From positions 1-64,000 of the forward strand of contig JAGAJR010000010.1 of the NCBI GenBank assembly GCA_017626035.1: a stretch of 64,000 nt of DNA. Reading direction: 5' to 3'. This document shows, piece by piece, positions 1-64,000 of the stretch (the stretch's first letter is position 1; every line of letters starts with the position of its first letter). This DNA comes from Alphaproteobacteria bacterium (lineage in GTDB: Bacteria > Pseudomonadota > Alphaproteobacteria > RF32 > CAG-239). The notes under the pieces are model-generated. The model worked only from the letters and a program-made list of their open reading frames with translations. It was not told the DNA's origin and searched no databases. A program made the position numbers and the translations under genes.

Positions 1-11
1 AAGCAATAAAA

Positions 12-94
12 ACTTAGTATTAGTCATAGTACACCTCATAGTAATTAAGAACCAAAGCCTATATACTATCCATACTAAGTCTTTTTTTTTTTTT
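12..94 (+). other. Distant inverted repeat followed by a T-run
   Basis: A 9-base arm at 12-20 is the exact reverse complement of 72-80, and a run of 13 T follows at 82-94. The shape is that of an intrinsic terminator with a long 51-base loop. It could end a transcript entering from the left edge. No gene is visible upstream, so this is only a candidate. Confidence 0.25.
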
Positions 95-152
95 GCAACA
101 AAAAAGTGTATGTGCCCGAAACTTTAATATTTCTGTTACAATTAAATATTAA

Positions 153-176
153 AAAAGCCCTCAAAAGAGGGCTTTT
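153..176 (-). terminator. Intrinsic terminator downstream of the YjfB-like gene
   Basis: A perfect 10-bp stem (153-162 with 167-176) has a 4-base loop. Read on the minus strand it ends in a U-run just past the stop codon of the small gene at 194-370. The A/T tracts on both sides would also let it work on the plus strand. Confidence 0.75.
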
Positions 177-193
177 GTTAGTTATGTTATGGG

Positions 194-370
194 TTAAATA
201 CTTATATCAATATGTTGTCCCTGGGAAGAAGAGGCGGCAACAAGCCGTTCCGTACTTTCCCTGACAACGTCGATTAATTGCTGTTGCATTTGGACGGCGT
301 TCTTGACAGCATTAAGCTGAACCTGATTTACCGCCAAAGCATAAGAACTGAGAGCTCCTAATTCTGCCAT
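194..370 (-). CDS. Small YjfB-like putative motility protein
   Basis: This minus-strand gene encodes 58 residues, beginning MAELGALSSYALAVNQVQ and ending in a soluble, Gln- and Ser-rich tail. A GGGAG ribosome site lies a few bases before the ATG, and a terminator follows at 153-176, so it looks like a complete single-gene unit. Length, the N-terminal Ala/Leu/Ser run and the following amphipathic Gln-rich helix resemble the YjfB family of putative motility proteins (about 50-65 residues). The function of that family is not established. The flagellar genes at 23.6-26.4 kb make a motility link plausible. The family call rests on pattern similarity only. Confidence 0.65.
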   Translation of the reverse strand: MAELGALSSYALAVNQVQLNAVKNAVQMQQQLIDVVRESTERLVAASSSQGQHIDISI

Positions 371-507
371 GTTTTTCTCCCTGATACAGTATTTATCATA
401 TCATAAAAGTCCTAAGGTTTCATTAATTAAATTTAGACAAAAAACGGTGGATTTTTTGCGAAAAATGTGTTATGTTCAGACAATTTTAATTAATAGAAGC
501 CGAAAAA

Positions 508-2175
508 ATGGAATGGTCAAAAGATATTTCCCGTTTGGATGAGGAAGTTTATCGCATCATTGTGCAGGAAAAAAGTCTGAAAAAGTTGAAAAAACTTTTT
601 CGGGATGCTCGTTCGTTGGTTGAGTATTCCAATGTTTCCGCTCCATATCCTCATAAGAGGGAGAGTGTTCTTTCCTTGCTGGTGCAAGCCGGAAGTGCCG
701 ATTTTTTTGCTGAGGTGTGGAATCATTATTTTTGGCGGGAAAATGTTGAAACGGCGGAATTGCAAGAGGCGTTTTTAAAGGGGACGACGGCTTCGGGGCA
801 GAAACTCAATTATCACTATTTCAAAGAGGTGATGCCGCCGGATATTTTGTTGGAAGCCGAACTTTTTTGCGAGAGTAATCCGCAAAAAATAAAGTTACTG
901 AAACAACGTTTAAAATCAAAAGATTTTCCGCCGGATAATCGAACGGAAGAGGAATTGGCCCGTTGGGAAATTTATGAACAGATTAAGTCTCACTCTCTGC
1001 GTATTTATAATGGTTTGGCTCCTACTTCCCGCAGGATTAAAACGGACGGAGAAAAGTTGATTGAGGAAGTTTCCGGTTCGAATTTTGTTTGGAACAAGTG
1101 TCATTATCCTTTTTCGGAAATCTTGTTCAAAAAAGGAGAAGATAAGGAAGGGAATGTTTCCTGGGGCAAGGCGGACGGGTTAAAAACAAACGGGGACGAA
1201 CGTTTGCTGCCGCAGGTTTTTCGTAAGCTTGATTTTCCGGAACATTTTTTCTGGGCGAGAACATCTCTTTTGCGTTTGGAAGAAATGTTGAAGGCTAACA
1301 GTGAAATTGAGTATGCGGATGAACTGCTTCGCTTTTTTGAGATCAAAAATGGCATTGTGCTGATTGAAAAAGGGTGTTCCCATAAAGAAAGCAATTCCAA
1401 AGAAGGTGTTGTCTGTACGGCTTATTGCGGAAAAACTAATGACAATCGTCCGGTTTTGGGATTGGTCTCGGAAAGTATGAAATATGAAGATGAAATCAGT
1501 TCCCGTAAGATTTTGCCGCATGAGTTGACGCATGCAGTGGAGCATGTTTCCGATGATTTGGTTTCAACGGACTTTTTTTCGAAGACGGATATTATGAAAC
1601 TTTCTTTTATGGCATTATATCTGCGTGAAAGGGGAAAATCAGGCAAAGGAGACATCGGAAGGGTTATTGACGAGGCTACAAAAACTTATAAATCAGGCTA
1701 TTATGTGTCTGAAACTCTGGCAAGAATTATGGAGCCGAGAGATTTTGGCAAAGATGTTCTGGTTAAAAATCTCAGAAAGCTTTTTATCCGTTATCAACGA
1801 GCCAGACTTAATCATAACCGGGGTACCGTAAAGTATATTGAAACCATGGCGGAAAGAAAGCTTCCCGATTATAAAGAAATGATGAAACTTTATAAACAAT
1901 TTGAGCGTTTTTTGGCCGTTGATTTAAAATTCAACGAACAGGAATTTAATCGATTTTTCCGCAAAACCAAGATTGAAGTGCCTGAAAAAGAGTATCACAA
2001 GGAATTTGATTCATTCTATCGTTCGTATTTGTCTGTTTTGGGGCGGAGAAAAGACGTCAAATTGTTGGAAAAAGTTACCTCAAAAGCTTTAAAAGATTTG
2101 GATGCTTTGGAAGGAACGACGCAAAAGTCCAAGTATTCGGTATTTTGGCGTAATTTGTTTTGCCGTTCCAAATAA
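508..2175 (+). CDS. Unrecognised protein with a HExxH zinc-metalloprotease-type motif
   Basis: This 555-residue soluble protein has no signal peptide or membrane segment. The one clear motif is HELTH at residues 338-342, followed about 60 residues later by SETLAR, whose Glu402 could be the third zinc ligand of a gluzincin-type site. The N-terminal 150 residues are helical and charged, and the C-terminal 150 are Lys-rich. I do not recognise the family. The HExxH plus downstream ExxAR pairing resembles zincin domains in large polyvalent proteins, but that is inference. The start is the ATG after a weak purine-rich site. The gene stands alone, 65 bases before the antiporter gene. Confidence 0.6.
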   Translation: MEWSKDISRLDEEVYRIIVQEKSLKKLKKLFRDARSLVEYSNVSAPYPHKRESVLSLLVQAGSADFFAEVWNHYFWRENVETAELQEAFLKGTTASGQKLNYHYFKEVMPPDILLEAELFCESNPQKIKLLKQRLKSKDFPPDNRTEEELARWEIYEQIKSHSLRIYNGLAPTSRRIKTDGEKLIEEVSGSNFVWNKCHYPFSEILFKKGEDKEGNVSWGKADGLKTNGDERLLPQVFRKLDFPEHFFWARTSLLRLEEMLKANSEIEYADELLRFFEIKNGIVLIEKGCSHKESNSKEGVVCTAYCGKTNDNRPVLGLVSESMKYEDEISSRKILPHELTHAVEHVSDDLVSTDFFSKTDIMKLSFMALYLRERGKSGKGDIGRVIDEATKTYKSGYYVSETLARIMEPRDFGKDVLVKNLRKLFIRYQRARLNHNRGTVKYIETMAERKLPDYKEMMKLYKQFERFLAVDLKFNEQEFNRFFRKTKIEVPEKEYHKEFDSFYRSYLSVLGRRKDVKLLEKVTSKALKDLDALEGTTQKSKYSVFWRNLFCRSK

Positions 2176-2240
2176 TCCTGTTGTGTCGTGGCTTTTTCTA
2201 TTGTATAAATTTTCCAAATTAACTTTTTTAGGATAAGAAA

Positions 2241-3203
2241 ATGCTTTCATCTTCTTTATTGGTTCTTTTGGGTTTTGTTTTGTTGATGACCGGTGCCGAG
2301 TATGCGGTCAGGGGGGCAGTGGCTATCGCCAATAAGCTGAAAATTCCGGCGTTGATTGTCGGATTGACGATTGTGGCTTTCGGGACTTCCGCTCCGGAGT
2401 TTGTTGTCAGTATGCGGGCGGCTTTGAAAGATGCGGAAGGAATTACTGTCGGTAATATTGTCGGTTCTAATATTGCCAATATTTTGCTTATTTTAGGAGC
2501 TGCGGCGGTGATTTATCCGGTTTCGTGCGTCAGGCATGTCTTTTTGAGGGATTATGCTTTTTTGTTTCTGGTTACGGCGATTTTTACGCTTTTTGCTATG
2601 GAAGGAACGTTGGTGCGGTGGCAGGGAATTTTAATGTTGTCACTGCTTTTGCTGTTTGTTGTCTATAATTATTTTACATCAAAAGCCAATGCCGGAAGTG
2701 AGGATGAAAATGTCAGCCCGTTAGCTGAAAGAAGCTGGGTATTGGTTATTTTTGTTTCGATATCCGGATTGGCAGCAATTGTCTGGGGCGCGGATTTATT
2801 GGTGGACGGTGCGGTTTCTTTAGCCCGTTTGCTCGGTGTTTCCGAAGAGGTTATCGGGTTGACGATTATCGCCTTCGGAACGTCTCTGCCGGAATTGGCA
2901 ACTTCCTGTATGGCGGCGTTTCGGCATCAGACGGATGTTGCTTTGGGAAATGTTATCGGTTCCAATATTTGGAATATCGTGTTTATTATGGGGGCAGTGT
3001 GCACGGTTACGGATGTTGAAGTTCCGGCACAGTTTTTGTTCTATGATATTTGGATTATGGTTTTTGCAACCGTTCTTTTGCTGCCGTTTATGTATAGCGA
3101 TAACAAATTAAGCCGGATTGAGGGGTTTGTTTTTGTGCTTTTATACCTATGTTATATAGTCTCATTGGGATTGTTTTCTAAAGGAATGATTTCTCTTGGT
3201 TAA
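2241..3203 (+). CDS. CaCA-family calcium/sodium antiporter (YrbG-like)
   Basis: This 320-residue inner-membrane protein has about ten hydrophobic segments. The two signature alpha repeats are plain: GTSAPEFVVS followed by GNIVGSNIANI in the first half, and GTSLPELATS followed by GNVIGSNIWNI in the second. These acidic Glu/Asn-containing helices form the ion path in the K+-dependent Na+/Ca2+ exchanger family. The role is cation (probably Ca2+) export driven by Na+ or H+; the exact substrate cannot be read. The length is normal for bacterial members. An AGGAT site precedes the ATG. The stop codon overlaps the start of uvrC by 8 bases, so the two are probably co-transcribed and translationally coupled. 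Confidence 0.9.
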   Translation: MLSSSLLVLLGFVLLMTGAEYAVRGAVAIANKLKIPALIVGLTIVAFGTSAPEFVVSMRAALKDAEGITVGNIVGSNIANILLILGAAAVIYPVSCVRHVFLRDYAFLFLVTAIFTLFAMEGTLVRWQGILMLSLLLLFVVYNYFTSKANAGSEDENVSPLAERSWVLVIFVSISGLAAIVWGADLLVDGAVSLARLLGVSEEVIGLTIIAFGTSLPELATSCMAAFRHQTDVALGNVIGSNIWNIVFIMGAVCTVTDVEVPAQFLFYDIWIMVFATVLLLPFMYSDNKLSRIEGFVFVLLYLCYIVSLGLFSKGMISLG

Positions 3204-5001
3204 TATCAGGCAAGGTTTGGACATCTTATTGATGAACATAAAAATTGCTCCGGAAAAACCCGGGGTATATCGGATGTTGGGCGAAGACGACAAAGTTTTG
3301 TATGTGGGAAAAGCCAAAAACATCAAAAAACGGATTGTTGCTTATTCACACCTGAATAAACTTCCGCTGCGGCTGCAAAGAATGGTTTCTGAAATCCGCA
3401 GAATGGAGTTTATTATCGTTGAAAACGAAGCCAAAGCCCTGTTGCTTGAAAATGAACTGATTAAAGAACTTGAGCCGAAATACAATATTCTTTTGAAAGA
3501 CGATAAAACTTTTCCTCATCTGGTTATTGATACGGAGGCGGAATATCCGTCTTTGCGAAAATATCGGGGAAAAAGGAATGACAAAAGCAAATATTTTGGT
3601 CCGTTTGCAAGTGTAAGTGCCGTTAATAATGTGTTGGACGTGGTGCAGAAAGCTTTTTTGCTGCGGTCATGCCGGGACGGCGTTTTCAACAATCGGCAGC
3701 GTCCGTGTCTGATGTATCAGATTAAACGTTGTTCGGCTCCCTGTGTCGGAAAAATTTCTCAGGAAGATTATCGGCGGTTGGTGCGGGAGGCAATAGAATT
3801 TCTGGAAGGGAAAAACACCAGTATTCAGGAAGAATTATCCCGCCGGATGTATGAAGCCAGTGAAAATACCGACTATGAGCAAGCAATGGTTTATCGGGAC
3901 AGAATCCGGGCGTTGACCAGTGTGCAAAACAGCAACTCCGTGGAATATGCCGACATTAAATCCTGTGATATTGTCGCATTGGCCCGAAAAAAAGATTTGG
4001 TTTGTATTCAGGTGTTTTTTATCCGTTCCGGGCAAAACTGCGGCAATGTTCCTTATTTTCCGAAACAAACGGCGGATGCCGAAGATAAAGAAATTCTCGA
4101 AGCGTTTCTGAGCAGTTTTTATACTTCAAACGTACCGCCGAAGGAAATCGTCATTTCCGAACCGGTCGACAATAAAGAATTTTTGGAAGAGGCGTTAAAA
4201 ACCCGTATCAATACTTATCAAAAGGGCAACAAAGCCAAACTGGTGCAGAATGTGTTGGAAAACGCCAAAGCGTCAATTGACCGGAAAATCGCCCAAGAGG
4301 CTTCCGTTAAAAGCAATTTGGAGGATTTTGCCCGAATCTTTAATCTGCCGAAACTGCCGGAGAGAATCGAAATTTATGATAACTCCCATATTCAGGGAAG
4401 TTATGCCGTGGGAGCCATGGTGGTGGCAACGCCGGATGGGTTTGACAAGAAATCATATCGGAAATTTGATATTAAAAATCCTGATATTACCAATGATGAC
4501 TTTGCGATGATGAAAGAAGTTCTGACCCGGCGATTTAACCGTATGAGCGAGGAAAACCGTCCTGATGTCATTTTGCTTGACGGCGGTCTCGGGCAGCTGC
4601 ACTCCGTTCATGAGGCTTTGAAAGATTTCGACTTGTCGGGGATTGCCATTATCGCGATTTCCAAAGGTCCGGACAGAAATGCGGGCAAGGAGTTTTATCA
4701 TATGTCAGGCAGGGAAAGTTTCGCTCTTGAATTTCAATCTCCGATAGCTTTTTATTTGCAGAATCTGCGGGATGAGGCACACCGTTTTGCTATCGGCACC
4801 CATCGGCAGAAACGGGCGAAATCCGTTTATAAATCCCGCTTGGATGACATTGACGGAATCGGGGCAAAAAGAAAACGTGATTTGCTTAATTATTTCGGTT
4901 CCGTGGAGGAAATTTCGCAGGCATCTCTCAAAGATATTGAAAAAGTCAGCGGAATTAATAAAAAAACGGCGGAAAAGATATATAACTACTTCCACAAATA
5001 A
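3196..5001 (+). CDS. uvrC: Excinuclease ABC subunit C
   Basis: UvrC makes both incisions in nucleotide excision repair with UvrA and UvrB (uvrB lies at 18.4 kb). The GIY-YIG nuclease domain is at about residues 20-95 (PGVYRM, then VLYVGKAKNIKKR). The Cys signature CLMYQIKRCSAPC follows, a UVR helix pair sits near 200-235, the RNase H-like second nuclease (DGGLGQLHSVHEA) lies near 450-500, and helix-hairpin-helix motifs close the protein. I chose the TTG at 3196 because AAGGA lies about ten bases upstream and the resulting N-terminus matches the family in length. An ATG at 3232 is the alternative and would leave only nine residues before PGVY. Confidence 0.95.
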   Translation: MVNIRQGLDILLMNIKIAPEKPGVYRMLGEDDKVLYVGKAKNIKKRIVAYSHLNKLPLRLQRMVSEIRRMEFIIVENEAKALLLENELIKELEPKYNILLKDDKTFPHLVIDTEAEYPSLRKYRGKRNDKSKYFGPFASVSAVNNVLDVVQKAFLLRSCRDGVFNNRQRPCLMYQIKRCSAPCVGKISQEDYRRLVREAIEFLEGKNTSIQEELSRRMYEASENTDYEQAMVYRDRIRALTSVQNSNSVEYADIKSCDIVALARKKDLVCIQVFFIRSGQNCGNVPYFPKQTADAEDKEILEAFLSSFYTSNVPPKEIVISEPVDNKEFLEEALKTRINTYQKGNKAKLVQNVLENAKASIDRKIAQEASVKSNLEDFARIFNLPKLPERIEIYDNSHIQGSYAVGAMVVATPDGFDKKSYRKFDIKNPDITNDDFAMMKEVLTRRFNRMSEENRPDVILLDGGLGQLHSVHEALKDFDLSGIAIIAISKGPDRNAGKEFYHMSGRESFALEFQSPIAFYLQNLRDEAHRFAIGTHRQKRAKSVYKSRLDDIDGIGAKRKRDLLNYFGSVEEISQASLKDIEKVSGINKKTAEKIYNYFHK

Positions 5002-5059
5002 AAAAACTATCTTAAGATGTGGACAATTAATATTAATTAATGCGTAAAGGAATTATACC

Positions 5060-5764
5060 GTGTATAGCTTACCTAACCTTTTAACAATCTCAAGAATTGT
5101 TGTTATTCCCGTCATTTTCCTCTCAATGTATATTCATTCCGCCTTTTGGGCTATGCTGGCGGCGGTTTTGTTTATCGTGGCGGCCATTACGGATTACTTT
5201 GACGGATATTTTGCCAGAGCCAGAAACGAAACATCCGCTTTCGGGCGTCTGTTGGATCCGATTGCCGACAAGCTGTTGGTGTCTTCGGCTTTGGTAGTCA
5301 TTTTGGTAAACAATATGGTTTCTCCAATCAGCTATATTCCGGTTGTGGTTATTTTGTGCCGTGAAATTTTGGTTTCCGGTTTGAGAGAGTTTTTGGCTGA
5401 GGTTCGTGTCGGTATGCCTGTTACCCGTTTGGCTAAATGGAAGACCGCTTTTCAGATGACGGCTTTGTCCATGATTTTGGTCGGATATTGTTTCCATACT
5501 TTAGGCGTTATTCTGCTTTGGGTTGCCGGTGTGTTGACCTTTATTACCGGATATCAGTATTTTCAGAAAAGCCTTGACTATATCAGGGGCACCGAAAAAT
5601 CTGCAAAGAAAGCCGTGTCCGCACAGAAAAAGGCCGAGACAAAAGTTTCGGAGAAGAAAACAGTAGAGAAAAAAGCTTCTGCCCAAAAAGTTGCTGTCCG
5701 GAAAAAAACTGCGGCAAAAACTAAAAAAGCAGCTAAAAAGACTGTTAAAAATCTGGCTAAATAA
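5060..5764 (+). CDS. pgsA: CDP-diacylglycerol-glycerol-3-phosphate phosphatidyltransferase with a Lys/Ala-rich tail
   Basis: PgsA makes phosphatidylglycerol phosphate from CDP-diacylglycerol and glycerol 3-phosphate at the inner membrane. The CDP-alcohol phosphotransferase motif D-x2-DG-x2-AR-x8-G-x3-D-x3-D is complete in the stretch DYFDGYFAR to LLDPIAD (about residues 45-70), within four to five membrane helices. From about residue 178 to the end there is an unusual soluble tail of Lys, Ala, Thr and Val that resembles a histone H1 tail and is not part of the enzyme family. The start is GTG after AAAGG. The gene follows uvrC, the usual alphaproteobacterial neighbour order. Confidence 0.93.
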   Translation: MYSLPNLLTISRIVVIPVIFLSMYIHSAFWAMLAAVLFIVAAITDYFDGYFARARNETSAFGRLLDPIADKLLVSSALVVILVNNMVSPISYIPVVVILCREILVSGLREFLAEVRVGMPVTRLAKWKTAFQMTALSMILVGYCFHTLGVILLWVAGVLTFITGYQYFQKSLDYIRGTEKSAKKAVSAQKKAETKVSEKKTVEKKASAQKVAVRKKTAAKTKKAAKKTVKNLAK

Positions 5765-5781
5765 ATTAAGGCCTGTTTGGT

Positions 5782-6480
5782 ATGAACAGCGATAAGTTTC
5801 ATATTCTGGTTGTGGATGATGATACCCGTCTGCGTTCTTTGTTGCAAAGATTTTTGAGAGAAAGCGGCTTTTATGTTTCTTCGGCTAAAAATGCCGCCGA
5901 TGCCAGAATGATGTTGGGAAATTATCGTTTCGACTTGTTGATTTTAGATATTATGATGCCGGAAGAGAGCGGTTTGGAATTTTTGCAAAAGTTTCGGGCT
6001 GAAAGCAATCTTCCGGTTATTCTTTTGACGGCGATGGGCGAAACGGCAGACCGTATTGCCGGGTTGGAAATCGGGGCGGATGATTATCTGCCGAAGCCGT
6101 TTGAGCCAAAAGAACTGGTTCTTCGCATTAAGAATATTTTTAAACGGACGCCGGTTGATAAAAACGGTGAGCCGGAGCAGTTCGATTTGGGGTTGTGCTT
6201 GTATGATGTTGTTAAAAAGGAACTGACAACCAAACAAGGCGGAATCATTCACATTACCCCGGTGGAACAGTCGTTGCTAGGGGTGTTGTGCCAAAAGGCC
6301 GGACAGGTGTTTTCCCGCGAGAAACTGGCGGAGATTCTCGGAGCGGGACAGAGTCCCCGTTCAATAGACGTGCAAATTACCAGACTGCGTAAAAAAATTG
6401 AGAAAGATTCAAAAAATCCGCGTTATCTGCAAACAATACGCGGTAAAGGGTATATGCTGCTTCCGGAAAACCGGCTGTAG
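5782..6480 (+). CDS. OmpR/PhoB-type response regulator
   Basis: This is a 232-residue DNA-binding response regulator. The receiver domain (about 5-120) has the acidic pocket VVDDD, the phospho-acceptor Asp56 in LLILDIMMPE, the conserved Thr in LLTAMGE and Lys in YLPKPF. The C-terminal winged-helix domain (about 130-230) ends with the typical recognition-helix segment RSIDVQITRLRKKIE and the hairpin TIRGKGYML. It lies 17 bases after pgsA and directly before its probable partner kinase. Family and order resemble alphaproteobacterial OmpR/EnvZ-like pairs. The target genes cannot be read from the sequence. Confidence 0.92.
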   Translation: MNSDKFHILVVDDDTRLRSLLQRFLRESGFYVSSAKNAADARMMLGNYRFDLLILDIMMPEESGLEFLQKFRAESNLPVILLTAMGETADRIAGLEIGADDYLPKPFEPKELVLRIKNIFKRTPVDKNGEPEQFDLGLCLYDVVKKELTTKQGGIIHITPVEQSLLGVLCQKAGQVFSREKLAEILGAGQSPRSIDVQITRLRKKIEKDSKNPRYLQTIRGKGYMLLPENRL

Positions 6481-6506
6481 TGAAAATAACTAGTAAGGAG
6501 AAAGCC

Positions 6507-7865
6507 ATGCGTTTAAAGTTTCCCGAAAAAATAGATAATACGTTGAGGTATTTAAAGCTTAAGCTGTTGCCGAAAACATTGTTTTTCAGAACAATGCTTT
6601 TGATTTTTATTCCTCTGATTGTGGTTCAGGTTGTTTCGATTGTTGCTTTTTTTGACGGAAGCTGGGGGCGTGTCGGACGCAGATTGTCAACGAATTTGAC
6701 CTCCGAAATGGCTTTTGTTATGCAGTTGGCCGAGAAAAATCCGGCAGATATTGAATATGTCAAATCATTGGCATCTAAGATTTTTGATTTGGATGTGGAT
6801 TATTACGGCAATGATGAAAAACATACGGTTATGAACAAAGTTAACCGCACCAATAAAATGGTTACCGGTTTTTTGGAAGACTCTTTGCGTCGTGAATTTC
6901 CGAATGCCGTCAGCAGTATTTATCTTGGCAAAGGCGAGAAAAATATGATGGTGTTTGTTGATACTCAGGATGGTTTGTTTAAGTTTACGACAACATCCAA
7001 GAATATTTTCAGCACTTCTATTTTCGGATTTGTAGCTTGGATGATTGGAACTTCTCTGCTGTTGTTTGTGGTGGCGGCATTGTTCTTGAGAATTCAGGTT
7101 CGTTCCATTGCCGAATTGGCCAAAGTTGCCGAGGATTTTGGTAAAGGTATTGATAATAAGGATTTCAAACCGTATGGTTCTGTCGAAGTTCGCCGGGCCG
7201 GTATCGCTTTTACCAAGATGAAGGAGAGAATCCAACGCCAGATTACGGAACGTACCCAGATGTTGGCCGGGGTCTCTCATGATTTGCGGACACCTTTGAC
7301 GAGAATGAAACTGCAAACGGCTATGCTTCCGGACAGTCAGGATAAAGAAGACTTTTTGCAGGATATTTCCGAAATGGAAAAGATGCTTGACGGTTATTTG
7401 TCTTTTGTCAGCGGCGAGGGCGGTGAGAAGTCCAGCTTTGTTGATATGAACGAAATGATTTTGAGCATTATTAATAAGTTCAGAAACAAAAAAGCTCTTA
7501 TTCGTTATACCACCAATGATCAGGTCAGTGCCATTCAGGGCAGGGAACAGGCCTTGAAGCGTGCGGTTACCAATGTTATTTCCAATGCTTTTCGTTACGG
7601 TAAGACAATAGCCGTGGATTTGGAAAGCAATAATAATAAGCTGGAGATTACCATTGACGATGACGGTCCGGGTATTCCTGAAGATAAAAGGGAAGATGTG
7701 TTTAAGGCATTTTACCGCATTGAGGGTTCTCGCAATAAAGAGACCGGCGGTGTCGGTTTGGGATTGTCTATCGCTAAAGATGTGATTACATCGCATGGCG
7801 GTAAGATTGAGTTAACAGATAGTCCGTTGGGAGGCTTGAGGGTACTCATTTCTATTCCCTTATAG
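6507..7865 (+). CDS. Sensor histidine kinase, EnvZ-like
   Basis: This membrane-bound kinase probably phosphorylates the regulator encoded just upstream. It has an N-terminal membrane helix (about 25-50), a periplasmic part of roughly 120 residues, a second helix near 170-195, HAMP, then HisKA with phospho-acceptor His258 in VSHDLRTPLTR. The ATPase domain follows, with the N box NVISNAFRYG, DDGPGIPED and GVGLGLSIAKD. I start it at ATG 6507 because AAGGAG lies six bases before it. A GTG at 6480, overlapping the regulator stop, has no such site. A terminator follows at 7914. Confidence 0.92.
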   Translation: MRLKFPEKIDNTLRYLKLKLLPKTLFFRTMLLIFIPLIVVQVVSIVAFFDGSWGRVGRRLSTNLTSEMAFVMQLAEKNPADIEYVKSLASKIFDLDVDYYGNDEKHTVMNKVNRTNKMVTGFLEDSLRREFPNAVSSIYLGKGEKNMMVFVDTQDGLFKFTTTSKNIFSTSIFGFVAWMIGTSLLLFVVAALFLRIQVRSIAELAKVAEDFGKGIDNKDFKPYGSVEVRRAGIAFTKMKERIQRQITERTQMLAGVSHDLRTPLTRMKLQTAMLPDSQDKEDFLQDISEMEKMLDGYLSFVSGEGGEKSSFVDMNEMILSIINKFRNKKALIRYTTNDQVSAIQGREQALKRAVTNVISNAFRYGKTIAVDLESNNNKLEITIDDDGPGIPEDKREDVFKAFYRIEGSRNKETGGVGLGLSIAKDVITSHGGKIELTDSPLGGLRVLISIPL

Positions 7866-7913
7866 TACTGTTATAAGAAAATATTTGTTTAATATGCTAT
7901 ACAAATAGTTTTC

Positions 7914-7944
7914 AGGCCTGCTTGTAAAAAAAGCAGGCCTTTTT
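7914..7944 (+). terminator. Intrinsic terminator after the two-component genes
   Basis: A perfect 10-bp stem (7914-7923 with 7931-7940) with a 7-base A-rich loop and a T-run closes the transcript that probably includes pgsA, the regulator and the kinase. Confidence 0.85.
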
Positions 7945-7968
7945 GTATAATGTTTTTTGTCTAAATGA

Positions 7969-7997
7969 TTGACAGGGGCGGGGAAGTGTAATACTTT
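7969..7997 (+). promoter_or_regulatory. Possible promoter of the lectin-like gene
   Basis: A perfect TTGACA at 7969-7974 is followed 17 bases later by the poor -10 TACTTT; TAATAC lies closer, at 7989-7994. It is the only -35-like match between the kinase terminator and the gene at 8075. The weak -10 may mean an activator is needed, or that this is chance. Confidence 0.3.
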
Positions 7998-8074
7998 AAG
8001 GAATGTTTTGAGATTATTGTAGGGATGTATTTTTAGTTACCATATTTATTTATCTTAATCCAAACTTTGAAATT

Positions 8075-8653
8075 ATGAGAAAAAGTGAAAATCTTGAACA
8101 GGTTCTTCCTGGAATGTATGTTTATGCGGACGGGCTGGTTTCTTCCGAAATTATTCCTAATCGCCAGATTAAAGCTGTTGTCGGATATGTTGCTGAAGGA
8201 AAGGTTTATGCCGTTTGTTTGAAAGAGACTGAACTTCCATGGTCAAGTGATCGTTTGTTGGTTCCGGAAACAAAAACAATGATAAGCGGCAAGGAAGCAA
8301 CAAAAAAAATATTGGAAACGGCTTGGGCTCAAGGAAAAAAAGCAGAAGCGGCTCAATGGTGTCATGATTACGCACAAGACGGTGTTAAATCAGGGGAAGC
8401 CTTTTTAGCATCTTTGTATGAGTGGGAAATTTTATTAGCCAATAAAGATGCGATTAATGCCTCATTGAAACGTTTGGGGGGGGCGACTTTATTTCAATCA
8501 TATTGGTTGTCTAACGAGTACAATAGTCATAATTCTCGGAGGTTGACCTTGATTCATGATTGTTACTATATCTACGGTAAGAGTTCTTGTTACTACATCT
8601 ATGGTAAGAGTTATGATAACTATGTCCGTCCGGTTATTTCTTTTGAGCTTTGA
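8075..8653 (+). CDS. Lcl/DUF1566-like lectin-fold protein with a hypervariable-looking C-terminus
   Basis: This 192-residue protein has no signal peptide. The first 150 residues match the pattern of DUF1566/Lcl-type (C-type-lectin-fold) proteins: LPGMYVYADG, then AVCLKETELPWSSD, then GEAFLASLYEWE. The last 45 residues run from YWLSNEYNS through a Tyr/Ser/Gly-rich stretch to NYVRPVISF. In related proteins this part is Asn-rich (NNNNK before YVRPV) and in some it is the variable region of a diversity-generating retroelement. Here most of those codons are NNC or NNT, as expected if AAC/AAT codons had been changed at their adenines. No good ribosome site precedes the ATG. No reverse transcriptase or template repeat is in the window. 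Confidence 0.7.
   Translation: MRKSENLEQVLPGMYVYADGLVSSEIIPNRQIKAVVGYVAEGKVYAVCLKETELPWSSDRLLVPETKTMISGKEATKKILETAWAQGKKAEAAQWCHDYAQDGVKSGEAFLASLYEWEILLANKDAINASLKRLGGATLFQSYWLSNEYNSHNSRRLTLIHDCYYIYGKSSCYYIYGKSYDNYVRPVISFEL
8561..8614 (+). repeat. In-frame 27-bp tandem duplication in the variable C-terminus
   Basis: Bases 8561-8587 and 8588-8614 encode CYYIYGKSS and CYYIYGKSY. The two copies differ at three bases: two silent third-position C/T changes and one that changes the last residue. It lies inside the region that should be hypervariable if the protein is a retroelement target. Confidence 0.85.
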
Positions 8654-8663
8654 AATTGGTATT

Positions 8664-8699
8664 AAGCCTTCGTGATGTTTAATCACGGAGGCTTTTTTT
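8664..8699 (+). terminator. Intrinsic terminator after the lectin-like gene
   Basis: A 13-bp stem (8664-8676 with 8682-8694, one G-T pair) with a 5-base loop and seven Ts lies 10 bases after the stop codon. Hairpins just downstream of variable regions also occur in diversity-generating retroelements, so this one could have a second role. Confidence 0.8.
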
Positions 8700-8767
8700 G
8701 TTAAAAACATTTTAAGATATATATATTAGAATCATAATAATTATTAAAATTTTAGGCAGGTGCAAAA

Positions 8768-11227
8768 ATGGTTGATGAAACAGTAAACACCCAATCTTCC
8801 GATGAAGAATATGAGTATGAATATATTGAGTTGGCCGAAGGCGAAGAGCTCCCGGCTGATGCGGAATATGAGTATGAATATATTGAAGTTCCGGCGGAAA
8901 GCGTCCCTCATGAAGAGATAACAGATGTTTCTCAGCCAGCGGCAGAGGATGCTGCTTCCGTTGAAATGACAATGGTTGCGGAACCTGCGGTTAATCCTGT
9001 TTCCGAGATTGTTCCGGAGGTACCGGCAGATCCGGTATTCGTTTCTCAGGAAGATACTTCCGGACAAGTTTCCTCCGTGGTTGAAGAAACGGTGGTTTTG
9101 CCTGAAGAAAATATAGCTGTCGCGGCAGTTGAAGAAACCGTTGCAACAGAAGTCTCCGTGCCGCAAGGAGAGGAAATTTCATCTGTCGGTTCTGATGTTC
9201 CTTTTGTTCCTGAACCGATTGTAACGGAGGAGAAAGCTCAATTAGCCGAAACATTGCCGGAAGATGATAATTCTATGCTGGAATTATCTCAAAATGAGGA
9301 AAGCTTGAGTGAAATGCTGGTGGATGTTTCGGAAAGCGGAAATGTTGTTCAGCCAACTGTGGAAACAGATGTGGATCTTGAAAGTGAGTTGTTTGGAGCT
9401 TCTGCACCGGTTAATATTGATGAAATTCCATTTAATGAGGTTAAGGCACCGGTTTTGGAAGCACAAACATTTTCTGAACCGGTAACGTCTGTTGAACCGG
9501 AGGCAGAAGTTGTTCCCGAGCCGGTTGCCGTTGCCGTACCGGAACCAACACCGGTAGAACCGGCACCGACTGTTGAATCGGAGGTGGAAGTTGTTCCCGA
9601 GCCGGTTGTCGCTGCTGCACCGGAACCAGCAGCGGTAGAACCGGCACCGATTGTTGAATCGGAGGCAGAAGTTGTCCCTGAACCGGTTGCCGTTGCCGCA
9701 CTGGAACCAACACCGGTAGAACCGGCACCGACTGTTGAGCCGGGGGCAGAAGTTGTCCCTGAACCGGTTGCCGTTGCCGTACCGGAACCAACACCGGTAG
9801 AACCGGCACCGGCTGTTGAGCCGGGGGCAGAAGTTGTCCCTGAACTGGTTGTCGTTGCCGTACCGGAACCAACACCGGTAGAACCGGCACCGGCTGTTGA
9901 ACCGGAGGCAGAAGTTGTCCCTGAACCGGTTGCCGTTGCCGCACCGGAACCAACACCGGTAGAACCGGCACCGACTGTTGAACTGGAGGCGGAAGTTGCT
10001 CCAGAACCGGTCGATTTGCAGATCGATGAAACGGAAGTTGATGTTATTCAAAATATTTTATCGGGAGAAAATGCGGAGCCTGTGGAAGTTGAAACGGATA
10101 TTTCTGCCGTTGAAAATTCAGTTTCCTCACCGATAACAGATTCTGTTCAGGAAACGGCTGTTATTGAAACGATTAATCCGGAGGAAAATAAAAGTGAAAT
10201 CTCAGAAGATAAGCAGGAAGCTTTGATTTTAGAGACTATTTCCACGCCGATTGTTCCGCTTGAGGAAATTTCTTCCGAGGAAGAAATCGTTCGGTTGTCG
10301 GAGCCGGAAATTGTCAGTGATGAGGTTTCTTTTCAGGTTTTACCGATAAATGAAGAAAATTATATTTCATATCGGGATGTTTCTAAAAGTTTCGGCAGGA
10401 TGTCCGGTGTTCAAACTTTCCAAGGAGATGAAACTCGCAATGTTATTCTTTTGAATGAAATTGATTATAAAGAGAAAGAACTGGAATCGTGGAGTATTAT
10501 TGTTTTCAAAAGTTCTTTGATTTCTCTTCCGGAAGGAAACAGTTCCGTCCGACTTGAAAAGAATACCGAAACAGTAAGGTATGCTCGTGTTGTGAAAAAC
10601 GGTACTCCGGAATTGTCCGTATTTAATGAAGAAGAATTTCATTTGGAACGGAATAACGATGAATTTGTGCAGGGAAAAAATCATTTTATTTATGCAAAAC
10701 CGGGATTCAATACCGGGATTATTGTTAATGATTTTGAGAATATTTCTTTGGCGGACAAGGAAGGGAAGGCGGTTGTCTTCAATGTTCCGGTTTCAGGAAT
10801 ATTAGCCGGTCCGGGCAATGCAAAGTTGTATTTTGCAAATATTCGGGAAGTTGTTGTGGCAACAGCGGCTTTGGTGCGAGTGGATGAAGATAAGTTACAG
10901 GCTAAAAACGCTAAATGGTACAGCGGTTCCTTAAGCGATAAATATTTTGAATTATCGGCGGGAAGTTCTTCTTGTGAGTTTATCGGCAATGAAGAGGTAC
11001 GGAGTATTCATGTTAATGTCGGAACATCTACATACGGTTGGAATGTTACGTTTGACAACGGTATTGTTATGAGTTTTCGCGATTTACAGGAATTTCAGAA
11101 TAAACACGGTGCGTTGCCGTCGGCAAACGGGACGATTTCTCACGGTCAGCTGAATTGTAAGTTTAGCAATATTGAGCGGATTGTTGTTTATGAGATTCCG
11201 CAATATTTTGCTTACGGAAGAATGTAG
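8768..11227 (+). CDS. Large acidic Pro/Val/Glu repeat protein, function unknown
   Basis: This 819-residue protein has no signal peptide or membrane helix. The N-terminus carries two copies of EYEYEYIE about 20 residues apart. A very acidic, probably disordered stretch follows to about residue 247. Six tandem 27-residue repeats of the type VVPEPVAVAVPEPTPVEPAP then run from residue 248 to 409, with partial copies on both sides. After another acidic linker, the last 280 residues (about 540-819) look folded, with alternating beta-type hydrophobics, and match no family I know. AGGCAGG precedes the ATG, and terminators lie on both sides. A spacer or scaffold with a C-terminal functional domain is a guess. 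Confidence 0.75.
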   Translation: MVDETVNTQSSDEEYEYEYIELAEGEELPADAEYEYEYIEVPAESVPHEEITDVSQPAAEDAASVEMTMVAEPAVNPVSEIVPEVPADPVFVSQEDTSGQVSSVVEETVVLPEENIAVAAVEETVATEVSVPQGEEISSVGSDVPFVPEPIVTEEKAQLAETLPEDDNSMLELSQNEESLSEMLVDVSESGNVVQPTVETDVDLESELFGASAPVNIDEIPFNEVKAPVLEAQTFSEPVTSVEPEAEVVPEPVAVAVPEPTPVEPAPTVESEVEVVPEPVVAAAPEPAAVEPAPIVESEAEVVPEPVAVAALEPTPVEPAPTVEPGAEVVPEPVAVAVPEPTPVEPAPAVEPGAEVVPELVVVAVPEPTPVEPAPAVEPEAEVVPEPVAVAAPEPTPVEPAPTVELEAEVAPEPVDLQIDETEVDVIQNILSGENAEPVEVETDISAVENSVSSPITDSVQETAVIETINPEENKSEISEDKQEALILETISTPIVPLEEISSEEEIVRLSEPEIVSDEVSFQVLPINEENYISYRDVSKSFGRMSGVQTFQGDETRNVILLNEIDYKEKELESWSIIVFKSSLISLPEGNSSVRLEKNTETVRYARVVKNGTPELSVFNEEEFHLERNNDEFVQGKNHFIYAKPGFNTGIIVNDFENISLADKEGKAVVFNVPVSGILAGPGNAKLYFANIREVVVATAALVRVDEDKLQAKNAKWYSGSLSDKYFELSAGSSSCEFIGNEEVRSIHVNVGTSTYGWNVTFDNGIVMSFRDLQEFQNKHGALPSANGTISHGQLNCKFSNIERIVVYEIPQYFAYGRM
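9509..9994 (+). repeat. Six tandem 81-bp coding repeats
   Basis: Six in-frame units of 81 bases start at 9509. A degenerate half unit precedes them and a short partial unit (VAPEPV) follows at 9995. Units differ by scattered substitutions, so the array is old enough to have diverged but is still in exact register. It is a minisatellite that could change length by slippage or recombination without breaking the frame. Confidence 0.9.
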
Positions 11228-11245
11228 GGCTAATCATAAAATGCA

Positions 11246-11286
11246 ACAAAGCGTTTTCCCCATCAGAGGAAAACGCTTTGTTTTTT
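11246..11286 (+). terminator. Intrinsic terminator after the repeat protein
   Basis: A perfect 14-bp stem (11246-11259 with 11268-11281) with an 8-base loop and a T-run. It sits between convergent genes, just beyond the 3' end of the minus-strand gene at 11299. Confidence 0.88.
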
Positions 11287-11298
11287 GTGCGATAGCAA

Positions 11299-12372
11299 TT
11301 AAGCTCTGAAACGCCAGAGGATTTCCACCAGTTTAGGATTTCCGGAAATCAGGCAGTCGATGTTATCGTTTGCCGCTCCGTTTTCCACAATCTCGTAGCG
11401 GATAACCTTTTCTGCCGTGCTCAGTTCCCCTTGGGAGAGAAAGTGAATGATTGCCGATGTGCAGAGTTTTTTCCCTACTCGATGATACTCTTCATATTGA
11501 GGAAGAGACATCAAGATTTGATTTTCCGGGAAAATCTCTTCGTCCTTCAGCGTGTTGCAGAACTTTCTCCAGGTGTTTGTATCCTTCTGTCCCAGGAGGA
11601 TAGCTTGTTTCTGACCGTAGGAGCTTAGTGCTGTTTTGACCTTGCTTTGCATATCTTCAACAAATTCTTTGTCTTTGAAAAGTTTGTTGATGATGTTTGC
11701 AGGCAGGCTTCTCTGCTGTGCAATGTTACACAGCAAGTTGAGAGCAGGATTGTTTTTCAGCTCTTTTTTCTCAACAGCATGTTTTACAATTCTTTCCAGC
11801 ATTTTTTCCGAAGGAGTGTATGTGTTCAGGTATTTTACAACACTACTCCATTCTTCATTATATACCAGAATGGAAAATTGCTCGAGACTCAACGAACCCA
11901 TGTGCGGCAGAAGCAGTGCTCGAATACCGTTTCCGTAGCATAACCAAACTTGGTCTTTTGCTTTTTTACTGAGCCAGTTTTTATCAATAATATCGGCTTG
12001 ATCCGATGTCCTGAAAAATTTGAGCTCTTGTTCAAAAGTTGCCTCATCCAGTTGAGAGGCGGCCAAGAATTCTTTTTTGCATCGCCAGGGGAGCAGAAAG
12101 CGGAAAATCCGGTTTAAGTCCCAGAAGAATTCTCTGGTGAGTTCTACCGGATCCGGTTTTTCGCCGCGTTTTCCTCTCAGGCTTTTGGCGGCAGATGCCG
12201 GTGCGATGAGAGCCCATACCCAGAAGGTGATGGGGTTGTAGATAACCAGGAAAATCGCGAATACGAATACCATAACGATGATGAAGAGAAGACCCAGACC
12301 ACAGTTAGCCATGAAGTTCAGAGTGCTTTTTGCGATTGCGATCGCTTTTGAAGAAAATGTTTTTTTGTCCAT
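11299..12372 (-). CDS. Unrecognised membrane-anchored protein
   Basis: This 357-residue protein has two adjoining hydrophobic segments at about 20-60 (LLFIIVMVFVFAIFLVIYN, then FWVWALIAPASAA). A cytoplasmic helical part of about 290 residues follows, rich in Leu, Lys and Glu, with no motif I can name. The topology suggests a helical hairpin holding a large soluble domain at the inner membrane. It is transcribed alone from the good promoter at 12583-12611, with a leader of about 200 bases. The site before the ATG is weak and a 7-bp hairpin lies 23 bases upstream of the start, so translation may be controlled. No function is proposed. Confidence 0.7.
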   Translation of the reverse strand: MDKKTFSSKAIAIAKSTLNFMANCGLGLLFIIVMVFVFAIFLVIYNPITFWVWALIAPASAAKSLRGKRGEKPDPVELTREFFWDLNRIFRFLLPWRCKKEFLAASQLDEATFEQELKFFRTSDQADIIDKNWLSKKAKDQVWLCYGNGIRALLLPHMGSLSLEQFSILVYNEEWSSVVKYLNTYTPSEKMLERIVKHAVEKKELKNNPALNLLCNIAQQRSLPANIINKLFKDKEFVEDMQSKVKTALSSYGQKQAILLGQKDTNTWRKFCNTLKDEEIFPENQILMSLPQYEEYHRVGKKLCTSAIIHFLSQGELSTAEKVIRYEIVENGAANDNIDCLISGNPKLVEILWRFRA

Positions 12373-12576
12373 CTTATTATATGTTTAGATGGTTGCTTCA
12401 ATGTTCCGATTGAAGTGAATGAGTTATTTGCCCTGAGAACATCCTTGAAAAATTCAAGCAAGACAAAAGCCATGTCAGGATTTCTACGTTCAGCTTCGTT
12501 TCATCGAAATTTTGAGGCGAACCCAAAAAAACAACGACTCTTCGACCAAAATAGTAGACATATCCTTAAATAACTG
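12373..12576 (-). other. Long 5' leader with hairpins ahead of the membrane protein gene
   Basis: Between the predicted transcription start near 12576 and the ATG at 12372 lie about 200 non-coding bases. A perfect 7-bp stem (12396-12402 with 12409-12415) sits close to the start codon. I could not match the leader to a known riboswitch or ribosomal-protein leader. Confidence 0.4.
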
Positions 12577-12582
12577 GATACT

Positions 12583-12611
12583 ATCATACTTTATTTCGTC
12601 TTTTTTGTCAA
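12583..12611 (-). promoter_or_regulatory. Sigma-70-type promoter, TTGACA-N17-TATGAT
   Basis: Read on the minus strand, TTGACA (12606-12611) and TATGAT (12583-12588) are separated by exactly 17 bases. This is a near-consensus promoter for the gene ending at 11299. Confidence 0.7.
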
Positions 12612-12633
12612 TAAATATTGGGCCGCGATTTTA

Positions 12634-13479
12634 TTATTTTTTTATCGGGAATATTTGGACATCGGTATTTATGGTTTCCGTAATTTCTTCGACTTTTTGC
12701 GGAAGAGCTTCGTCAAGGTATTGTTGGGCATTGTTTAATGCTTTCGGCATTGATTTAGCTTTTAATACCGGGCTGAGCGGATATGCATCTTTAGGAAAAC
12801 GCAGCATCATATATCCGGAACCGCCGCCGAATGCCGGTCCGGAGAGGCCGATAGAATAATAACCGCCGATGTAGCCGTAGTCTAAATCAATATAGTCAAT
12901 GGCAAACAGAGTTTTGACGCTGGTTTGTCCGATTGTGGTCATTTTGCAGGTATAACCGCCGTCTTCCATGATGATGTTGTTAACGTCCTTAACGTATACC
13001 AATGCGTTGGAAGGGAAACATTCCGGAGATTGTCCGTTATAAGTCAGGTTATAGTTTAAAATAACGTTCAACGTATTGTTTCTTTTAACGTTGACATCGG
13101 TTATTTTGGCCGAATCAATGTAAGCGTATGCCGGTGTAATGCCGACTTTAACCGGTATGGTAATAAAGTTTTCCAGGCAGGCGTGCGTATAAGCATCCGC
13201 TTCGCAAACGAGGAGTTTCTGATGGTTGTTGTTGTTAAGCAGTTGGAGCAGGCTGTTATAAATGTATTCCTTGCTCATGGAAAGTTTGGCGGGAGCACAT
13301 TGTTTGGAGCGGCAGACAACAACGGAGCCGGGATTTTGGATTTTAGCCTGAACGTAAGTTTTGTCAGAAGCGAAAGGATGACGGATAATGTCTCCAAAGC
13401 TGCGGTTCTGCCAGTTGCAGCCGGCTACGGCCAAACACAGAAGCCCGTAAATCAAAGATTTATTGGTTTTATCAGACAC
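12634..13479 (-). CDS. Unrecognised lipoprotein
   Basis: This 281-residue exported lipoprotein has a short N-terminus, the hydrophobic run LIYGLLCLAVAGC and a lipobox VAGC with Cys21 as the lipidated residue. The mature part has several Cys, a Gly/Tyr-rich segment (YGYIGGYYSIG, GPAFGGGSGYMML) and predicted beta strands. No family is recognised. I chose GTG 13479, with AGAGG about eleven bases upstream. A TTG at 13503 would give an N-terminus longer than usual before the lipobox. It has its own promoter at 13523-13551 and is divergent from the secreted nuclease. Confidence 0.7.
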   Translation of the reverse strand: MSDKTNKSLIYGLLCLAVAGCNWQNRSFGDIIRHPFASDKTYVQAKIQNPGSVVVCRSKQCAPAKLSMSKEYIYNSLLQLLNNNNHQKLLVCEADAYTHACLENFITIPVKVGITPAYAYIDSAKITDVNVKRNNTLNVILNYNLTYNGQSPECFPSNALVYVKDVNNIIMEDGGYTCKMTTIGQTSVKTLFAIDYIDLDYGYIGGYYSIGLSGPAFGGGSGYMMLRFPKDAYPLSPVLKAKSMPKALNNAQQYLDEALPQKVEEITETINTDVQIFPIKK

Positions 13480-13522
13480 GGTATTTAAAACCTCTATTTG
13501 CAAATAAATTTAAACTGTCCTT

Positions 13523-13551
13523 ATCATAAGCTAAACTTTATCAAACAACAA
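13523..13551 (-). promoter_or_regulatory. Probable promoter of the lipoprotein gene
   Basis: On the minus strand TTGTTG (13546-13551) and TATGAT (13523-13528) are 17 bases apart, placing a start near 13516, upstream of the GTG at 13479. Confidence 0.5.
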
Positions 13552-13668
13552 AGTTTTTTTTCAGGTTATTCAGCGTATTTTTAGTGAAAAGAAACGTTTT
13601 TTTACCATATCTTCAAACTCCCGATGTTTAATGAATGCAATTTAGAGATATGCGAATGGAGTAAACGT

Positions 13669-14127
13669 TTGAAAAAAAGATTTTGTTTGGTATTGGCGGC
13701 GGTTCTTTTTCCGATGTCTGTTTCCGCCGGCGTCTATGTTAAAGACGGGGACAGTTTGTCGTTAAACGGTAGGGAGATTCGCCTGTTGGGAATTGATGCC
13801 CCGGAATATCGGCAGGTTTGTGATGATGCTTCCGGCCGGAAATATGATTGCGGAGAAAAAGCCAAAGACTATTTGAAGTCGCTGGTTAAGGGGAAAAAAG
13901 TCAGCTGTCGGAAAATTGCCGTTGATATTTATAAAAGAGAATTGAGCAAATGTTATGCCGGGAAGATTTATCTTAACAGAAAAATGCTTGAGGCGGGCTG
14001 GGCCGTTGTTTATAGGAGCAAAAACAAGAGGTATAAAGAATGGGAGAATGAGGCCAGAGAAAACAAAAGGGGAATGTGGCAGGGGAAGTTTATGCGTCCG
14101 GAGCTGCACAGAATCTTAAATAAATGA
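13669..14127 (+). CDS. Secreted thermonuclease-like (SNase) protein
   Basis: This 152-residue nuclease of the staphylococcal nuclease fold cleaves DNA or RNA with Ca2+ in well-studied members. Visible landmarks are VKDGDSL, IRLLGIDAPEY (Arg and Asp/Glu of the active site), the second arginine in YKRELSKC, and AGWAVVYR near the end. A signal peptide (RFCLVLAAVLFPMSVSA) ends before GVYVKDG, so it should be periplasmic or secreted. I use TTG 13669 because GGAG lies seven bases upstream and the signal peptide then sits at the N-terminus. ATG 13624 would add 15 residues before it and lacks a site. Four Cys in the mature part may form disulfides. Confidence 0.85.
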   Translation: MKKRFCLVLAAVLFPMSVSAGVYVKDGDSLSLNGREIRLLGIDAPEYRQVCDDASGRKYDCGEKAKDYLKSLVKGKKVSCRKIAVDIYKRELSKCYAGKIYLNRKMLEAGWAVVYRSKNKRYKEWENEARENKRGMWQGKFMRPELHRILNK

Positions 14128-14157
14128 AGAAAAGATTAAATTTTGGCTAAATTATAG

Positions 14158-14185
14158 TTGACAGCTTAAAAATCTTATGTATATT
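14158..14185 (+). promoter_or_regulatory. Promoter of rplU-rpmA, TTGACA-N16-TATATT
   Basis: A perfect -35 at 14158-14163 and TATATT at 14180-14185 lie 16 bases apart, about 50 bases upstream of rplU. Nothing else in the gap between the nuclease gene and rplU looks like a promoter. Confidence 0.65.
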
Positions 14186-14234
14186 GCAAAGCAACGTTTT
14201 ATGTTTAAAATAATCTAAAATTAGGTGAATGAAA

Positions 14235-14537
14235 ATGTACGCAGTAATTAAAACAGGCGGAAAACAATACAAAGTGGCATCTGGTGATGTTGTAAAAATT
14301 GAAAAAATCGCCGGTGAAGAAGGTAAAGAAGTTGTCTTCAACGAAGTTTTGGCAATGGGTGATACCGTTGGCACTCCTTTGGTTGCAGGTGCTTCCGTTA
14401 AAGCTCTTGTATTGAAGCAAGCTAAAGACGCTAAAGTTATTGTTTTCAAAAAGAAAAGAAGACAAAACTATCGTCGTAAAAACGGCCACAGACAAAACAT
14501 CACATTAGTTAAAATCACTGATGTTTGCGGCAAATAA
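14235..14537 (+). CDS. rplU: 50S ribosomal protein L21
   Basis: L21 is a 100-residue protein of the large ribosomal subunit. It starts MYAVIKTGGKQYKV, the universally conserved N-terminus, and ends in the basic KKKRRQNYRRKNGHRQ segment that contacts 23S rRNA. I start at ATG 14235, which is six bases after AGGTGA. The ATG at 14229 touches that site and would add only Met-Lys. It is followed 21 bases later by rpmA. Confidence 0.97.
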   Translation: MYAVIKTGGKQYKVASGDVVKIEKIAGEEGKEVVFNEVLAMGDTVGTPLVAGASVKALVLKQAKDAKVIVFKKKRRQNYRRKNGHRQNITLVKITDVCGK

Positions 14538-14558
14538 TTGAGTTTAGGAGAATAAGTT

Positions 14559-16012
<1,454 letters not shown>

Positions 16013-16030
16013 TGTTAAGGAGTTGGAAGA

Positions 16031-16402
16031 TTGGTTAAAACAGCTGCGAAAAAAATTGAAACAAGTGCAGAAGACAGAATTTTAGAAATTATTACTTCGA
16101 CTTTGGATGACGGAAAAGCGGAAGATGTAACGGTTATTGATTTGAAGGGAAAGACTTCCATTGCCAATCAGATGGTGGTTGCCAGCGGGACTTCGCAGCG
16201 TCATGTTGCTTCTTTGGCTGAGAAAATTAAGGAAAATCTGAAAGCGGAAGGCTTTAAGTCCGTGAGTGAAGGCGAGGAAAGAGCCGATTGGGTTTTGATA
16301 GACGCTTTTGATGTGATTGTGCATATTTTCAAGCCGGAAGTTCGCGAGTTTTATAATCTTGAAAAAATGTGGAATGCAATTGCCAATATTCGTGATGAAT
16401 AA
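16031..16402 (+). CDS. rsfS: Ribosome silencing factor RsfS
   Basis: This 123-residue protein binds L14 on the 50S subunit and blocks joining with 30S during starvation. The core carries IDLKGKTSIANQMVVASGTSQRH, split around residues 38-60, and ends ADWVLIDAFDVIVHIF with the YNLEKMW signature. The TTG start has AAGGAG eight bases upstream. It follows obgE by 18 bases, so the two are probably one transcript ended by the hairpin at 16407. Confidence 0.93.
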   Translation: MVKTAAKKIETSAEDRILEIITSTLDDGKAEDVTVIDLKGKTSIANQMVVASGTSQRHVASLAEKIKENLKAEGFKSVSEGEERADWVLIDAFDVIVHIFKPEVREFYNLEKMWNAIANIRDE

Positions 16403-16406
16403 ATAA

Positions 16407-16437
16407 AAAAGCGGTTCTGTTGAGAGCCGCTTTTTTT
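16407..16437 (+). terminator. Intrinsic terminator after rsfS
   Basis: A 12-bp stem (16407-16418 with 16423-16434, one G-T pair), a 4-base loop and seven Ts. Confidence 0.85.
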
Positions 16438-16483
16438 GTAAATCGTTAATGTTAATTCTCTGATTTTTTAGATGTTCATGATT

Positions 16484-16963
16484 TTAGGGGATGTTTGCAA
16501 TAGTTTCGGCGAAGTCCCATAATTGGCAGAATACCTGGTGAGTTATGCCATTGTATGTATCTGTTTGGAAGTAATTCAGGTTTTGGTTTTTATACCAAAA
16601 ATCCTCGTCATCTAAGACAATATGGTATTTGACCTGATATTTTTCCAGTATTTGATTGATGTAACAATGGCGGTTTGTGCGAACAGGAATGATTTCTTCC
16701 TCGGGATGCAAATCCAAGTTGTCAATTCCGTAAACATTTACAAACATTTTTTTGAGTCCTTCTTTGCTATAGTTTCCGGGCGTGGAAGATATCGGGATAA
16801 AATAAGCCGGTATCTTTGCTTTCCAGGCAATGCAGGAGAGAACTCTCATCATGGAGTGGCTGAAAGGAGCTTTTTTTCGGTTATGATAAAAAGGGAAGTT
16901 TTCGGCGAAAGTCTTTACGACACCGTCGTAGTCGACAAACATATATAAATGTGAAGCATCCAT
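16484..16963 (-). CDS. HAD-like protein, Swiss-Army-Knife type
   Basis: This 159-residue soluble protein has HAD-superfamily landmarks: VDYDGVV with Asp11 and Asp13, PISSTPGNY in the motif II position, and VLDDEDFW as motif IV. The compact size without a cap, and the pattern DxDGVV / ISS / LDDxD, resemble the HAD domain first described in multidomain RNA-repair proteins (HAD_SAK). The catalytic pattern looks intact, so phosphatase activity is likely. The substrate is unknown. It is on the minus strand, 59 bases after the unknown membrane protein gene at 17023, and may be co-transcribed with it. Confidence 0.7.
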   Translation of the reverse strand: MDASHLYMFVDYDGVVKTFAENFPFYHNRKKAPFSHSMMRVLSCIAWKAKIPAYFIPISSTPGNYSKEGLKKMFVNVYGIDNLDLHPEEEIIPVRTNRHCYINQILEKYQVKYHIVLDDEDFWYKNQNLNYFQTDTYNGITHQVFCQLWDFAETIANIP

Positions 16964-17022
16964 ATTTTTGCAGTTTTATAATAAGTTTGTTACTTGTTTT
17001 TTTTATACCGCTATAAACATTG

Positions 17023-17478
17023 TCATAGACCTCGTGATACAATCCAAACCAAAAATCCGATGAGAACGGTATAGTATAATACGGTCCAAAGCCAATGTTC
17101 ATTTTTCAGGATAATGATGTTTTTGGTGTTGCACCAAATACGTTTGTCCATAAACAGGATTTCTTGTTCGTCTTTTTTCACAAAGAAAACACCTTCCGTA
17201 TCATCATACATCCAAGCGTTGAAAGGAGCCCACATAATATTGGGGTCGTCTTCTTCCACATAATTCAGATGTTGAGCCGAAATTTTCTTGTTCAGAATAT
17301 CAGAAAGCATTTGGGCTGCCTGTTCGGCATTACTGAACTTTTCCTTTGCATTGCAGATGTGTAACGGATAAACCGGGCGTTGGCTGTTATCCCCTTCGTA
17401 AAAAGCTTTATCGTTTTGTTTTAAGTACAAGACAATACGAGCCGCAATCAGATTTCTTTTAATAATATTCATACGCAT
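17023..17478 (-). CDS. Unrecognised small C-terminally anchored protein
   Basis: This 151-residue protein has a soluble, acidic first 125 residues and one hydrophobic segment near the C-terminus (WLWTVLYYTVLIGFLVWIV). It should be tail-anchored in the inner membrane. No motif is recognised. Two in-frame ATGs lie six bases apart at the start and neither has a strong ribosome site, so the start is uncertain. It is divergent from rlmH and precedes the HAD-like gene on the same strand. Confidence 0.6.
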   Translation of the reverse strand: MRMNIIKRNLIAARIVLYLKQNDKAFYEGDNSQRPVYPLHICNAKEKFSNAEQAAQMLSDILNKKISAQHLNYVEEDDPNIMWAPFNAWMYDDTEGVFFVKKDEQEILFMDKRIWCNTKNIIILKNEHWLWTVLYYTVLIGFLVWIVSRGL

Positions 17479-17551
17479 TATTTTTAGTTGTTATAATAAT
17501 CAATTCAATCGGTTTAAAATCTATTCTTTTTTGTCTAATTGTCAAGAGGTA

Positions 17552-17578
17552 TTGACGTTGTTGTCCTTTAAGTATAAA
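17552..17578 (+). promoter_or_regulatory. Candidate promoter of rlmH
   Basis: TTGACG (17552-17557) and TATAAA (17573-17578) are 15 bases apart, a little short, and 20 bases before the rlmH start. The leader would be very short. Confidence 0.35.
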
Positions 17579-17597
17579 AGAAAAACAGAGGTGAATA

Positions 17598-18038
17598 ATG
17601 AAAGTAACGATTACCGCCATTGGCAAATGCAAAAAAAATTCTCCGGAAGCAATGATTATTGAGGAATATGTTAAGCGTTCCGGTTGGGATATTGTCATCA
17701 AAGAAAAAGATAATTCTACACAAGAAGATGAGGCTCGTTTTCTGCAATCTTCCATTCCTCACAGAGCCAAAGTAATCGTTTTGGATGAACGCGGCGAAAA
17801 TATGAAAAGCATTGACTTGGCTAAAAAAGTTGAAAATTGGCAAATTAACGGCTGTTCGGAGCTTTGTTTTTTAATCGGTGGTGCGGACGGGCATCTTCAA
17901 TCAACCCGGGATAAAGCAGATTTACTTCTCTCCTTTGGCAAGCTGACACTTCCGCATATGTTAATGCGAGCCGTTCTCTCGGAACAAATTTACCGTATTC
18001 AGACGATTATACAGCATCATCCTTATCACAGAGAGTAA
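17598..18038 (+). CDS. rlmH: 23S rRNA (pseudouridine-1915-N3) methyltransferase
   Basis: RlmH is a 146-residue SPOUT-fold methyltransferase that modifies pseudouridine 1915 in helix 69 of 23S rRNA. It has VIVLDERGE, the knot region FLIGGADGH and the conserved end LMRAVLSEQIYRIQTII with HHPYHRE. GAGGTG precedes the ATG. In many bacteria rlmH directly follows rsfS; here two minus-strand genes have come between them. Confidence 0.95.
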   Translation: MKVTITAIGKCKKNSPEAMIIEEYVKRSGWDIVIKEKDNSTQEDEARFLQSSIPHRAKVIVLDERGENMKSIDLAKKVENWQINGCSELCFLIGGADGHLQSTRDKADLLLSFGKLTLPHMLMRAVLSEQIYRIQTIIQHHPYHRE

Positions 18039-18411
18039 AAAATCCGTATAACGGGGAACTAATACAGAAATAGCAGATAAAATGCTCGGTCATGTACTAT
18101 TGGGTACACTCCCTCACATTTTTCTTTATTTCTTATTATTTCCCTCGTTCTCCGGATTTTTTATGTTGTCTAATACAGATTGGTCGAGTTGAAAGTTTCC
18201 TCACGTACTTCTCAGGCATCTAAGTTTGTTATCGCTGTTATTTTACAGCTCAACTCACTAAGATTTTCTGAGATGTTACAGATAAAACAGTAACGTTGGT
18301 TACAGTTTTACTTAGCCATTGTACGCTGCGGTACTTTCACTCTTCAATCTTATTATATGACTCATTCTCCGAGTTTTTGTAAAAACTTGTTTTAAAAGAG
18401 GATAATCGTTC
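18037..18411. other. Gene-free region rich in inverted repeats; candidate structured RNA
   Basis: No credible gene lies between the convergent rlmH and uvrB. Four structures can be read: a 20-base imperfect stem between 18037-18056 and 18143-18162 ending in a T-run (possibly the rlmH terminator with a very large loop); a 7-bp stem between 18186-18192 and 18250-18256 enclosing a 5-bp hairpin (18234-18238 with 18245-18249); and a hairpin with 11-bp arms and one mismatch at 18284-18309. I looked for landmarks of RNase P, tmRNA and SRP RNA and found none. Confidence 0.4.
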
Positions 18412-20397
18412 TTAAGAGAATTTCATTGCCAATTGCTCAAGTTCTTTGATTTTATCGCGGTAGATGACGGCCTCTTCAAATTCAAGGTTTTGGGCAGCTT
18501 CTCTCATCTTTTTATTATATTCCCTCAATTTTTTATCAATGTTTTTGATTTCTTCCGGATTTGGAGTGTCGTCTTTGTTAAAATCGGTTTCGGTCATTTC
18601 TTTTAAGGTGGAAGAAATGCTTTTCTTAATGGTTTTAGGAATGATACCGTGTTCGGCATTAAATTTGAGTTGTTTTTCACGGCGGCGGTTGGTTTCATCT
18701 AGAGCTTGTTTTATGGAGCCGGTAATTTTATCGGCGTAAAGAATGACTTTACCTTCCGCATTGCGGGCAGCCCTTCCGATAGTTTGAATAAGTGAGCGGT
18801 TGGAACGCAAAAATCCTTCTTTGTCGGCGTCCAGAATTGCCACTAAGGAACATTCCGGAATGTCTAAGCCTTCTCGCAGCAGGTTGATGCCGACAAGGAC
18901 ATCAAAAACGCCCAGACGCAAATCTCGGATAATTTCTATTCTTTCCAGAGTGTCAATGTCAGAATGCAGATAACGGACTTTAATCCCGTTGTCATTCAAA
19001 TATTCTGTCAGGTCTTCGGCCATTTTTTTTGTGAGGGTTGTTACCAAGACCCTTTCGCCTTTGGCAATGACTTTGCGACACTCTTCCATTAGGTCGTCAA
19101 TTTGGTTTTCTACCGGGCGAACCAAGCATATCGGGTCAGCCAATCCGGTCGGACGAATAATTTGTTCGGTAAAGACGCCCCGGCTTTGTTCCAGTTCCCA
19201 ATCTCCGGGGGTGGCTGAAACAAAAATCGTCTGTCCCCGCATTTGATTCCATTCATCGAATTTGAGCGGTCGGTTGTCAACACAAGACGGCAGGCGGAAA
19301 CCGTATTCGGAAAGGGTATGTTTGCGATTATAGTCGCCGCGATACATTCCGCCTATCTGAGGAACGGAAATATGGCTTTCATCGATAAAAATCAGAGCAT
19401 TAGGCGGAAGATATTCAAACAATGTCGGCGGAGGAGCTCCGGCAGGGCGTCCGGTCAGGTATCTTGAGTAGTTCTCAATTCCTTTGCAGTGTCCGGTTGT
19501 GTCAAGCATTTCCAAATCGAATCTGGTTCTTTGTTCTATTCTTTGGGCTTCAAGGAATTTGTTTTGGCTTTTGAATTCTTCCAGGCGTTCGTTCAATTCT
19601 TCCTTGATATGAACCATGGCTTGCGATAAAGCCGGACGCGGGGTTACATAATGGTTGGCCGGATAAACGACGATTTCTTTTAAATCAGCCGTCTTTTTTC
19701 CAGTTAGAGAATCGAATTCATGGATACTTTCAATTTCGTCTCCGAAAAAAGATATTCTCCATGCCCGGTCTTCATAGTGGGCTGGGAATATGTCCAGGGT
19801 GTCTCCCTGTACCCTGAAGGTGCTGCGGACGAAGTTTTGCTGGTTTCGTTCATATTGGAGTTCCGTCAGTTTCCGGTAAATTTCTTTGGGTTCGATTTCA
19901 TCTCCGACTTGTAAAGGGATGGTCATGCTGGAATAAGATTCCACATCGCCCAAACCGTAAATGCAGGAAACCGATGCAATAATGATAACGTCGTTGCTTT
20001 CCAAAATGCTGCGAGTGGCCGAGTTTCTCATCCGGTCAATTTGTTCATTGATGGCAGAATCTTTCTCAATATAAGTGTCGGTTTTGGGAACGTAAGCTTC
20101 CGGTTGATAATAGTCATAATAGGAGACGAAATATTCCACTTTATTGTTGGGAAAAAACTCTTTCATTTCCGAGTATAGCTGGGCAGCCAGAATCTTATTC
20201 GGAGCCATAATCAATGCCGGTCGCTGGCACTGCTCAATGACTTTTGCCATAGTAAAAGTTTTACCGCTTCCGGTTACGCCGAGCAAGACCTGGTTTTTGT
20301 CGCCTCGTTCTATTCCTTCGCAAAGTTCCTTAATCGCCTGAGGCTGGTCTCCGGCGGGGGAATACGGGCTTTCTATCTTAAAGCGGTTTTGTATCAT
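18412..20397 (-). CDS. uvrB: Excinuclease ABC subunit B
   Basis: UvrB is the 661-residue damage-verifying helicase of nucleotide excision repair, the partner of UvrA and UvrC. Walker A is LGVTGSGKT (39-47), the beta-hairpin region contains [16 protein letters not shown], the DEAD-like box is FIDESH, motif VI is QTIGRAARN, and the C-terminal UVR helix pair is near 625-660. The start [20 protein letters not shown] matches the family. It is the last gene of a minus-strand run that begins with fliL, ten bases after the TPR gene, an unusual transcriptional link between repair and motility genes. Confidence 0.97.
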
Positions 20398-20406
20398 TTT
20401 GGTTCT

Positions 20407-23400
20407 TTAATTGTCTTCTTCTTTGGTATTTCGCAAAGAATCGTTATATATTTTGGCAAAATTGCTGTAAGCCGCAACATCGTTAATAACGTTGTCTATT
20501 TGTTTGATGTCGATTTTATCATCTTCCAGACGGTTCGTTAATATGTTAAATACGCTATGATATTTAGTATTTTTGAAATAAGGCATAAATTTATTGCGTA
20601 ATCTGACGATAACCGTTTCTTTGCCGGATTTTTTCAATGCGGTAGCCCAATCCAGAATTAAATTAATTTGTTCTTCGCTCAATGGTTTGCCTTCAACCGG
20701 TTTTTCAATAAGATATTTCAGATTATCCGCTGCGTGTCCCCAAATACCTCCGTTCCAATAAATTTCGCTTTTGAGGAGCAGGGCGTTGCGGCTGTAATCG
20801 TCTTTTATCAGTTCAAGGGCTTCTTCTTGTTTTCCTAAGGCTGCCAAGGCTTTTGCCCGAATGATTTTGCGATGCAGGTATAGTGTTTGCGGCAAATCGT
20901 CATTCTCTGTTTGGTCCAGAATTTGCAGAGCATTGCTGTTTAAGTCTTTGAACAGGTAAATCAAAGCCAAACGAGCTCCGACAGAGGCTTTTTCTTCCGA
21001 AGACAATATATTGTTTTTCAATTCATCGGTTAAAAGCTGTTCAGCCCTGTCCAACAAATCAACAGCCACTAAACGGTCGCTGAGTTTTTGGATTATCATG
21101 TTATAATGTTTGCTCTTTGGAGCCAGCCACTCAAAATCCTGATATAGTGCCAAGGATTTTAATGCCGGAAGATTGTCGGCTCGGTTGTTTATGTAAATAT
21201 CTTCAAACAAAGAAACCATTTTTCCCGTGATGATTTCCTGTTCTTCGGGAGTACTTAATTTGTGAAGTTTTTGCAAAGACCGCAGAGCATTATAATAGTC
21301 ATTGTTACGGACATATAATCCGGCTAAATCATTCAACAGTCCTTTGCGGAATTCTTTTTCACTCCAGACAAAACGCAATCTTTCTAATTCGTTGATGGCT
21401 TTTTCCGGTTTGACGGCATTCAGCTCTATTTCAAGGTTGGCGATTTGTTTGCGGGAAAGGGCAGCGTATTTTAACGATTTTCCTGCTGCAACCCGGCGGA
21501 ATTCCCGAATGGCATTACGCGGATACCCCTGAATCAGGAATTTTCGTGCCGTTAAATAATTGATTTCATCCTGATAATTCTTTTTGCTGTCGGTTGTTTT
21601 GAGCACATCAATAAAATTTTGAGTGGTCATGTCATCGCCGGCGGCAAGGGCTATTTCTGCTCCGGCCAGAGCTATTTTATTTTTGAGTTCGTTCGGATAA
21701 TCTTTAATCAGCGAAATGTATGAGAGCAGAACGACATTGTCTTCCGGCTGCGGTTGTTTGGCCGCGGATGCCAATGTTCTCCAGAAAATCGCTTCGTTTA
21801 ATTCAGGCAAACGGCCGAATGAAAAGTTTTCTATGGCTTGTTCATATCTTCCGGATAAGAAGTTAGCAATACCCAAAAGACCTTGGTAGTATTCTGTATT
21901 CACTTCTTGGGATTTGTTTTCCGCCATTTTGTTTAGGACGCTGAGGGCGTTGGTTCCCAAACCTTTGGCCAGATAATATTTAACCAGAAGCAAGCGGGCT
22001 TTGTCTTTTTCATCTTCTGCGGCGGAGGAAATATCTTGTTTAAGCAATTCTTCCGCTTTTATGAATTTTTCTTTTAATATTTGCTGTGGAATATCCGCTA
22101 TTAAGGACGGAAGATTTTCTTTGGTGCGGGCTATAAATTCATGCCGCTTCAAATTTTCTAAATCGGCGGAGATGTTCAGGCCTCTGTTCAGGGCTTTGAT
22201 TGTCAGACCGATATTGGAACGGTCCATGGTAACATCATGAGCTTTGAAAACCATAGCTACGCCTTGAGTAGAATCCAGCAGTTCAAAATCAGGATAGCTG
22301 TAAGCCGTTTTTAATCCGCTTTTCAGTTCGGAACTTGGAGAAACGGAAATAATATCACCGATTGCCGGGTCAATAATCGTTACGGTATTGCCTGCGGCTG
22401 TTGTCGGGATGAACAGATAAGGCCTTTTGGAACTGTCATATTGCGTATATAAAGGCATATCTTTGATGCTGTCGGAGGTGTCTTGTTTAAGCAAGTCGAT
22501 AATCCATAACAAACCTTCTTTACGAATTGACGGAAAAACGTCTTGTTTAAGTTTTAATCTTAAAACCGTTGCACTCGGATGAGGCATTTGGATTAATTCG
22601 TCGACCATTTTTGAAGTTAAGGATGTCAGTTCTTCAACGTCAACGTTTTGGCGGTGGTCGAAAATAATCCATAAATAGCCGTTTCTTTGGAAGACGGCAA
22701 GGTTGACCGGTATATTCCACGGGAAACCCAAACTGGCAACGGAATGGTCGTTGGTTTGCGGAATAAGCTGGGTGAGAGCCATTTGCTGGTTTTTGGCAAC
22801 TGTTTTTTCGGAAGAGACAATCATCGGAATTGTTTTTTGGGCGTGATCTTCTTCCAGATCATCGTTAACGGTTTTTTCGATGTCAATTACGATTTTACGA
22901 TTAACTTCAAAGCTACGGACGAGTTTTTCGGGAAAGATGATATCCAGTCCTCCGTTTTCGTTTCTGGCCTGCATAATTAATTTTGCCTGCGGATAATTTT
23001 TCAGGTTATCTGCGAGCAGACGGATGTCTTTTCCCAGACTGACAACGGTTTTTTGAGCTTCCCGGCTAATTTTTAAATCCGGTTTTTTGCTGCCGGAATA
23101 TTTAAACGCAAAACGGGCAAATTGAGGATGATTGCCGTATTCAATTTCAATGGTTTTATTTTTTGCATCTATGCCGTTTGCCGTCAAAAGGGTGTTTTGC
23201 GGTGAAATATCTATTATTAATTTGTTTTTTCGGCGGAAGTTCTTAGTACTGACCGGAAATTTTGTTGTTAAGGTAATTTGTTTTTTGTCATCGGATATTT
23301 TCGTATTCTCAATCACGTGAGAATATTTCTTTTCTATGTCGGCAGCCTGAAACGACGTAGGTTTGCTGAATGAAAGCAATACGTTATTGTCTTTTGTTTC

Positions 23401-23571
23401 GATTTCGTAATCAGTTTTCTCATCCATCGGCAGTTCAATGGATATGGTTTGTCCGATGATGTCATAACTGACGGGACCGGCTTTTGCAATTGGAGCAGAC
23501 AGGCAAAAGGCAATCAGAAACGAAGCTGAATGTCGTAAAATTTGCTTATATATGTTTTTTGCCTGTATCAA
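20407..23571 (-). CDS. Large periplasmic TPR protein of the motility operon
   Basis: This 1054-residue exported protein has a signal peptide with hydrophobic core ASFLIAFCLSAPIAKA, cut before GPVSYD. The first 480 residues are beta-rich repeats of about 90-100 residues that resemble AMIN-type domains. From about 500 to the end there are helical TPR-like repeats, with short Asp/Leu linkers and motifs such as YYLAKGLGTNALSVL and RYEQAIENFSFGRL. The TTG start has AAGGA six bases upstream. It lies nine bases after motE and ten before uvrB. The position suggests a role with the stator or flagellar base, perhaps at peptidoglycan. That is inference; the family itself is unassigned. Confidence 0.7.
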   Translation of the reverse strand: MIQAKNIYKQILRHSASFLIAFCLSAPIAKAGPVSYDIIGQTISIELPMDEKTDYEIETKDNNVLLSFSKPTSFQAADIEKKYSHVIENTKISDDKKQITLTTKFPVSTKNFRRKNKLIIDISPQNTLLTANGIDAKNKTIEIEYGNHPQFARFAFKYSGSKKPDLKISREAQKTVVSLGKDIRLLADNLKNYPQAKLIMQARNENGGLDIIFPEKLVRSFEVNRKIVIDIEKTVNDDLEEDHAQKTIPMIVSSEKTVAKNQQMALTQLIPQTNDHSVASLGFPWNIPVNLAVFQRNGYLWIIFDHRQNVDVEELTSLTSKMVDELIQMPHPSATVLRLKLKQDVFPSIRKEGLLWIIDLLKQDTSDSIKDMPLYTQYDSSKRPYLFIPTTAAGNTVTIIDPAIGDIISVSPSSELKSGLKTAYSYPDFELLDSTQGVAMVFKAHDVTMDRSNIGLTIKALNRGLNISADLENLKRHEFIARTKENLPSLIADIPQQILKEKFIKAEELLKQDISSAAEDEKDKARLLLVKYYLAKGLGTNALSVLNKMAENKSQEVNTEYYQGLLGIANFLSGRYEQAIENFSFGRLPELNEAIFWRTLASAAKQPQPEDNVVLLSYISLIKDYPNELKNKIALAGAEIALAAGDDMTTQNFIDVLKTTDSKKNYQDEINYLTARKFLIQGYPRNAIREFRRVAAGKSLKYAALSRKQIANLEIELNAVKPEKAINELERLRFVWSEKEFRKGLLNDLAGLYVRNNDYYNALRSLQKLHKLSTPEEQEIITGKMVSLFEDIYINNRADNLPALKSLALYQDFEWLAPKSKHYNMIIQKLSDRLVAVDLLDRAEQLLTDELKNNILSSEEKASVGARLALIYLFKDLNSNALQILDQTENDDLPQTLYLHRKIIRAKALAALGKQEEALELIKDDYSRNALLLKSEIYWNGGIWGHAADNLKYLIEKPVEGKPLSEEQINLILDWATALKKSGKETVIVRLRNKFMPYFKNTKYHSVFNILTNRLEDDKIDIKQIDNVINDVAAYSNFAKIYNDSLRNTKEEDN

Positions 23572-23580
23572 GGTGTGTCC

Positions 23581-24243
23581 TTAATTAATATTATAACCAA
23601 TCAGTTCATCAGTTACGGCTTTGGCTTTTTCTGACTGCATCTGCGATAAAATTGCCGATGAAACAGACGGTTTCATTTCTCCGAGCAGAGAAACGGCCAC
23701 TTCCAAATCCAGTGTGTTGAAAATACGGGCAGCGTCTTTCGGTTTCATTGTCGAATACATTTTTACTAAAGAATTGAGTTTTTCTTTTTCTTTGGTGTTG
23801 TATTCTTTAATCAGCTTTCTTAATTTGTTTTCGTATTCCCGGAGTTGCTTTAATTTCTTATCAATTTCGTTTTCGGCAACTTTCAGCTGAACGGCCTTTT
23901 TATCAATTTCACGGCTGCGTAAATCCAAAGCTTCTCTTCTTTCGGCAAGTTCCTGCAGAATCATTATTTCCGACTGAGTGAAATTCGGTTTGTTAATTCC
24001 TCTTATGTCGGCTCTGGTGTTTCCGGTGCTGTCGGTGTTATTAAGGACTTTGTCCAACTCTGCGGTTTCTTTTGTATCCCGGTCGTCGGCAAAGGCCTCT
24101 GACTGGGAAATGCTTATGGTTTGTGTTTCCTGTTTTTTGATTTCGTCAAAAACATTGTTAATGCGAACAGACAAAGTCAGTGCAGCCATAAAGATAAAAA
24201 CCGGGAGAATGCGAAAGTTTTGTTTTAATTTTTTTAGTAACAT
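23581..24243 (-). CDS. motE: MotE-like flagellar motor chaperone
   Basis: This 220-residue protein has an N-terminal membrane anchor or signal (about 12-28), a long coiled coil (about 85-160, Glu/Lys/Leu-rich) and a C-terminal MgtE-N-like helical unit with MKPKDAARIFNTLD and ILSQMQSEKAKAV. That layout is the MotE family, in rhizobia a periplasmic chaperone for the motor protein MotC. It is in a run fliL-fliM-DUF6468-motE, which supports the call. The gene symbol follows the family; function in this organism is inferred. No motA or motB is in the window. Confidence 0.8.
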   Translation of the reverse strand: MLLKKLKQNFRILPVFIFMAALTLSVRINNVFDEIKKQETQTISISQSEAFADDRDTKETAELDKVLNNTDSTGNTRADIRGINKPNFTQSEIMILQELAERREALDLRSREIDKKAVQLKVAENEIDKKLKQLREYENKLRKLIKEYNTKEKEKLNSLVKMYSTMKPKDAARIFNTLDLEVAVSLLGEMKPSVSSAILSQMQSEKAKAVTDELIGYNIN

Positions 24244-24253
24244 TTATACACCC

Positions 24254-24739
24254 TTATTTTATAGATCTGAGAGCTTTGAGCAGTTCCATTTCTGCTTCGG
24301 AACGAGAATCCTCAATCGGGAAGACATTATCTTCTACCTTTTTTGCCCCGGTTTGAAAAGTATTTTTTTTGCCGCCGAATAAAGATGCGTTTTTCGGAGT
24401 TTCTTCTTTAATGGTTCTGCCGTCGCGAATAACGTTTTCGAGCCGGTCGGCAAGATTATCCGCCCGTTCGTTAATGAACATCAGGTCATCTTTGAGGGTT
24501 TTGGCATTATCGACAACTTCTTTTAACCCTTCGGAAGAATGTTCCGTTACCGATTTTAGTTTCGGAATGGAATTTTCGGCCTTAAAGGTGGCGTCGTTTA
24601 ATGCTTCCACCAGTTTGGCAAGGCTGTTTTGATTTTGCCGCAAAAGATTCAGGTTCTTGTTTAGCTTGTAAGCATAAATCAAGGTCGGAATCAATAAAAC
24701 GATAATGCTTATGTTGATGATAAATTCAAAATTATCCAT
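24254..24739 (-). CDS. DUF6468 flagellar-operon protein
   Basis: This 161-residue protein has one N-terminal membrane helix (about 8-24), a long helical middle that reads as coiled coil (KAENSIPKLKSVTEHSSEG onward) and the conserved end SEAEMELLKALRSIK. This matches DUF6468, a family found beside fliM and motE in alphaproteobacteria and of unknown function. Its start overlaps the fliM stop by eight bases, so translation is probably coupled. A role at the flagellar base is likely from context only. Confidence 0.8.
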   Translation of the reverse strand: MDNFEFIINISIIVLLIPTLIYAYKLNKNLNLLRQNQNSLAKLVEALNDATFKAENSIPKLKSVTEHSSEGLKEVVDNAKTLKDDLMFINERADNLADRLENVIRDGRTIKEETPKNASLFGGKKNTFQTGAKKVEDNVFPIEDSRSEAEMELLKALRSIK

Positions 24740-25814
24740 TTTTTTCAGCCTTGTCTTTTACTTTAATGACAATATGTTCGGATTTGCGGCCCATGGTGCC
24801 TTTTATTAACGGAACGTCTCCGCAAATCAAGGTAATGTCTTCATTGCTGTTCATTTCCAGCGGGAGAAAAGATCCTTTATCCCATTTGGCGATTTCTCCC
24901 AAGCTGATTTCTTTTTCTTTCAGAATGGCTTTGATTTCGACATCCGTTTCCCAAAGTTCTTCCATGAGGTGGTTTTCCCAGATGGTATCGCGGCCGTAGC
25001 GTTCGCCCATAAACATTTGTAACAGCAGGTCTCTGACCGGTTCCAGTGTGGCGTAAGGAATCATTAAGTCGATTTTTCCGCCGCGGTCTTCCATGTCTAT
25101 TCTCAACCGGGCAACGATTACCGCGTTGGAAAGGCGGGAAATGGTTGCAAAACGAGGGTTGGTTTCAAGGCGGTCATAGGAAAAGTTTACGGAGGTAACC
25201 GGGTCAAATGCCGTTGATAAATCGGAGAGTATCAATTCAATCATATCTTTGACGAGGTTTAACTCGATGGTTGTATACGGGCGTCCTTCAATTCTCATGG
25301 CAGCTGTTCCGCGTCTTCCGCCGAGCAAAACATCCACGATAGAGTACACGAGAGACGAATCAACGGACATTAAGCCGTAGTTGTCCCATTCTTCAGCTTT
25401 GAAAACAGCGAGCAGGGTCGGGAAGGTTAACGAATCGATATATTCGCCGAAACGCATTGATTCAATGCTGTCCAGAGAGACTTCCACGTTGTCCTGCGTG
25501 AAGTTACGCAAAGATGTGGCCATCATGCGGATAAGGCGGTCAAAAACGATATCCAGCATCGGCAGACGTTCGTAAGAAACCATTGATGAGTTCAAAATGG
25601 CTCTGACCCCTGTTTTCATGGAGTAAGAATCGTCTTCGTCATCATCGCCGGAGTAACCAAACAGGCTGTCGATTTCTTCCTGATTGAGAATTTTGCTGTC
25701 TGCGGCATCGGCTGATGGCATGGCGGCTTGCGGATTTTCGCCGCGAACCTGAATCATGTCAGCCCAGTCTTTATCCGGAGTTTCGTTTTTTTGTTCTTTA
25801 TTTTCCTCAGCCAC
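24732..25814 (-). CDS. fliM: Flagellar motor switch protein FliM
   Basis: FliM is the 360-residue C-ring protein that binds phospho-CheY and sets rotation direction. The CheY-binding peptide ILNQEEIDSLFG sits near residue 42, after a longer than usual acidic N-terminus. The middle domain has FDRLIRMMATSLRNFT, the CheC-like fold and GRRGTAAM. The C-terminal FliN-like domain contains VEIKAILKEKEISLGEIAKW. It lies 12 bases after fliL. No fliN gene is in the window. Confidence 0.95.
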   Translation of the reverse strand: MAEENKEQKNETPDKDWADMIQVRGENPQAAMPSADAADSKILNQEEIDSLFGYSGDDDEDDSYSMKTGVRAILNSSMVSYERLPMLDIVFDRLIRMMATSLRNFTQDNVEVSLDSIESMRFGEYIDSLTFPTLLAVFKAEEWDNYGLMSVDSSLVYSIVDVLLGGRRGTAAMRIEGRPYTTIELNLVKDMIELILSDLSTAFDPVTSVNFSYDRLETNPRFATISRLSNAVIVARLRIDMEDRGGKIDLMIPYATLEPVRDLLLQMFMGERYGRDTIWENHLMEELWETDVEIKAILKEKEISLGEIAKWDKGSFLPLEMNSNEDITLICGDVPLIKGTMGRKSEHIVIKVKDKAEKNG

Positions 25815-25826
25815 GTCAGTTTTTCC

Positions 25827-26357
25827 TTATTTCTTCAGAATTTCAAAATTTTTAATGTTTAAGTTGGTTACTTTTATCGGGTCGGTTATCAGGTTAATGC
25901 GGTATTGCAGTTCTTCCTTCAGGTAGTAAAGGCTGTCGGAACCTTGCAATTCATCTTCGGTCAGTTCCAGAGTGTGGGCAATGACGGCATCGGCAATCTG
26001 AGGCATGAGACCTTCAATGATTTTTATGTCGTCAACGGTCGGAATTTCAATGCTCAAGCGGATTTGAGCAAGTTCCCTTTTTCCGTCCGCATTTTTAATC
26101 TGCACGTTTATTTCCGGAAGATCATAAAAAATAAGCAGATTTTTCTTATTGCCGTCCTCTGCGGCGGATTTATCGACCACGGTATAAGGGAGCTCTTCTT
26201 CGGAGTTGATTTTTTTGCCGGAGATGGAATAAAAGCTGACAATCAGCCCGATAACAATCAGTATCGGCAACAAAAACAACAGAAATTTTTTCTTGTCGAT
26301 GATTTTTAAATTTTCGTCGGGAATATTGTCTTCCGTATCGTTTTCAATATTAACCAT
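25827..26357 (-). CDS. fliL: Flagellar basal-body protein FliL
   Basis: FliL is a 176-residue inner-membrane protein that stabilises stators. It has a short cytoplasmic N-terminus, one membrane helix (about 26-46, FLLFLLPILIVIGLIVSFY) and a periplasmic domain with LAQIRLSIEI, the hinge PQIADAVIAHTLELT, and DPIKVTNLNIKNFEI at the end. The length and pattern are normal. It is the first gene of the minus-strand motility run, transcribed from the gap 26358-26666. Confidence 0.9.
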   Translation of the reverse strand: MVNIENDTEDNIPDENLKIIDKKKFLLFLLPILIVIGLIVSFYSISGKKINSEEELPYTVVDKSAAEDGNKKNLLIFYDLPEINVQIKNADGKRELAQIRLSIEIPTVDDIKIIEGLMPQIADAVIAHTLELTEDELQGSDSLYYLKEELQYRINLITDPIKVTNLNIKNFEILKK

Positions 26358-26666
26358 TTTATACTCCGGTACTTAAACATATATTCCGCATTTTATAATA
26401 TTTTTTTTATAATTAAACACTAAAAAGCGACTTATTATACGGAATTCGTATAAAAAAAACGCTTTAAGCGGCGGAATGGTGATTCGGAATGCCGATTTTA
26501 ACCAATAATTATGATTTTTGATGTATTATTTCACACTGCGAAGAAGTGTTGATTTTATATGTTACAGATATATGAAATCTTTGCAAAAAACAAGGCTGTT
26601 ACTGGTAAAATGCCAGAAAATGTGATAGGCTGAATATAGTGTTATAAGGGGTGAAGGCTGAAATAA
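26358..26666. promoter_or_regulatory. Divergent regulatory gap between fliL and the PilM-like gene
   Basis: These 309 bases hold no gene. They carry a perfect palindromic pair at 26435-26453 (7-bp arms, 5-base centre) and AT-rich -10-like boxes on both strands. A second small dyad with 5-bp arms lies near 26460-26470. No near-consensus TTGACA box is present on either strand, so activation by a regulator or an alternative sigma factor is possible. Confidence 0.45.
26435..26453. promoter_or_regulatory. Operator-like dyad upstream of fliL
   Basis: TTATACG (26435-26441) and CGTATAA (26447-26453) are exact reverse complements with GAATT between them. The dyad lies about 80 bases upstream of the fliL start, where a regulator of the motility operon could bind. 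Confidence 0.4.
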
Positions 26667-27461
26667 ATGTATATATGGGTCATATTGGCAACATTTATTA
26701 CGATTTTGTATTCGTTTAACCTTTCGATAAGGGCGGATATGAGAAAGCTTTATGTCGAACCGCAGGCCGAGGCCGTGGTTGCCAGATTGGTGGAACAGCA
26801 TCGTGCCGCCCAGAAATATGTCAGGGATCATATGCCTCCGGATAATGGTTCTTCAACGGTTTCGTATCATCCGGGGGAAGTCAGCTTTGCCAATTTGAAA
26901 CCATATTTGCCGTATGGCTTTAACGGCTCTCAGACGACCAGCGAATATACAACGCTGTTGTATTGTTTGGATAGAACCAGCGACAAATTCAGCCAAGCGA
27001 TGACGGGATGTACGGGGAGCGGTCCGAGCTGCTGCGGGGATGCAAAGTCGATTACTTATCTGGCGACATTCGGATGTGTGCCGCAGAAATGGAGAAATAT
27101 TCGTACCGGCCGCCCGAATAACGATATGTTGAATGCCATTCAGAATCTGGTTGGCATGGGAACCGATATGGGATATGCCGATTTTGTTTCTCCGGATGAT
27201 CCGGAAAACGGTTTAAAAACAACAATGATGATCAGAGCCCGAGAAGTTACGTTTGTTTCCATTCCTCAATACATTATTTCCAACAGGTTAAACGGGGTGG
27301 AAGAAGGGCGTTCATTCAGCGAGATGTGCGGCGACGGAGTAAAAGGCAATGATGTTTCTTCCGAAGCCGGAAGTGAAGATACGGAGGAAGAAACTCCGGA
27401 TGATGTTACGGTGGACAGTGCGTGTAATTTTTGTTTGATTTATTTGACTCCGTTTGATTAA
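26667..27461 (+). CDS. PilM-like membrane protein of a pilus-type locus
   Basis: This 264-residue protein has an N-terminal membrane helix (about 3-19, IWVILATFITILYSFNL) with only two residues before it, then a periplasmic part. That part has several Cys (CTGSGPSCCGD, FGCVP, CNFCLIY at the end), a Pro/Asn-rich stretch and a disordered acidic segment (about 225-250). The N-terminus resembles PilM of IncI1-type thin pili in layout. The next gene encodes a PilV-like prepilin, which supports that reading. AAGG precedes the ATG. The call is moderate; the C-terminal 200 residues are not recognised. Confidence 0.5.
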   Translation: MYIWVILATFITILYSFNLSIRADMRKLYVEPQAEAVVARLVEQHRAAQKYVRDHMPPDNGSSTVSYHPGEVSFANLKPYLPYGFNGSQTTSEYTTLLYCLDRTSDKFSQAMTGCTGSGPSCCGDAKSITYLATFGCVPQKWRNIRTGRPNNDMLNAIQNLVGMGTDMGYADFVSPDDPENGLKTTMMIRAREVTFVSIPQYIISNRLNGVEEGRSFSEMCGDGVKGNDVSSEAGSEDTEEETPDDVTVDSACNFCLIYLTPFD

Positions 27462-27487
27462 CGGCGGAAAAGGGCAGGAGAAAGCAG

Positions 27488-30394
27488 ATGGTAAAACGTA
27501 AATTTTCGAGATTAAACGAACTCGGCAGTTTGATGGTCGAAGCAATGGCGATGTTAGCGTTGATTTCGATGGTAACTCCTATTCTCTATAAAAAAGCGGC
27601 AGAGCGGACAACCGAACTGCAAGACATTAACGCAGCCAGCCAGATGCGAAGTTTGATAAAGTCTATTGACGATTATGTCAAAGACAACTATGACGATTTG
27701 GTTGCCGGAAAAACAATTACGCAATCTGAGTGTAATACGGCAAGTGTAAACTATTCGGCATTTACCAATTCTTCTGCAAATATCACGGTTCCGATTAATC
27801 ACTTTTGTTATTATCTTCCTTACGGTTTTTTAGGAAATGACAAAGAAGCCCAAGACAGCAAAACTTTCTCCAGCAATTATAAAGTCGTATTGAAAAAAGT
27901 GGACGGAGACAGCGGCAGAAAGAAAACAATTACGGCTTTCCTGGTTGCTAATCCGAGTGCAGGGACATTGCCTATGATCAGAGCATCGAGAATTGCTTCC
28001 ATGGTTGGCAGCAACGGCGGCTATGTGGACGGCAACAGAGGTAACGGTGTGCAAGGTATTTGGACATTGGATAACCTGCAGACAGATTTGGGATTAAATG
28101 CCGCCGATTATACCAACGGGGCAATTATGGCATCGTCCATGCAGTCTATCAGTGCTTCCGGCGGTGGTGACAGCAGTGAAAACGTTTTGTATCGAAACAA
28201 ACGGGCCGGAAAAGAATATTTGAATACGATGGAAACCGACCTTTCCATGGGAGAAGCCGCAGGCAAGCAATATAACATTAAGAACATTAATCAGTTGATT
28301 GTCGGGGCAAATTCGGCGGATACGATGGACGGAGGAATTGAAAATGCCCTGTATTTGAAAAAAGGCGGTATTAACGTGGGGGACAAAGCTAAAATTTCCA
28401 GTAACGGTGCTATCAGCGGTACGTCTTTGGGCATTACCGGAGGAGCCACCATCGGCGGAGCTCTCAGTGCCGCTTCGGCAACGATTTCAGGAGCTTTGCA
28501 GGCGGCAACGGCCAATATTACCGGAAATCTGACTGTCGGCGGCAGCGGTACGTTTGGCGGAGCAATTACCGGTGCAAGTCTGGATGTGGGCAGCGGTGCC
28601 ATTAAAGGCGGTCCGATTACCGGTACGAGTCTGAATGTGGGAACGGGAAGCATTACGGCCGGAAACGGTAATTTCAGCGGTGATATTACGGCGGTAAACG
28701 GTAATTTCAGCGGAACCGTCAATGCCAATTTGTTTGAAGCTCCGGTGATTACGGCAACGCAGACATTGAATGCCGGTGCCGGCGGGGCTTTTGCCCAGTT
28801 TGATGCGACAAGTGCCGATATTAATGTTGATACGTTTAAGGTAGGAAAAACTTCCGGTTCAAAAATAAGTGTTACAGACAAGGATACCAAGCTGCGGAAT
28901 ACAACGACTATGGATGTCGGGCTTTCAGACAGCAAACGCGTTATTATGAATAGCAGCGGCGTAGGAATAACTTCGGATGCATTGGCAACGATGTATGGTA
29001 ATACCGGGGTGAATATAGGAACTTCTGCCGGAAAGGTTGTTAATATTCAAACTGATTTGTTAACGGCTCAGAGCCCGTCTGGAGTTGCCGGAGCCAAAGG
29101 CTTGGTTAAAGTACGGGATGATTTCTATGCTATTGGCGAAAAATTTAAATTGACAAGAACTTCGGGTAATGTGAATACGTTGGTATTTTCCCCTTATACG
29201 ACAGCTGCCGGAGATGCGGTTATTTATGCCAGCCATACGGATGCCAATGCAGCTCCGCGTTTAGATATTAAATCCAGTGTTTTGCAAGTAGACAGCGGAC
29301 CAAGCAGCAGTTATACCGGTATTGCTCCGGGGGCGGCTGTTGCAGGAAATGCCAGCAAGGGCAGCGTTTATATCCGAAACGGCGTGATTGAATTGAGATC
29401 TCAATATGATGCAATTAACCAAACGACTTCGGGTACAAACAGTAAAACCTCTTCTATCCACTCCGGTTATATTAAAGCTGACCGTTTCGTGGATAATGCT
29501 GTTCTTGCTCAAGATACTGCTCTGCCTCTTGTAGACAGCGGCGGTTATACGGGATCTCCTGTCAGATATGACGCTTATCAGGTTAATCCGGCATATACGT
29601 CCGTGATGCACGATATTAAGCTGACAACCAGAGGCGGAGCCCGTCTGAGCGATATTTTACCGGATTTCATTAACAAAGGTATTTATGTGGTTGATAATAC
29701 TTATAAAGAAGCAGTCGGAGACTGGTCCGGGAAAACAACGGTATCACAATTGGATACAATGGGTGCCTCCAGTAATGAATGTGGGGCACATACCTGCCGT
29801 ACTTCTCCGTGGCTGGGATGGATTCCGACCCCGCAATGTCCGCCGGGATATGGTAAGGTTATTACCATTACGCCGGCCGGTTGGGCAATGGCTCAGGCCG
29901 GCACGCCGGGTAAATCAACCGCAAATTCCAAGAAGAGTCCGGATCTCGCAATAAATTATGATCCGCGAACCATTACCACGGCTTTGGAAAGCGGAACAAC
30001 GGATCCTACTCCGCTGTATTTCCAGAAAAGCACTTGGTTGAGAGCCAATGTTTTCCCTCACGGAGACGGAGCAAGTTTTGTCGGTTGGAGTGCCATTATG
30101 GGCTTTATGTATCCATTCTCTTATTATAAGGATTATGCCACCCATTTAGGGTTCTCTCACGGTAGTGTTGCGGAGGATCGGGCGATTATCTGGAATCTGT
30201 TTCCGGTTTTCAAACAGCAGTTGGAAGCTTATGCCACCGTCTATTGCTATTTTGACAGGGATTCTTTTAATGATGCGTATGTCAGCGATTATGATCAATT
30301 GGTGAATAAGCGTACCCCTTATAATAAGGCAGATACGGGTGGTTATGTCGGCAGATTGAATGATCCTAAGCTGCCTTATACCGATCCGTGGTAA
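27488..30394 (+). CDS. PilV-like prepilin with a long fibre domain, putative tip adhesin
   Basis: This 968-residue protein has a type IV prepilin N-terminus: a basic leader of 13 residues ending in Gly, then SLMVEAMAMLALISMV with Glu at position +5, the hallmark of prepilin-peptidase substrates. Residues 30-200 resemble the pilin-like part of PilV. Residues about 293-450 are Gly/Ala/Ser/Thr-rich with repeated GxxSGxxSxxxATIxG and NLTVGGSGTFGG units, like phage tail-fibre or trimeric stalk segments. The C-terminal 200 residues have four Cys and many Trp and Tyr, as in a binding head. AGGAG precedes the ATG and the gene follows the PilM-like gene by 26 bases. Confidence 0.7.
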   Translation: MVKRKFSRLNELGSLMVEAMAMLALISMVTPILYKKAAERTTELQDINAASQMRSLIKSIDDYVKDNYDDLVAGKTITQSECNTASVNYSAFTNSSANITVPINHFCYYLPYGFLGNDKEAQDSKTFSSNYKVVLKKVDGDSGRKKTITAFLVANPSAGTLPMIRASRIASMVGSNGGYVDGNRGNGVQGIWTLDNLQTDLGLNAADYTNGAIMASSMQSISASGGGDSSENVLYRNKRAGKEYLNTMETDLSMGEAAGKQYNIKNINQLIVGANSADTMDGGIENALYLKKGGINVGDKAKISSNGAISGTSLGITGGATIGGALSAASATISGALQAATANITGNLTVGGSGTFGGAITGASLDVGSGAIKGGPITGTSLNVGTGSITAGNGNFSGDITAVNGNFSGTVNANLFEAPVITATQTLNAGAGGAFAQFDATSADINVDTFKVGKTSGSKISVTDKDTKLRNTTTMDVGLSDSKRVIMNSSGVGITSDALATMYGNTGVNIGTSAGKVVNIQTDLLTAQSPSGVAGAKGLVKVRDDFYAIGEKFKLTRTSGNVNTLVFSPYTTAAGDAVIYASHTDANAAPRLDIKSSVLQVDSGPSSSYTGIAPGAAVAGNASKGSVYIRNGVIELRSQYDAINQTTSGTNSKTSSIHSGYIKADRFVDNAVLAQDTALPLVDSGGYTGSPVRYDAYQVNPAYTSVMHDIKLTTRGGARLSDILPDFINKGIYVVDNTYKEAVGDWSGKTTVSQLDTMGASSNECGAHTCRTSPWLGWIPTPQCPPGYGKVITITPAGWAMAQAGTPGKSTANSKKSPDLAINYDPRTITTALESGTTDPTPLYFQKSTWLRANVFPHGDGASFVGWSAIMGFMYPFSYYKDYATHLGFSHGSVAEDRAIIWNLFPVFKQQLEAYATVYCYFDRDSFNDAYVSDYDQLVNKRTPYNKADTGGYVGRLNDPKLPYTDPW

Positions 30395-30410
30395 TCGGCG
30401 GAGATTTGAA

Positions 30411-30439
30411 AAAGCACCGGGCTTCGGTGCTTTTTTTGT
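30411..30439 (+). terminator. Intrinsic terminator after the PilV-like gene
   Basis: A perfect 9-bp stem (30411-30419 with 30425-30433) and a run of seven Ts. Confidence 0.85.
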
Positions 30440-30533
30440 GCTTGTGGTCAAAAAATTTTTTATATGGCAATTTCGTTAAAATGAACTAATATATTCTTTA
30501 GTGAATGTCAGTTTTAGGATAGGAGTATAGGGG

Positions 30534-31268
30534 ATGAAATTGCTTGCTTTGCTGATGACGGGAGTTTCAATTATGTTTTCGGTCGCTGCGTCAGCCCAGG
30601 AAACGTCCGGCGTGCAGTCGTTTATGCAGGAGGCGGATGCCTGGCGTCGTCAGAAAGGAGAGAGACTTGTTATTTTGCAAAATATTACCGACTCTGTCGG
30701 ACAAGCCGGGATGGAAAATATTACCAAGGCGGAGCAAGTCTTTTGTTATCAGGTGGAAAACCGTCCGGCCGGGTATAGCGGTTATACGATTGACGGAATG
30801 GCCGTTACGGGTTTTTGCGGCGTTGTTAATGCTGATTTGCGGGATATGATTGTTAAGCAGTTTTTTGCCACGGAGGAAAATATCAGTACTGTTCCCGACA
30901 AATGTCTCATTCGTCCGAAACTGATGCTTCGTTTTGTTCGCGGAATTGATGCCACGGATGTTTTGTTGTCGTCTCCGTGCCATTCTTTTTCAGTCTTTTA
31001 TGGCGGAAAAGTCAGAACGTTTAACTTCAAACCGGGGGCGGAAATTATTGATGTTATGGTTAATTCTTTCAAAACCAGCACTATTCCGTTTGTTTCTCCT
31101 GCGTTGCTCAACCAGCTTTTGCCGGTGGGTGTTGCTCAAAATACGGAGCAGAAAGCCATTGTTAAGGAACGGAAAACAACGGCTCCTATTCGTCAATGGG
31201 AAGGAAGCGGCAATGAACCGATTAAAAAAGCTCCGGTTAAAAAGGGCTGGAATAATCTGAAAATGTAA
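30534..31268 (+). CDS. Secreted protein of unknown function next to the pilus genes
   Basis: This 244-residue exported protein has a signal peptide (LLALLMTGVSIMFSVAASA) cut before Gln22. The mature part has five Cys spread over about 130 residues, then a basic, Pro- and Lys-rich C-terminal tail (about 195-244). No family is recognised. AGGA lies ahead of the ATG. A strong terminator precedes it at 30411, so it is probably its own transcript. Position and export suggest it may assist the pilus-like proteins, but nothing in the sequence proves this. Confidence 0.65.
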   Translation: MKLLALLMTGVSIMFSVAASAQETSGVQSFMQEADAWRRQKGERLVILQNITDSVGQAGMENITKAEQVFCYQVENRPAGYSGYTIDGMAVTGFCGVVNADLRDMIVKQFFATEENISTVPDKCLIRPKLMLRFVRGIDATDVLLSSPCHSFSVFYGGKVRTFNFKPGAEIIDVMVNSFKTSTIPFVSPALLNQLLPVGVAQNTEQKAIVKERKTTAPIRQWEGSGNEPIKKAPVKKGWNNLKM

Positions 31269-31310
31269 TTACATATTTTCAGGACAGCTAATACGAACGG
31301 ACTATTTATG

Positions 31311-31346
31311 AGAAAACCTGGCAATGTTGCCAGGTTTTCTGTTTTT
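31311..31346 (+). terminator. Intrinsic terminator between convergent genes
   Basis: A perfect 14-bp stem (31311-31324 with 31327-31340), a 2-base nominal loop and five Ts. It closes the secreted-protein gene. Its T-run touches the stop codon of the convergent phosphate transporter. Confidence 0.88.
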
Positions 31347-32397
31347 AAGGCAGGAAGACCGTTTGGTTAAACACGTTTTCCAAAAAGAAAAGAGAGATAA
31401 AACATATAACGGAGGCGATAACCGGTGTGGTTATCCAGCCTAAAGCAATGCGTCCCAAGGTTGACCAGCGGACACAAGTGCCTCCTTTCATAATTCCTAT
31501 GCCGATGACTGCTCCGATAACTGCCTGTGAGCTGGAAACAGGAACCAGAGGCAAAGACGGCAGACCGTTACTTGTCAAAAAGTGTTGCAATCCCTGCGAG
31601 GCGAATAAGAACAAAACCAAAGACTGGGAAACGACAACTATCCAAGCCACCAGAGGAGACATGGACATCAGGTTGTTTCCGACCGTATTGATGACTTTTT
31701 GAGAATAAGTAAAAACACCGACACTAATGGAAATTCCCCCGATTAAAAAGAGAATCTGCGTGCCGTTGAGTTTGAACAAGCCCATGTCAACAGGGCGAAA
31801 AGGGCTGGAATCGACGAATACGCCCATGACATTGGCGATGTTGTTTGCTCCGAGGGCGTATGCACCGAAAGCTCCTGCCAATATCAACCCGATACGGGTA
31901 TAGCAGTCTTGCCGGACAAGGTGGATTTTGGAGTGCTTGAGCACAATTTTTATGATGTAATAAAGAAAAATGGCAATAACGCCGGAAAGAGCCGGGCAAA
32001 TGGCCCAGGTACTGACAATTTTGCTTAAGACTCCGATGTCGGTTGTTTTTCCGCTGTAAAGGTTCCAGCCGACAATGGCTCCGACAATGGCCTGAGAGGT
32101 GGAAACGGGAATTCCGCTGCCGACCATCCAATAAACGGTAAGAGCTGCGGAAAAAGCAACCATGAATGCTCCGGCAATGGCATTGACGTTACCCAAATCG
32201 CCTAAAGTTTTACTGGCACCGGCTCCGGCATAGACGGCTCCGAGGATGATGAAAAAGGAAGCGATAACGGCCGCCGTGCGGAATTTTACCATACGGGTTC
32301 CGACGGCAGTACCGAAAATATTGGCGGCGTCATTGGCTCCGAGGGACCATCCCAGAAACAAGCCGCTGCTCAAAAAGATGAAAAAAGCAATATCCAT
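31345..32397 (-). CDS. Inorganic phosphate transporter, Pit family
   Basis: This 350-residue inner-membrane phosphate permease has about ten hydrophobic segments. The two inverted PiT signatures are visible: GANDAANIFGTAVG near the N-terminus and GANNIANVMGVF in the second half, with PVSTSQAIVGAIVGW and PVSSSQAVIGAVIG as the paired transport motifs. These proteins move phosphate (as a metal-phosphate complex in E. coli) with H+ or Na+. The start codon directly abuts the stop of the DUF47 gene, the standard partner, so both are one operon. Confidence 0.93.
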   Translation of the reverse strand: MDIAFFIFLSSGLFLGWSLGANDAANIFGTAVGTRMVKFRTAAVIASFFIILGAVYAGAGASKTLGDLGNVNAIAGAFMVAFSAALTVYWMVGSGIPVSTSQAIVGAIVGWNLYSGKTTDIGVLSKIVSTWAICPALSGVIAIFLYYIIKIVLKHSKIHLVRQDCYTRIGLILAGAFGAYALGANNIANVMGVFVDSSPFRPVDMGLFKLNGTQILFLIGGISISVGVFTYSQKVINTVGNNLMSMSPLVAWIVVVSQSLVLFLFASQGLQHFLTSNGLPSLPLVPVSSSQAVIGAVIGIGIMKGGTCVRWSTLGRIALGWITTPVIASVICFISLFFLENVFNQTVFLP

Positions 32398-33057
32398 TTA
32401 AATATCCCGTTTGATGGTGAAAATGAGGAGTTCGTCAATGCAGTCTTCGGCAATGTCGGCGACATCGGCCACTTTGCAAATAAGCGAGCTAAGCTGGATT
32501 TTGTTGGCCAGAGGCAGTTCCGAATCAAAAATCGCTTCTCTTAAATGGGCGGAGGTTATATCGCTTTCGTGTTCCATAAAGTAAACTTTTTGAGAGTAGT
32601 CTCTGACCGTGCTGATGTCTCTGAAAAATGCCCGGGAGGCAATGGCCATATTCTCGGTGCAATCGGTTACCTGTTCGCAAAGTTCAAGCAGTCGCATGTG
32701 GTATTCCGAAGGGATTTCCGGGCGTTCAATGTAAAAAGTGTGGGCAACTTCATCATATTTGTTGATGATTTTATCCAGTTTTTCAACCAGGTGCAAAACA
32801 TCTCCCCGCAGGTCGGGAAGCAGGTTTTCCACATAAAGTTTGTTTTCAATATCGCGGCGGATGGCGTCGGCGTCGTGTTCTATCTGTTTGATTTGTTTGC
32901 TCAGTTTTTTATATTCGGCACTGCGTTGTTCTTCCAAAAATACTCTGATGGCTTTTTTAAAAGTCATTGCAACGTCAATGATTTTATCGTGAAACAAATC
33001 TATTTTGTTTTCCAGAGCTTTGGTTTGGGAAAACAGCGAAATGCGAACATGAAACAT
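32398..33057 (-). CDS. DUF47 / PhoU-like Pit accessory protein
   Basis: This 219-residue all-helical protein matches the DUF47 family, which is related to PhoU and encoded next to Pit transporters, where it is thought to modulate phosphate uptake. Landmarks are KQIKQIEHDADAIRRDIENKL near 60-80, with the acidic EHDAD metal-type site, and FMEHESDITSAHLREAIF near 160-180, with the second such site. AAGGCAGG lies before the ATG. It is the first gene of the two-gene unit with the transporter. Confidence 0.88.
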   Translation of the reverse strand: MFHVRISLFSQTKALENKIDLFHDKIIDVAMTFKKAIRVFLEEQRSAEYKKLSKQIKQIEHDADAIRRDIENKLYVENLLPDLRGDVLHLVEKLDKIINKYDEVAHTFYIERPEIPSEYHMRLLELCEQVTDCTENMAIASRAFFRDISTVRDYSQKVYFMEHESDITSAHLREAIFDSELPLANKIQLSSLICKVADVADIAEDCIDELLIFTIKRDI

Positions 33058-33236
33058 CTGATACCTGCCTTAAATTGTTAATTGTCAGCTTTTACTTTAC
33101 CATAAATGGTTAAAGAAAGCTTTATTTTTTCAAAAATAATTAAAAAATAAAATTTAATTTCCTCTTGTAAATGTGAGATATATTAGTTAAATTAAGTATG
33201 TTTTTGATTATAATTTAAAACTTAAGGATACTGATA

Positions 33237-33968
33237 ATGAATAAATTAAATTCACTTTATGTTTCTTTAGTGGCATTGGTTGTTGCCATCGCAGCTTTGG
33301 TTATGTGCGTTCTTTGCTGCTGCGGCAATAAAGGTGCCATGGTTGAAGAAGCTCTGAATAATAATCCTGAAATGATTATTAATGCTATGCAGAAATATGA
33401 ACAGAAAATGAGAGACGAAGCTCAGGCTCAGGCTCAAAAACTGATTATGGACAGCATTGAAGAAGTTAACAATGATGCAGACACTCCGTTTGTAGGCAAC
33501 AAAGATGCCAAAGTCGTTTTGGTTGAATTCTTTGATTATTCCTGCGGATACTGCCACAGATTGTTCCCTGGCTTGAAAGCTGTTATTGAAAATAATCCGG
33601 ATGTTAAAGTTGCATTCAAAGCTTTGACTTTTGTTTCTCCGGTTTCCGACTATGCCGCAAGAGCCGCTTTGGCAGCCAATATGCAGGGCAAATATATTGA
33701 AATGCATAACGGTTTGTTCCAAGTTAACGGCAGACTGACAGAAGCTAAAGTTGACGAAGTTGCTGCTCAGATCGGTTTGGATATGGATCAATACAGAGCT
33801 GATTTGGGTTCTGACAAAGTCAGATCCGTTTTGGCTAAAAATGCCGAATTGGCTAACAGAATTCAGGTTAACGGCGTTCCTGCCCTTATCTTGAACGGTA
33901 AAATGCTGCAGACAATTGACGGCAATGTTGTTCAAGATGCTTTGAATGAGGCAAAAGCCGCTCAGTAA
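33237..33968 (+). CDS. DsbA-family thiol-disulfide protein, membrane-anchored
   Basis: This 243-residue thioredoxin-fold protein of the DsbA/Com1-like type has an active site FFDYSCGYCHR with Cys103 and Cys106 and the cis-Pro loop NGVPALIL near 217. It probably oxidises or isomerises disulfides in the periplasm. The N-terminus is a hydrophobic helix (about 8-30) that ends in MCVLCCCGNKG. This is not a standard lipobox, so it may be an uncleaved anchor carrying four Cys at the membrane face. A helical spacer with Gln/Ala/Glu follows. The gene is flanked by an AT-rich gap and a strong terminator. Confidence 0.85.
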   Translation: MNKLNSLYVSLVALVVAIAALVMCVLCCCGNKGAMVEEALNNNPEMIINAMQKYEQKMRDEAQAQAQKLIMDSIEEVNNDADTPFVGNKDAKVVLVEFFDYSCGYCHRLFPGLKAVIENNPDVKVAFKALTFVSPVSDYAARAALAANMQGKYIEMHNGLFQVNGRLTEAKVDEVAAQIGLDMDQYRADLGSDKVRSVLAKNAELANRIQVNGVPALILNGKMLQTIDGNVVQDALNEAKAAQ

Positions 33969-33990
33969 TTTTCTTAGTCTGAGAAATAAT

Positions 33991-34026
33991 AAAAAAAACA
34001 GCTCTCGAATGAGAGCTGTTTTTTTT
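33991..34026. terminator. Strong bidirectional terminator
   Basis: A perfect 16-bp stem (33991-34006 with 34011-34026) whose outer part is A/T, so it ends in a U-run on either strand. It separates the DsbA-like gene from convergent ispA. Confidence 0.9.
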
Positions 34027-34039
34027 GTGGGCGGAAAGT

Positions 34040-34936
34040 TTAATATTTTCGGTCAATGATATATTGAGCCAGAAGTTTGAGGTTCTCGGCTTTGCTTCCG
34101 AAAATATCCAAAGCTTTCTGGGCTTGATCAATTAAATCTTTGGCAATTTTGCGGGCGTTTGACAATCCGTATAAAGAAACGAAAGTTATTTTTCCTTGTT
34201 TTTCGTCTTTTTGGAGTGTTTTTCCGACCAAGTCCGCATTTCCTTCAACGTCAAGAATGTCATCGGCAATTTGAAAAGCAATGCCGATTTTGCGGGAGTA
34301 ATCTATTAGTGCCTGTCTTTGTTTTTTGGTAGCTTTTCCCAAAATGGCTCCGGCTTCGCAGGCATAGCGAATCAATCGTCCGGTTTTCATTTCCTCAATG
34401 TGTTTGATGAGTGTTTCGTTTTGATGTTTTGGGGAAATTTTTTCGGCGTAAAGGTCGACCATTTGTCCGGCAATCATACCCGTAAAAGCTCCGGCGGCGT
34501 TTGCCAGATATCGGATTAATTCGCATCTGGTTTCGGTATCCGCGGTCTTTTTGTCGCTCAGAATTTCAAAGGCGTAAGTCAACAGTCCGTCGCCGGCCAA
34601 GATTGCCGTTGCCTCGTCAAATTGTTTGTGGCAGGTTGGTTTGCCGCGGCGAAGGTCGTCGTTGTCCATTGCCGGCAAGTCATCATGAATTAAGGAGTAG
34701 GAATGGAACATTTCCAGAGCGGCGGCGGTTCGGAGCGATTTTGTCTCGGAGACGCCGAATAATTTTGCGGTTTCGGAAACAAGATACGGACGAAGCCGTT
34801 TGCCTCCGTTCATCACCGAATATTTCATTGCCTCGACGACTCTTTTTTCTTCTCCGTCAGGCAGAGGGAAAAAAGCGGCAAGTTTAAGATTGAATTTTTG
34901 AGAATAAGAATTAAGAATTTTTTTGATATTTTTCAT
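34040..34936 (-). CDS. ispA: Farnesyl diphosphate synthase
   Basis: This 298-residue prenyltransferase condenses dimethylallyl/geranyl diphosphate with isopentenyl diphosphate. The first Asp-rich motif is DDLPAMDNDDLRRGKPTCH, the second DDILDVEGNAD, with GGKRLRP near residue 42 and YSLIHDD just before the first motif. The two aromatic residues before the first motif (His-Ser-Tyr at LEMFHSYS) fit short-chain products, consistent with C15. The gene follows xseB by two bases, a common alphaproteobacterial and enterobacterial arrangement. No dxs follows here. Confidence 0.93.
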   Translation of the reverse strand: MKNIKKILNSYSQKFNLKLAAFFPLPDGEEKRVVEAMKYSVMNGGKRLRPYLVSETAKLFGVSETKSLRTAAALEMFHSYSLIHDDLPAMDNDDLRRGKPTCHKQFDEATAILAGDGLLTYAFEILSDKKTADTETRCELIRYLANAAGAFTGMIAGQMVDLYAEKISPKHQNETLIKHIEEMKTGRLIRYACEAGAILGKATKKQRQALIDYSRKIGIAFQIADDILDVEGNADLVGKTLQKDEKQGKITFVSLYGLSNARKIAKDLIDQAQKALDIFGSKAENLKLLAQYIIDRKY

Positions 34937-34938
34937 AA

Positions 34939-35181
34939 TCAGTCTATCTTTTCTAGTTCGGAAGTGCTCATTTCCCCGTTGGGAGTGATTTCAATTTTTT
35001 CGATTTTCAATTGGGCATCTTTCAGTCTTTTTTCGCAGAATTGTTTCAGGCTGACGGCTTTTTCATAGGCTGTAACCGCGTCGTCAAGTTTGATGCGTCC
35101 GCTTTCGAGTTCTCTGACGATATTTTCCAGCTGCAGGAGGGCTTCTTCAAAGCTTAAGTCCTTGTTTCCATTATCTTCCAT
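34939..35181 (-). CDS. xseB: Exodeoxyribonuclease VII small subunit
   Basis: XseB is an 80-residue helical protein that pairs with XseA. It starts MEDNGNKDLSFEEALLQLE and has the family core LENIVRELESGRIKLDDAV followed by AYEKAV. I take ATG 35181 because AAGGAG lies about eight bases before it. An upstream in-frame TTG would add nine basic residues across that site. It is translated just before ispA. xseA is not in the window. Confidence 0.9.
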   Translation of the reverse strand: MEDNGNKDLSFEEALLQLENIVRELESGRIKLDDAVTAYEKAVSLKQFCEKRLKDAQLKIEKIEITPNGEMSTSELEKID

Positions 35182-35250
35182 TAATTTTCTCCTTATTAAT
35201 TTAGGCAATATTATTATATTATATTTCTAATATCAACTTTAATGTAGCCG

Positions 35251-35279
35251 TTGTGATAAACAGCTAAAGTATATATAAC
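35251..35279 (+). promoter_or_regulatory. Promoter of the ArsR-type gene with a flanking dyad
   Basis: TTGTGA (35251-35256) and TATAAC (35274-35279) are 17 bases apart. AGCTAA (35262-35267) and TTAGCT (35282-35287) are exact reverse complements on either side of the -10 box, the position expected for an autoregulator binding site. Confidence 0.5.
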
Positions 35280-35350
35280 AATTAGCTTTATTAGAACTGT
35301 TTGAAACTCTCCTCTTATGGTATTCTTAAGTAAAAATCAGGGAGGAAAAA

Positions 35351-35641
35351 ATGAAGAATTCGGTAGTGAAATTAGGGGCAAAGCTGTTTAAAGCCTTGGG
35401 AAACGAAAAACGGCTGGAGATATTGTTTAATTTGCTGAATAAAGAATTAAATGTCGGAGAACTGGAAAAACTGGTTGATTTGAGCCAGTCGGCATTGTCT
35501 CAGCATTTGGCTGTTTTAAGAGGCGGGGATATCGTGAAAACCCGCCGGGTTGCTCAGACGATTTTTTATTCCATTAAAAGCGAAAAAGTTATTAAGGTTT
35601 TGAATTTCATCAAGAAACTTTACAACACGCCTTGCTATTAA
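35351..35641 (+). CDS. ArsR-family winged-helix regulator without the metal Cys pair
   Basis: This 96-residue repressor-type protein has FKALGNEKRLEILFNLL at the start and the recognition helix LSQSALSQHLAVLR in the middle. A beta wing, VKTRRVAQTIFYSI, follows. In metal sensors of this family the helix before the recognition helix reads ELCVCDL; here the matching stretch is ELNVGELE, so the classic metal site is absent. The only Cys is the third residue from the end. A sensor of redox, sulfide or a non-metal ligand, or a purely constitutive regulator, is possible. GGGAGG precedes the ATG. It is divergent from xseB-ispA. Confidence 0.88.
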   Translation: MKNSVVKLGAKLFKALGNEKRLEILFNLLNKELNVGELEKLVDLSQSALSQHLAVLRGGDIVKTRRVAQTIFYSIKSEKVIKVLNFIKKLYNTPCY

Positions 35642-35666
35642 AAATAAGGCAGGGTTTTCCAAAGGG

Positions 35667-35696
35667 CGGCGGTCTTAGTCAGAGACTGCCGTTTTT
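35667..35696 (+). terminator. Terminator of the ArsR-type gene overlapping the end of rnd
   Basis: A 9-bp stem (35667-35675 with 35683-35691, one G-T pair) with five Ts. Its loop and right arm lie inside the last codons of the convergent gene rnd. Confidence 0.75.
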
Positions 35697-36838
35697 ATAT
35701 CAATTTCCTTTTTGTCGGGATTATAGCTGATTGTCAATTTGCCTTCCCGAAGAGCACAGGCTTCTTTTCCGAAAAGTTCCAGCCGCCATCCTTTTAAAAC
35801 CGGGTTATTTTTATCGGCAAAAACGGAAAGTTTTCGCAAGTCTTCTTCCGAAGCAATGAGTTTGGCGACCACGCCGCTTTCCTGACTTCTGATTTTGAGC
35901 AGAAGTTTTAATAATTCATATAAAGACAGAGACGCTCCCGAAATGTTTTTTTCTTTTTCCGGGCGGACATATTGAGATGAAGGAATTTCTTTGGCATGGC
36001 TGATGACTTCAAGGATTTCCGTCGCCAGTTTTCCGGACAAAATGTCTTTGCGGATGTTGCGGATTTCTTCCATTTCTTCAAGTGTGCGAGGGCAGGCAGC
36101 CGCAATATTGAGCAGACATTCGTCTTTGATGATGGTTTGTCTCGGCGTGTCTTTTCTTTGTGCCCGTTCTTCCCGCCAAGCGGCCAGTTCTCTTAAAATA
36201 GTCAGAAAACGGGCGTTGTGGGAGCGGTGTTTGATTTTCTGCCAAGCGTCCATGGGGTGGACAATGTAAGTTTCCGGATTGGCCAGAATTTCCGTTTCTT
36301 CATCCAGCCAGTGCAATCTTCCCGTGTTTTCCAATTCTTTTTTGAGATGTTTATAGATAGGAACCAGGTGAGTTACGTCGGAAAGGGCGTATTGAAGCTG
36401 TTTTTTATCCAGAGGGCGTTTGCTCCAGTTGGACAAGCGGCAGGTTTTATCCAGAGAAATGTTGACGATTTTATTAACCAACGTTTCATAACTGACGGAC
36501 TCTCCGAAACCGCAAACCATAGCGGCTATCTGGGTGTCAAACACCGGATTGGGGATGTTTCCCGAAAGTTTGTAGAGAATCTCGATATCTTGCCGTCCGG
36601 AGTGAAATACTTTGACAATGTTCGGATTTTGAAGAATGGCAAAAAACGGAGACAAATCCATCTCAGGAGCCAGAGGGTCGATAATCGCACAGTCTTCCAT
36701 GCTTCCGACCTGTATCAGGCAGAGTTTGGCATAATAGGTCTTTTCTCGCAGAAACTCCAGGTCTACGGTGATAAATTCCTGCCGACCGAGCATTTCGCAA
36801 AAGTTTTTTAAGTCCTGAGTATTTTCGATTATGTTCAT
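35675..36838 (-). CDS. rnd: Ribonuclease D
   Basis: This 387-residue 3'-5' exoribonuclease acts in tRNA and stable RNA processing. The DEDD exonuclease residues appear in [19 protein letters not shown] (Asp and Glu), [16 protein letters not shown] (Asp) and the third motif, [13 protein letters not shown]. The C-terminal half holds the HRDC region ([15 protein letters not shown]). Length and order are normal. The start is ATG 36838. It is divergent from aspS across a 186-base gap. Its 3' end doubles as part of the terminator of the facing gene. Confidence 0.93.
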
Positions 36839-37024
36839 CTTTATTTTCCTGCCTGTTTACAGCCTGTTTATTTAATATTTTTTTCCGTTCAAGGCAAGAA
36901 AAATCTCAATTGCGGGAAAAGAGGTCTTTTTTGTGTTCATCTCTTTAAGTTTGGCTTGCTTTTCATTGTAATTAGTTTTAAAACTATAACGCTTAATCAA
37001 ATAAATGATAACAAGAGGTTTTTT

Positions 37025-38797
37025 ATGCAAAAATATCGCACACATACTTGCGGAGAGCTTCGTGCCTCCGATATCGGCAAAGAAGTCAAGCTTGCCGGTT
37101 GGATTCATCGTAAACGTAATTTGGGAAATCTTTGCTTTGTGGATTTGCGAGATCATTACGGTATTACACAATGTGTTGTCGATAGCAGTTCAGATTTGTT
37201 TGAAAAAATTGAAGCTTTGCGTCCGGAATCCGTTGTCGGTTTTACCGGAAGCGTTATCGCTCGCGAGAGTGTCAATAAAAATATGCCGACCGGCGATATT
37301 GAAATTAAGGTTTCGGCGATAAAGGTTCATTCTGAAGCCGATATTCTGCCGTTTCAGGTTGCGGTCGAAGATGACGCTCCGGAAGAAATGCGTCTGAAAT
37401 ACCGTTTCTTGGATTTGAGAAAAGACCGTATTCATAAGAATATTCTGCTTCGTTCCAAAGTTATTCAACGTTCCCGCGAGTTAATGAGAGAGCAGGGCTT
37501 TACCGAATATCAGACACCGATTTTGACGGCATCTTCTCCGGAAGGGGCTCGCGACTTTTTGGTGCCTTCCCGTATCAATCCGGGTAAATTTTATGCTTTG
37601 CCGCAGGCTCCGCAACAGTTTAAACAATTGCTGATGGTTTCAGGTTTTGACCGTTATTTCCAAATTGCTCCGTGTTTCAGAGATGAAGACCCTCGTGCCG
37701 ATCGCAGTCCGGGTGAGTTTTACCAGATGGATATGGAAATGAGCTTTGCGACGCAGGAAGATGTCTTTGCGGTTATTGAACATACTTTGGGCGGTATTTT
37801 TAACGAATTTGCCAATGGTAAGACCGTTGATCAGGCTCCTTATCTTCATATTCCGTTCAGAGAAGCCATGCTTAAGTATGGTTCGGATAAACCGGATTTG
37901 AGAAATCCGCTGGTTATGCAGGATGTTACGAAATTCTTCGGAGAGTCCGGTTTTGGCGTTTATGACACCATGGCTAAAGAAGGCAAGATGATTAAAGGCA
38001 TGGTGGTTGAGGGTATTGCCGACAAACCGCGTTCTTTCTTTGACAAGCTGGATGCTTATGCAAAAGAAGAAGGAATGGGCGGCATTGCTTATGTTGCTTT
38101 TGCTTCTGCCGGGGCCAAAGGTATTGCAAAGTTACTGAGTGAAGCTAAATTGGCCGAATTGAAATCCGAATACGGTGTGAAAGACGGCGACGCTATCTTG
38201 TTTATGGTTGGTAAAGGTGTTAAGTTTGACAAGTTTACCGGCCGCCTACGGAATAAAGTGGGTGAAGAACTCGGGCTGTTCGATGAAAATTCGTTCAGAA
38301 TGTGCTGGGTTGTCGATTTTCCGTTCTATGAGGAAAATGAGGAAACCGGTGCCGTAGAATTTTCTCATAATCCGTTCTCTATGCCGCAAGGCGGAATGGA
38401 TGCGTTGATGAATAAAAATCCGTTGGATATTCTGGCTTATCAATATGACTTTGTCTGCAACGGCGTTGAATTGCTTTCCGGTGCCGTGCGCAACCATAAG
38501 CCGGAAATTATGTATAAGGCTTTTGAAATTGCCGGTTATGACCATAGTGTTGTTGATAACAAGTTCGGCGGAATGATTAGTGCTTTCAAATTCGGGGCCC
38601 CTCCGCACGCGGGTTCGGCTTACGGTGTTGACCGCTTGGTTATGCTTTTGCTGGACGAACCGATTATCCGCGACGTTATTTTGTTCCCGCTGAACGGCAA
38701 GGCTCAGGACTTGATGATGCAGGCTCCGAACTTTGTTACCCAACAGCAGTTGGATGAATTGCATATTCGGCCTGTTCCGGTTGACGATAAGAAATAA
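37025..38797 (+). CDS. aspS: Aspartyl-tRNA synthetase
   Basis: This is a 590-residue class II synthetase, bacterial type. It has the N-terminal OB-fold anticodon domain ([21 protein letters not shown]), motif 2 [19 protein letters not shown], the bacterial GAD insertion (about 300-420), and motif 3 [14 protein letters not shown] near the end. The start [18 protein letters not shown] fits the family, and AAGAGG lies a few bases before the ATG. A longer frame from 36956 is ruled out by lack of a ribosome site and of similarity. In alphaproteobacteria AspRS is often non-discriminating (Asp/Asn); that cannot be decided here. Confidence 0.96.
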
Positions 38798-38800
38798 CTG

Positions 38801-38837
38801 AAAAAACGCCTTTGAGATATTCAAGGGTGTTTTTTTG
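38801..38837 (+). terminator. Intrinsic terminator after aspS
   Basis: A 15-bp stem with wobble pairs (38801-38815 with 38821-38835), an AT-rich loop and seven Ts in a row. Confidence 0.75.
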
Positions 38838-38856
38838 TGATTAATGAAAAAAACAG

Positions 38857-38885
38857 TTGATTTTTTATTTAAATCGTCCTACATA
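38857..38885 (+). promoter_or_regulatory. Candidate promoter of tRNA-Gln
   Basis: TTGATT (38857-38862) and TACATA (38880-38885) are 17 bases apart, placing transcription about a dozen bases before the tRNA. Confidence 0.4.
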
Positions 38886-38903
38886 GATAACGAAGTTCAT
38901 CAT

Positions 38904-38977
38904 TGCTTCATCGTCTAATGGTAGGACAGCGGACTCTGACTCCGTTAATCTTGGTTCGAATCCAGGTGAAGCAGCCA
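38904..38977 (+). tRNA. tRNA-Gln (anticodon CUG)
   Basis: This is a cloverleaf of 74 bases with CCA encoded. The acceptor stem TGCTTCA (38904-38910) pairs exactly with TGAAGCA (38967-38973). The anticodon stem GCGGA/TCCGT (one wobble) holds the loop CTCTGAC with anticodon CTG, which reads CAG. The T-loop GGTTCGAATCC is normal. A terminator follows directly. Confidence 0.95.
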
Positions 38978-38985
38978 TAAAAAAC

Positions 38986-39010
38986 ACCACCCTTTACGGG
39001 TGGTTTTTTT
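38986..39010 (+). terminator. Terminator after tRNA-Gln
   Basis: A 7-bp GC-rich stem (38986-38992 with 38998-39004) and a long T-run. Confidence 0.85.
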
Positions 39011-39130
39011 TGTTTGATTATTCTCTTGAAGAGTTTCTTTTTGTTTTATATTTAAAGTTAATATTAATAATTTGATTTTATGATTAAACTGTTGATTTAT
39101 GTTAACTAAGCAAAGGTTTTATTTTAAGCG

Positions 39131-40456
39131 ATGATGTATGCGGTTTATTTGGGATTGGTTTTGTTGTTAGTTTTTGCCAATGCCTTTTTTGTGGTTTCGG
39201 AATTTGCAATTGTTAAAATCAGGCGGACAAAGTTGGAGGAATTAGCTCATTCCGGGAAAAAACAGGCTAAAATCGCTCTGAAAATTACGGACAGGCTGAA
39301 TACGTATCTGAGTGCCATTCAATTGGGAATTACTTTGGCATCTTTGGGACTGGGCTGGATTGGCGAACCGGCAGTGTCTCGTCTTTTGGAGTTGTGGTTC
39401 GGCGGTTTCTTTAACGGAAATACCATTTTGCTGCATACGGTAAGTTTTGGTGCGGCTTTTGCTTTTATTACTTTGCTGCACGTTGTTTTAGGAGAATTGG
39501 TACCAAAATCTTTGGCTATTCAGCACACGGAGAAATATGTTTTGAGTGTGGCTCGTCCGCTGTATTTGTTTAATAAGATTTTTGCTCCGTTTATTTGGGT
39601 GTTTGATCATGTAACCAATGCTGTTTTGCATGTTATGGGAACACGAATGACGAATGAAAATGAGGATGTCCATTCGGAAGAGGAAATTAAACTGATTATC
39701 AATGCTTCTCAAAAAGACGGTGTTATTGATGATACCGAAGGGGAAATCATTCAAAACGCGATGGAATTTTCGGAAATTTATGCCCATGAAATTATGATAC
39801 CGCGGCAGGATATTAAGTGTATTTATTTGGGAGACGGTTTTGAAAGGGTTATGGAAACCGTCAAAAACAATAATCATACGCGTTTTCCTTTATGCAAAAA
39901 AGACAAAGATAATATTGTCGGAATGATACATATTCGAGATTTGTTGGAACATCAGGAACATCTTCATGACAAAGATATTTTAAGCAAAATTTCGAGGAAA
40001 ATTCTCTTTGTGCCTGAAAATAAGTCCATTTCTGATATTTTGCATGAAATGATGGCCAAACGAATTCATTTGGCGATTGTTGTTGATGAATATGGCGGAA
40101 CAGCGGGAATGTTATCTATGGAAGATATTCTGGAGGAACTTGTCGGAGATATTATGGACGAACATGATGACGATGAGGAAGAACCTTTGGAAGTTATCAG
40201 TGAAGATACGTGCATTTTTGACGGAACATATTTGGTGGAAGATGCTTATGATTGCTTGGGGCTTCCGGAAATTGAGTGCGAGGAAAGCACTATCGGCGGA
40301 TATGTTTTCGGTTTGTTGGGAAGAGAACCTTTGGTCGGTGATAAAGTTAATGACGAATATTGCGATTTTGAAGTCGTGGATGTTGATAATATGCGAATTA
40401 CCAAAGTTAAGGTTAAAGCCAAAAAGTTTGAAACCGATGAAGAAGACGAGGAATAA
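39131..40456 (+). CDS. CorC/HlyC-family (CNNM-CBS) membrane protein
   Basis: This 441-residue inner-membrane protein has an N-terminal DUF21/CNNM domain (about 1-190) with four hydrophobic segments and the conserved AIQLGITLASLGLGWIGEPA and VLGELVPKSLAI. A pair of CBS domains follows (about 210-335, IMIPRQDIKCIYL and HLAIVVDEYGGTAGMLSMED), then a C-terminal CorC_HlyC domain. Members are linked to Mg2+ or Co2+ efflux. The old name hemolysin does not imply toxin activity. AAAGG lies upstream, a bit far from the ATG. A shared terminator follows. Confidence 0.9.
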   Translation: MMYAVYLGLVLLLVFANAFFVVSEFAIVKIRRTKLEELAHSGKKQAKIALKITDRLNTYLSAIQLGITLASLGLGWIGEPAVSRLLELWFGGFFNGNTILLHTVSFGAAFAFITLLHVVLGELVPKSLAIQHTEKYVLSVARPLYLFNKIFAPFIWVFDHVTNAVLHVMGTRMTNENEDVHSEEEIKLIINASQKDGVIDDTEGEIIQNAMEFSEIYAHEIMIPRQDIKCIYLGDGFERVMETVKNNNHTRFPLCKKDKDNIVGMIHIRDLLEHQEHLHDKDILSKISRKILFVPENKSISDILHEMMAKRIHLAIVVDEYGGTAGMLSMEDILEELVGDIMDEHDDDEEEPLEVISEDTCIFDGTYLVEDAYDCLGLPEIECEESTIGGYVFGLLGREPLVGDKVNDEYCDFEVVDVDNMRITKVKVKAKKFETDEEDEE

Positions 40457-40457
40457 T

Positions 40458-40487
40458 AAAAAAAGCTTCCGTTATGGAGGCTTTTTT
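40458..40487. terminator. Bidirectional terminator between the CorC-like gene and tRNA-Thr
   Basis: A 12-bp stem with one wobble pair (about 40459-40470 with 40476-40487). Its A/T outer part gives a U-run on both strands. It ends the CorC-like gene on plus and tRNA-Thr on minus. Confidence 0.8.
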
Positions 40488-40489
40488 AA

Positions 40490-40565
40490 TGGTGCCGACA
40501 GAGAGACTCGAACTCCCGACCCACTGATTACAAATCAGTAGCTCTACCAACTGAGCTATGTCGGC
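40490..40565 (-). tRNA. tRNA-Thr (anticodon UGU)
   Basis: This is a minus-strand cloverleaf of 76 bases with CCA encoded. The acceptor stem GCCGACA pairs with TGTCGGC, the D-arm reads TAGCTCAGTTGGTAGAGC, and the anticodon stem ACTGA/TCAGT holds the loop TTTGTAA with anticodon TGT, which reads ACA. The T-arm GGAGTTCGAGTCTCT is normal. Confidence 0.96.
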
Positions 40566-40580
40566 CTTGACATGAGAGTT

Positions 40581-40609
40581 CTTATAAACGAGCATCTTTT
40601 TATTGTCAA
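40581..40609 (-). promoter_or_regulatory. Promoter of tRNA-Thr, TTGACA-N17-TATAAG
   Basis: On the minus strand TTGACA (40604-40609) and TATAAG (40581-40586) are separated by exactly 17 bases. The -10 lies 15 bases before the mature tRNA. Confidence 0.75.
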
Positions 40610-40652
40610 TAAGTTTTTATGATTTTTTATTCTGATAAATACGAATGATTTT

Positions 40653-40681
40653 TTGACAAAGATTTTATTTCTTTTTATTTT
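40653..40681 (+). promoter_or_regulatory. Promoter of the phosphoesterase gene, TTGACA-N17-TATTTT
   Basis: TTGACA (40653-40658) and TATTTT (40676-40681) are 17 bases apart. The start of transcription would fall near 40688, after the first in-frame ATG at 40682. That argues for a later translation start. Confidence 0.6.
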
Positions 40682-40711
40682 ATGGGCGATGTGTCAAATT
40701 GTCAGGTAATT

Positions 40712-41710
40712 ATGTTTATGAAAAAATGTAAAATACTATTTGTTACCGGGTGTGGTTTTATTTTCCTTGCGTTGCTTATAGCTGCAATCCGAAGCCATCT
40801 TATAGATTTTTTTGATAATTCGGTTGAACATACCTATATTGTTCCGGCAGGAAAAATGTTCGTGTCCGAAGAGGATAATTTTACTTTTGCGGCAATCAGC
40901 GATACCGGAGGCGAAAATGCCCCGCTTGAAAAAATTATTAATCAGGCGAGAGGCCTCGGAGCTAAATTTATTTTGCATTTGGGCGATTTGGTTCGTTATA
41001 AGACCCCCAGCCATTTTGATTGGATTGTTTCGGAATTGGAAGGCAAGCTTAAAGGGGTTCCTTTTTATATGATTCCCGGAAATCATGAAATTGAAACGGA
41101 AGAGGGCGTGGTTGACAAAACGGCGTATATGGAGATTTTTGGGCAAACATACTATTGGTTTGGCTATGGCAATACCTTGTTTATCGGTTTGGACAGTTCA
41201 GAGGGAATGATTGACAAAGAACAATTTCATTGGCTGAAACTTACTTTAGAGAAAATTCGTCCTCATTTTAAATATTGTATTATTTATTCTCATGTGCCGC
41301 CGACCAGTGGAATGAAAATTATTGACAAGCATTTACTGCCGGAAGATTCCCGGAAATTTGCTTCCTTGGTGTCCGAGCACAATGTGACACTGCTGTTGTT
41401 TGGGCATGTTCATTATTTCTCCCGTGAAATGTTTGCCGGAGTGCCGATGTATACTTTGCCGGCTTCAGGGCAGGAATCACGAGATATGGCGAGAATCAAG
41501 CCGGGGTATTTGATGATTTCCGTAACTCCGGAGGGGGTGGCCGAAGTTAAGACGAAGTATCTGCACAAAATTGGCAGTACGGAACGTTTTGAATCTTTCT
41601 TAAGCCATGCTTTGGTTAAAAAGGAAATCCGATATATTTCTCTTTGGCTGTTGGCTGTCGGAACCGGTTTGGTGTTGATAGCTTGGTTTATGAAAAAATA
41701 TCGTTCTTAA
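40712..41710 (+). CDS. Membrane-bound calcineurin-like metallophosphoesterase
   Basis: This is a 332-residue two-metal phosphoesterase. Metal motifs in order are AISDTGGENA (motif I, a DTG in place of the usual DxH), LHLGDLVRY, IPGNHEIE, YSHVPPTS and LFGHVHYFS. An N-terminal membrane helix (about 6-24) and a C-terminal one (about 306-326) put the catalytic domain in the periplasm or between two anchors. I start at ATG 40712, after AGG. The promoter at 40653 excludes ATG 40682, and ATG 40718 is an alternative. The substrate is unknown; surface phosphate groups or lipids are possible from the neighbouring glycan cluster. Confidence 0.85.
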   Translation: MFMKKCKILFVTGCGFIFLALLIAAIRSHLIDFFDNSVEHTYIVPAGKMFVSEEDNFTFAAISDTGGENAPLEKIINQARGLGAKFILHLGDLVRYKTPSHFDWIVSELEGKLKGVPFYMIPGNHEIETEEGVVDKTAYMEIFGQTYYWFGYGNTLFIGLDSSEGMIDKEQFHWLKLTLEKIRPHFKYCIIYSHVPPTSGMKIIDKHLLPEDSRKFASLVSEHNVTLLLFGHVHYFSREMFAGVPMYTLPASGQESRDMARIKPGYLMISVTPEGVAEVKTKYLHKIGSTERFESFLSHALVKKEIRYISLWLLAVGTGLVLIAWFMKKYRS

Positions 41711-41716
41711 AAGCCT

Positions 41717-42646
41717 TTATAATGATTTTATTTCTTTGATTATCTGATTTTTAATATTTTCTACGGAATCCGTATTTGTGTTATATTCAATGACGTCTTT
41801 TGTGCAAAACGGGAATTTTGTTAAGTCATACATCGGTTGAATGTCTGTAATGGCGGGGTTGGTTGTATAAATGATTCGCAATGGTTTGTTTATCATGCAT
41901 AACAAATCAATCAGCCCGGAACGCAATGCAATAATCATTTTGCACTGTGTGGCCACAAAATATGTTTCCTCAATTGTGAGGGTATTGTCTCCTTTAGATT
42001 TATTTATAAATATTTGATATTTTTTATCTTTAATTGCGTTTGTTACAGATGTCCAAAACTCTTCAGGCAAGGGAGACAGGGATAAAGCTTCATCTGAAAC
42101 GAAAATTAAATTATCAAGGGACAGCCCCATTTTATTTAGTTTTTGAAGGGCAGATTTTCGGGCTTCTTCGGAAACAACAGGGGCAGAGTATTTTTGCGTT
42201 TGCAGGTTTTTGCCCAAATAGTTTTGCCAGTTCTCAAAAAGATGTTTTTGGGTTAAGTTCATTTGTCCCAAATCATGATTGCTGAGGACAAATGAAAATA
42301 TGTGTTTTTTATATTCTGAGGTTTCCCAGAAAGAACTTTTTTCTTTGCAAAAAATCACAGGGACTTCAGGAGCCAGCATTTTAAAAACGTCGAGATGGTA
42401 TTTTTTAGTCAAAACGACCATTTCGCCGTTCCACCAGTTTTTATAAGTCAGGGCAAAGATAACGGCTTCGCCCAGATTGGATTCAATGATTTTGAATTCT
42501 TTCCATTTATTGGTGTCAACGCTTGCCAGAACAGCTTCAAAAAAAGGTTTGCTGTTGCATATATTTTTAAATTTTCTTTTGAATTTTTTTCTGTATTTTT
42601 TTACGGGAATGAATTGACACAAAAAACGGAGAAGAAAATATTTCAT
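41717..42646 (-). CDS. Glycosyltransferase-like protein of the glycan cluster
   Basis: This 309-residue protein starts with a hydrophobic amphipathic stretch and the very basic motif PVKKYRKKFKRKFK (about 14-27). The rest is consistent with a GT-B-like C-terminal half (YFVATQCKMIIALRSGLIDLLCMINKPLRIIYTT), the pattern seen in heptosyltransferase-type (GT9-like) enzymes and capsule transferases. The donor and acceptor cannot be read. Its start overlaps the HAD gene stop by one base (TAATG), so it is coupled to it. It is the last gene of the minus-strand run of the cluster. Confidence 0.55.
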   Translation of the reverse strand: MKYFLLRFLCQFIPVKKYRKKFKRKFKNICNSKPFFEAVLASVDTNKWKEFKIIESNLGEAVIFALTYKNWWNGEMVVLTKKYHLDVFKMLAPEVPVIFCKEKSSFWETSEYKKHIFSFVLSNHDLGQMNLTQKHLFENWQNYLGKNLQTQKYSAPVVSEEARKSALQKLNKMGLSLDNLIFVSDEALSLSPLPEEFWTSVTNAIKDKKYQIFINKSKGDNTLTIEETYFVATQCKMIIALRSGLIDLLCMINKPLRIIYTTNPAITDIQPMYDLTKFPFCTKDVIEYNTNTDSVENIKNQIIKEIKSL

Positions 42647-43023
42647 TATAAATCCTCGCTGATTTCAAAAGAGATGTTTAAACGATCGTCTCTTGTTTTG
42701 TTGACGGCATAAGCACAGACTAAGCCGGACGGTTTGTTGTCGTTTACCAATAAGCGTTCGCCCATAGGAGCGTCAAAGATGATATGGTTATACCGAAGTT
42801 GGTGTTTGTTCATAAATTTTTCGAGGTTTTCTCTTTCTTCGGATTTTCGGCTGGTTAAAAGGATAATCATATCATCGGAAGGAATGGCGGCAAAGAGTTC
42901 TTTAACGCCGTCCAAAAGTGTGTCATAACCGTCGATTTTATATCCGTTATGTTTTACCAATGTTCCGTCCACGTCAAAAATCCAAGTGTGGGGAAGAGGA
43001 GACAGCAATAGGTTAGTCGGCAT
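42646..43023 (-). CDS. Small HAD-type phosphatase of the glycan cluster
   Basis: This 125-residue HAD-fold protein has nucleophile motif IFDVDGTLV (Asp17, Asp19), motif II LLTSRKSEE and motif IV VNDNKPSG. Without a cap domain it resembles capsule-type HAD phosphatases that act on sugar or polyol phosphates before nucleotide activation. It overlaps the preceding nucleotidyltransferase-kinase gene by eleven bases, so the two probably act in one pathway. Confidence 0.75.
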   Translation of the reverse strand: MPTNLLLSPLPHTWIFDVDGTLVKHNGYKIDGYDTLLDGVKELFAAIPSDDMIILLTSRKSEERENLEKFMNKHQLRYNHIIFDAPMGERLLVNDNKPSGLVCAYAVNKTRDDRLNISFEISEDL

Positions 43024-44527
43024 ATTGTAAATACTCTTCTAATTCCAGCAGGCCTTTGTAGAAAGCTCCGCAAATCGCGTCATAATCTTCCCAGGCGTAA
43101 GTCGTCAGACTTAACCAGATAATTGCATGTAGCAGTTTTATTTTCTTTTTATCGGCTCCTGTTAATGTAAAGAAGTCATTTTCCAACTCTTTCCAATTGT
43201 TGGAGACAATCATCAAATCAACACAATCATCCATAATTTCCAAGGAGAAATTTTTACGGTTAAATTGGTCATAATCTCCGACAACGGAATAATATAGTTT
43301 TGCCCAATCGTAATCAATATCTCCGTAAAGCTTGGTTTTTCCGAAATATCCGCGAGGGTCCAATAAAATAGGGCGGACGCCGTCAGTTTCAATCATCATA
43401 TTATGAAAAGTGCAGTCTCCGTGAGTCAGGTAAAACTGTTTCGGGTACATTTGGCGGATTTCGTTGATTATTTTATCTTTTATCGCAAAGATATTGTGGC
43501 ATTTTTTGCCGTTCACGGTTATGAATTCGTCTTTTGCAAAAGGAACCAATTCCCGTACTTTGGCTAAGCGTTCAAAAGTCTTGGTAACGTAATTGTTTTC
43601 GCAGTCTTCTTTGTTTGCTTCCATTGGCGGTGTCAATCGGTGCAAATCTTTTAGGGCCGTTATGATTTTATCCAGTAAGGCACGTTTGAAGCCTTTTGTT
43701 AAAAAGGCATATTCAAAGATGTTTCCGCCTTTTATTTTTTCCATAACTAACGGGTCGTATCCGTAAATTTTAGGAATGTTGGTATAGCCGAGTTCTGTTA
43801 CTTTTTTATACCAAGCGATTTCATCAACGGCTAATTTACGTCCTTGTTCGTCGAGCGGATATTTTAAGACGATATCCCCTTTAAATTCCATTTTATTGAA
43901 AGGGCGGCATTTCGGCTTGTTCAGTTCGTTTTGAAAATATGATAACATTGTACCTATTTCCAATCCCCCGTACATGTCCAATCGTTCAAAAGGGAGTTTT
44001 TTGTGGGAAAGGTAACGGACAAATTCTCCTTCGTCCGGAACATCGCTGATTTGTTCTTTGTCTTTGAACAGAAATAGTCCCGCAACGCCGTTTTCTTTAG
44101 ATGGTTCTTCTGCAAACATATTGTTGGCGTAAGACCAGCGGCAAGGAAAGTCTTTTGATATGCCGAGGTAGTTTTGGGACAAATCATGAGGAAGTCCTAC
44201 GGCAGATAAAACTAAATCGCACCAAATCAACATAAACGGTGTTTTATCCGGGATTGTTTTTAACGCATCGGAAATTCCTGAACAAGTTCCTTTTTTATTG
44301 GCGTCGATAACTTCAAAGTCGATCTTGGCAAAGGTGTTCAGGTATCTTTTCAGCACATCTTTTTTATAATCGGCAATGATTGTGAATTTGGCCTGCGGAT
44401 ATTTTTTGAAAAGGTGAAAAATCATTGGAAGATTGTCAACCGGAACTAAGGCTTTAGGCTTGTTGGTGGTTAGTGTTTCCAATCTGCTGCCCTTACCGCC
44501 GGCTTGGATAATAATGTGATTCAGCAT
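43013..44527 (-). CDS. Bifunctional nucleotidyltransferase-kinase (NTP_transferase plus APH-like)
   Basis: This 504-residue fusion has an N-terminal half that is a sugar or alcohol nucleotidyltransferase (IIIQAGGKGSRLETLTTNKP, residues 4-23, with the signature KPKAL next and the metal motif IWCDLVL). The C-terminal half is an aminoglycoside-phosphotransferase-like kinase (LTHGDCTFHNMM, His369 and Asp371, then ILLDPRGYFG, with DIDYDWAKLYYS). The arrangement fits making an activated small alcohol or sugar from an unphosphorylated one: kinase, then CTP- or UTP-dependent transfer. I start at ATG 44527, with AAGGGG seven bases upstream. The 31-residue extension to 44620 lacks a site. Confidence 0.8.
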   Translation of the reverse strand: MLNHIIIQAGGKGSRLETLTTNKPKALVPVDNLPMIFHLFKKYPQAKFTIIADYKKDVLKRYLNTFAKIDFEVIDANKKGTCSGISDALKTIPDKTPFMLIWCDLVLSAVGLPHDLSQNYLGISKDFPCRWSYANNMFAEEPSKENGVAGLFLFKDKEQISDVPDEGEFVRYLSHKKLPFERLDMYGGLEIGTMLSYFQNELNKPKCRPFNKMEFKGDIVLKYPLDEQGRKLAVDEIAWYKKVTELGYTNIPKIYGYDPLVMEKIKGGNIFEYAFLTKGFKRALLDKIITALKDLHRLTPPMEANKEDCENNYVTKTFERLAKVRELVPFAKDEFITVNGKKCHNIFAIKDKIINEIRQMYPKQFYLTHGDCTFHNMMIETDGVRPILLDPRGYFGKTKLYGDIDYDWAKLYYSVVGDYDQFNRKNFSLEIMDDCVDLMIVSNNWKELENDFFTLTGADKKKIKLLHAIIWLSLTTYAWEDYDAICGAFYKGLLELEEYLQYAD

Positions 44528-44573
44528 ATAAAGTCCCCTTTTGGCATCCGAAACGGAATTATTGCTATAGATT

Positions 44574-44588
44574 GCAATTTGAAATTGC
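44574..44588. promoter_or_regulatory. Operator-like dyad upstream of the nucleotidyltransferase gene
   Basis: GCAATTT (44574-44580) and AAATTGC (44582-44588) are exact reverse complements around a single G. It lies about 50 bases upstream of ATG 44527, in the 118-base gap after the DUF1796 gene. Confidence 0.35.
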
Positions 44589-44645
44589 CCTATTTTTGTA
44601 TACTTTGGATAGGGAGTCAATGCTTATTTTGTCTATGTGAGCAGA

Positions 44646-45413
44646 TTATACGTTAAAACGTTTTTTTATTTTTTTCCGCCACGGACGGTAAGGAACAAAG
44701 AGGCAGATTGCTTTAACAAAAGCCTTTTTGACGGTTGACTGAAATTTCCTTTTGAATTGTCCTTTACATTTCAGTTTTCGGAAAACAGGCATACAATTTT
44801 TAATGTCGCCCATGGTCAATTCGTTTCCGTTTTTATCAAAACCCTGCGTTTTAAGGCGAATTTTGGTAATGAACGGCTGAGGATGAGAAATTTCTTTTTC
44901 TCCGTTAGTTTTGGCGGCATCGTGTTCAATTAACAAAAAGTCGGGGTGAGAATTAAACTCCCGATGTATTTGAGAGCATAGTTCAATATCCGTGTCTGTA
45001 ATGTCTATGCCGTTTCTGGAAAACCACAACAACAAAATTTTCTGTTCGGAATCCAAGTTATTCAGAAAGCGGTTACAACGGCGGGCGTATTTTTCTTTTA
45101 CTTCGGGAAAACTTTCGTCAAGCGGGATGTCTTTGGGAAAATCGTGGAAGTAATAAAAACCGTTGGCGGTGTTTTCGTAGTAGTCGCAAAATTCGTCATT
45201 AAACATTTTCGGATCTTTGGGCAGGAATTTTAAGTCTTCAATTTCCAGAAAATGTTCAAAGCGGCGGAGAATCAGTTTCATTCTTGTTTCAAAATTTGCA
45301 TGTGTCAGCCAGTCAAAAGGGCCGGAAGTGCTTCTGAGTTTGTTTCTCAGCATATACATGGAACAGCCGCAATCGGCTCCGACGGAATAAATCAGGTCGT
45401 ATTTATCTGACAT
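44646..45413 (-). CDS. DUF1796-type papain-like cysteine-peptidase-fold protein
   Basis: This 255-residue protein has YSVGADCGCSMYMLRNKLR near the start, then SGPFDWLTHANFET, the pattern of DUF1796 (putative papain-like cysteine peptidase) proteins, which are common in capsule and LPS clusters. Their real function is unknown and peptidase activity unproven. The C-terminal tail CLFVPYRPWRKKIKKRF carries the basic motif shared in this cluster. The start is ATG 45413, with AGGTG upstream; an upstream TTG would add 14 residues overlapping the GT4 gene. Confidence 0.7.
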   Translation of the reverse strand: MSDKYDLIYSVGADCGCSMYMLRNKLRSTSGPFDWLTHANFETRMKLILRRFEHFLEIEDLKFLPKDPKMFNDEFCDYYENTANGFYYFHDFPKDIPLDESFPEVKEKYARRCNRFLNNLDSEQKILLLWFSRNGIDITDTDIELCSQIHREFNSHPDFLLIEHDAAKTNGEKEISHPQPFITKIRLKTQGFDKNGNELTMGDIKNCMPVFRKLKCKGQFKRKFQSTVKKAFVKAICLFVPYRPWRKKIKKRFNV

Positions 45414-45414
45414 T

Positions 45415-46653
45415 TTACACCTTTTGATTTTTAGGAAAAACTTTGTTAATGACATTTATGAAGTTTTGTTCGTAAACATCGTTGGTTGACGTTTGCAGGA
45501 ATAATTTTCGGGAAAGGGCTCCCATTTGGTCAAGCTTGTCGGCGTGTTTTGTCATCCAGAGCATTTTTTCAGACAAGGCATCAATGTTGCCGGTGCTTGT
45601 AATAAAGCCGTTTTTTCCCTCTTCTATCAGGTAAGCGGTGCCGACGTTTGAACTGATAATCAGCGGTTTGCCGAGCATGGCAGCTTCTATGGCAACCAGC
45701 GGATTGCAATCATCTCGGGACGGAACCAGAAAAACATCCATTTCGCGGAAAGTTTCAAATTTTTGTATTTGATCGGAAATGGCCGAATGCCAGAAAATAT
45801 TCGGATATTTTTTGTATTGTTCATAAGTCGGGGCGGCACTGTCGGTAATGTTGCCGATAACGTGCAGTTCGGCGGAGCCTTCCGGAAGCTTGGCAAAAGC
45901 GGTACAGCAGACGTCGATGCCTTTGCGGAGCGACATCGCTCCGATAATGGTAAATTTGACGGCGGTATTTTCTTTCCGGCTTGTTTCTTTATAAGAATCG
46001 TCTGCGGAGTTGTGGCAGATGTTGATTTCCGATTTGGTAAATTCATTAATGAACCGGGCGGAATATTCGCTCGGCGTTAAAATATTTTTGACTGCGGCGA
46101 GAGAGTTTTTTATTTCCGGGTCCATTTGGATATGGTCGTAAAGATTTTTTGCCTCATGGATGTAGAGTAAGGTTGGCAGGATATTTTGCAGACGGCGGGC
46201 AGCAGCGTGGGTCAAAACGGTGTTGCAGATGCAGGCGTCAAACGGTTTGCATAAAGAAGTCAGAAGAGTTTCGGGAAGAACATTTATGTTTTTGAGCAGG
46301 GAAAACGGAAAGCCTTCTTTAACGAAAGTTTCTTTAAGCGGGCCGTCAGTCATGCTGATGACGGAGGGAGCATATCCGTGCTTTTTTAAAATGCGGGCAA
46401 CCTTGAGCAAAACCAACGGGGCTCCGGTAAAAGAACAGTCCGGCGTAATCAAAAGGATACGGGGAGCCCGGGTGTTTCCCGTTACGTTTTGGGTAAAAGT
46501 TTCAATTAAGTGGGAAGCTTCGGGAATGTTAAGGCTTAAAAGACTGCGATACCGGTTGCGACGGGTGCGGAAATTCTCTTTTGAAATAAGGTGCAGGGTT
46601 CTGAGCAGTTTGTTTGTCGTAAGCAAGCCTTTATAGTATATTTTTTGCAGCAT
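45415..46653 (-). CDS. GT4-type glycosyltransferase
   Basis: This 412-residue GT-B enzyme has the N-terminal Rossmann domain ITPDCSFTGAPLVLLKVARIL and the C-terminal domain with IGAMSLRKGIDVCCTAF, then the donor site FLVPSRDDCNPLVAIEAAMLGKP split near residues 320-345, with Glu in the E-x7-E type position. It probably transfers a nucleotide-sugar-derived residue to a lipid or glycan acceptor at the inner membrane. GGGAGA precedes the ATG. It is the first gene of the minus-strand run, and the promoter at 46677-46704 lies directly upstream. Confidence 0.85.
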   Translation of the reverse strand: MLQKIYYKGLLTTNKLLRTLHLISKENFRTRRNRYRSLLSLNIPEASHLIETFTQNVTGNTRAPRILLITPDCSFTGAPLVLLKVARILKKHGYAPSVISMTDGPLKETFVKEGFPFSLLKNINVLPETLLTSLCKPFDACICNTVLTHAAARRLQNILPTLLYIHEAKNLYDHIQMDPEIKNSLAAVKNILTPSEYSARFINEFTKSEINICHNSADDSYKETSRKENTAVKFTIIGAMSLRKGIDVCCTAFAKLPEGSAELHVIGNITDSAAPTYEQYKKYPNIFWHSAISDQIQKFETFREMDVFLVPSRDDCNPLVAIEAAMLGKPLIISSNVGTAYLIEEGKNGFITSTGNIDALSEKMLWMTKHADKLDQMGALSRKLFLQTSTNDVYEQNFINVINKVFPKNQKV

Positions 46654-46676
46654 TTTATTTCTCCCGATTTTTTTTC

Positions 46677-46704
46677 ATCATATAAGACGGGAATGAAATG
46701 TAAA
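46677..46704 (-). promoter_or_regulatory. Promoter of the minus-strand glycan genes, TTTACA-N16-TATGAT
   Basis: On the minus strand TTTACA (46699-46704) and TATGAT (46677-46682) are 16 bases apart, just upstream of the GT4 start. It would drive the five-gene minus-strand run. Confidence 0.5.
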
Positions 46705-46794
46705 TCTCTTTGACGAAAATATCCCATAAAGAGGGTTGATATTTTGGGGTTTATTCTTTAAGGTATTTTTATCTTTGATTTTTATGGAGTGAAA

Positions 46795-47775
46795 ATGCCT
46801 AAAGTTACGGTGCTGATGCCGGTTTACAATACCAAGGAGGAATACCTCAGGGAAACAATCGACAGCGTTTTAACGCAAACATTTACCGATTTTGAGTTTT
46901 TGATTATCAATGACGCTTCGACGGATAAACGGGTGAGGGAAGTTGTTCTTTCCTATGCCGATGACAGAATAGTATATGTTGAAAATGAAAAGAATCTGGG
47001 TATTTCCGAAAGCTCCAACAAAGGGATTTCCCTGGCAAAAGGTGAATATATCGCCCGACAGGATCATGATGATATTTCTTTGCCGACAAGGCTGGAAAAG
47101 GAAGTCCGATATTTGGACGGACATCCGAATGTCGGGGTTTGTTCCTGTTGGTTTGAAATGTTTCCCAAAAAGCAATTTACAAAGTATCCGTTCAAAAATG
47201 AAGATATTAAGAAAATGTTGTTTTTGAACGGAGACCCGATTTGCCATCCGGCATCCATGATACGCAAAAGCGTTTTGACCGGAAACGGCATATGGTATAA
47301 AGATGAATACCGTTATGCCGAAGATTACGCTCTTTGGGTTGATTTGGCAGAGAAAACCGATTTTTATAATCTTCCGGAAATTTTGTTTAAATATCGGTGG
47401 TCGGGGGAGAATGCTTCGGTTACCTCCGGAGACGTGCAGCGACGGAACGCTTTTAACATCCGCTTAAACGGTTTGAAATCGCTGTTGGGTGAAATGTCGG
47501 AAGATGAGGAAAAGGTTTGTGTCAAAGTATACGGAAAAGAAAAAATCTCTTCGGAAGAGCTTTTGATTGTCGGAAAACTGTTGAAACGAACGGAAAACCG
47601 GTCGGATAAGCCGTGGAAAAAGGATGTTTGGCAGGCTTTTTATAAAAAAGCTTTACGCTTGACTATTTATGACGGCAATTTATTATCGGTTATGGGGGAC
47701 GGAGAGAGTTTGTCTTTGCCGTATTGTCAAAAAGCCTTTTATTTTGTTAAGGTTTGGCTTAAATCTGTTTTGTGA
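46795..47775 (+). CDS. GT2-family glycosyltransferase
   Basis: This 326-residue GT-A enzyme starts KVTVLMPVYNTKEEYLRETI, has FLIINDASTDKRVREVV as the nucleotide-binding part, YIARQDHDD with the DxD metal site, and PICHPASMIRKSVL, YAEDYALWVDLAEK in the acceptor half. It probably adds one sugar to the growing surface glycan. I start at ATG 46795, with GGAG five bases upstream; a GTG two codons earlier is part of that site. It is followed by two more glycan genes on the plus strand. Confidence 0.88.
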   Translation: MPKVTVLMPVYNTKEEYLRETIDSVLTQTFTDFEFLIINDASTDKRVREVVLSYADDRIVYVENEKNLGISESSNKGISLAKGEYIARQDHDDISLPTRLEKEVRYLDGHPNVGVCSCWFEMFPKKQFTKYPFKNEDIKKMLFLNGDPICHPASMIRKSVLTGNGIWYKDEYRYAEDYALWVDLAEKTDFYNLPEILFKYRWSGENASVTSGDVQRRNAFNIRLNGLKSLLGEMSEDEEKVCVKVYGKEKISSEELLIVGKLLKRTENRSDKPWKKDVWQAFYKKALRLTIYDGNLLSVMGDGESLSLPYCQKAFYFVKVWLKSVL

Positions 47776-47786
47776 AGGATATCTTT

Positions 47787-48953
47787 ATGTTTGAAAAAAT
47801 ATTCAGATTGTTTTTGAAGCTTGTAACGCCGTTGTTTATCTGGGATAAGGAAAAGAGAAAGGAATTTGTGCGTCATGTTTCTCGCTTTAAGTTCTCTTTT
47901 TGCTCTATTCCCCAATATAAGGCTTTGATGTCCAAGCCCCTGAAAAATAAGAGTGTGCTGATTATTGAGCCGAATGATTTTCACGGAGAGGTTATTCTCG
48001 GATATGCCGAATATTTTACCATGCTCGGGTATGATGTCGATATTATCGTTACGCCGAATCAGATGAAGACTAATCCGTTTAATTTGTGTCAGCTTGAAAA
48101 TGTCCGCTGGTTTGCCATTAATGAAGTTTTTTTCAAAAAAATCCTTTCTTCTCCCAAAGCTCAGGAATATTCTTGCGTTCTGTTTTCTTCCATTGACGGA
48201 ATGCACGGTTCCGTTGTGCGTTATGTTGACAACAAGATGTATCATAAGACTTTGGCTGTGCTGCACAATAAAGTTCATTTGGAAAAAGAAGACAACAAGA
48301 TGTTGTATGATGACAGCAAGCTTTTGGTATTGCGAAATTTTTCCAATGATAAAAAACTGTTTGAAGTTAATCCGCATTATTTCGGTACGGTTTCTCCGCA
48401 GCCACGCAATAAAACCGTTAATTTTGTAACGGTAGGGCTTTTGGATCCGAAAAGAAGAAACGGTTCGTTGATTGCCGATGCCATCCGTTATTTGACGGAC
48501 AACGGTTTCAAAGATTTTAAAATAACGGTTATCTGCCGTCGGAAAACGGGAAAATTCCCTAAAGAAGCCGCTCCGTATCTGGATGTTAAGGTCGGACTGA
48601 AATATGATGCGATGTATAAGGAATTGGAAAAAGTGGATTATTTTCTGCCGCTTTTGGATCCGACCAATGAAGGGCAGCGAGAGTATTTGTCTTTGTTGTC
48701 TACCGGTTCAATCCAGCTGATTTTAGGTTTTCTGTGTCCGGCAGTTATTAATGAAGAGTTTGCCGCCGCATATGGCTTTAATGAAGAAAATGCCATTTTG
48801 TATCAGGATAACGATTTGGCGGAAGCTATGCTTAGAGCTCTGCGGCAAAGCAATGACGATTATAAACAAATGAAAGCGAATTTGTTGGAATTGTCAGATG
48901 CCAAAAAAGAAAGTTCTTTAAATAATCTCAAAAAAGTCATGGTCGGAGAATAA
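47787..48953 (+). CDS. Glycosyltransferase-like protein, GT-B type
   Basis: This 388-residue protein has a first domain reading KSVLIIEPNDFHGEVILGYAEYF (Rossmann type). The second has FVTVGLLDPKRRNGSLIADAI and YFLPLLDPTNEGQREYLSLLSTGSIQL, a GT-B C-terminal pattern. It is divergent from well-known families. The N-terminus carries TPLFIWDKEKRKEFVRHV, a variant of the basic motif of its neighbours. I start at ATG 47787, with AAGGA seven bases before it; a GTG at 47772 overlaps the previous stop. Its function in the glycan pathway is inferred. Confidence 0.65.
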   Translation: MFEKIFRLFLKLVTPLFIWDKEKRKEFVRHVSRFKFSFCSIPQYKALMSKPLKNKSVLIIEPNDFHGEVILGYAEYFTMLGYDVDIIVTPNQMKTNPFNLCQLENVRWFAINEVFFKKILSSPKAQEYSCVLFSSIDGMHGSVVRYVDNKMYHKTLAVLHNKVHLEKEDNKMLYDDSKLLVLRNFSNDKKLFEVNPHYFGTVSPQPRNKTVNFVTVGLLDPKRRNGSLIADAIRYLTDNGFKDFKITVICRRKTGKFPKEAAPYLDVKVGLKYDAMYKELEKVDYFLPLLDPTNEGQREYLSLLSTGSIQLILGFLCPAVINEEFAAAYGFNEENAILYQDNDLAEAMLRALRQSNDDYKQMKANLLELSDAKKESSLNNLKKVMVGE

Positions 48954-48956
48954 GTT

Positions 48957-49922
48957 TTGGTTAATGTCGTTCCGGTTGTTTTTGCTTTTGACGATAATTT
49001 CAAAGTACCGTCCTGGGTGGCGGTAAAGTCGTTGATTGACAATGCGTTTAATGAAACGTTTTATGATATTTACATTGTGTATTCGCGGTTGAATGATGAA
49101 AATATAAAGGCGTTTTCTTCCCTGAAGAACAATCATTGCAATATCAGTTTTATAAAAATAGACAATTCCCGTTTTGACAATATGCCAAAATCGGAGGCTT
49201 GGCCGTATGAGGTTTATTATCGTTTGATTATTCCGGAACTTTTGCCGCAATATGACAAGGTTATTTATTCCGATGTGGATGTGATGTTTAAAGGCGATAT
49301 GTCCGGTTTGTATAATGAAGACATTTCTGAATATCAGTGTGCGGCCGTTCCGGCGGAGAGAAAAGACGAATCTGACGGTATTCATCAGCATTTTGCCGAA
49401 TATGAAAACGATTATGTTTATCTGTCGGGCTTTATGTTTCTGAATACAAAGCGGATGAGGGAAGAAAATATCGTTGCAAAGTTTTTTGAAAATATGAAAA
49501 AGTATGAAAAAAGACTGAAGATGTTTGATTTGGAAGTCTTTAATTTGTCTTGCAACAAAATTAAGCCGATAGGATATGAATACTGCGTATTGGAAAACAC
49601 ATATTACGGAGATTATGAAAAGGCTCCGGAATATCGTTTTCTTAAAAATGTTTTCAGCGGTGAGGAGTTAGCAAAAGCGAAGGCGTTTCCCAAAATCGTG
49701 CATTATGCCGGCGGAAAAGTAAAAATGTGGAAGAAAACTTCTCCCGATCCGGAATATAAAGCTTATATTCTGTCTGCTCCGTTTGCCGAAGAGTATTTGA
49801 AACGAATCAGAATGAAAAAGGCGATGAAACTTTTAAATCCGCTGTGGTGGTTTTTGAGCAAAGCTGCTCCGGTCAAAAAACAGCGAAAGAAGTTCAAAAA
49901 TATTCTGAGAGGAAATTACTAA
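48957..49922 (+). CDS. GT8-family glycosyltransferase
   Basis: This 321-residue GT-A enzyme of family 8 (LgtC/GlcA-type) has VPVVFAFDDNFKVPSWVAV at the start, the metal motif SDVDVMFKGD with Asp106 and Asp108, and the C-terminal HYAGGKVKMW, which carries the conserved His-x2-Gly-x2-Lys-x2-W donor motif. It usually transfers galactose or glucose. The C-terminus PVKKQRKKFKNIL is the shared basic motif of the cluster and a likely membrane contact. The TTG start has GGAG nine to ten bases upstream. A terminator follows. Confidence 0.9.
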   Translation: MVNVVPVVFAFDDNFKVPSWVAVKSLIDNAFNETFYDIYIVYSRLNDENIKAFSSLKNNHCNISFIKIDNSRFDNMPKSEAWPYEVYYRLIIPELLPQYDKVIYSDVDVMFKGDMSGLYNEDISEYQCAAVPAERKDESDGIHQHFAEYENDYVYLSGFMFLNTKRMREENIVAKFFENMKKYEKRLKMFDLEVFNLSCNKIKPIGYEYCVLENTYYGDYEKAPEYRFLKNVFSGEELAKAKAFPKIVHYAGGKVKMWKKTSPDPEYKAYILSAPFAEEYLKRIRMKKAMKLLNPLWWFLSKAAPVKKQRKKFKNILRGNY

Positions 49923-49926
49923 AAAG

Positions 49927-49950
49927 AAAGCCGGATTATTCCGGCTTTTT
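49927..49950. terminator. Bidirectional terminator between the GT8 and acyltransferase genes
   Basis: A perfect 8-bp stem (49927-49934 with 49941-49948) with T-rich ends on both strands. It separates convergent genes. Confidence 0.82.
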
Positions 49951-49952
49951 GA

Positions 49953-50573
49953 CTATTTGAGATAATCTTTATATCCTTCTTTATGAATGAGTTTCCAGTC
50001 CATGGTCTCTTTATAAGGGTTATTTTTGATAATTTCCTTATATTTTTCTTTGTCTCTCCAACCGATGATTTTGGCCGGGTTTCCGCCGACAATGGCACAA
50101 GAAGGAACGCTTTTGCAGACCACGCTTCCGGCAGCGACAATCGCTCCTTCTTCAATGCGGCAGCCGGCAAGAATAATAGATTTCATGCCAATCCAGACAT
50201 TGTCTCCGATAAAAACATCCTGTGCGATGGAATAATTGTCAAAAGGAACCATGGTATCGCTCTGGTAATTGTGATTTAAGGTAATAATGGTTACGTGTTC
50301 CGCCAAAGCACAATTGTTGCCGATGTCAACGTTGCCGGTGGCGTAAATGGTGTTGTAACTGCCGATGTAGCAGTTGTCGCCGACGGAGATGTTCTGAGGT
50401 TCGTAGAGTTTGGCGTCTTTGCGGATAACGCTGCCGGTGCCACAATGTTTGAGTTTGTGAAAGTTCGGATTTTTATCCAATTCGCCGAGCTGACGCATTT
50501 TGCGGCGGAGTTTTTTGGATGGGAGAATGACGGAGAGAATTTTGTACGTTAATTTTGACGCTTTATTAGGCAT
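49953..50573 (-). CDS. Hexapeptide-repeat acyltransferase
   Basis: This 206-residue left-handed beta-helix acyltransferase has repeated hexapeptides from about residue 45 (SVIRKDAKLYEP, ISVGDNCYIGSYNTIYATG) to 170, with the catalytic-type His in LAEHVTIITLNHNY and the end IVAAGSVVCKSVPSCAIVGGNPAK. It probably O-acetylates a sugar of the surface glycan. The N-terminus VILPSKKLRRKMRQL has the shared basic motif. It is in its own minus-strand unit with an inverted repeat in the leader. Confidence 0.88.
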   Translation of the reverse strand: MPNKASKLTYKILSVILPSKKLRRKMRQLGELDKNPNFHKLKHCGTGSVIRKDAKLYEPQNISVGDNCYIGSYNTIYATGNVDIGNNCALAEHVTIITLNHNYQSDTMVPFDNYSIAQDVFIGDNVWIGMKSIILAGCRIEEGAIVAAGSVVCKSVPSCAIVGGNPAKIIGWRDKEKYKEIIKNNPYKETMDWKLIHKEGYKDYLK

Positions 50574-50583
50574 TGTTTTTTCT

Positions 50584-50635
50584 CAATAGTTAAGGTTATT
50601 TATTTATAACTATTGATGTTTGGGAACTTTGTCAA
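50584..50635 (-). promoter_or_regulatory. Leader region of the acyltransferase gene: perfect 8-bp inverted repeat and TTGACA
   Basis: CAATAGTT (50584-50591) and AACTATTG (50608-50615) are exact reverse complements. On the minus strand TTGACA lies upstream at 50630-50635, though its -10 is poor (TAGTTA after 17 bases, inside the repeat). The repeat could be an operator over the -10 or a leader hairpin next to the start codon. Confidence 0.35.
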
Positions 50636-50756
50636 TATTTCATAAGGGGTGTTTTGAATTTGTTAATGTATTTATGTTAATATTCGGCATAATAGAATCG
50701 GAATTTTATAATGAAATTTGCATATTGCCGTGAATTTTGTGAAGGAAAAGAGTGTT

Positions 50757-51716
50757 ATGGCATTTAAAACAAAAAGATTTTTGAAAAAGATGGTGTCTTG
50801 GGCAGGATTGTTTTTCTTTGCTTTGGCTGCGTATATGATATATTCCCAGCTTTCAAAATATAATGCGGAAGATATTAAACAGGCGTTGTTCAGCATTCCG
50901 CGTCAAAATTTGATTTTAGCCTGTTTAGCTTCATTTTTCGGTTATATTGCATTGTCTTCTTATGATTATCTGGCTTTGCGTTATATCGGCCGCCGGTTGT
51001 CGCCGCTTAAATGGATTTTTGCGGGATTTATCGGTTTTTCGGTCAGCAATAATGCCGGACATGCTATCGTATCCGGCGGAGCTATTCGCTACCGTTTATA
51101 CACAAGATGGAGATTCCACGGTTCCGATATTGTGAAAATGGTTACTTTTTCAGGGTTTACTTATTTAGTCGCCTGTTTCTTTTTAATTATCGTGGGATAT
51201 TTTCTGACGCCGGATCATGCTTTTGGCGAAGGTTCCGTTTCCAAGTTTACGACAACGCTGACAACGATTATTTCGGCAGTTGGTTTGTTAATTTATTTCG
51301 GAGCCAGTTTATTTTATAAAAAACCGATTATCATTAAAGATATGGAGTTTGACATTCCAACCTTCAAAATGGCATTGGCTCAGGTTTTTATCGGCGGTGC
51401 GGATATTTTGCTGGCGTCTTTGGTGTTGTATTTCTCACTGATTCCGTTTATGGACATTCCTTTTGACGTCTTTATCGGGGTGTTTATCATTGCTCAGGTT
51501 TTGGGCGTGTTCAGCCAGGTTCCGGGTGGTTTGGGTGTGTTTGAAGGATTGTTCCTCTACATTATTCCGGGAGATAAAGATCCGGTAACATTATTCGGAG
51601 CTTTAATCGCCTATCGGGTTATTTATTATCTTTTGCCGCTGGTGATTTCGGCAGTGGTTTTGTTCTCTTATGAATGGTATCATTCATATTCCAGAAGGAA
51701 ACGTTTGGAGAAATAA
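50757..51716 (+). CDS. MprF-N-like flippase-type membrane protein (LPG_synthase_TM)
   Basis: This 319-residue protein has about eight hydrophobic segments. It matches the transmembrane part of MprF and free-standing UPF0104 proteins: FSVSNNAGHAIVSGGAIRYR in the first half and FSQVPGGLGVFEGLFLY as the hallmark in the second. The soluble lysyl-transferase domain of MprF is absent. Free-standing members are thought to move or bind lipids; the position beside the glycan genes suggests a polyprenyl- or diacyl-lipid role. I start at ATG 50757, with AAGGA about ten bases upstream. A TTG at 50718 would add 13 residues. Confidence 0.82.
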   Translation: MAFKTKRFLKKMVSWAGLFFFALAAYMIYSQLSKYNAEDIKQALFSIPRQNLILACLASFFGYIALSSYDYLALRYIGRRLSPLKWIFAGFIGFSVSNNAGHAIVSGGAIRYRLYTRWRFHGSDIVKMVTFSGFTYLVACFFLIIVGYFLTPDHAFGEGSVSKFTTTLTTIISAVGLLIYFGASLFYKKPIIIKDMEFDIPTFKMALAQVFIGGADILLASLVLYFSLIPFMDIPFDVFIGVFIIAQVLGVFSQVPGGLGVFEGLFLYIIPGDKDPVTLFGALIAYRVIYYLLPLVISAVVLFSYEWYHSYSRRKRLEK

Positions 51717-51745
51717 AAAAATGCGGCTAAACACCGCATTTTTTT
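51715..51745. terminator. Bidirectional terminator
   Basis: A 12-bp stem, six GC-rich inner pairs plus A/T outer pairs (about 51715-51726 with 51734-51745), with a U-run on both strands. It lies between the MprF-like gene and the convergent thioredoxin-like gene. Confidence 0.85.
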
Positions 51746-52213
51746 TTAATTGTTTTGCAGAAATCCGTCAATTTGATAACGCAAATCCCGGCTGAAACTG
51801 TTCGGATCGGAAACCTCTGAGGCCAGAGCCGGGATGTCTTGGAGTTTTTTATAGCCGAAAGTTTGCCCGTCATCGACGCGAACCAGAACAACTTCCAACG
51901 GCTGGCTTAAGTTATAGGTCTCAATAAAGTTGTATTCCTGATCGTTCTGATAATTAATGATAAACAGGCTGTATTGGTCGGAATAATATTGATTGTAGAC
52001 GTCTTCTATCATGGCGATGGTTTGTGGGCAGGCGTCACACGGTTCGTTATTATAGAAAATATAAATAATGGATTTGTTATAATCAGGTTGAGATTCCTGA
52101 AAATACTCTTCCATATTTTGGTCAGGATTGTAACCGCCTTCGTAAGTTAATTCCGCATGCAGCGGCATAGCAATTGCCAAACCGATTAAAAGTCCCCATA
52201 AAATCTTGTGCAT
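51746..52213 (-). CDS. Periplasmic thioredoxin-like protein
   Basis: This 155-residue exported protein has a signal peptide HKILWGLLIGLAIAMPLHA, cut before ELTYEGG. The mature part has FYNNEPCDACPQTIAM with a CDAC redox pair in the thioredoxin-fold position, then a mostly acidic, Tyr-rich remainder. A cis-Pro loop (DIPALASEV) is present. It is a likely disulfide reductase or carrier; partners are unknown. I use ATG 52213, where AGGAGAG precedes it. An in-frame codon 33 bases upstream would add a basic segment and spoil the signal peptide. It lies 17 bases after the aminopeptidase gene. Confidence 0.72.
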   Translation of the reverse strand: MHKILWGLLIGLAIAMPLHAELTYEGGYNPDQNMEEYFQESQPDYNKSIIYIFYNNEPCDACPQTIAMIEDVYNQYYSDQYSLFIINYQNDQEYNFIETYNLSQPLEVVLVRVDDGQTFGYKKLQDIPALASEVSDPNSFSRDLRYQIDGFLQNN

Positions 52214-52230
52214 TTCTTCTCTCCTTTGGG

Positions 52231-53949
52231 TTAGAGAGGAGAGCAAACATCCTTCAGCCAGTTTCTTTCTTCCGTATTCAGATATTTCTGTATCTTTTTG
52301 AAGACATTTTGATGATAGTTGTTTATCCAGTTTATCTCCTCTGTGCTCAAGAGATATTTATTGATAAGGCGTTTATCAATAGGGGCGAGTGTTAAATATG
52401 CAAATTTTAACATTCCCGGGTATGCGGCAGGAACAACCTCAACCAGATTTTCAATACGGATGCCGTAATGATCTTCTTTATAATATCCGGGTTCGATGGA
52501 GGTTATCATTCCGGCTTCAAGCGGATAACGGCTGCCGGCGGAAGAAATGCTTAACGGTCCTTCGTGAACATTAAGAAAACATCCGACACCATGTCCGGTT
52601 CCGTGCTGATAATCCAAACCTTGCCGCCACAGCGGGTTGCGAGCCAGCGTGTCCAGTTTCATTCCGCTTGTTCCCTGCGGAAAAACTGCCGAACTTAACG
52701 AGATGTGTCCTTTGAGAACATAAGTGAAATTGTCAATCATTTCCTTTTTAGGCTTGCCGACGGCAATGGTGCGGGTAATGTCGGTTGTTCCGTCAAAATA
52801 TTGTGCTCCGCTGTCTAAAAGGAGGAGCGAACCTTTTTCCAATTTCAAGTTGGTCTTTTCCTGAGGACGGTAATGGACAACGGCTCCGTTGGCAGCGAAT
52901 CCGGCAATAGTGTCAAAACTGACGGAAAAGAAGTTGTTTCCTTGTTTGCGGAAGTCATAGAGCTTATCGACAATATCCAGTTCGGTTTTGCCAAGACCTT
53001 CTTTTTCAAGCCAATGCAGAAAACGGCAAACTGCAACACCGTCCCGGAGATGGGCTTGACGTATCCCTTCCAATTCTACCGGATTTTTAACGGCTTTCAA
53101 CTTTTGGCACGGATCTTGGGCGGGAACAAAATCAATATGGTGTTTTTGGGCGAGAAGAAATGCTTTCTGAGAGGTGAAATTGCCATCATAGCCGATTTTT
53201 TGCTTTTTGTAATTTTTGAGATATTTTTCCAGATCGGCAAACGGGGCAATCGTGAACTGCAAGTCAGCCTGCGGAAATTCGATATTATCGGCAAAGACGG
53301 TGATGTTGCCCAAAATATCCACCAAGGCGGCCGCCCTTAAAACGGGAGTATCCGGAAGACAGCGGGAACGCAGGTTTAACAGCCACGATACGCTGTCTGC
53401 CGAGCCGATGAAAAAGCCGTGAAAAAAGTGTTTTTTCAACTCAACGATAACTTGTCCGAGTTTTTCTTCGGCAGAAACTCCCGAAAATTGCGGTTCGTGT
53501 TCAAAGGCGGAAAATTTTTCAAGGCTGATTTTTTCTCCTTCCAGATGATATTGGTCGGCAACAAAGTCAAACTTAGGCAGTTCTCTTTGCAATTGTTCAA
53601 ATTCTCTGACACTTAGACATTCCGGATTGTAGGCAATCGTCCATTTGTCCAAAGGCGTAGAGTTCTTTTTCAGCCAGGAAACGAGCGTATCCTGTGTTTT
53701 GCAGACGACATGAACATCTTCGGGATTGACCTCGCGGGCGGCTTGTATTTCGTATCGGCCGTCAACAAAAAGATATGCGGAGACCGGCGTAACCAGAAGA
53801 GTGCCTGCTGAACCGCTGAATCCTGTCAGTTCCATGATTTTGTTTTCTTCGGGAAGGATGTCCTGTCTGAGAAAGCGGTTGTTGCGGGTAATCAGCAAAG
53901 CATTGAATTTGTGTTTGGAAAGTTGTGTTTGCAAATCTTGAAGTGTCAT
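52231..53949 (-). CDS. pepP: Xaa-Pro aminopeptidase (M24B family)
   Basis: This 572-residue metallopeptidase releases an N-terminal residue before proline. It has two creatinase-type N-terminal domains (about 1-300) and the pita-bread catalytic domain with LLLDSGAQYFDGTTDITRT (metal Asp pair), HGTGHGVGCFLNVHEGP (metal His), TSIEPGYY (Glu) and IRIENLVEV (Glu). The five metal ligands are all present. The length is that of the three-domain type common in alphaproteobacteria and eukaryotes. Its start overlaps no gene; prmA ends one base upstream, so the two are co-transcribed. Confidence 0.9.
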   Translation of the reverse strand: MTLQDLQTQLSKHKFNALLITRNNRFLRQDILPEENKIMELTGFSGSAGTLLVTPVSAYLFVDGRYEIQAAREVNPEDVHVVCKTQDTLVSWLKKNSTPLDKWTIAYNPECLSVREFEQLQRELPKFDFVADQYHLEGEKISLEKFSAFEHEPQFSGVSAEEKLGQVIVELKKHFFHGFFIGSADSVSWLLNLRSRCLPDTPVLRAAALVDILGNITVFADNIEFPQADLQFTIAPFADLEKYLKNYKKQKIGYDGNFTSQKAFLLAQKHHIDFVPAQDPCQKLKAVKNPVELEGIRQAHLRDGVAVCRFLHWLEKEGLGKTELDIVDKLYDFRKQGNNFFSVSFDTIAGFAANGAVVHYRPQEKTNLKLEKGSLLLLDSGAQYFDGTTDITRTIAVGKPKKEMIDNFTYVLKGHISLSSAVFPQGTSGMKLDTLARNPLWRQGLDYQHGTGHGVGCFLNVHEGPLSISSAGSRYPLEAGMITSIEPGYYKEDHYGIRIENLVEVVPAAYPGMLKFAYLTLAPIDKRLINKYLLSTEEINWINNYHQNVFKKIQKYLNTEERNWLKDVCSPL

Positions 53950-54834
53950 TTATATTTTCTCCATTAAAGCGGCTCTCCAATTGTCAATTTCATAGATTTT
54001 GACAAGTTTTAATCCCAATTCCAAGTGAGCATTGATGACCCAGTCTTCCTGATCGCCGACAAATCCGGACAGGACGCAGTATCCTCCTTTTTTCAGGTTT
54101 TTATATAAATCCGGAGCCATTTCGATTAAAGGGCGGGCCAGAATGTTTGAGAGGATAATGTCGTAAGGGGCATTATTTTTGACTAATGAAGAGTTGTATC
54201 CGTCGCTGACTTCTGCGGTAATAGATTTATCCAATTGATTGTCTTCAGCGTTTTGCCGTGTTACCCAAACGGCTTCTTCGTCAATATCCACGGCGGTGAT
54301 TTTGCATTCGCTGTTCCAGAGTTTGGCACAAGCCAGAGATAAAATGCCGGAGCCTGTTCCCATATCAAGAATATTTTGGTGGGCGGCGTTGAGCTTATTA
54401 AGTTCGCTGACGGCTTTGAGGCAGGATTTTGTTGTTTGATGTTCGGAACCAAAAGCCGTGGCGGCATAAATGCGGATGGCCAGTTTGTCCGTTTTCGGCG
54501 TTTCTTTTTCGTGAATGCCGTAAATCAGAAACTCTTCGACTTCTACGGGAGCGAATTGAATGACATTGTCTTTCAGCCAGTTTTGGCTTTCAAGATATTC
54601 CAGCGTGTATGGAGGGAGGATGATGTTTTGTTTGACAGCTGCCGCCTTTAAGTCATTTTCGTTGAAACCGATATTTTTATAACCGGTGTATTGTTCCATT
54701 CCGTCATCCGTGTAATTGCAGGCGACGACATCAAAATATTCTTCCAGAAAGTTTTCCAATTCTTCGCTGATGTTTTCCAACGGTTGAAAGTTTACCAACC
54801 AGCAGCTTCCGCCTTTGTTTGCAGCCATAGTCAT
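53950..54834 (-). CDS. prmA: Ribosomal protein L11 methyltransferase
   Basis: PrmA is a 294-residue S-adenosylmethionine enzyme that trimethylates L11. The SAM site is LDMGTGSGILSLACAK near 163, followed by ITAVDIDEEAVWVTRQNAE and DIILSNILARPLIEMAP with the NPPF-like motif replaced by SNILA, as is usual for PrmA. The N-terminal domain is a substrate-binding alpha/beta unit. AGGA precedes the ATG; a second ATG lies six bases inside. It sits upstream of pepP with no gap. Confidence 0.88.
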   Translation of the reverse strand: MTMAANKGGSCWLVNFQPLENISEELENFLEEYFDVVACNYTDDGMEQYTGYKNIGFNENDLKAAAVKQNIILPPYTLEYLESQNWLKDNVIQFAPVEVEEFLIYGIHEKETPKTDKLAIRIYAATAFGSEHQTTKSCLKAVSELNKLNAAHQNILDMGTGSGILSLACAKLWNSECKITAVDIDEEAVWVTRQNAEDNQLDKSITAEVSDGYNSSLVKNNAPYDIILSNILARPLIEMAPDLYKNLKKGGYCVLSGFVGDQEDWVINAHLELGLKLVKIYEIDNWRAALMEKI

Positions 54835-54926
54835 TATTCTTCCTATAAGTTATAATCAATTATTTACTATCCTCGGATTATAGTATATTACTAAACATTA
54901 TTAAAATACTAAAAAGAGAAGATAAG

Positions 54927-55703
54927 ATGAAAAAAATATCCGCTTTAATCGCTTTGTTTTCCTTGTCAGGCTGTCTCTATGCCGGCGATATTTCGGTTTT
55001 GGAGAGCCGCAAAAGCTTTGTGGAACGTTGGAGTTCGTATCCTATTACTTATTTTGATCAGGGTTCCAAATTGGTTAAAACGGAATATATCACGGACAAG
55101 GGAATGCCTGTTAACGAGGTTTTGACGGCGTATAAGGGATATACGGTTGTTGATGCCAAAACCTACCGCAAGGATTTTTATGCCGCCGAATATTTGCGTC
55201 CGAATATGGACGGGGCTTTAAACGGGGCGTCTATTCCGGTTGTTTTCAAAAAGAATGACTTGAAACAGGTTGTCGGACAGGTTGTTATTGATGATGAAAG
55301 CTTCCTGCTGGTTCCGACTTATAAAGATAAAAGCGATTTTATGGTTTTGGTCAGGAGAGATGGGAGTTTGAGCCGGCATTTGGGACAAATCCGTTACAAA
55401 CGTTTGGTGCTGCTGGATGCGGATTATGTTCCTTATCCGGCTGATTTGCGTTTGGAACCGGTTACGACTTCCCGGACGGAACAAACGGAACCGGTCAAGG
55501 GATTTGACATTAAGTATGAAGGAATTAAGGCTGACAGAATGGCCTTTACGTATCTTGACTATGCCAATTCTCAGGGAGACAGCGGCCGTTTTGAAAATCT
55601 GAGTTATCCGAACAAGCCGGGGATTATCAATATTCGCGGTGTGGGAATTAAGGTGTTGGATGCCGGAAAGCAGAAACTCGATTACATCATTCTGAAAAAA
55701 TAA
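54927..55703 (+). CDS. Unrecognised putative lipoprotein
   Basis: This 258-residue exported protein has a signal-like N-terminus ISALIALFSLSGCLYAG, which contains a lipobox LSGC with Cys16. The rest is mostly beta, with Tyr/Asp/Lys and no motif I recognise. Whether it is lipidated or cut after Ala19 cannot be settled. AGAGAAG lies before the ATG. It stands alone, divergent from prmA and before yebC. Confidence 0.65.
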   Translation: MKKISALIALFSLSGCLYAGDISVLESRKSFVERWSSYPITYFDQGSKLVKTEYITDKGMPVNEVLTAYKGYTVVDAKTYRKDFYAAEYLRPNMDGALNGASIPVVFKKNDLKQVVGQVVIDDESFLLVPTYKDKSDFMVLVRRDGSLSRHLGQIRYKRLVLLDADYVPYPADLRLEPVTTSRTEQTEPVKGFDIKYEGIKADRMAFTYLDYANSQGDSGRFENLSYPNKPGIINIRGVGIKVLDAGKQKLDYIILKK

Positions 55704-55796
55704 ACAGTTTTTTGAAAAAAATCTTGCGGGAGTTGTTGATTTGACGTATAACTTCCGTCAGCAAAAGATATAATAAAAGTTTTAAGGAGATTAATA

Positions 55797-56555
55797 ATGT
55801 CTGGACACTCCCAGTTTAAAAACATCATGTACCGCAAAGGGGCTCAGGATGCCAAAAAGGCCAAGGTATTCGCCAAGCTGGCTCGCGATATTACCATTGC
55901 TGCCAAAAGCGGGTTGCCGGAACCTGATAAAAACCCTCGTCTGCGTTTGGCTATTCAAGCAGCTCGTGCAGAAAGCATGCCGAAGGACAATATTGAACGT
56001 GCGATTGCCAAAGCTTCCCAGACAGCCGGCGGAAATGATTATGTGAGTGCCCGTTATGAAGGTTTCGGACCGGGAAAAGTTGCCGTTATTGTTGAAGCTT
56101 TGACGGATAATAAAAACCGCACCGCCGGAAATGTCCGTACAATTTTCGGAAAAAGAGGCGGAGCTATGGGAGAAAGCGGTTCCGTTACTTTTAATTTTGA
56201 AAGAATTGGCTATATTGCTTATCCGCAGTCTGTGGCTGAGGCTGACAAAATGTTTGAAGCCGCTCTGGAAGCCGGAGCCAATGATGTTGTCAGTGATGAT
56301 GAAAATCATGAAATTGAAACTCTTCCGGATGATTTGAATGCCGTTACCGAAGTTTTGGAAAAACAGTTCGGCACTCCGTCCGCTTCCCGTCTGGATTGGA
56401 AACCGATGGTAAAAACAGACATTACCGATATGGAAACGGCTCAGAAGTTTTTGGACTTTATTGACGCTTTGGAAGATGACGATGATGTTCAGAAAGTATA
56501 TCATAATGCTGAATTTTCCGAAGATATTTTAGCGAAATTAAACGCTGAGGAATAA
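55797..56555 (+). CDS. yebC: YebC/PmpR-family regulator (TACO1-like)
   Basis: This 252-residue cytosolic protein starts MSGHSQFKNIMYRKGAQDAKK, the family signature. It has KAKVFAKLARDI and MPKDNIERAI in the first domain, then RTIFGKRGGAMGESGSV in the middle. Members act as DNA-binding regulators or help translation elongation; the exact role here is open. AAGGAG precedes the ATG. The ruvC start follows the stop codon with no gap, the usual alphaproteobacterial and enterobacterial linkage with ruvCAB. Confidence 0.93.
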   Translation: MSGHSQFKNIMYRKGAQDAKKAKVFAKLARDITIAAKSGLPEPDKNPRLRLAIQAARAESMPKDNIERAIAKASQTAGGNDYVSARYEGFGPGKVAVIVEALTDNKNRTAGNVRTIFGKRGGAMGESGSVTFNFERIGYIAYPQSVAEADKMFEAALEAGANDVVSDDENHEIETLPDDLNAVTEVLEKQFGTPSASRLDWKPMVKTDITDMETAQKFLDFIDALEDDDDVQKVYHNAEFSEDILAKLNAEE

Positions 56556-57041
56556 ATGAGGATATTAGGTCTTGACCCGAGCTTGTCGTCAACGGGCTGG
56601 GGGGTTATAGAAATTGAAAATAACCGTTTGAGGTATGTTGCCGACGGTTATATCAAGACCGATCCGAAAATGGAATTGCCTGCCCGATTGGCGGTTATTC
56701 ACAAGACTTTAGCTGATGTTATTGATGCTTATAAGCCTGATGAAGCCGCCATTGAGCAGGTTTTTTTGAATGATAATCCGATGTCGACAATCAAATTGGG
56801 AATGGCTCGCGGCGTAGTTATTCTGGCACCCGCGTTATATAATATTCCTGTTTGCGAATATGAGCCGACTAAAGTCAAAAAGGCTTTGGTCGGGGTCGGA
56901 CGGGCGGAAAAAAGCCAGGTGGAAACCATGGTTAAGGTTTTGCTGCCGGGGTGCAAACCGAAAAACAATGACTCTTCCGATGCTTTGGCAATAGCCATTA
57001 CCCATTATAATTATCGGCAGTCCAGAGCCCTGGGGCGTTAG
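56556..57041 (+). CDS. ruvC: Crossover junction endodeoxyribonuclease RuvC
   Basis: RuvC is a 161-residue Holliday-junction resolvase. The acidic active site is visible: LGLDPSLSSTGWG (Asp7), AAIEQVFLNDNP (Glu) and NNDSSDALAIAITH (the last Asp pair). It cuts junctions bound by RuvAB. It follows yebC with no gap and precedes an HD-domain gene by five bases, an insertion into the usual ruvC-ruvA order. Confidence 0.95.
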   Translation: MRILGLDPSLSSTGWGVIEIENNRLRYVADGYIKTDPKMELPARLAVIHKTLADVIDAYKPDEAAIEQVFLNDNPMSTIKLGMARGVVILAPALYNIPVCEYEPTKVKKALVGVGRAEKSQVETMVKVLLPGCKPKNNDSSDALAIAITHYNYRQSRALGR

Positions 57042-57046
57042 GAAGT

Positions 57047-57763
57047 ATGCGGATGAACGGCATTTTGAAAAAGGTAAAGAACGATGTCCGCGTCTTGATG
57101 TCCGGAGATAACAGCGGGCACGGATTTGACCATGTGGAGCGGGTTTATCGGATTGCGGTTAAGATGGCTGAGGAAGAAAATGCCGATATGGAAATTGTGG
57201 CTTTGGCCGCTTTGTTGCATGATGCAGACGATTATAAATTATTTGGCGAGGAATCGGCTCAAAATCTGACAAATGCCAAAAGGATTATGCGGCAGAATAA
57301 CGTTGGCGAGGAAACGGCTTCCCGGGTTTGTGAGATTATCAGAACGATGGGATACAGCAAAGCATTAAAAGGTATTCGTCCGCAAACCCTTGAAGGGCAG
57401 ATTGTGTCCGACGCGGATATGTTGGAAGCCATCGGAGCCATGGGATTGGTAAGATGTCTGGCTTATGCTTTGGATAAATGCCATTCGGGGACAAATCAGA
57501 TTTTTGACGAGAAAATTTGGCCGGAAATTAATCTTTCCGCGGAAGAGTATAAAAAGCCCAACCGGGTATCGGATAATTTTGTTAATCACTTTTTTGAGAA
57601 AATGCTCAAACTTAAAACGATGATGTTTACAAAATCCGGACGAAAAGAAGCGGAAATCCGGCACCGGTTTATGGTGGATTTTCTTTATGAATTTTTCAGA
57701 GAAAACAATGCCGGAGAATGGATAGAGTATTTGAAGAATTTTGAAAACGAAAGAGCCGCCTGA
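57047..57763 (+). CDS. HD-domain phosphohydrolase, YedJ-like
   Basis: This 238-residue HD-superfamily metal phosphohydrolase has GHGFDHVERVYRIAVKMAEEE (first His), ALLHDADDYK (HD pair) and SDADMLEAIGAMGLVRCLAY (the last Asp). This is the pattern of YedJ-like proteins with a narrow nucleotide or cyclic-nucleotide activity; the substrate is unknown. AGGA lies about three bases before ATG 57047. A second ATG is six bases inside. Its place between ruvC and ruvA is unusual and suggests co-transcription with DNA repair genes. Confidence 0.8.
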   Translation: MRMNGILKKVKNDVRVLMSGDNSGHGFDHVERVYRIAVKMAEEENADMEIVALAALLHDADDYKLFGEESAQNLTNAKRIMRQNNVGEETASRVCEIIRTMGYSKALKGIRPQTLEGQIVSDADMLEAIGAMGLVRCLAYALDKCHSGTNQIFDEKIWPEINLSAEEYKKPNRVSDNFVNHFFEKMLKLKTMMFTKSGRKEAEIRHRFMVDFLYEFFRENNAGEWIEYLKNFENERAA

Positions 57764-57779
57764 AAGCGGCTTTGTTTTT
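57754..57779 (+). terminator. Weak terminator between the HD gene and ruvA
   Basis: A 6-bp GC stem (57754-57759 with 57766-57771) overlapping the stop codon, followed by TTGTTTTT. It may only reduce read-through. Confidence 0.5.
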
Positions 57780-57867
57780 ATTTTGTTCTTAAAGTTAAAT
57801 AATGATTGCAGAGGATTATATATTTGTATAATCTCACAACAGAGGTTTATTGATTTAAGGTAATAAG

Positions 57868-58548
57868 ATGATTGCAAAATTACGCGGTGTTATTGACACT
57901 ATCGGAGAAGACTATTGTATTGTCGATGTAAACGGGGTCGGGTATCTGGTCTCTGCTTCGTCCCGCACTCTGGCGAAACTTGTCCGCGGAAAAGCTGCGG
58001 TTCTGCTGATTGAAACCGTCGTTCGGGAAGACAGCATTTCATTGTTCGGCTTTGCCGATGCCTGGGAAAAAGAGTGGTTTTTGACACTGACGAAAGTTCA
58101 GGGTGTGGGGGCAAAGGTCTGTTTGGCAATTTTGTCGGTGTTGACGCCGAATCAGTTGGCTCAGGCTGTTTCTGCCCAAGACAAGGCTTCTTTCTCGCGG
58201 GCAAGCGGAGTTGGACCGAAACTGGCGGCAAGAATTGTTACCGAACTGAAGGATAAAATTGTTACCGTTCCGATAGAATCTGTTGTGAGAAGTGATTTAA
58301 CAACAGAGGAGGAAGATATGGATAAGGAACAGGCTGAACAGGAAAATAATGCTTATGAAGATGTGATTTCCGCTCAGGAAGACAATCAAAATTCGGTTGA
58401 AGACGCTATTTCCGCGTTAGTTAATCTCGGGTATCAGCGTTTGGAAGCTTATAAGGCGGTTAACAAGGCGGCGATGAAAACACAGAATGCGGATGTTTCG
58501 GAATTAATCAAACTGGCATTGAAAGAATTTGCAAATAAAGAAATTTAG
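57868..58548 (+). CDS. ruvA: Holliday junction branch-migration protein RuvA
   Basis: RuvA is a 226-residue junction-binding protein. It starts MIAKLRGVIDTIGEDYCIV (domain I, OB fold). Domain II has helix-hairpin-helix units LTKVQGVGAKVCLAIL and FSRASGVGPKLAARIV. Domain III, which contacts RuvB, begins near 180 (VEDAISALVNLGYQRLEAYKAV). An acidic linker of about 35 residues (around 145-178) makes it somewhat longer than the usual 200. AAGG precedes the ATG. Confidence 0.95.
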   Translation: MIAKLRGVIDTIGEDYCIVDVNGVGYLVSASSRTLAKLVRGKAAVLLIETVVREDSISLFGFADAWEKEWFLTLTKVQGVGAKVCLAILSVLTPNQLAQAVSAQDKASFSRASGVGPKLAARIVTELKDKIVTVPIESVVRSDLTTEEEDMDKEQAEQENNAYEDVISAQEDNQNSVEDAISALVNLGYQRLEAYKAVNKAAMKTQNADVSELIKLALKEFANKEI

Positions 58549-58560
58549 AGGACTTGACGA

Positions 58561-59637
58561 ATGATTGACGAGAGAATAGTTAGCCCGGAAAAACAAGAGG
58601 ATGACGAACAAGGCGGCGGAATGCCGGTCAGTCTGCGTCCGAATTCGCTGGCGGATTTTGTCGGACAACGCCAAGTCTGCGAAAATCTGAAAGTGTTTAT
58701 TGAGGCCGCGAAGAAGAGGGGCGAAGCTTTGGACCATGTGCTTTTGTTCGGCCCTCCGGGATTGGGAAAAACGACGCTGGCGTCCATTGTGGCCAAAGAA
58801 TTGGGGGTCGGTTTTCGGGCAACTTCGGCTCCGATGATTACCAAGTCGGGAGATTTGGCTGCTATTCTGACTAATTTGGAAAAAAACGATGTTTTGTTTA
58901 TTGATGAAATTCATCGTCTTAATCCGGCTATTGAAGAAGTTTTGTATTCGGCGATGGAAGATTTTCAGTTGGATTTGATTATCGGGGAAGGTCCGTCTGC
59001 CCGTTCGGTGCGAATCGATTTGCAGCCGTTTACTCTGGTCGGGGCAACCACCCGTTCGGGATTGTTGTCCACGCCGTTGAGGGAGCGTTTCGGAATACCG
59101 TTGAGATTGGATTTTTATTCTCCGGAAGAGTTGGAAAAGATTGTCATTCGCGGGGCAAATTTGTTGGGAATGCCGATTTCGCAATCAGGAGCGGCGGAAA
59201 TTGCCAAACGGTCGCGGGGAACTCCTCGCGTGGCGGGAAGACTGCTTCGTCGGGTGCGGGACTTTGGAGCCGTGAGCGAAGCAAGCGAAGTCGATACCAA
59301 AATCGCTGATACGGCATTGCGTCGTTTGGATGTTGACAATTACGGTTTGGATGCGTTTGACAGAAGATATTTGAACTGCATTGCCAATAACTACGGCGGC
59401 GGTCCGGTCGGTGCGGATACTTTGGCGGCGGCGTTGTCAGAAGAGCGGGATACGATTGAAGAAGTTATTGAGCCGTTCTTGCTGAAACTGGGTTTTTTGC
59501 AGCGGACGCCCAGAGGACGCGTGATTTCGGATTTGGGGTGTGATTATATCGGAATCCCGAGGGTTAAAAAAGGCGGCGTGAAACCGGCCCCGATGCAGTT
59601 TGATTTGTTGAAGGTTATTGAAGAAGAGGAAGTCTGA
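58561..59637 (+). CDS. ruvB: Holliday junction branch-migration helicase RuvB
   Basis: RuvB is a 358-residue AAA+ motor with Walker [12 protein letters not shown], Walker [11 protein letters not shown], sensor 1 [11 protein letters not shown], the arginine finger region TPLRERFGI and a C-terminal winged helix with [13 protein letters not shown]. It starts [16 protein letters not shown], typical in length and charge. It follows ruvA by 12 bases. The stop TGA touches the ybgC start. Confidence 0.96.
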
Positions 59638-60084
59638 ATGTTTGAGGAAATTTTACCGCCGCAGGGCAAAAAGTTTGGCCGGGTATTTGCTTTTCCGGTC
59701 AGGGTGTATTATGAGGATACGGATGCCGGCGGGATTGTTTATTATGCAAATTATCTGAAGTTTGCCGAACGGGCAAGAACGGAATATGTCCGCAGTTTGG
59801 GAGTTTGCCAGCAGGAAGGTTTGGAGAGTGAAGACAAATGCGGGTTTACGGTTCGCCATGTGGATATTGACTATAAACTTCCGGCAGTGCTTGACGATGC
59901 TTTGGTTGTAACCTGCGAAGTTGTCGAAGCCAAGGGAGCCGGTGCGGAAATGCATCAGGATATTTATCGCGGGGACAAGCTTTTGGCGAGTTTGAACGTG
60001 AAACTGGCATATTTGAGCCTGGCGAGAAAGCGTCCGGTGCGTATTCCCGAAGAGTTGTTGAACAAGATTAATTCTTGTGCTTAA
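59638..60084 (+). CDS. ybgC: Tol-Pal system acyl-CoA thioesterase YbgC
   Basis: This is a 148-residue hotdog-fold thioesterase. The active-site motif YYEDTDAGGIVYYANYLKF is complete, with Asp27 as the probable catalytic acid, and the central helix ERARTEYVRSLG follows. It hydrolyses short or medium acyl-CoA in characterised members and is encoded with the Tol genes. It starts directly after ruvB without a gap and precedes tolQ by 96 bases. Confidence 0.92.
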   Translation: MFEEILPPQGKKFGRVFAFPVRVYYEDTDAGGIVYYANYLKFAERARTEYVRSLGVCQQEGLESEDKCGFTVRHVDIDYKLPAVLDDALVVTCEVVEAKGAGAEMHQDIYRGDKLLASLNVKLAYLSLARKRPVRIPEELLNKINSCA

Positions 60085-60180
60085 TCGCCTAAAAATTAAT
60101 TGAAAATTTAGTATTTTATGATAATTTTCGCTCAAAGATTTGAGAAACGTTTATTTATGCATAAAAAGTGAGTTGAAAAA

Positions 60181-60927
60181 ATGGATACACAATCATTAGC
60201 AGATGTAACAAATACCGCCGCCCAAATGTCCATGTGGGACTTGGTTTGGGCTTCCGATATGGTTACCAAAGTGGTGATGATGGGGTTGATTGCCGCCTCG
60301 GTTTGGTCATGGGCGATTATTATCGAAAAATTCGGTACCCTGCGTCAGGTTAAACAGATGTCAAAGGGATTTGAGGAAAAATTCTGGTCCGGCGGTTCTT
60401 TGGACAGATTATATGATTCTATCGGCAATCGTCCGAGAGATCCGATGTCGGCAATGTTTATCGCGGCGATGAAGGAATGGAAACGGACGAATATTCTCAA
60501 ATCCAAGACTGATCGCGGTTTGAGAGGTGTTTCTTTGCAACAGCGTATTGAAAAAGCGATGATGGTTTCCATGGATAAGGAGTTGGATGAACTGGATACC
60601 CGCATGGGCTTTTTGGCTTCAACGGGTTCGGTGGCTCCGCTGGTGGGGTTGTTTGGTACCGTTTGGGGTATCATTAACAGCTTTAACGCTATTGCCACCA
60701 CACAAAGCAATTCATTGTCGGCTATGGCTCCGGGTATTGCCGAAGCTTTGTTTACGACGGCTTTCGGGTTGATTGCCGCTATTCCGGCAGTGGTCGCTTA
60801 TAACAAAATTTCTTCGGATATTGACAGATATGCCAAGAGATTGGAAAACTTTATGGCCGAATTCTCAAGCATTTTGTCCCGTGAGATTGACGATACGGCA
60901 ATTAAGGCCGATATGGCGGGAGAATAA
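60181..60927 (+). CDS. tolQ: Tol-Pal proton channel subunit TolQ
   Basis: TolQ is a 248-residue inner-membrane protein with three hydrophobic segments (about 30-50, 135-165, 175-205). It has GFLASTGSVAPLVGLFGTVWG and APGIAEALFTTAFGLIAAIPAVVAYN, the MotA/TolQ/ExbB proton-channel pattern. With TolR it uses the proton gradient to drive TolA during division. A GTGAG site precedes the ATG. tolR follows after two bases. Confidence 0.95.
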   Translation: MDTQSLADVTNTAAQMSMWDLVWASDMVTKVVMMGLIAASVWSWAIIIEKFGTLRQVKQMSKGFEEKFWSGGSLDRLYDSIGNRPRDPMSAMFIAAMKEWKRTNILKSKTDRGLRGVSLQQRIEKAMMVSMDKELDELDTRMGFLASTGSVAPLVGLFGTVWGIINSFNAIATTQSNSLSAMAPGIAEALFTTAFGLIAAIPAVVAYNKISSDIDRYAKRLENFMAEFSSILSREIDDTAIKADMAGE

Positions 60928-60929
60928 AA

Positions 60930-61364
60930 ATGTATTTTCAGCAGACGCCGAGACGTTTCCAGAGAGTGTATAAACGCAATTCCGACATCAATATTACCAA
61001 CCTGATGGATGTGATGATGGTTTTGTTGGTGGTCTTTATGGTTGCCGCTCCGCTGATGACCTCGGGTATTGCCCTTGATTTGCCGAAAGTAGGCGGTAAA
61101 GCCCTGAACGAGGAAGTAACTTCCGTGAATATCAGCGTGGACAAGGAAGGGTATTACTATATCGGGGAGACGGAAATTCCGGCAAACGAGATTGTGGCAA
61201 AACTTCAGGCTATCCGCGATGCCAATACGGAATTGACGGTTACGATTTCCGGCGATACGGGAGCCGAATACGGCCGGGTTATCGGGCTGATGGCTTTGTT
61301 GAAAGAAGCCGGTTTTGACAAGGTCGGGCTGAAAACGGAACCCCGCCCGCTGAAAAAGAAATAA
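60930..61364 (+). CDS. tolR: Tol-Pal proton channel subunit TolR
   Basis: TolR is a 144-residue ExbD/TolR-family protein. It has one membrane helix (about 20-42) with the key acidic residue in NITNLMDVMMVLLVVFMV (Asp at about 26), then a periplasmic domain with VNISVDKEGYYYIGETEI. It is coupled to tolQ with a two-base gap and leads into tolA 54 bases later. Confidence 0.95.
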   Translation: MYFQQTPRRFQRVYKRNSDINITNLMDVMMVLLVVFMVAAPLMTSGIALDLPKVGGKALNEEVTSVNISVDKEGYYYIGETEIPANEIVAKLQAIRDANTELTVTISGDTGAEYGRVIGLMALLKEAGFDKVGLKTEPRPLKKK

Positions 61365-61418
61365 TCCGCAGCAATACGGTAAAAACGAAAGCAAACAACA
61401 AGAAGAACACAACATTTG

Positions 61419-62366
61419 ATGAAACAGTCGTTATATAAATCTTTGGCTTTGCATTTTACGGTCTTTCTATTGTTCATAATAGACGTTCCGTTTTTTTGGC
61501 ATAGAAATATGACAATCAGCCAGGTGCCGATTATTGTTGATTTGAATGACGTGAAAATTTCCGAGATGACGAATCTTCCGCCGAAGGCCAAATTCGGCGA
61601 AGAGGAAAAAAAGGCTTCGACCATCAAACGCAAGGTTGAAGAAAATTATACTCAGGAAGAAGTGAAAAAAGAAGATAAACCGGTTAAGAAAGCGGAAGCC
61701 GAAGACACCAAACCGGCTCCGAAAGAAGAAACTCCGGAACCGCCGAAAAAAGATTTTTTGGTAGCTCCTCAGCCGAGAAAGCCTAAAGTTCCGGTCGAGA
61801 AAAAAGTGGAAAAGAAACCTGAAACCAAGCCGAAACCGGCTCCTAAAAAAGAAGCCAAAAAAACAGAAACCAAAGAGGACAAGAGCAAGCCGAAACTGGC
61901 TAATCCGCTGAAGAGCCTGTTGGCTTCGGTTGACGCTCTGGAAAAAGAACAGGGCGAGAAAGACGCGACGGCGACAATCAAGGAAGGCACTAAAGTCAAC
62001 AATATGGGGATTGAAGGCGGTGTCGGCGGATCTTATTTCAGCGAATTATCAATTTCGGAGACGGATGCGATAGCCGGACGTTTGCGGGCTTGTTGGAATT
62101 TGGATCCGGGAGCCATGGGCATTAAGGATATGATTATTGAAATCCGGGCCTTTTTGAACCGGGACGGAACGGTGCGGGAAGTTAAGATTTTGGATACCGC
62201 CCGTTATAACAGCGACACACATTTCCGTTCGGTTGCAGACAGTGCAAGGCGTGCGGTTTATATCTGCCAGCCATATTCTATTTTTGCCGAAAAATATGCG
62301 GATAAATATGATATGTGGAATACGATGCTGCTGCGGTTTAATCCGCTGGACGGCCAAGTCAACTGA
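61419..62366 (+). CDS. tolA: TolA-like energy-transducing protein
   Basis: This 315-residue protein has an N-terminal membrane helix (about 8-27, SLALHFTVFLLFIIDVPFFW). A long Lys/Glu/Pro/Ala-rich periplasmic linker follows (about 60-190). The C-terminal domain, about 100 residues, has GSYFSELSISETDAIAGRLRACWN and a conserved Cys pair (ACWN, YICQPYS), as in TolA. It joins the TolQR motor to the outer membrane. I start at ATG 61419; a TTG one codon earlier is the frame edge. In most relatives tolB and pal follow; here an unrelated minus-strand gene does. Confidence 0.88.
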   Translation: MKQSLYKSLALHFTVFLLFIIDVPFFWHRNMTISQVPIIVDLNDVKISEMTNLPPKAKFGEEEKKASTIKRKVEENYTQEEVKKEDKPVKKAEAEDTKPAPKEETPEPPKKDFLVAPQPRKPKVPVEKKVEKKPETKPKPAPKKEAKKTETKEDKSKPKLANPLKSLLASVDALEKEQGEKDATATIKEGTKVNNMGIEGGVGGSYFSELSISETDAIAGRLRACWNLDPGAMGIKDMIIEIRAFLNRDGTVREVKILDTARYNSDTHFRSVADSARRAVYICQPYSIFAEKYADKYDMWNTMLLRFNPLDGQVN

Positions 62367-62416
62367 TACGGAAATTTGAAATCAACGGAGATAAATGCTT
62401 GGAAATAAACCGGAGG

Positions 62417-62812
62417 TTATATCCGGTGATTGGAAAGGCGTTTGTTTTTGGCGTTATCTTTGCCGAGTTGGTAGACACTAATCAGATTATCAATGGAATC
62501 TTCGACAACATCAATAAATTCTTTGTTATGAGTCATTAGTTTGCGGGAAATTTCTTCGACTTTTTTGCGAACAAGTTTGTCTTTGCTTGGTTGAACGGAA
62601 AAATCAAAAAGGTCGCCGATGTCAATTTCGAGTTTTGTTGCAATTTTATTAAGAGTTTCAATTTTCGGAGAAATTTTTCCCAATTCAATTCCGGAAATTG
62701 TGTTCATAGACATATCCATGTCATAAGCGAGTTCCAGCTGGCTAACGCCTTTAATTTTGCGAAGTTCGCGAATTCTGGCTCCCAGCTCTATTGCAAAAGT
62801 ATCATCAGTCAT
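62417..62812 (-). CDS. XRE-family helix-turn-helix regulator
   Basis: This is a 131-residue regulator. The HTH (about 10-66) reads LGARIRELRKIKGVSQLELA, then MSMNTISGIELGKISPKIETL and IATKLEIDIGDLF. The C-terminal helix region (about 75-125) probably dimerises. It is divergent from the Cys-rich secreted protein and shares the AT-rich gap 62813-63063 with it. It may control itself or that gene; nothing in the sequence proves which. Confidence 0.85.
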   Translation of the reverse strand: MTDDTFAIELGARIRELRKIKGVSQLELAYDMDMSMNTISGIELGKISPKIETLNKIATKLEIDIGDLFDFSVQPSKDKLVRKKVEEISRKLMTHNKEFIDVVEDSIDNLISVYQLGKDNAKNKRLSNHRI

Positions 62813-62872
62813 CCGCTTATATTCCTATTTTATTGTGAATCGATATATACTATAAACTTGTAATTTTTGTGG

Positions 62873-62901
62873 TTGACATTGATTAATTACTAATATATTA
62901 T
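62873..62901 (+). promoter_or_regulatory. Promoter of the Cys-rich protein gene, TTGACA-N17-TATTAT
   Basis: TTGACA (62873-62878) and TATTAT (62896-62901) are exactly 17 bases apart. Transcription would start near 62908, giving a leader of about 155 bases before ATG 63064. Confidence 0.7.
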
Positions 62902-62969
62902 GAATTTAACAGTAGAACTTAAAAAAATTAACATTTAATTGTGAATCTTGATTTTTTGAACACTGCTGG

Positions 62970-63036
62970 TGGAAAAGGGGAAAACCGAAGCCTATACACA
63001 CATACACACACCTACATAGTATGTTCCCCTTTTCCA
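62970..63036 (+). other. Leader inverted repeat with a CA-rich loop
   Basis: Bases 62970-62982 (13 bases, G- and A-rich) are the exact reverse complement of 63024-63036. The 41-base loop is mainly CA and TA steps with many ACACAC-like units, and A-TTTTT-A follows the right arm. It lies wholly in the leader between the predicted transcription start and the ribosome site at about 63050. It may be an attenuator, an sRNA- or protein-binding leader, or a small RNA. Confidence 0.55.
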
Positions 63037-63063
63037 GATTTTTATGTGAAAGGACGGTGTAAA

Positions 63064-63933
63064 ATGAAAAAACAAACTCTGATAACCTCATTGGCAACTG
63101 TTTTGTTCTTTGTTCCGGAGCTTTCACAAGCAGCTGTTTGTGCCTTGGGGGGCGACGGTTGTTCTACTCTATCATTTAATCAATCAGATCACGATTTCAA
63201 GCTGGATGACGGCTGGGAGTGTATGGAAGATGGTTATACGGTAACCTCATGTCCGGCCGGAAAAAAAAGCAGCGGGAGTTGTCCGTATGCTTCCGGCTAT
63301 TACAAAGAATGTGTGTGCGATACATCGGTTTATACGAGTTCAAGTTCCTCGCAATGCGGCAGTTTAGCGGATGTAGAAGGGTGCACGGATGATCACGGGA
63401 GTTATTACAAATGCACCTGCGATACAACGATTATGACAACTTGTTCGGGCGGCAGCCAATATGCCTCCGGGACACCTTCGTGTGTGATGAACGGCGTCTC
63501 ATACTTTTTGAATGCGGAGTGTGTAACCTGTCAGTCTCCGACGATTTTAAACTCATCCAAAACAGCGTGCGAATGTCCGTCAAACTATAAGGAATGCAAC
63601 AGTTCAAACAATGAAATCGGCAGCGGCGTAAGCTGCAGTGTCGGCGATGTTGTAAAGTATCTGACCTGTTCCTGTCCGACAAGTTATAAACAGTGCGATT
63701 TGGGCGGAGAGGTCGGAGCCAAAAAATGTACGATGAATGGTGTGGATTATTGGTCGGCTTGTAAAACATGCCCTAATTTGGGAACTCATACCTCTTGTCC
63801 AGCAGGATATTTGTGTACGTATGAGGATTGTTCAAAGAAATATTACATTACCGGCTGTGCGACCGGCAATGTGGATGTGTCGCAATCGTCTTGCAGCTGG
63901 TACAGCTGTTGGGGCGTGGTTTGGAGCAAATAG
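63064..63933 (+). CDS. Cys-rich secreted protein
   Basis: This 289-residue exported protein has a signal peptide (TLITSLATVLFFVPELSQA) cut before about residue 24. The mature part has about 31 Cys, often in CPxxYKxC units (CPSNYKEC, CPTSYKQC), and is rich in Ser, Gly, Thr and Tyr. It should be a disulfide-bonded surface or secreted protein. The window also has DsbA-like and thioredoxin-like genes. Start ATG 63064 has AAGGA upstream; the longer frame from 62941 is ruled out because it runs through the leader repeat. Function unknown; a surface layer or adhesin role is inference. Confidence 0.75.
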   Translation: MKKQTLITSLATVLFFVPELSQAAVCALGGDGCSTLSFNQSDHDFKLDDGWECMEDGYTVTSCPAGKKSSGSCPYASGYYKECVCDTSVYTSSSSSQCGSLADVEGCTDDHGSYYKCTCDTTIMTTCSGGSQYASGTPSCVMNGVSYFLNAECVTCQSPTILNSSKTACECPSNYKECNSSNNEIGSGVSCSVGDVVKYLTCSCPTSYKQCDLGGEVGAKKCTMNGVDYWSACKTCPNLGTHTSCPAGYLCTYEDCSKKYYITGCATGNVDVSQSSCSWYSCWGVVWSK

Positions 63934-63957
63934 CCGAAAAAACTAAGGAGAAGGACT

Positions 63958-64000
63958 ATGACTGATATAATTAGAAAAATTATGGGAGCAGGCTTGTTTT
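63958..64000 (+). CDS. Start of a further protein (cut by window edge)
   Basis: ATG 63958 lies seven bases after AAGGAG and 25 bases after the previous stop, and the frame is open to the window end. The first 14 residues are MTDIIRKIMGAGLF, a basic then hydrophobic start that would suit a signal peptide. It is probably co-transcribed with the Cys-rich gene. Confidence 0.6.
   Translation, partial: MTDIIRKIMGAGLF

Follow-up and report, generated by a model that had tools for sequence, protein, structure and literature searches.

The gene at 8075-8653 of the window (the whole 64,000-nt stretch analysed, C9:1-64000; the genome comprises 1.64 Mb in 27 contigs) encodes a C-type-lectin-like protein that, as judged from its homologues, is a member of a family of targets of diversity-generating retroelements (DGRs). 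Its C-terminal variable region (VR) was, we think probable though by no means certain, written in the past by the DGR lineage of this genome and has since lapsed. The earlier note on this DNA had proposed a retroelement-diversified C-terminus; the target family, the kinship of the VR to a template repeat (TR) and the presence of a DGR in the genome bear this out, whereas current rewriting by that DGR finds no such support. The family would consist of dispersed, leaderless Lcl_C/DUF1566 genes diversified in trans by DGRs of this alphaproteobacterial family. If the standard DGR mechanism applies to it, by analogy with the BPP-1 literature, then in a live copy the reverse transcriptase (RT) with Avd would copy the TR RNA and misread template adenines, and the cDNA would replace the C-terminal VR, anchored by an IMH-like sequence at its 3' end and by the hairpin past the stop codon. 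The window copy would have arisen when a module, comprising upstream region, gene and terminator, was duplicated into the stretch that separates a conserved sensor kinase from an acidic-protein gene, and the VR of this copy, earlier written by this DGR lineage, would then have drifted into a lapsed or fossil state.

The window's 64,000 nt contain no RT and no TR, in keeping with the earlier note, which had allowed that both might act in trans, lie far away or be lost. The search of the whole genome that it had suggested recovered both, the TR split between the end of C9 and the start of C4, and the RT on C4. A DNA search with the window VR as query matched no template; the TR was located via the sequence upstream of the RT and its conserved 3' end. 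The RT is the single RVT_1 match in the genome (E=1.4e-19; PHROG RT, E=1.2e-95) and carries the PIGNLTSQ and YVDD motifs, and it is of DGR type; likewise, one bAvd and one TR leader are present. C9 breaks within the TR, 1.5 kb beyond the window edge, and the RT opens C4. Positions 1-61 of the intact TR of a sister genome (G034) map to the end of C9 and positions 82-121 to the start of C4, which leaves some 20 nt missing from the assembly, if there is a single TR. The splitting of the TR between C9 and C4, and the order Avd-TR-RT seen in relatives, lead us to infer that C4 follows C9. The DGR lies 56.8 kb downstream of the window gene on the same contig, with Avd and TR 1-1.5 kb past the window edge; distant location is borne out, live action in trans on the window copy is not. 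Between cognate VR and TR, 12/24 A and 1/37 non-A positions are mismatched, and the 3' anchor is identical.

A conserved stem-loop leader precedes each TR (C9:65364-65410; L063, L064, L065, L067, L069, L070). In 12 of the 13 sequences its outer 6-bp stem is fully paired, and changes in it are compensatory (ACTGCC/GGCAGT, GTCGTC/GGCGAC, GTTATC/GATAAC). An Rfam search with this leader gave no match; the leader may be part of the DGR RNA.

Features of the window gene and of the DGR (plain positions are those of the window; C9, C4 and C13 are contigs)
Feature	Position	Strand	Remarks
Duplicated module (upstream region, gene, terminator)	~7950..8697	+	common to paralogue C13:265-936; between sensor kinase and acidic-protein gene
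ORF, leaderless Lcl/DUF1566-family gene	8075..8653	+	192 aa; assigned by homology to dispersed DGR target family
VR	8504..8646	+	first 61 nt (8504-8564) align gap-free to TR 5' half
27-bp tandem duplication inside VR	8560..8613	+	YYIYGKS twice; two synonymous third-base differences
IMH-like 3' anchor	8624..8644	+	window GTCCGTCCGGTTATTTCTTTT; TR GTCCGGCCGGTCCTAGCTTTT
Terminator-like hairpin	8664..8694	+	starts 10 bases after stop
Cognate secreted DGR target gene	start 63958..64000, ends C9:64722	+	VR C9:64609-64720
Avd gene	C9:64956-65324		follows cognate target; bAvd E=2.4e-17, PHROG Avd E=2.1e-24
TR leader	C9:65364 onward		sole TR leader assembled
TR 5' half	C9:65418-65478		last 61 bases of C9
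TR 3' end	first 40 bases of C4		TR 3' end and RT span C4:1-1417
RT	C4:53-1417

The 192-aa product ends in ...SYDNYVRPVISFEL, i.e. NYVRPVISFEL, and so contains the NYVRPVISF that the earlier note had given as the end of its pattern. Its attribution to the Lcl/DUF1566 type is probable and comes by way of its relatives: Pfam and NCBIfam searches with the window protein alone gave no match, and it was provisionally assigned to Lcl_C/DUF1566 because matches were obtained with a homologue 57% identical to it (L027; Lcl_C, E=6.5e-7, under the Pfam gathering cut-off), with the cognate target protein (Lcl_C, E=6.3e-9) and with the family profile (PDB 8q4e, E=1.3e-5). AlphaFold models of seven sequences were too poor for a fold search (pLDDT 42.8). 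The viral contigs searched held no match, and a phage search returned a single weak match of 32% identity. Some 30 N-terminal residues, a KLEQIYCLAQKLGLSLGEVVDCFSKK-type segment, are absent from the window copy (8075-8110); the segment is present in the C13 paralogue and in G034 and G025 homologues, and missing in some G025 copies.

Homologues at E<=1e-20 occur in 11 of the 89 genomes searched, the gene's own genome included. In those sister genomes that have a known TR, VRs were compared with it. The nearest homologue (L027, in G034) differs from its own genome's TR at 19/48 A and 0/67 non-A positions (p=5e-9), another (L032, in G039) at 18/41 A and 0/71 non-A, and G025 copies differ from the matching TR at 15/39 A and 1/78 non-A, and at 12/37 A and 1/80 non-A, respectively. 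Because its closest homologues in sister genomes are clean targets of this kind, the window gene is placed by sequence within a DGR target family. The clean targets sit on contigs other than that of the RT and are therefore probably targeted in trans. Four further homologues (L037, L046, L048, L052) have lost resemblance to any TR.

By such a comparison, the window VR falls short of a clean product of the visible TR. The expectation of a template differing only at adenines fails here: within the 61 nt comparable to the TR 5' half, mismatches fall at 11/24 A and also at 5/37 non-A positions, and the 3' anchor, an internal duplication and a lost Trp add to the discrepancy. Over this comparable 5' half and against the visible TR, the A share of mismatches is 69%, under the criterion of Roux et al. 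2021 that at least 75% of TR-VR mismatches lie on template A (PMC8144416). The 3' anchor departs from the TR by four non-A and one A mismatch in 21 nt, as against 0-3 non-A mismatches in probably live VRs here; the weight of this difference is lowered because as many as three non-A changes occur in likely live VRs in G025 and in one of this genome. In the SSW motif, a TGG-to-CGG change has put Arg in place of the conserved Trp. Since the two copies of the duplication encode the same residues and differ by synonymous changes, the duplication would have arisen after the residues were set and has since aged, a history that fits poorly with any recent rewriting from the 3' side. The A share, the four non-A anchor changes, the loss of Trp and the duplication together suggest that the window copy is no longer rewritten. 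A point against the overall reading is that, at sites where the TR has no A, the window VR and its paralogue have diverged about as much as have the gene bodies.

An unseen TR, and not decay, could be behind mismatches of this sort, since the A share of live VRs falls to the same range, 50-70%, when they are set against a TR of an array that is not their own. Sister cassettes hold tandem TRs (two in G039, three each in G025 and G006, four in G009), which have their 3' anchor and leader in common and differ in their 5' halves. Individual targets match individual TRs of an array, and neighbouring target genes in G025 match different ones. (Upstream of the RT, arrays L064, L067, L069 and L070 comprise four, two, three and three units.) The window gene might thus still be targeted in trans, by a second TR that a contig break inside such an array has removed from the assembly; the assembly breaks exactly within the TR, and the 13% non-A mismatch of the window VR looks like that of a VR set against the wrong TR. 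Even so, this reading is unlikely: TRs of an array have a common 3' anchor, from which that of the window is four non-A changes away, just one TR leader was assembled, and the duplication and the Trp loss would be left unexplained.

That the VR was nevertheless once written by a DGR is suggested by its third codon positions, 18/19 of which equal the TR, as compared with 6-10/19 in six Lcl_C paralogues without relation to the TR (pooled, 44/114; p=5e-6). The relationship between VR and TR therefore extends to the nucleotide level and exceeds what protein homology would give. NNC and NNT codons, said by the earlier note to prevail in 8520-8625, account for 30 of the 36 codons there, versus 65/148 in the part of the gene upstream (p=1.4e-5); of 17,322 36-codon stretches across ORFs of the window, no more than 53 are as rich in them. 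The bias of mismatches towards A is less telling, with p=0.006 over all sites and p=0.14 when the first two codon positions alone are counted. As this enrichment is weak, and one non-DGR paralogue used as control reaches p=0.002 at codon positions 1 and 2, the A-bias is insufficient alone to support the case. It could accordingly be argued that no DGR ever wrote the C-terminus, which would be an ordinary diverged lectin-like end sharing ancestry with the target family, in line with the weak A-bias of the single comparison, the differing 3' anchor and the existence in this genome of other Lcl_C paralogues without relation to the TR. The third positions, the NNY enrichment and the clean DGR targets among the closest homologues outside the genome make this quite improbable. 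Least probable is that the visible TR currently diversifies the window gene in trans, as the earlier note had allowed: the DGR is present and apparently intact, its Avd-TR-RT order is conserved with relatives and a hairpin lies behind the VR, but the 5/37 non-A mismatches of the comparable 5' half, those of the 3' anchor and an A share below that of Roux et al. (PMC8144416) all speak against it.

The sensor kinase upstream of the window gene is conserved in 39 of 40 genomes, and no homologue of the window gene was found within 1.5 kb behind the kinase at any of the 29 sister loci read. In the closest of these the kinase is followed directly by the acidic EYEYIELAEGEELP protein, and the conserved sequence that precedes this protein resumes at about window position 8690. 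The empty site in relatives, together with the module common to the C13 paralogue, suggests that the window copy was probably gained by duplication or insertion. The acidic protein itself (8768-11227), 819 aa long, contains PEPTPVEPAPTVE-type repeats in tandem. Many relatives keep portions of it beside the kinase, often the ~100 residues at its end.

Lcl_C/DUF1566 has been reported as the most common DGR target domain, and DGRs with multiple TRs and multiple VRs are already described (PMC6642488); the window system is a further case. Like other DGR Lcl_C/DUF1566 proteins, the window gene has a C-terminal NNY-rich VR, an xVRPVLAF-type ending and a hairpin behind the stop, and its homologues show A-only variation; unlike them, its protein is without signal peptide or adhesin modules, and the window copy has fewer than 75% A mismatches against the visible TR. 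RT, Avd, TR, C-terminal VR, IMH-like anchor and hairpin are shared with the DGR of Bordetella phage BPP-1 (Mtd, Avd, TR, Brt; PMC3240598), whereas the DGR here is chromosomal with several dispersed targets, and its relatives have tandem TR arrays. The phage DGR hairpin has a 7-10 bp stem and a GRNA tetraloop (PMC3240598); that of the window, found where the earlier note had placed it, has a 13-bp stem, a 5-nt loop and a T-run. Hairpins of the same kind follow live targets in sister genomes, and that of the window is not distinguishable from a terminator. Because such terminator-like hairpins are found behind live targets and ordinary genes alike, it was dropped as DGR-specific evidence. The structure matched by the family profile across the lectin-like end, 8q4e, we take (with 8qk8) to be the C-terminal domain of the Lcl adhesin of Legionella pneumophila; unlike Lcl, the window protein has no collagen-like repeats and no secretion signal. 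Lcl of L. pneumophila is not, to our knowledge, known as a DGR target.

We tentatively propose, as a possibility, that one DGR, whose distinct TRs, each with a leader, stand in a tandem array, acts as a template library for dispersed leaderless, probably intracellular lectin-like proteins. Each TR would be dedicated to different copies, copies would be added at new sites and old ones would be retired as fossil VRs, the window gene among them. A target gene of a DGR lying beyond the window edge was confirmed here from sequence alone, and the case illustrates a possible way for target copies to spread and lapse. Most cellular DGR targets so far described are surface proteins; with a leaderless family that is diversified in trans, one may ask what ligand a variable lectin-like protein inside the cell would bind. 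In the sister genomes TR arrays are paired with targets, which makes template choice testable.

In many contigs of this assembly, an Lcl_C or Cys-rich repeat gene lies at or close to an end (the ends of C9, C11, C26, C20, C18, C13 and C5, and the start of C4), as if the breaks were caused by these repeats and by TR/VR copies.
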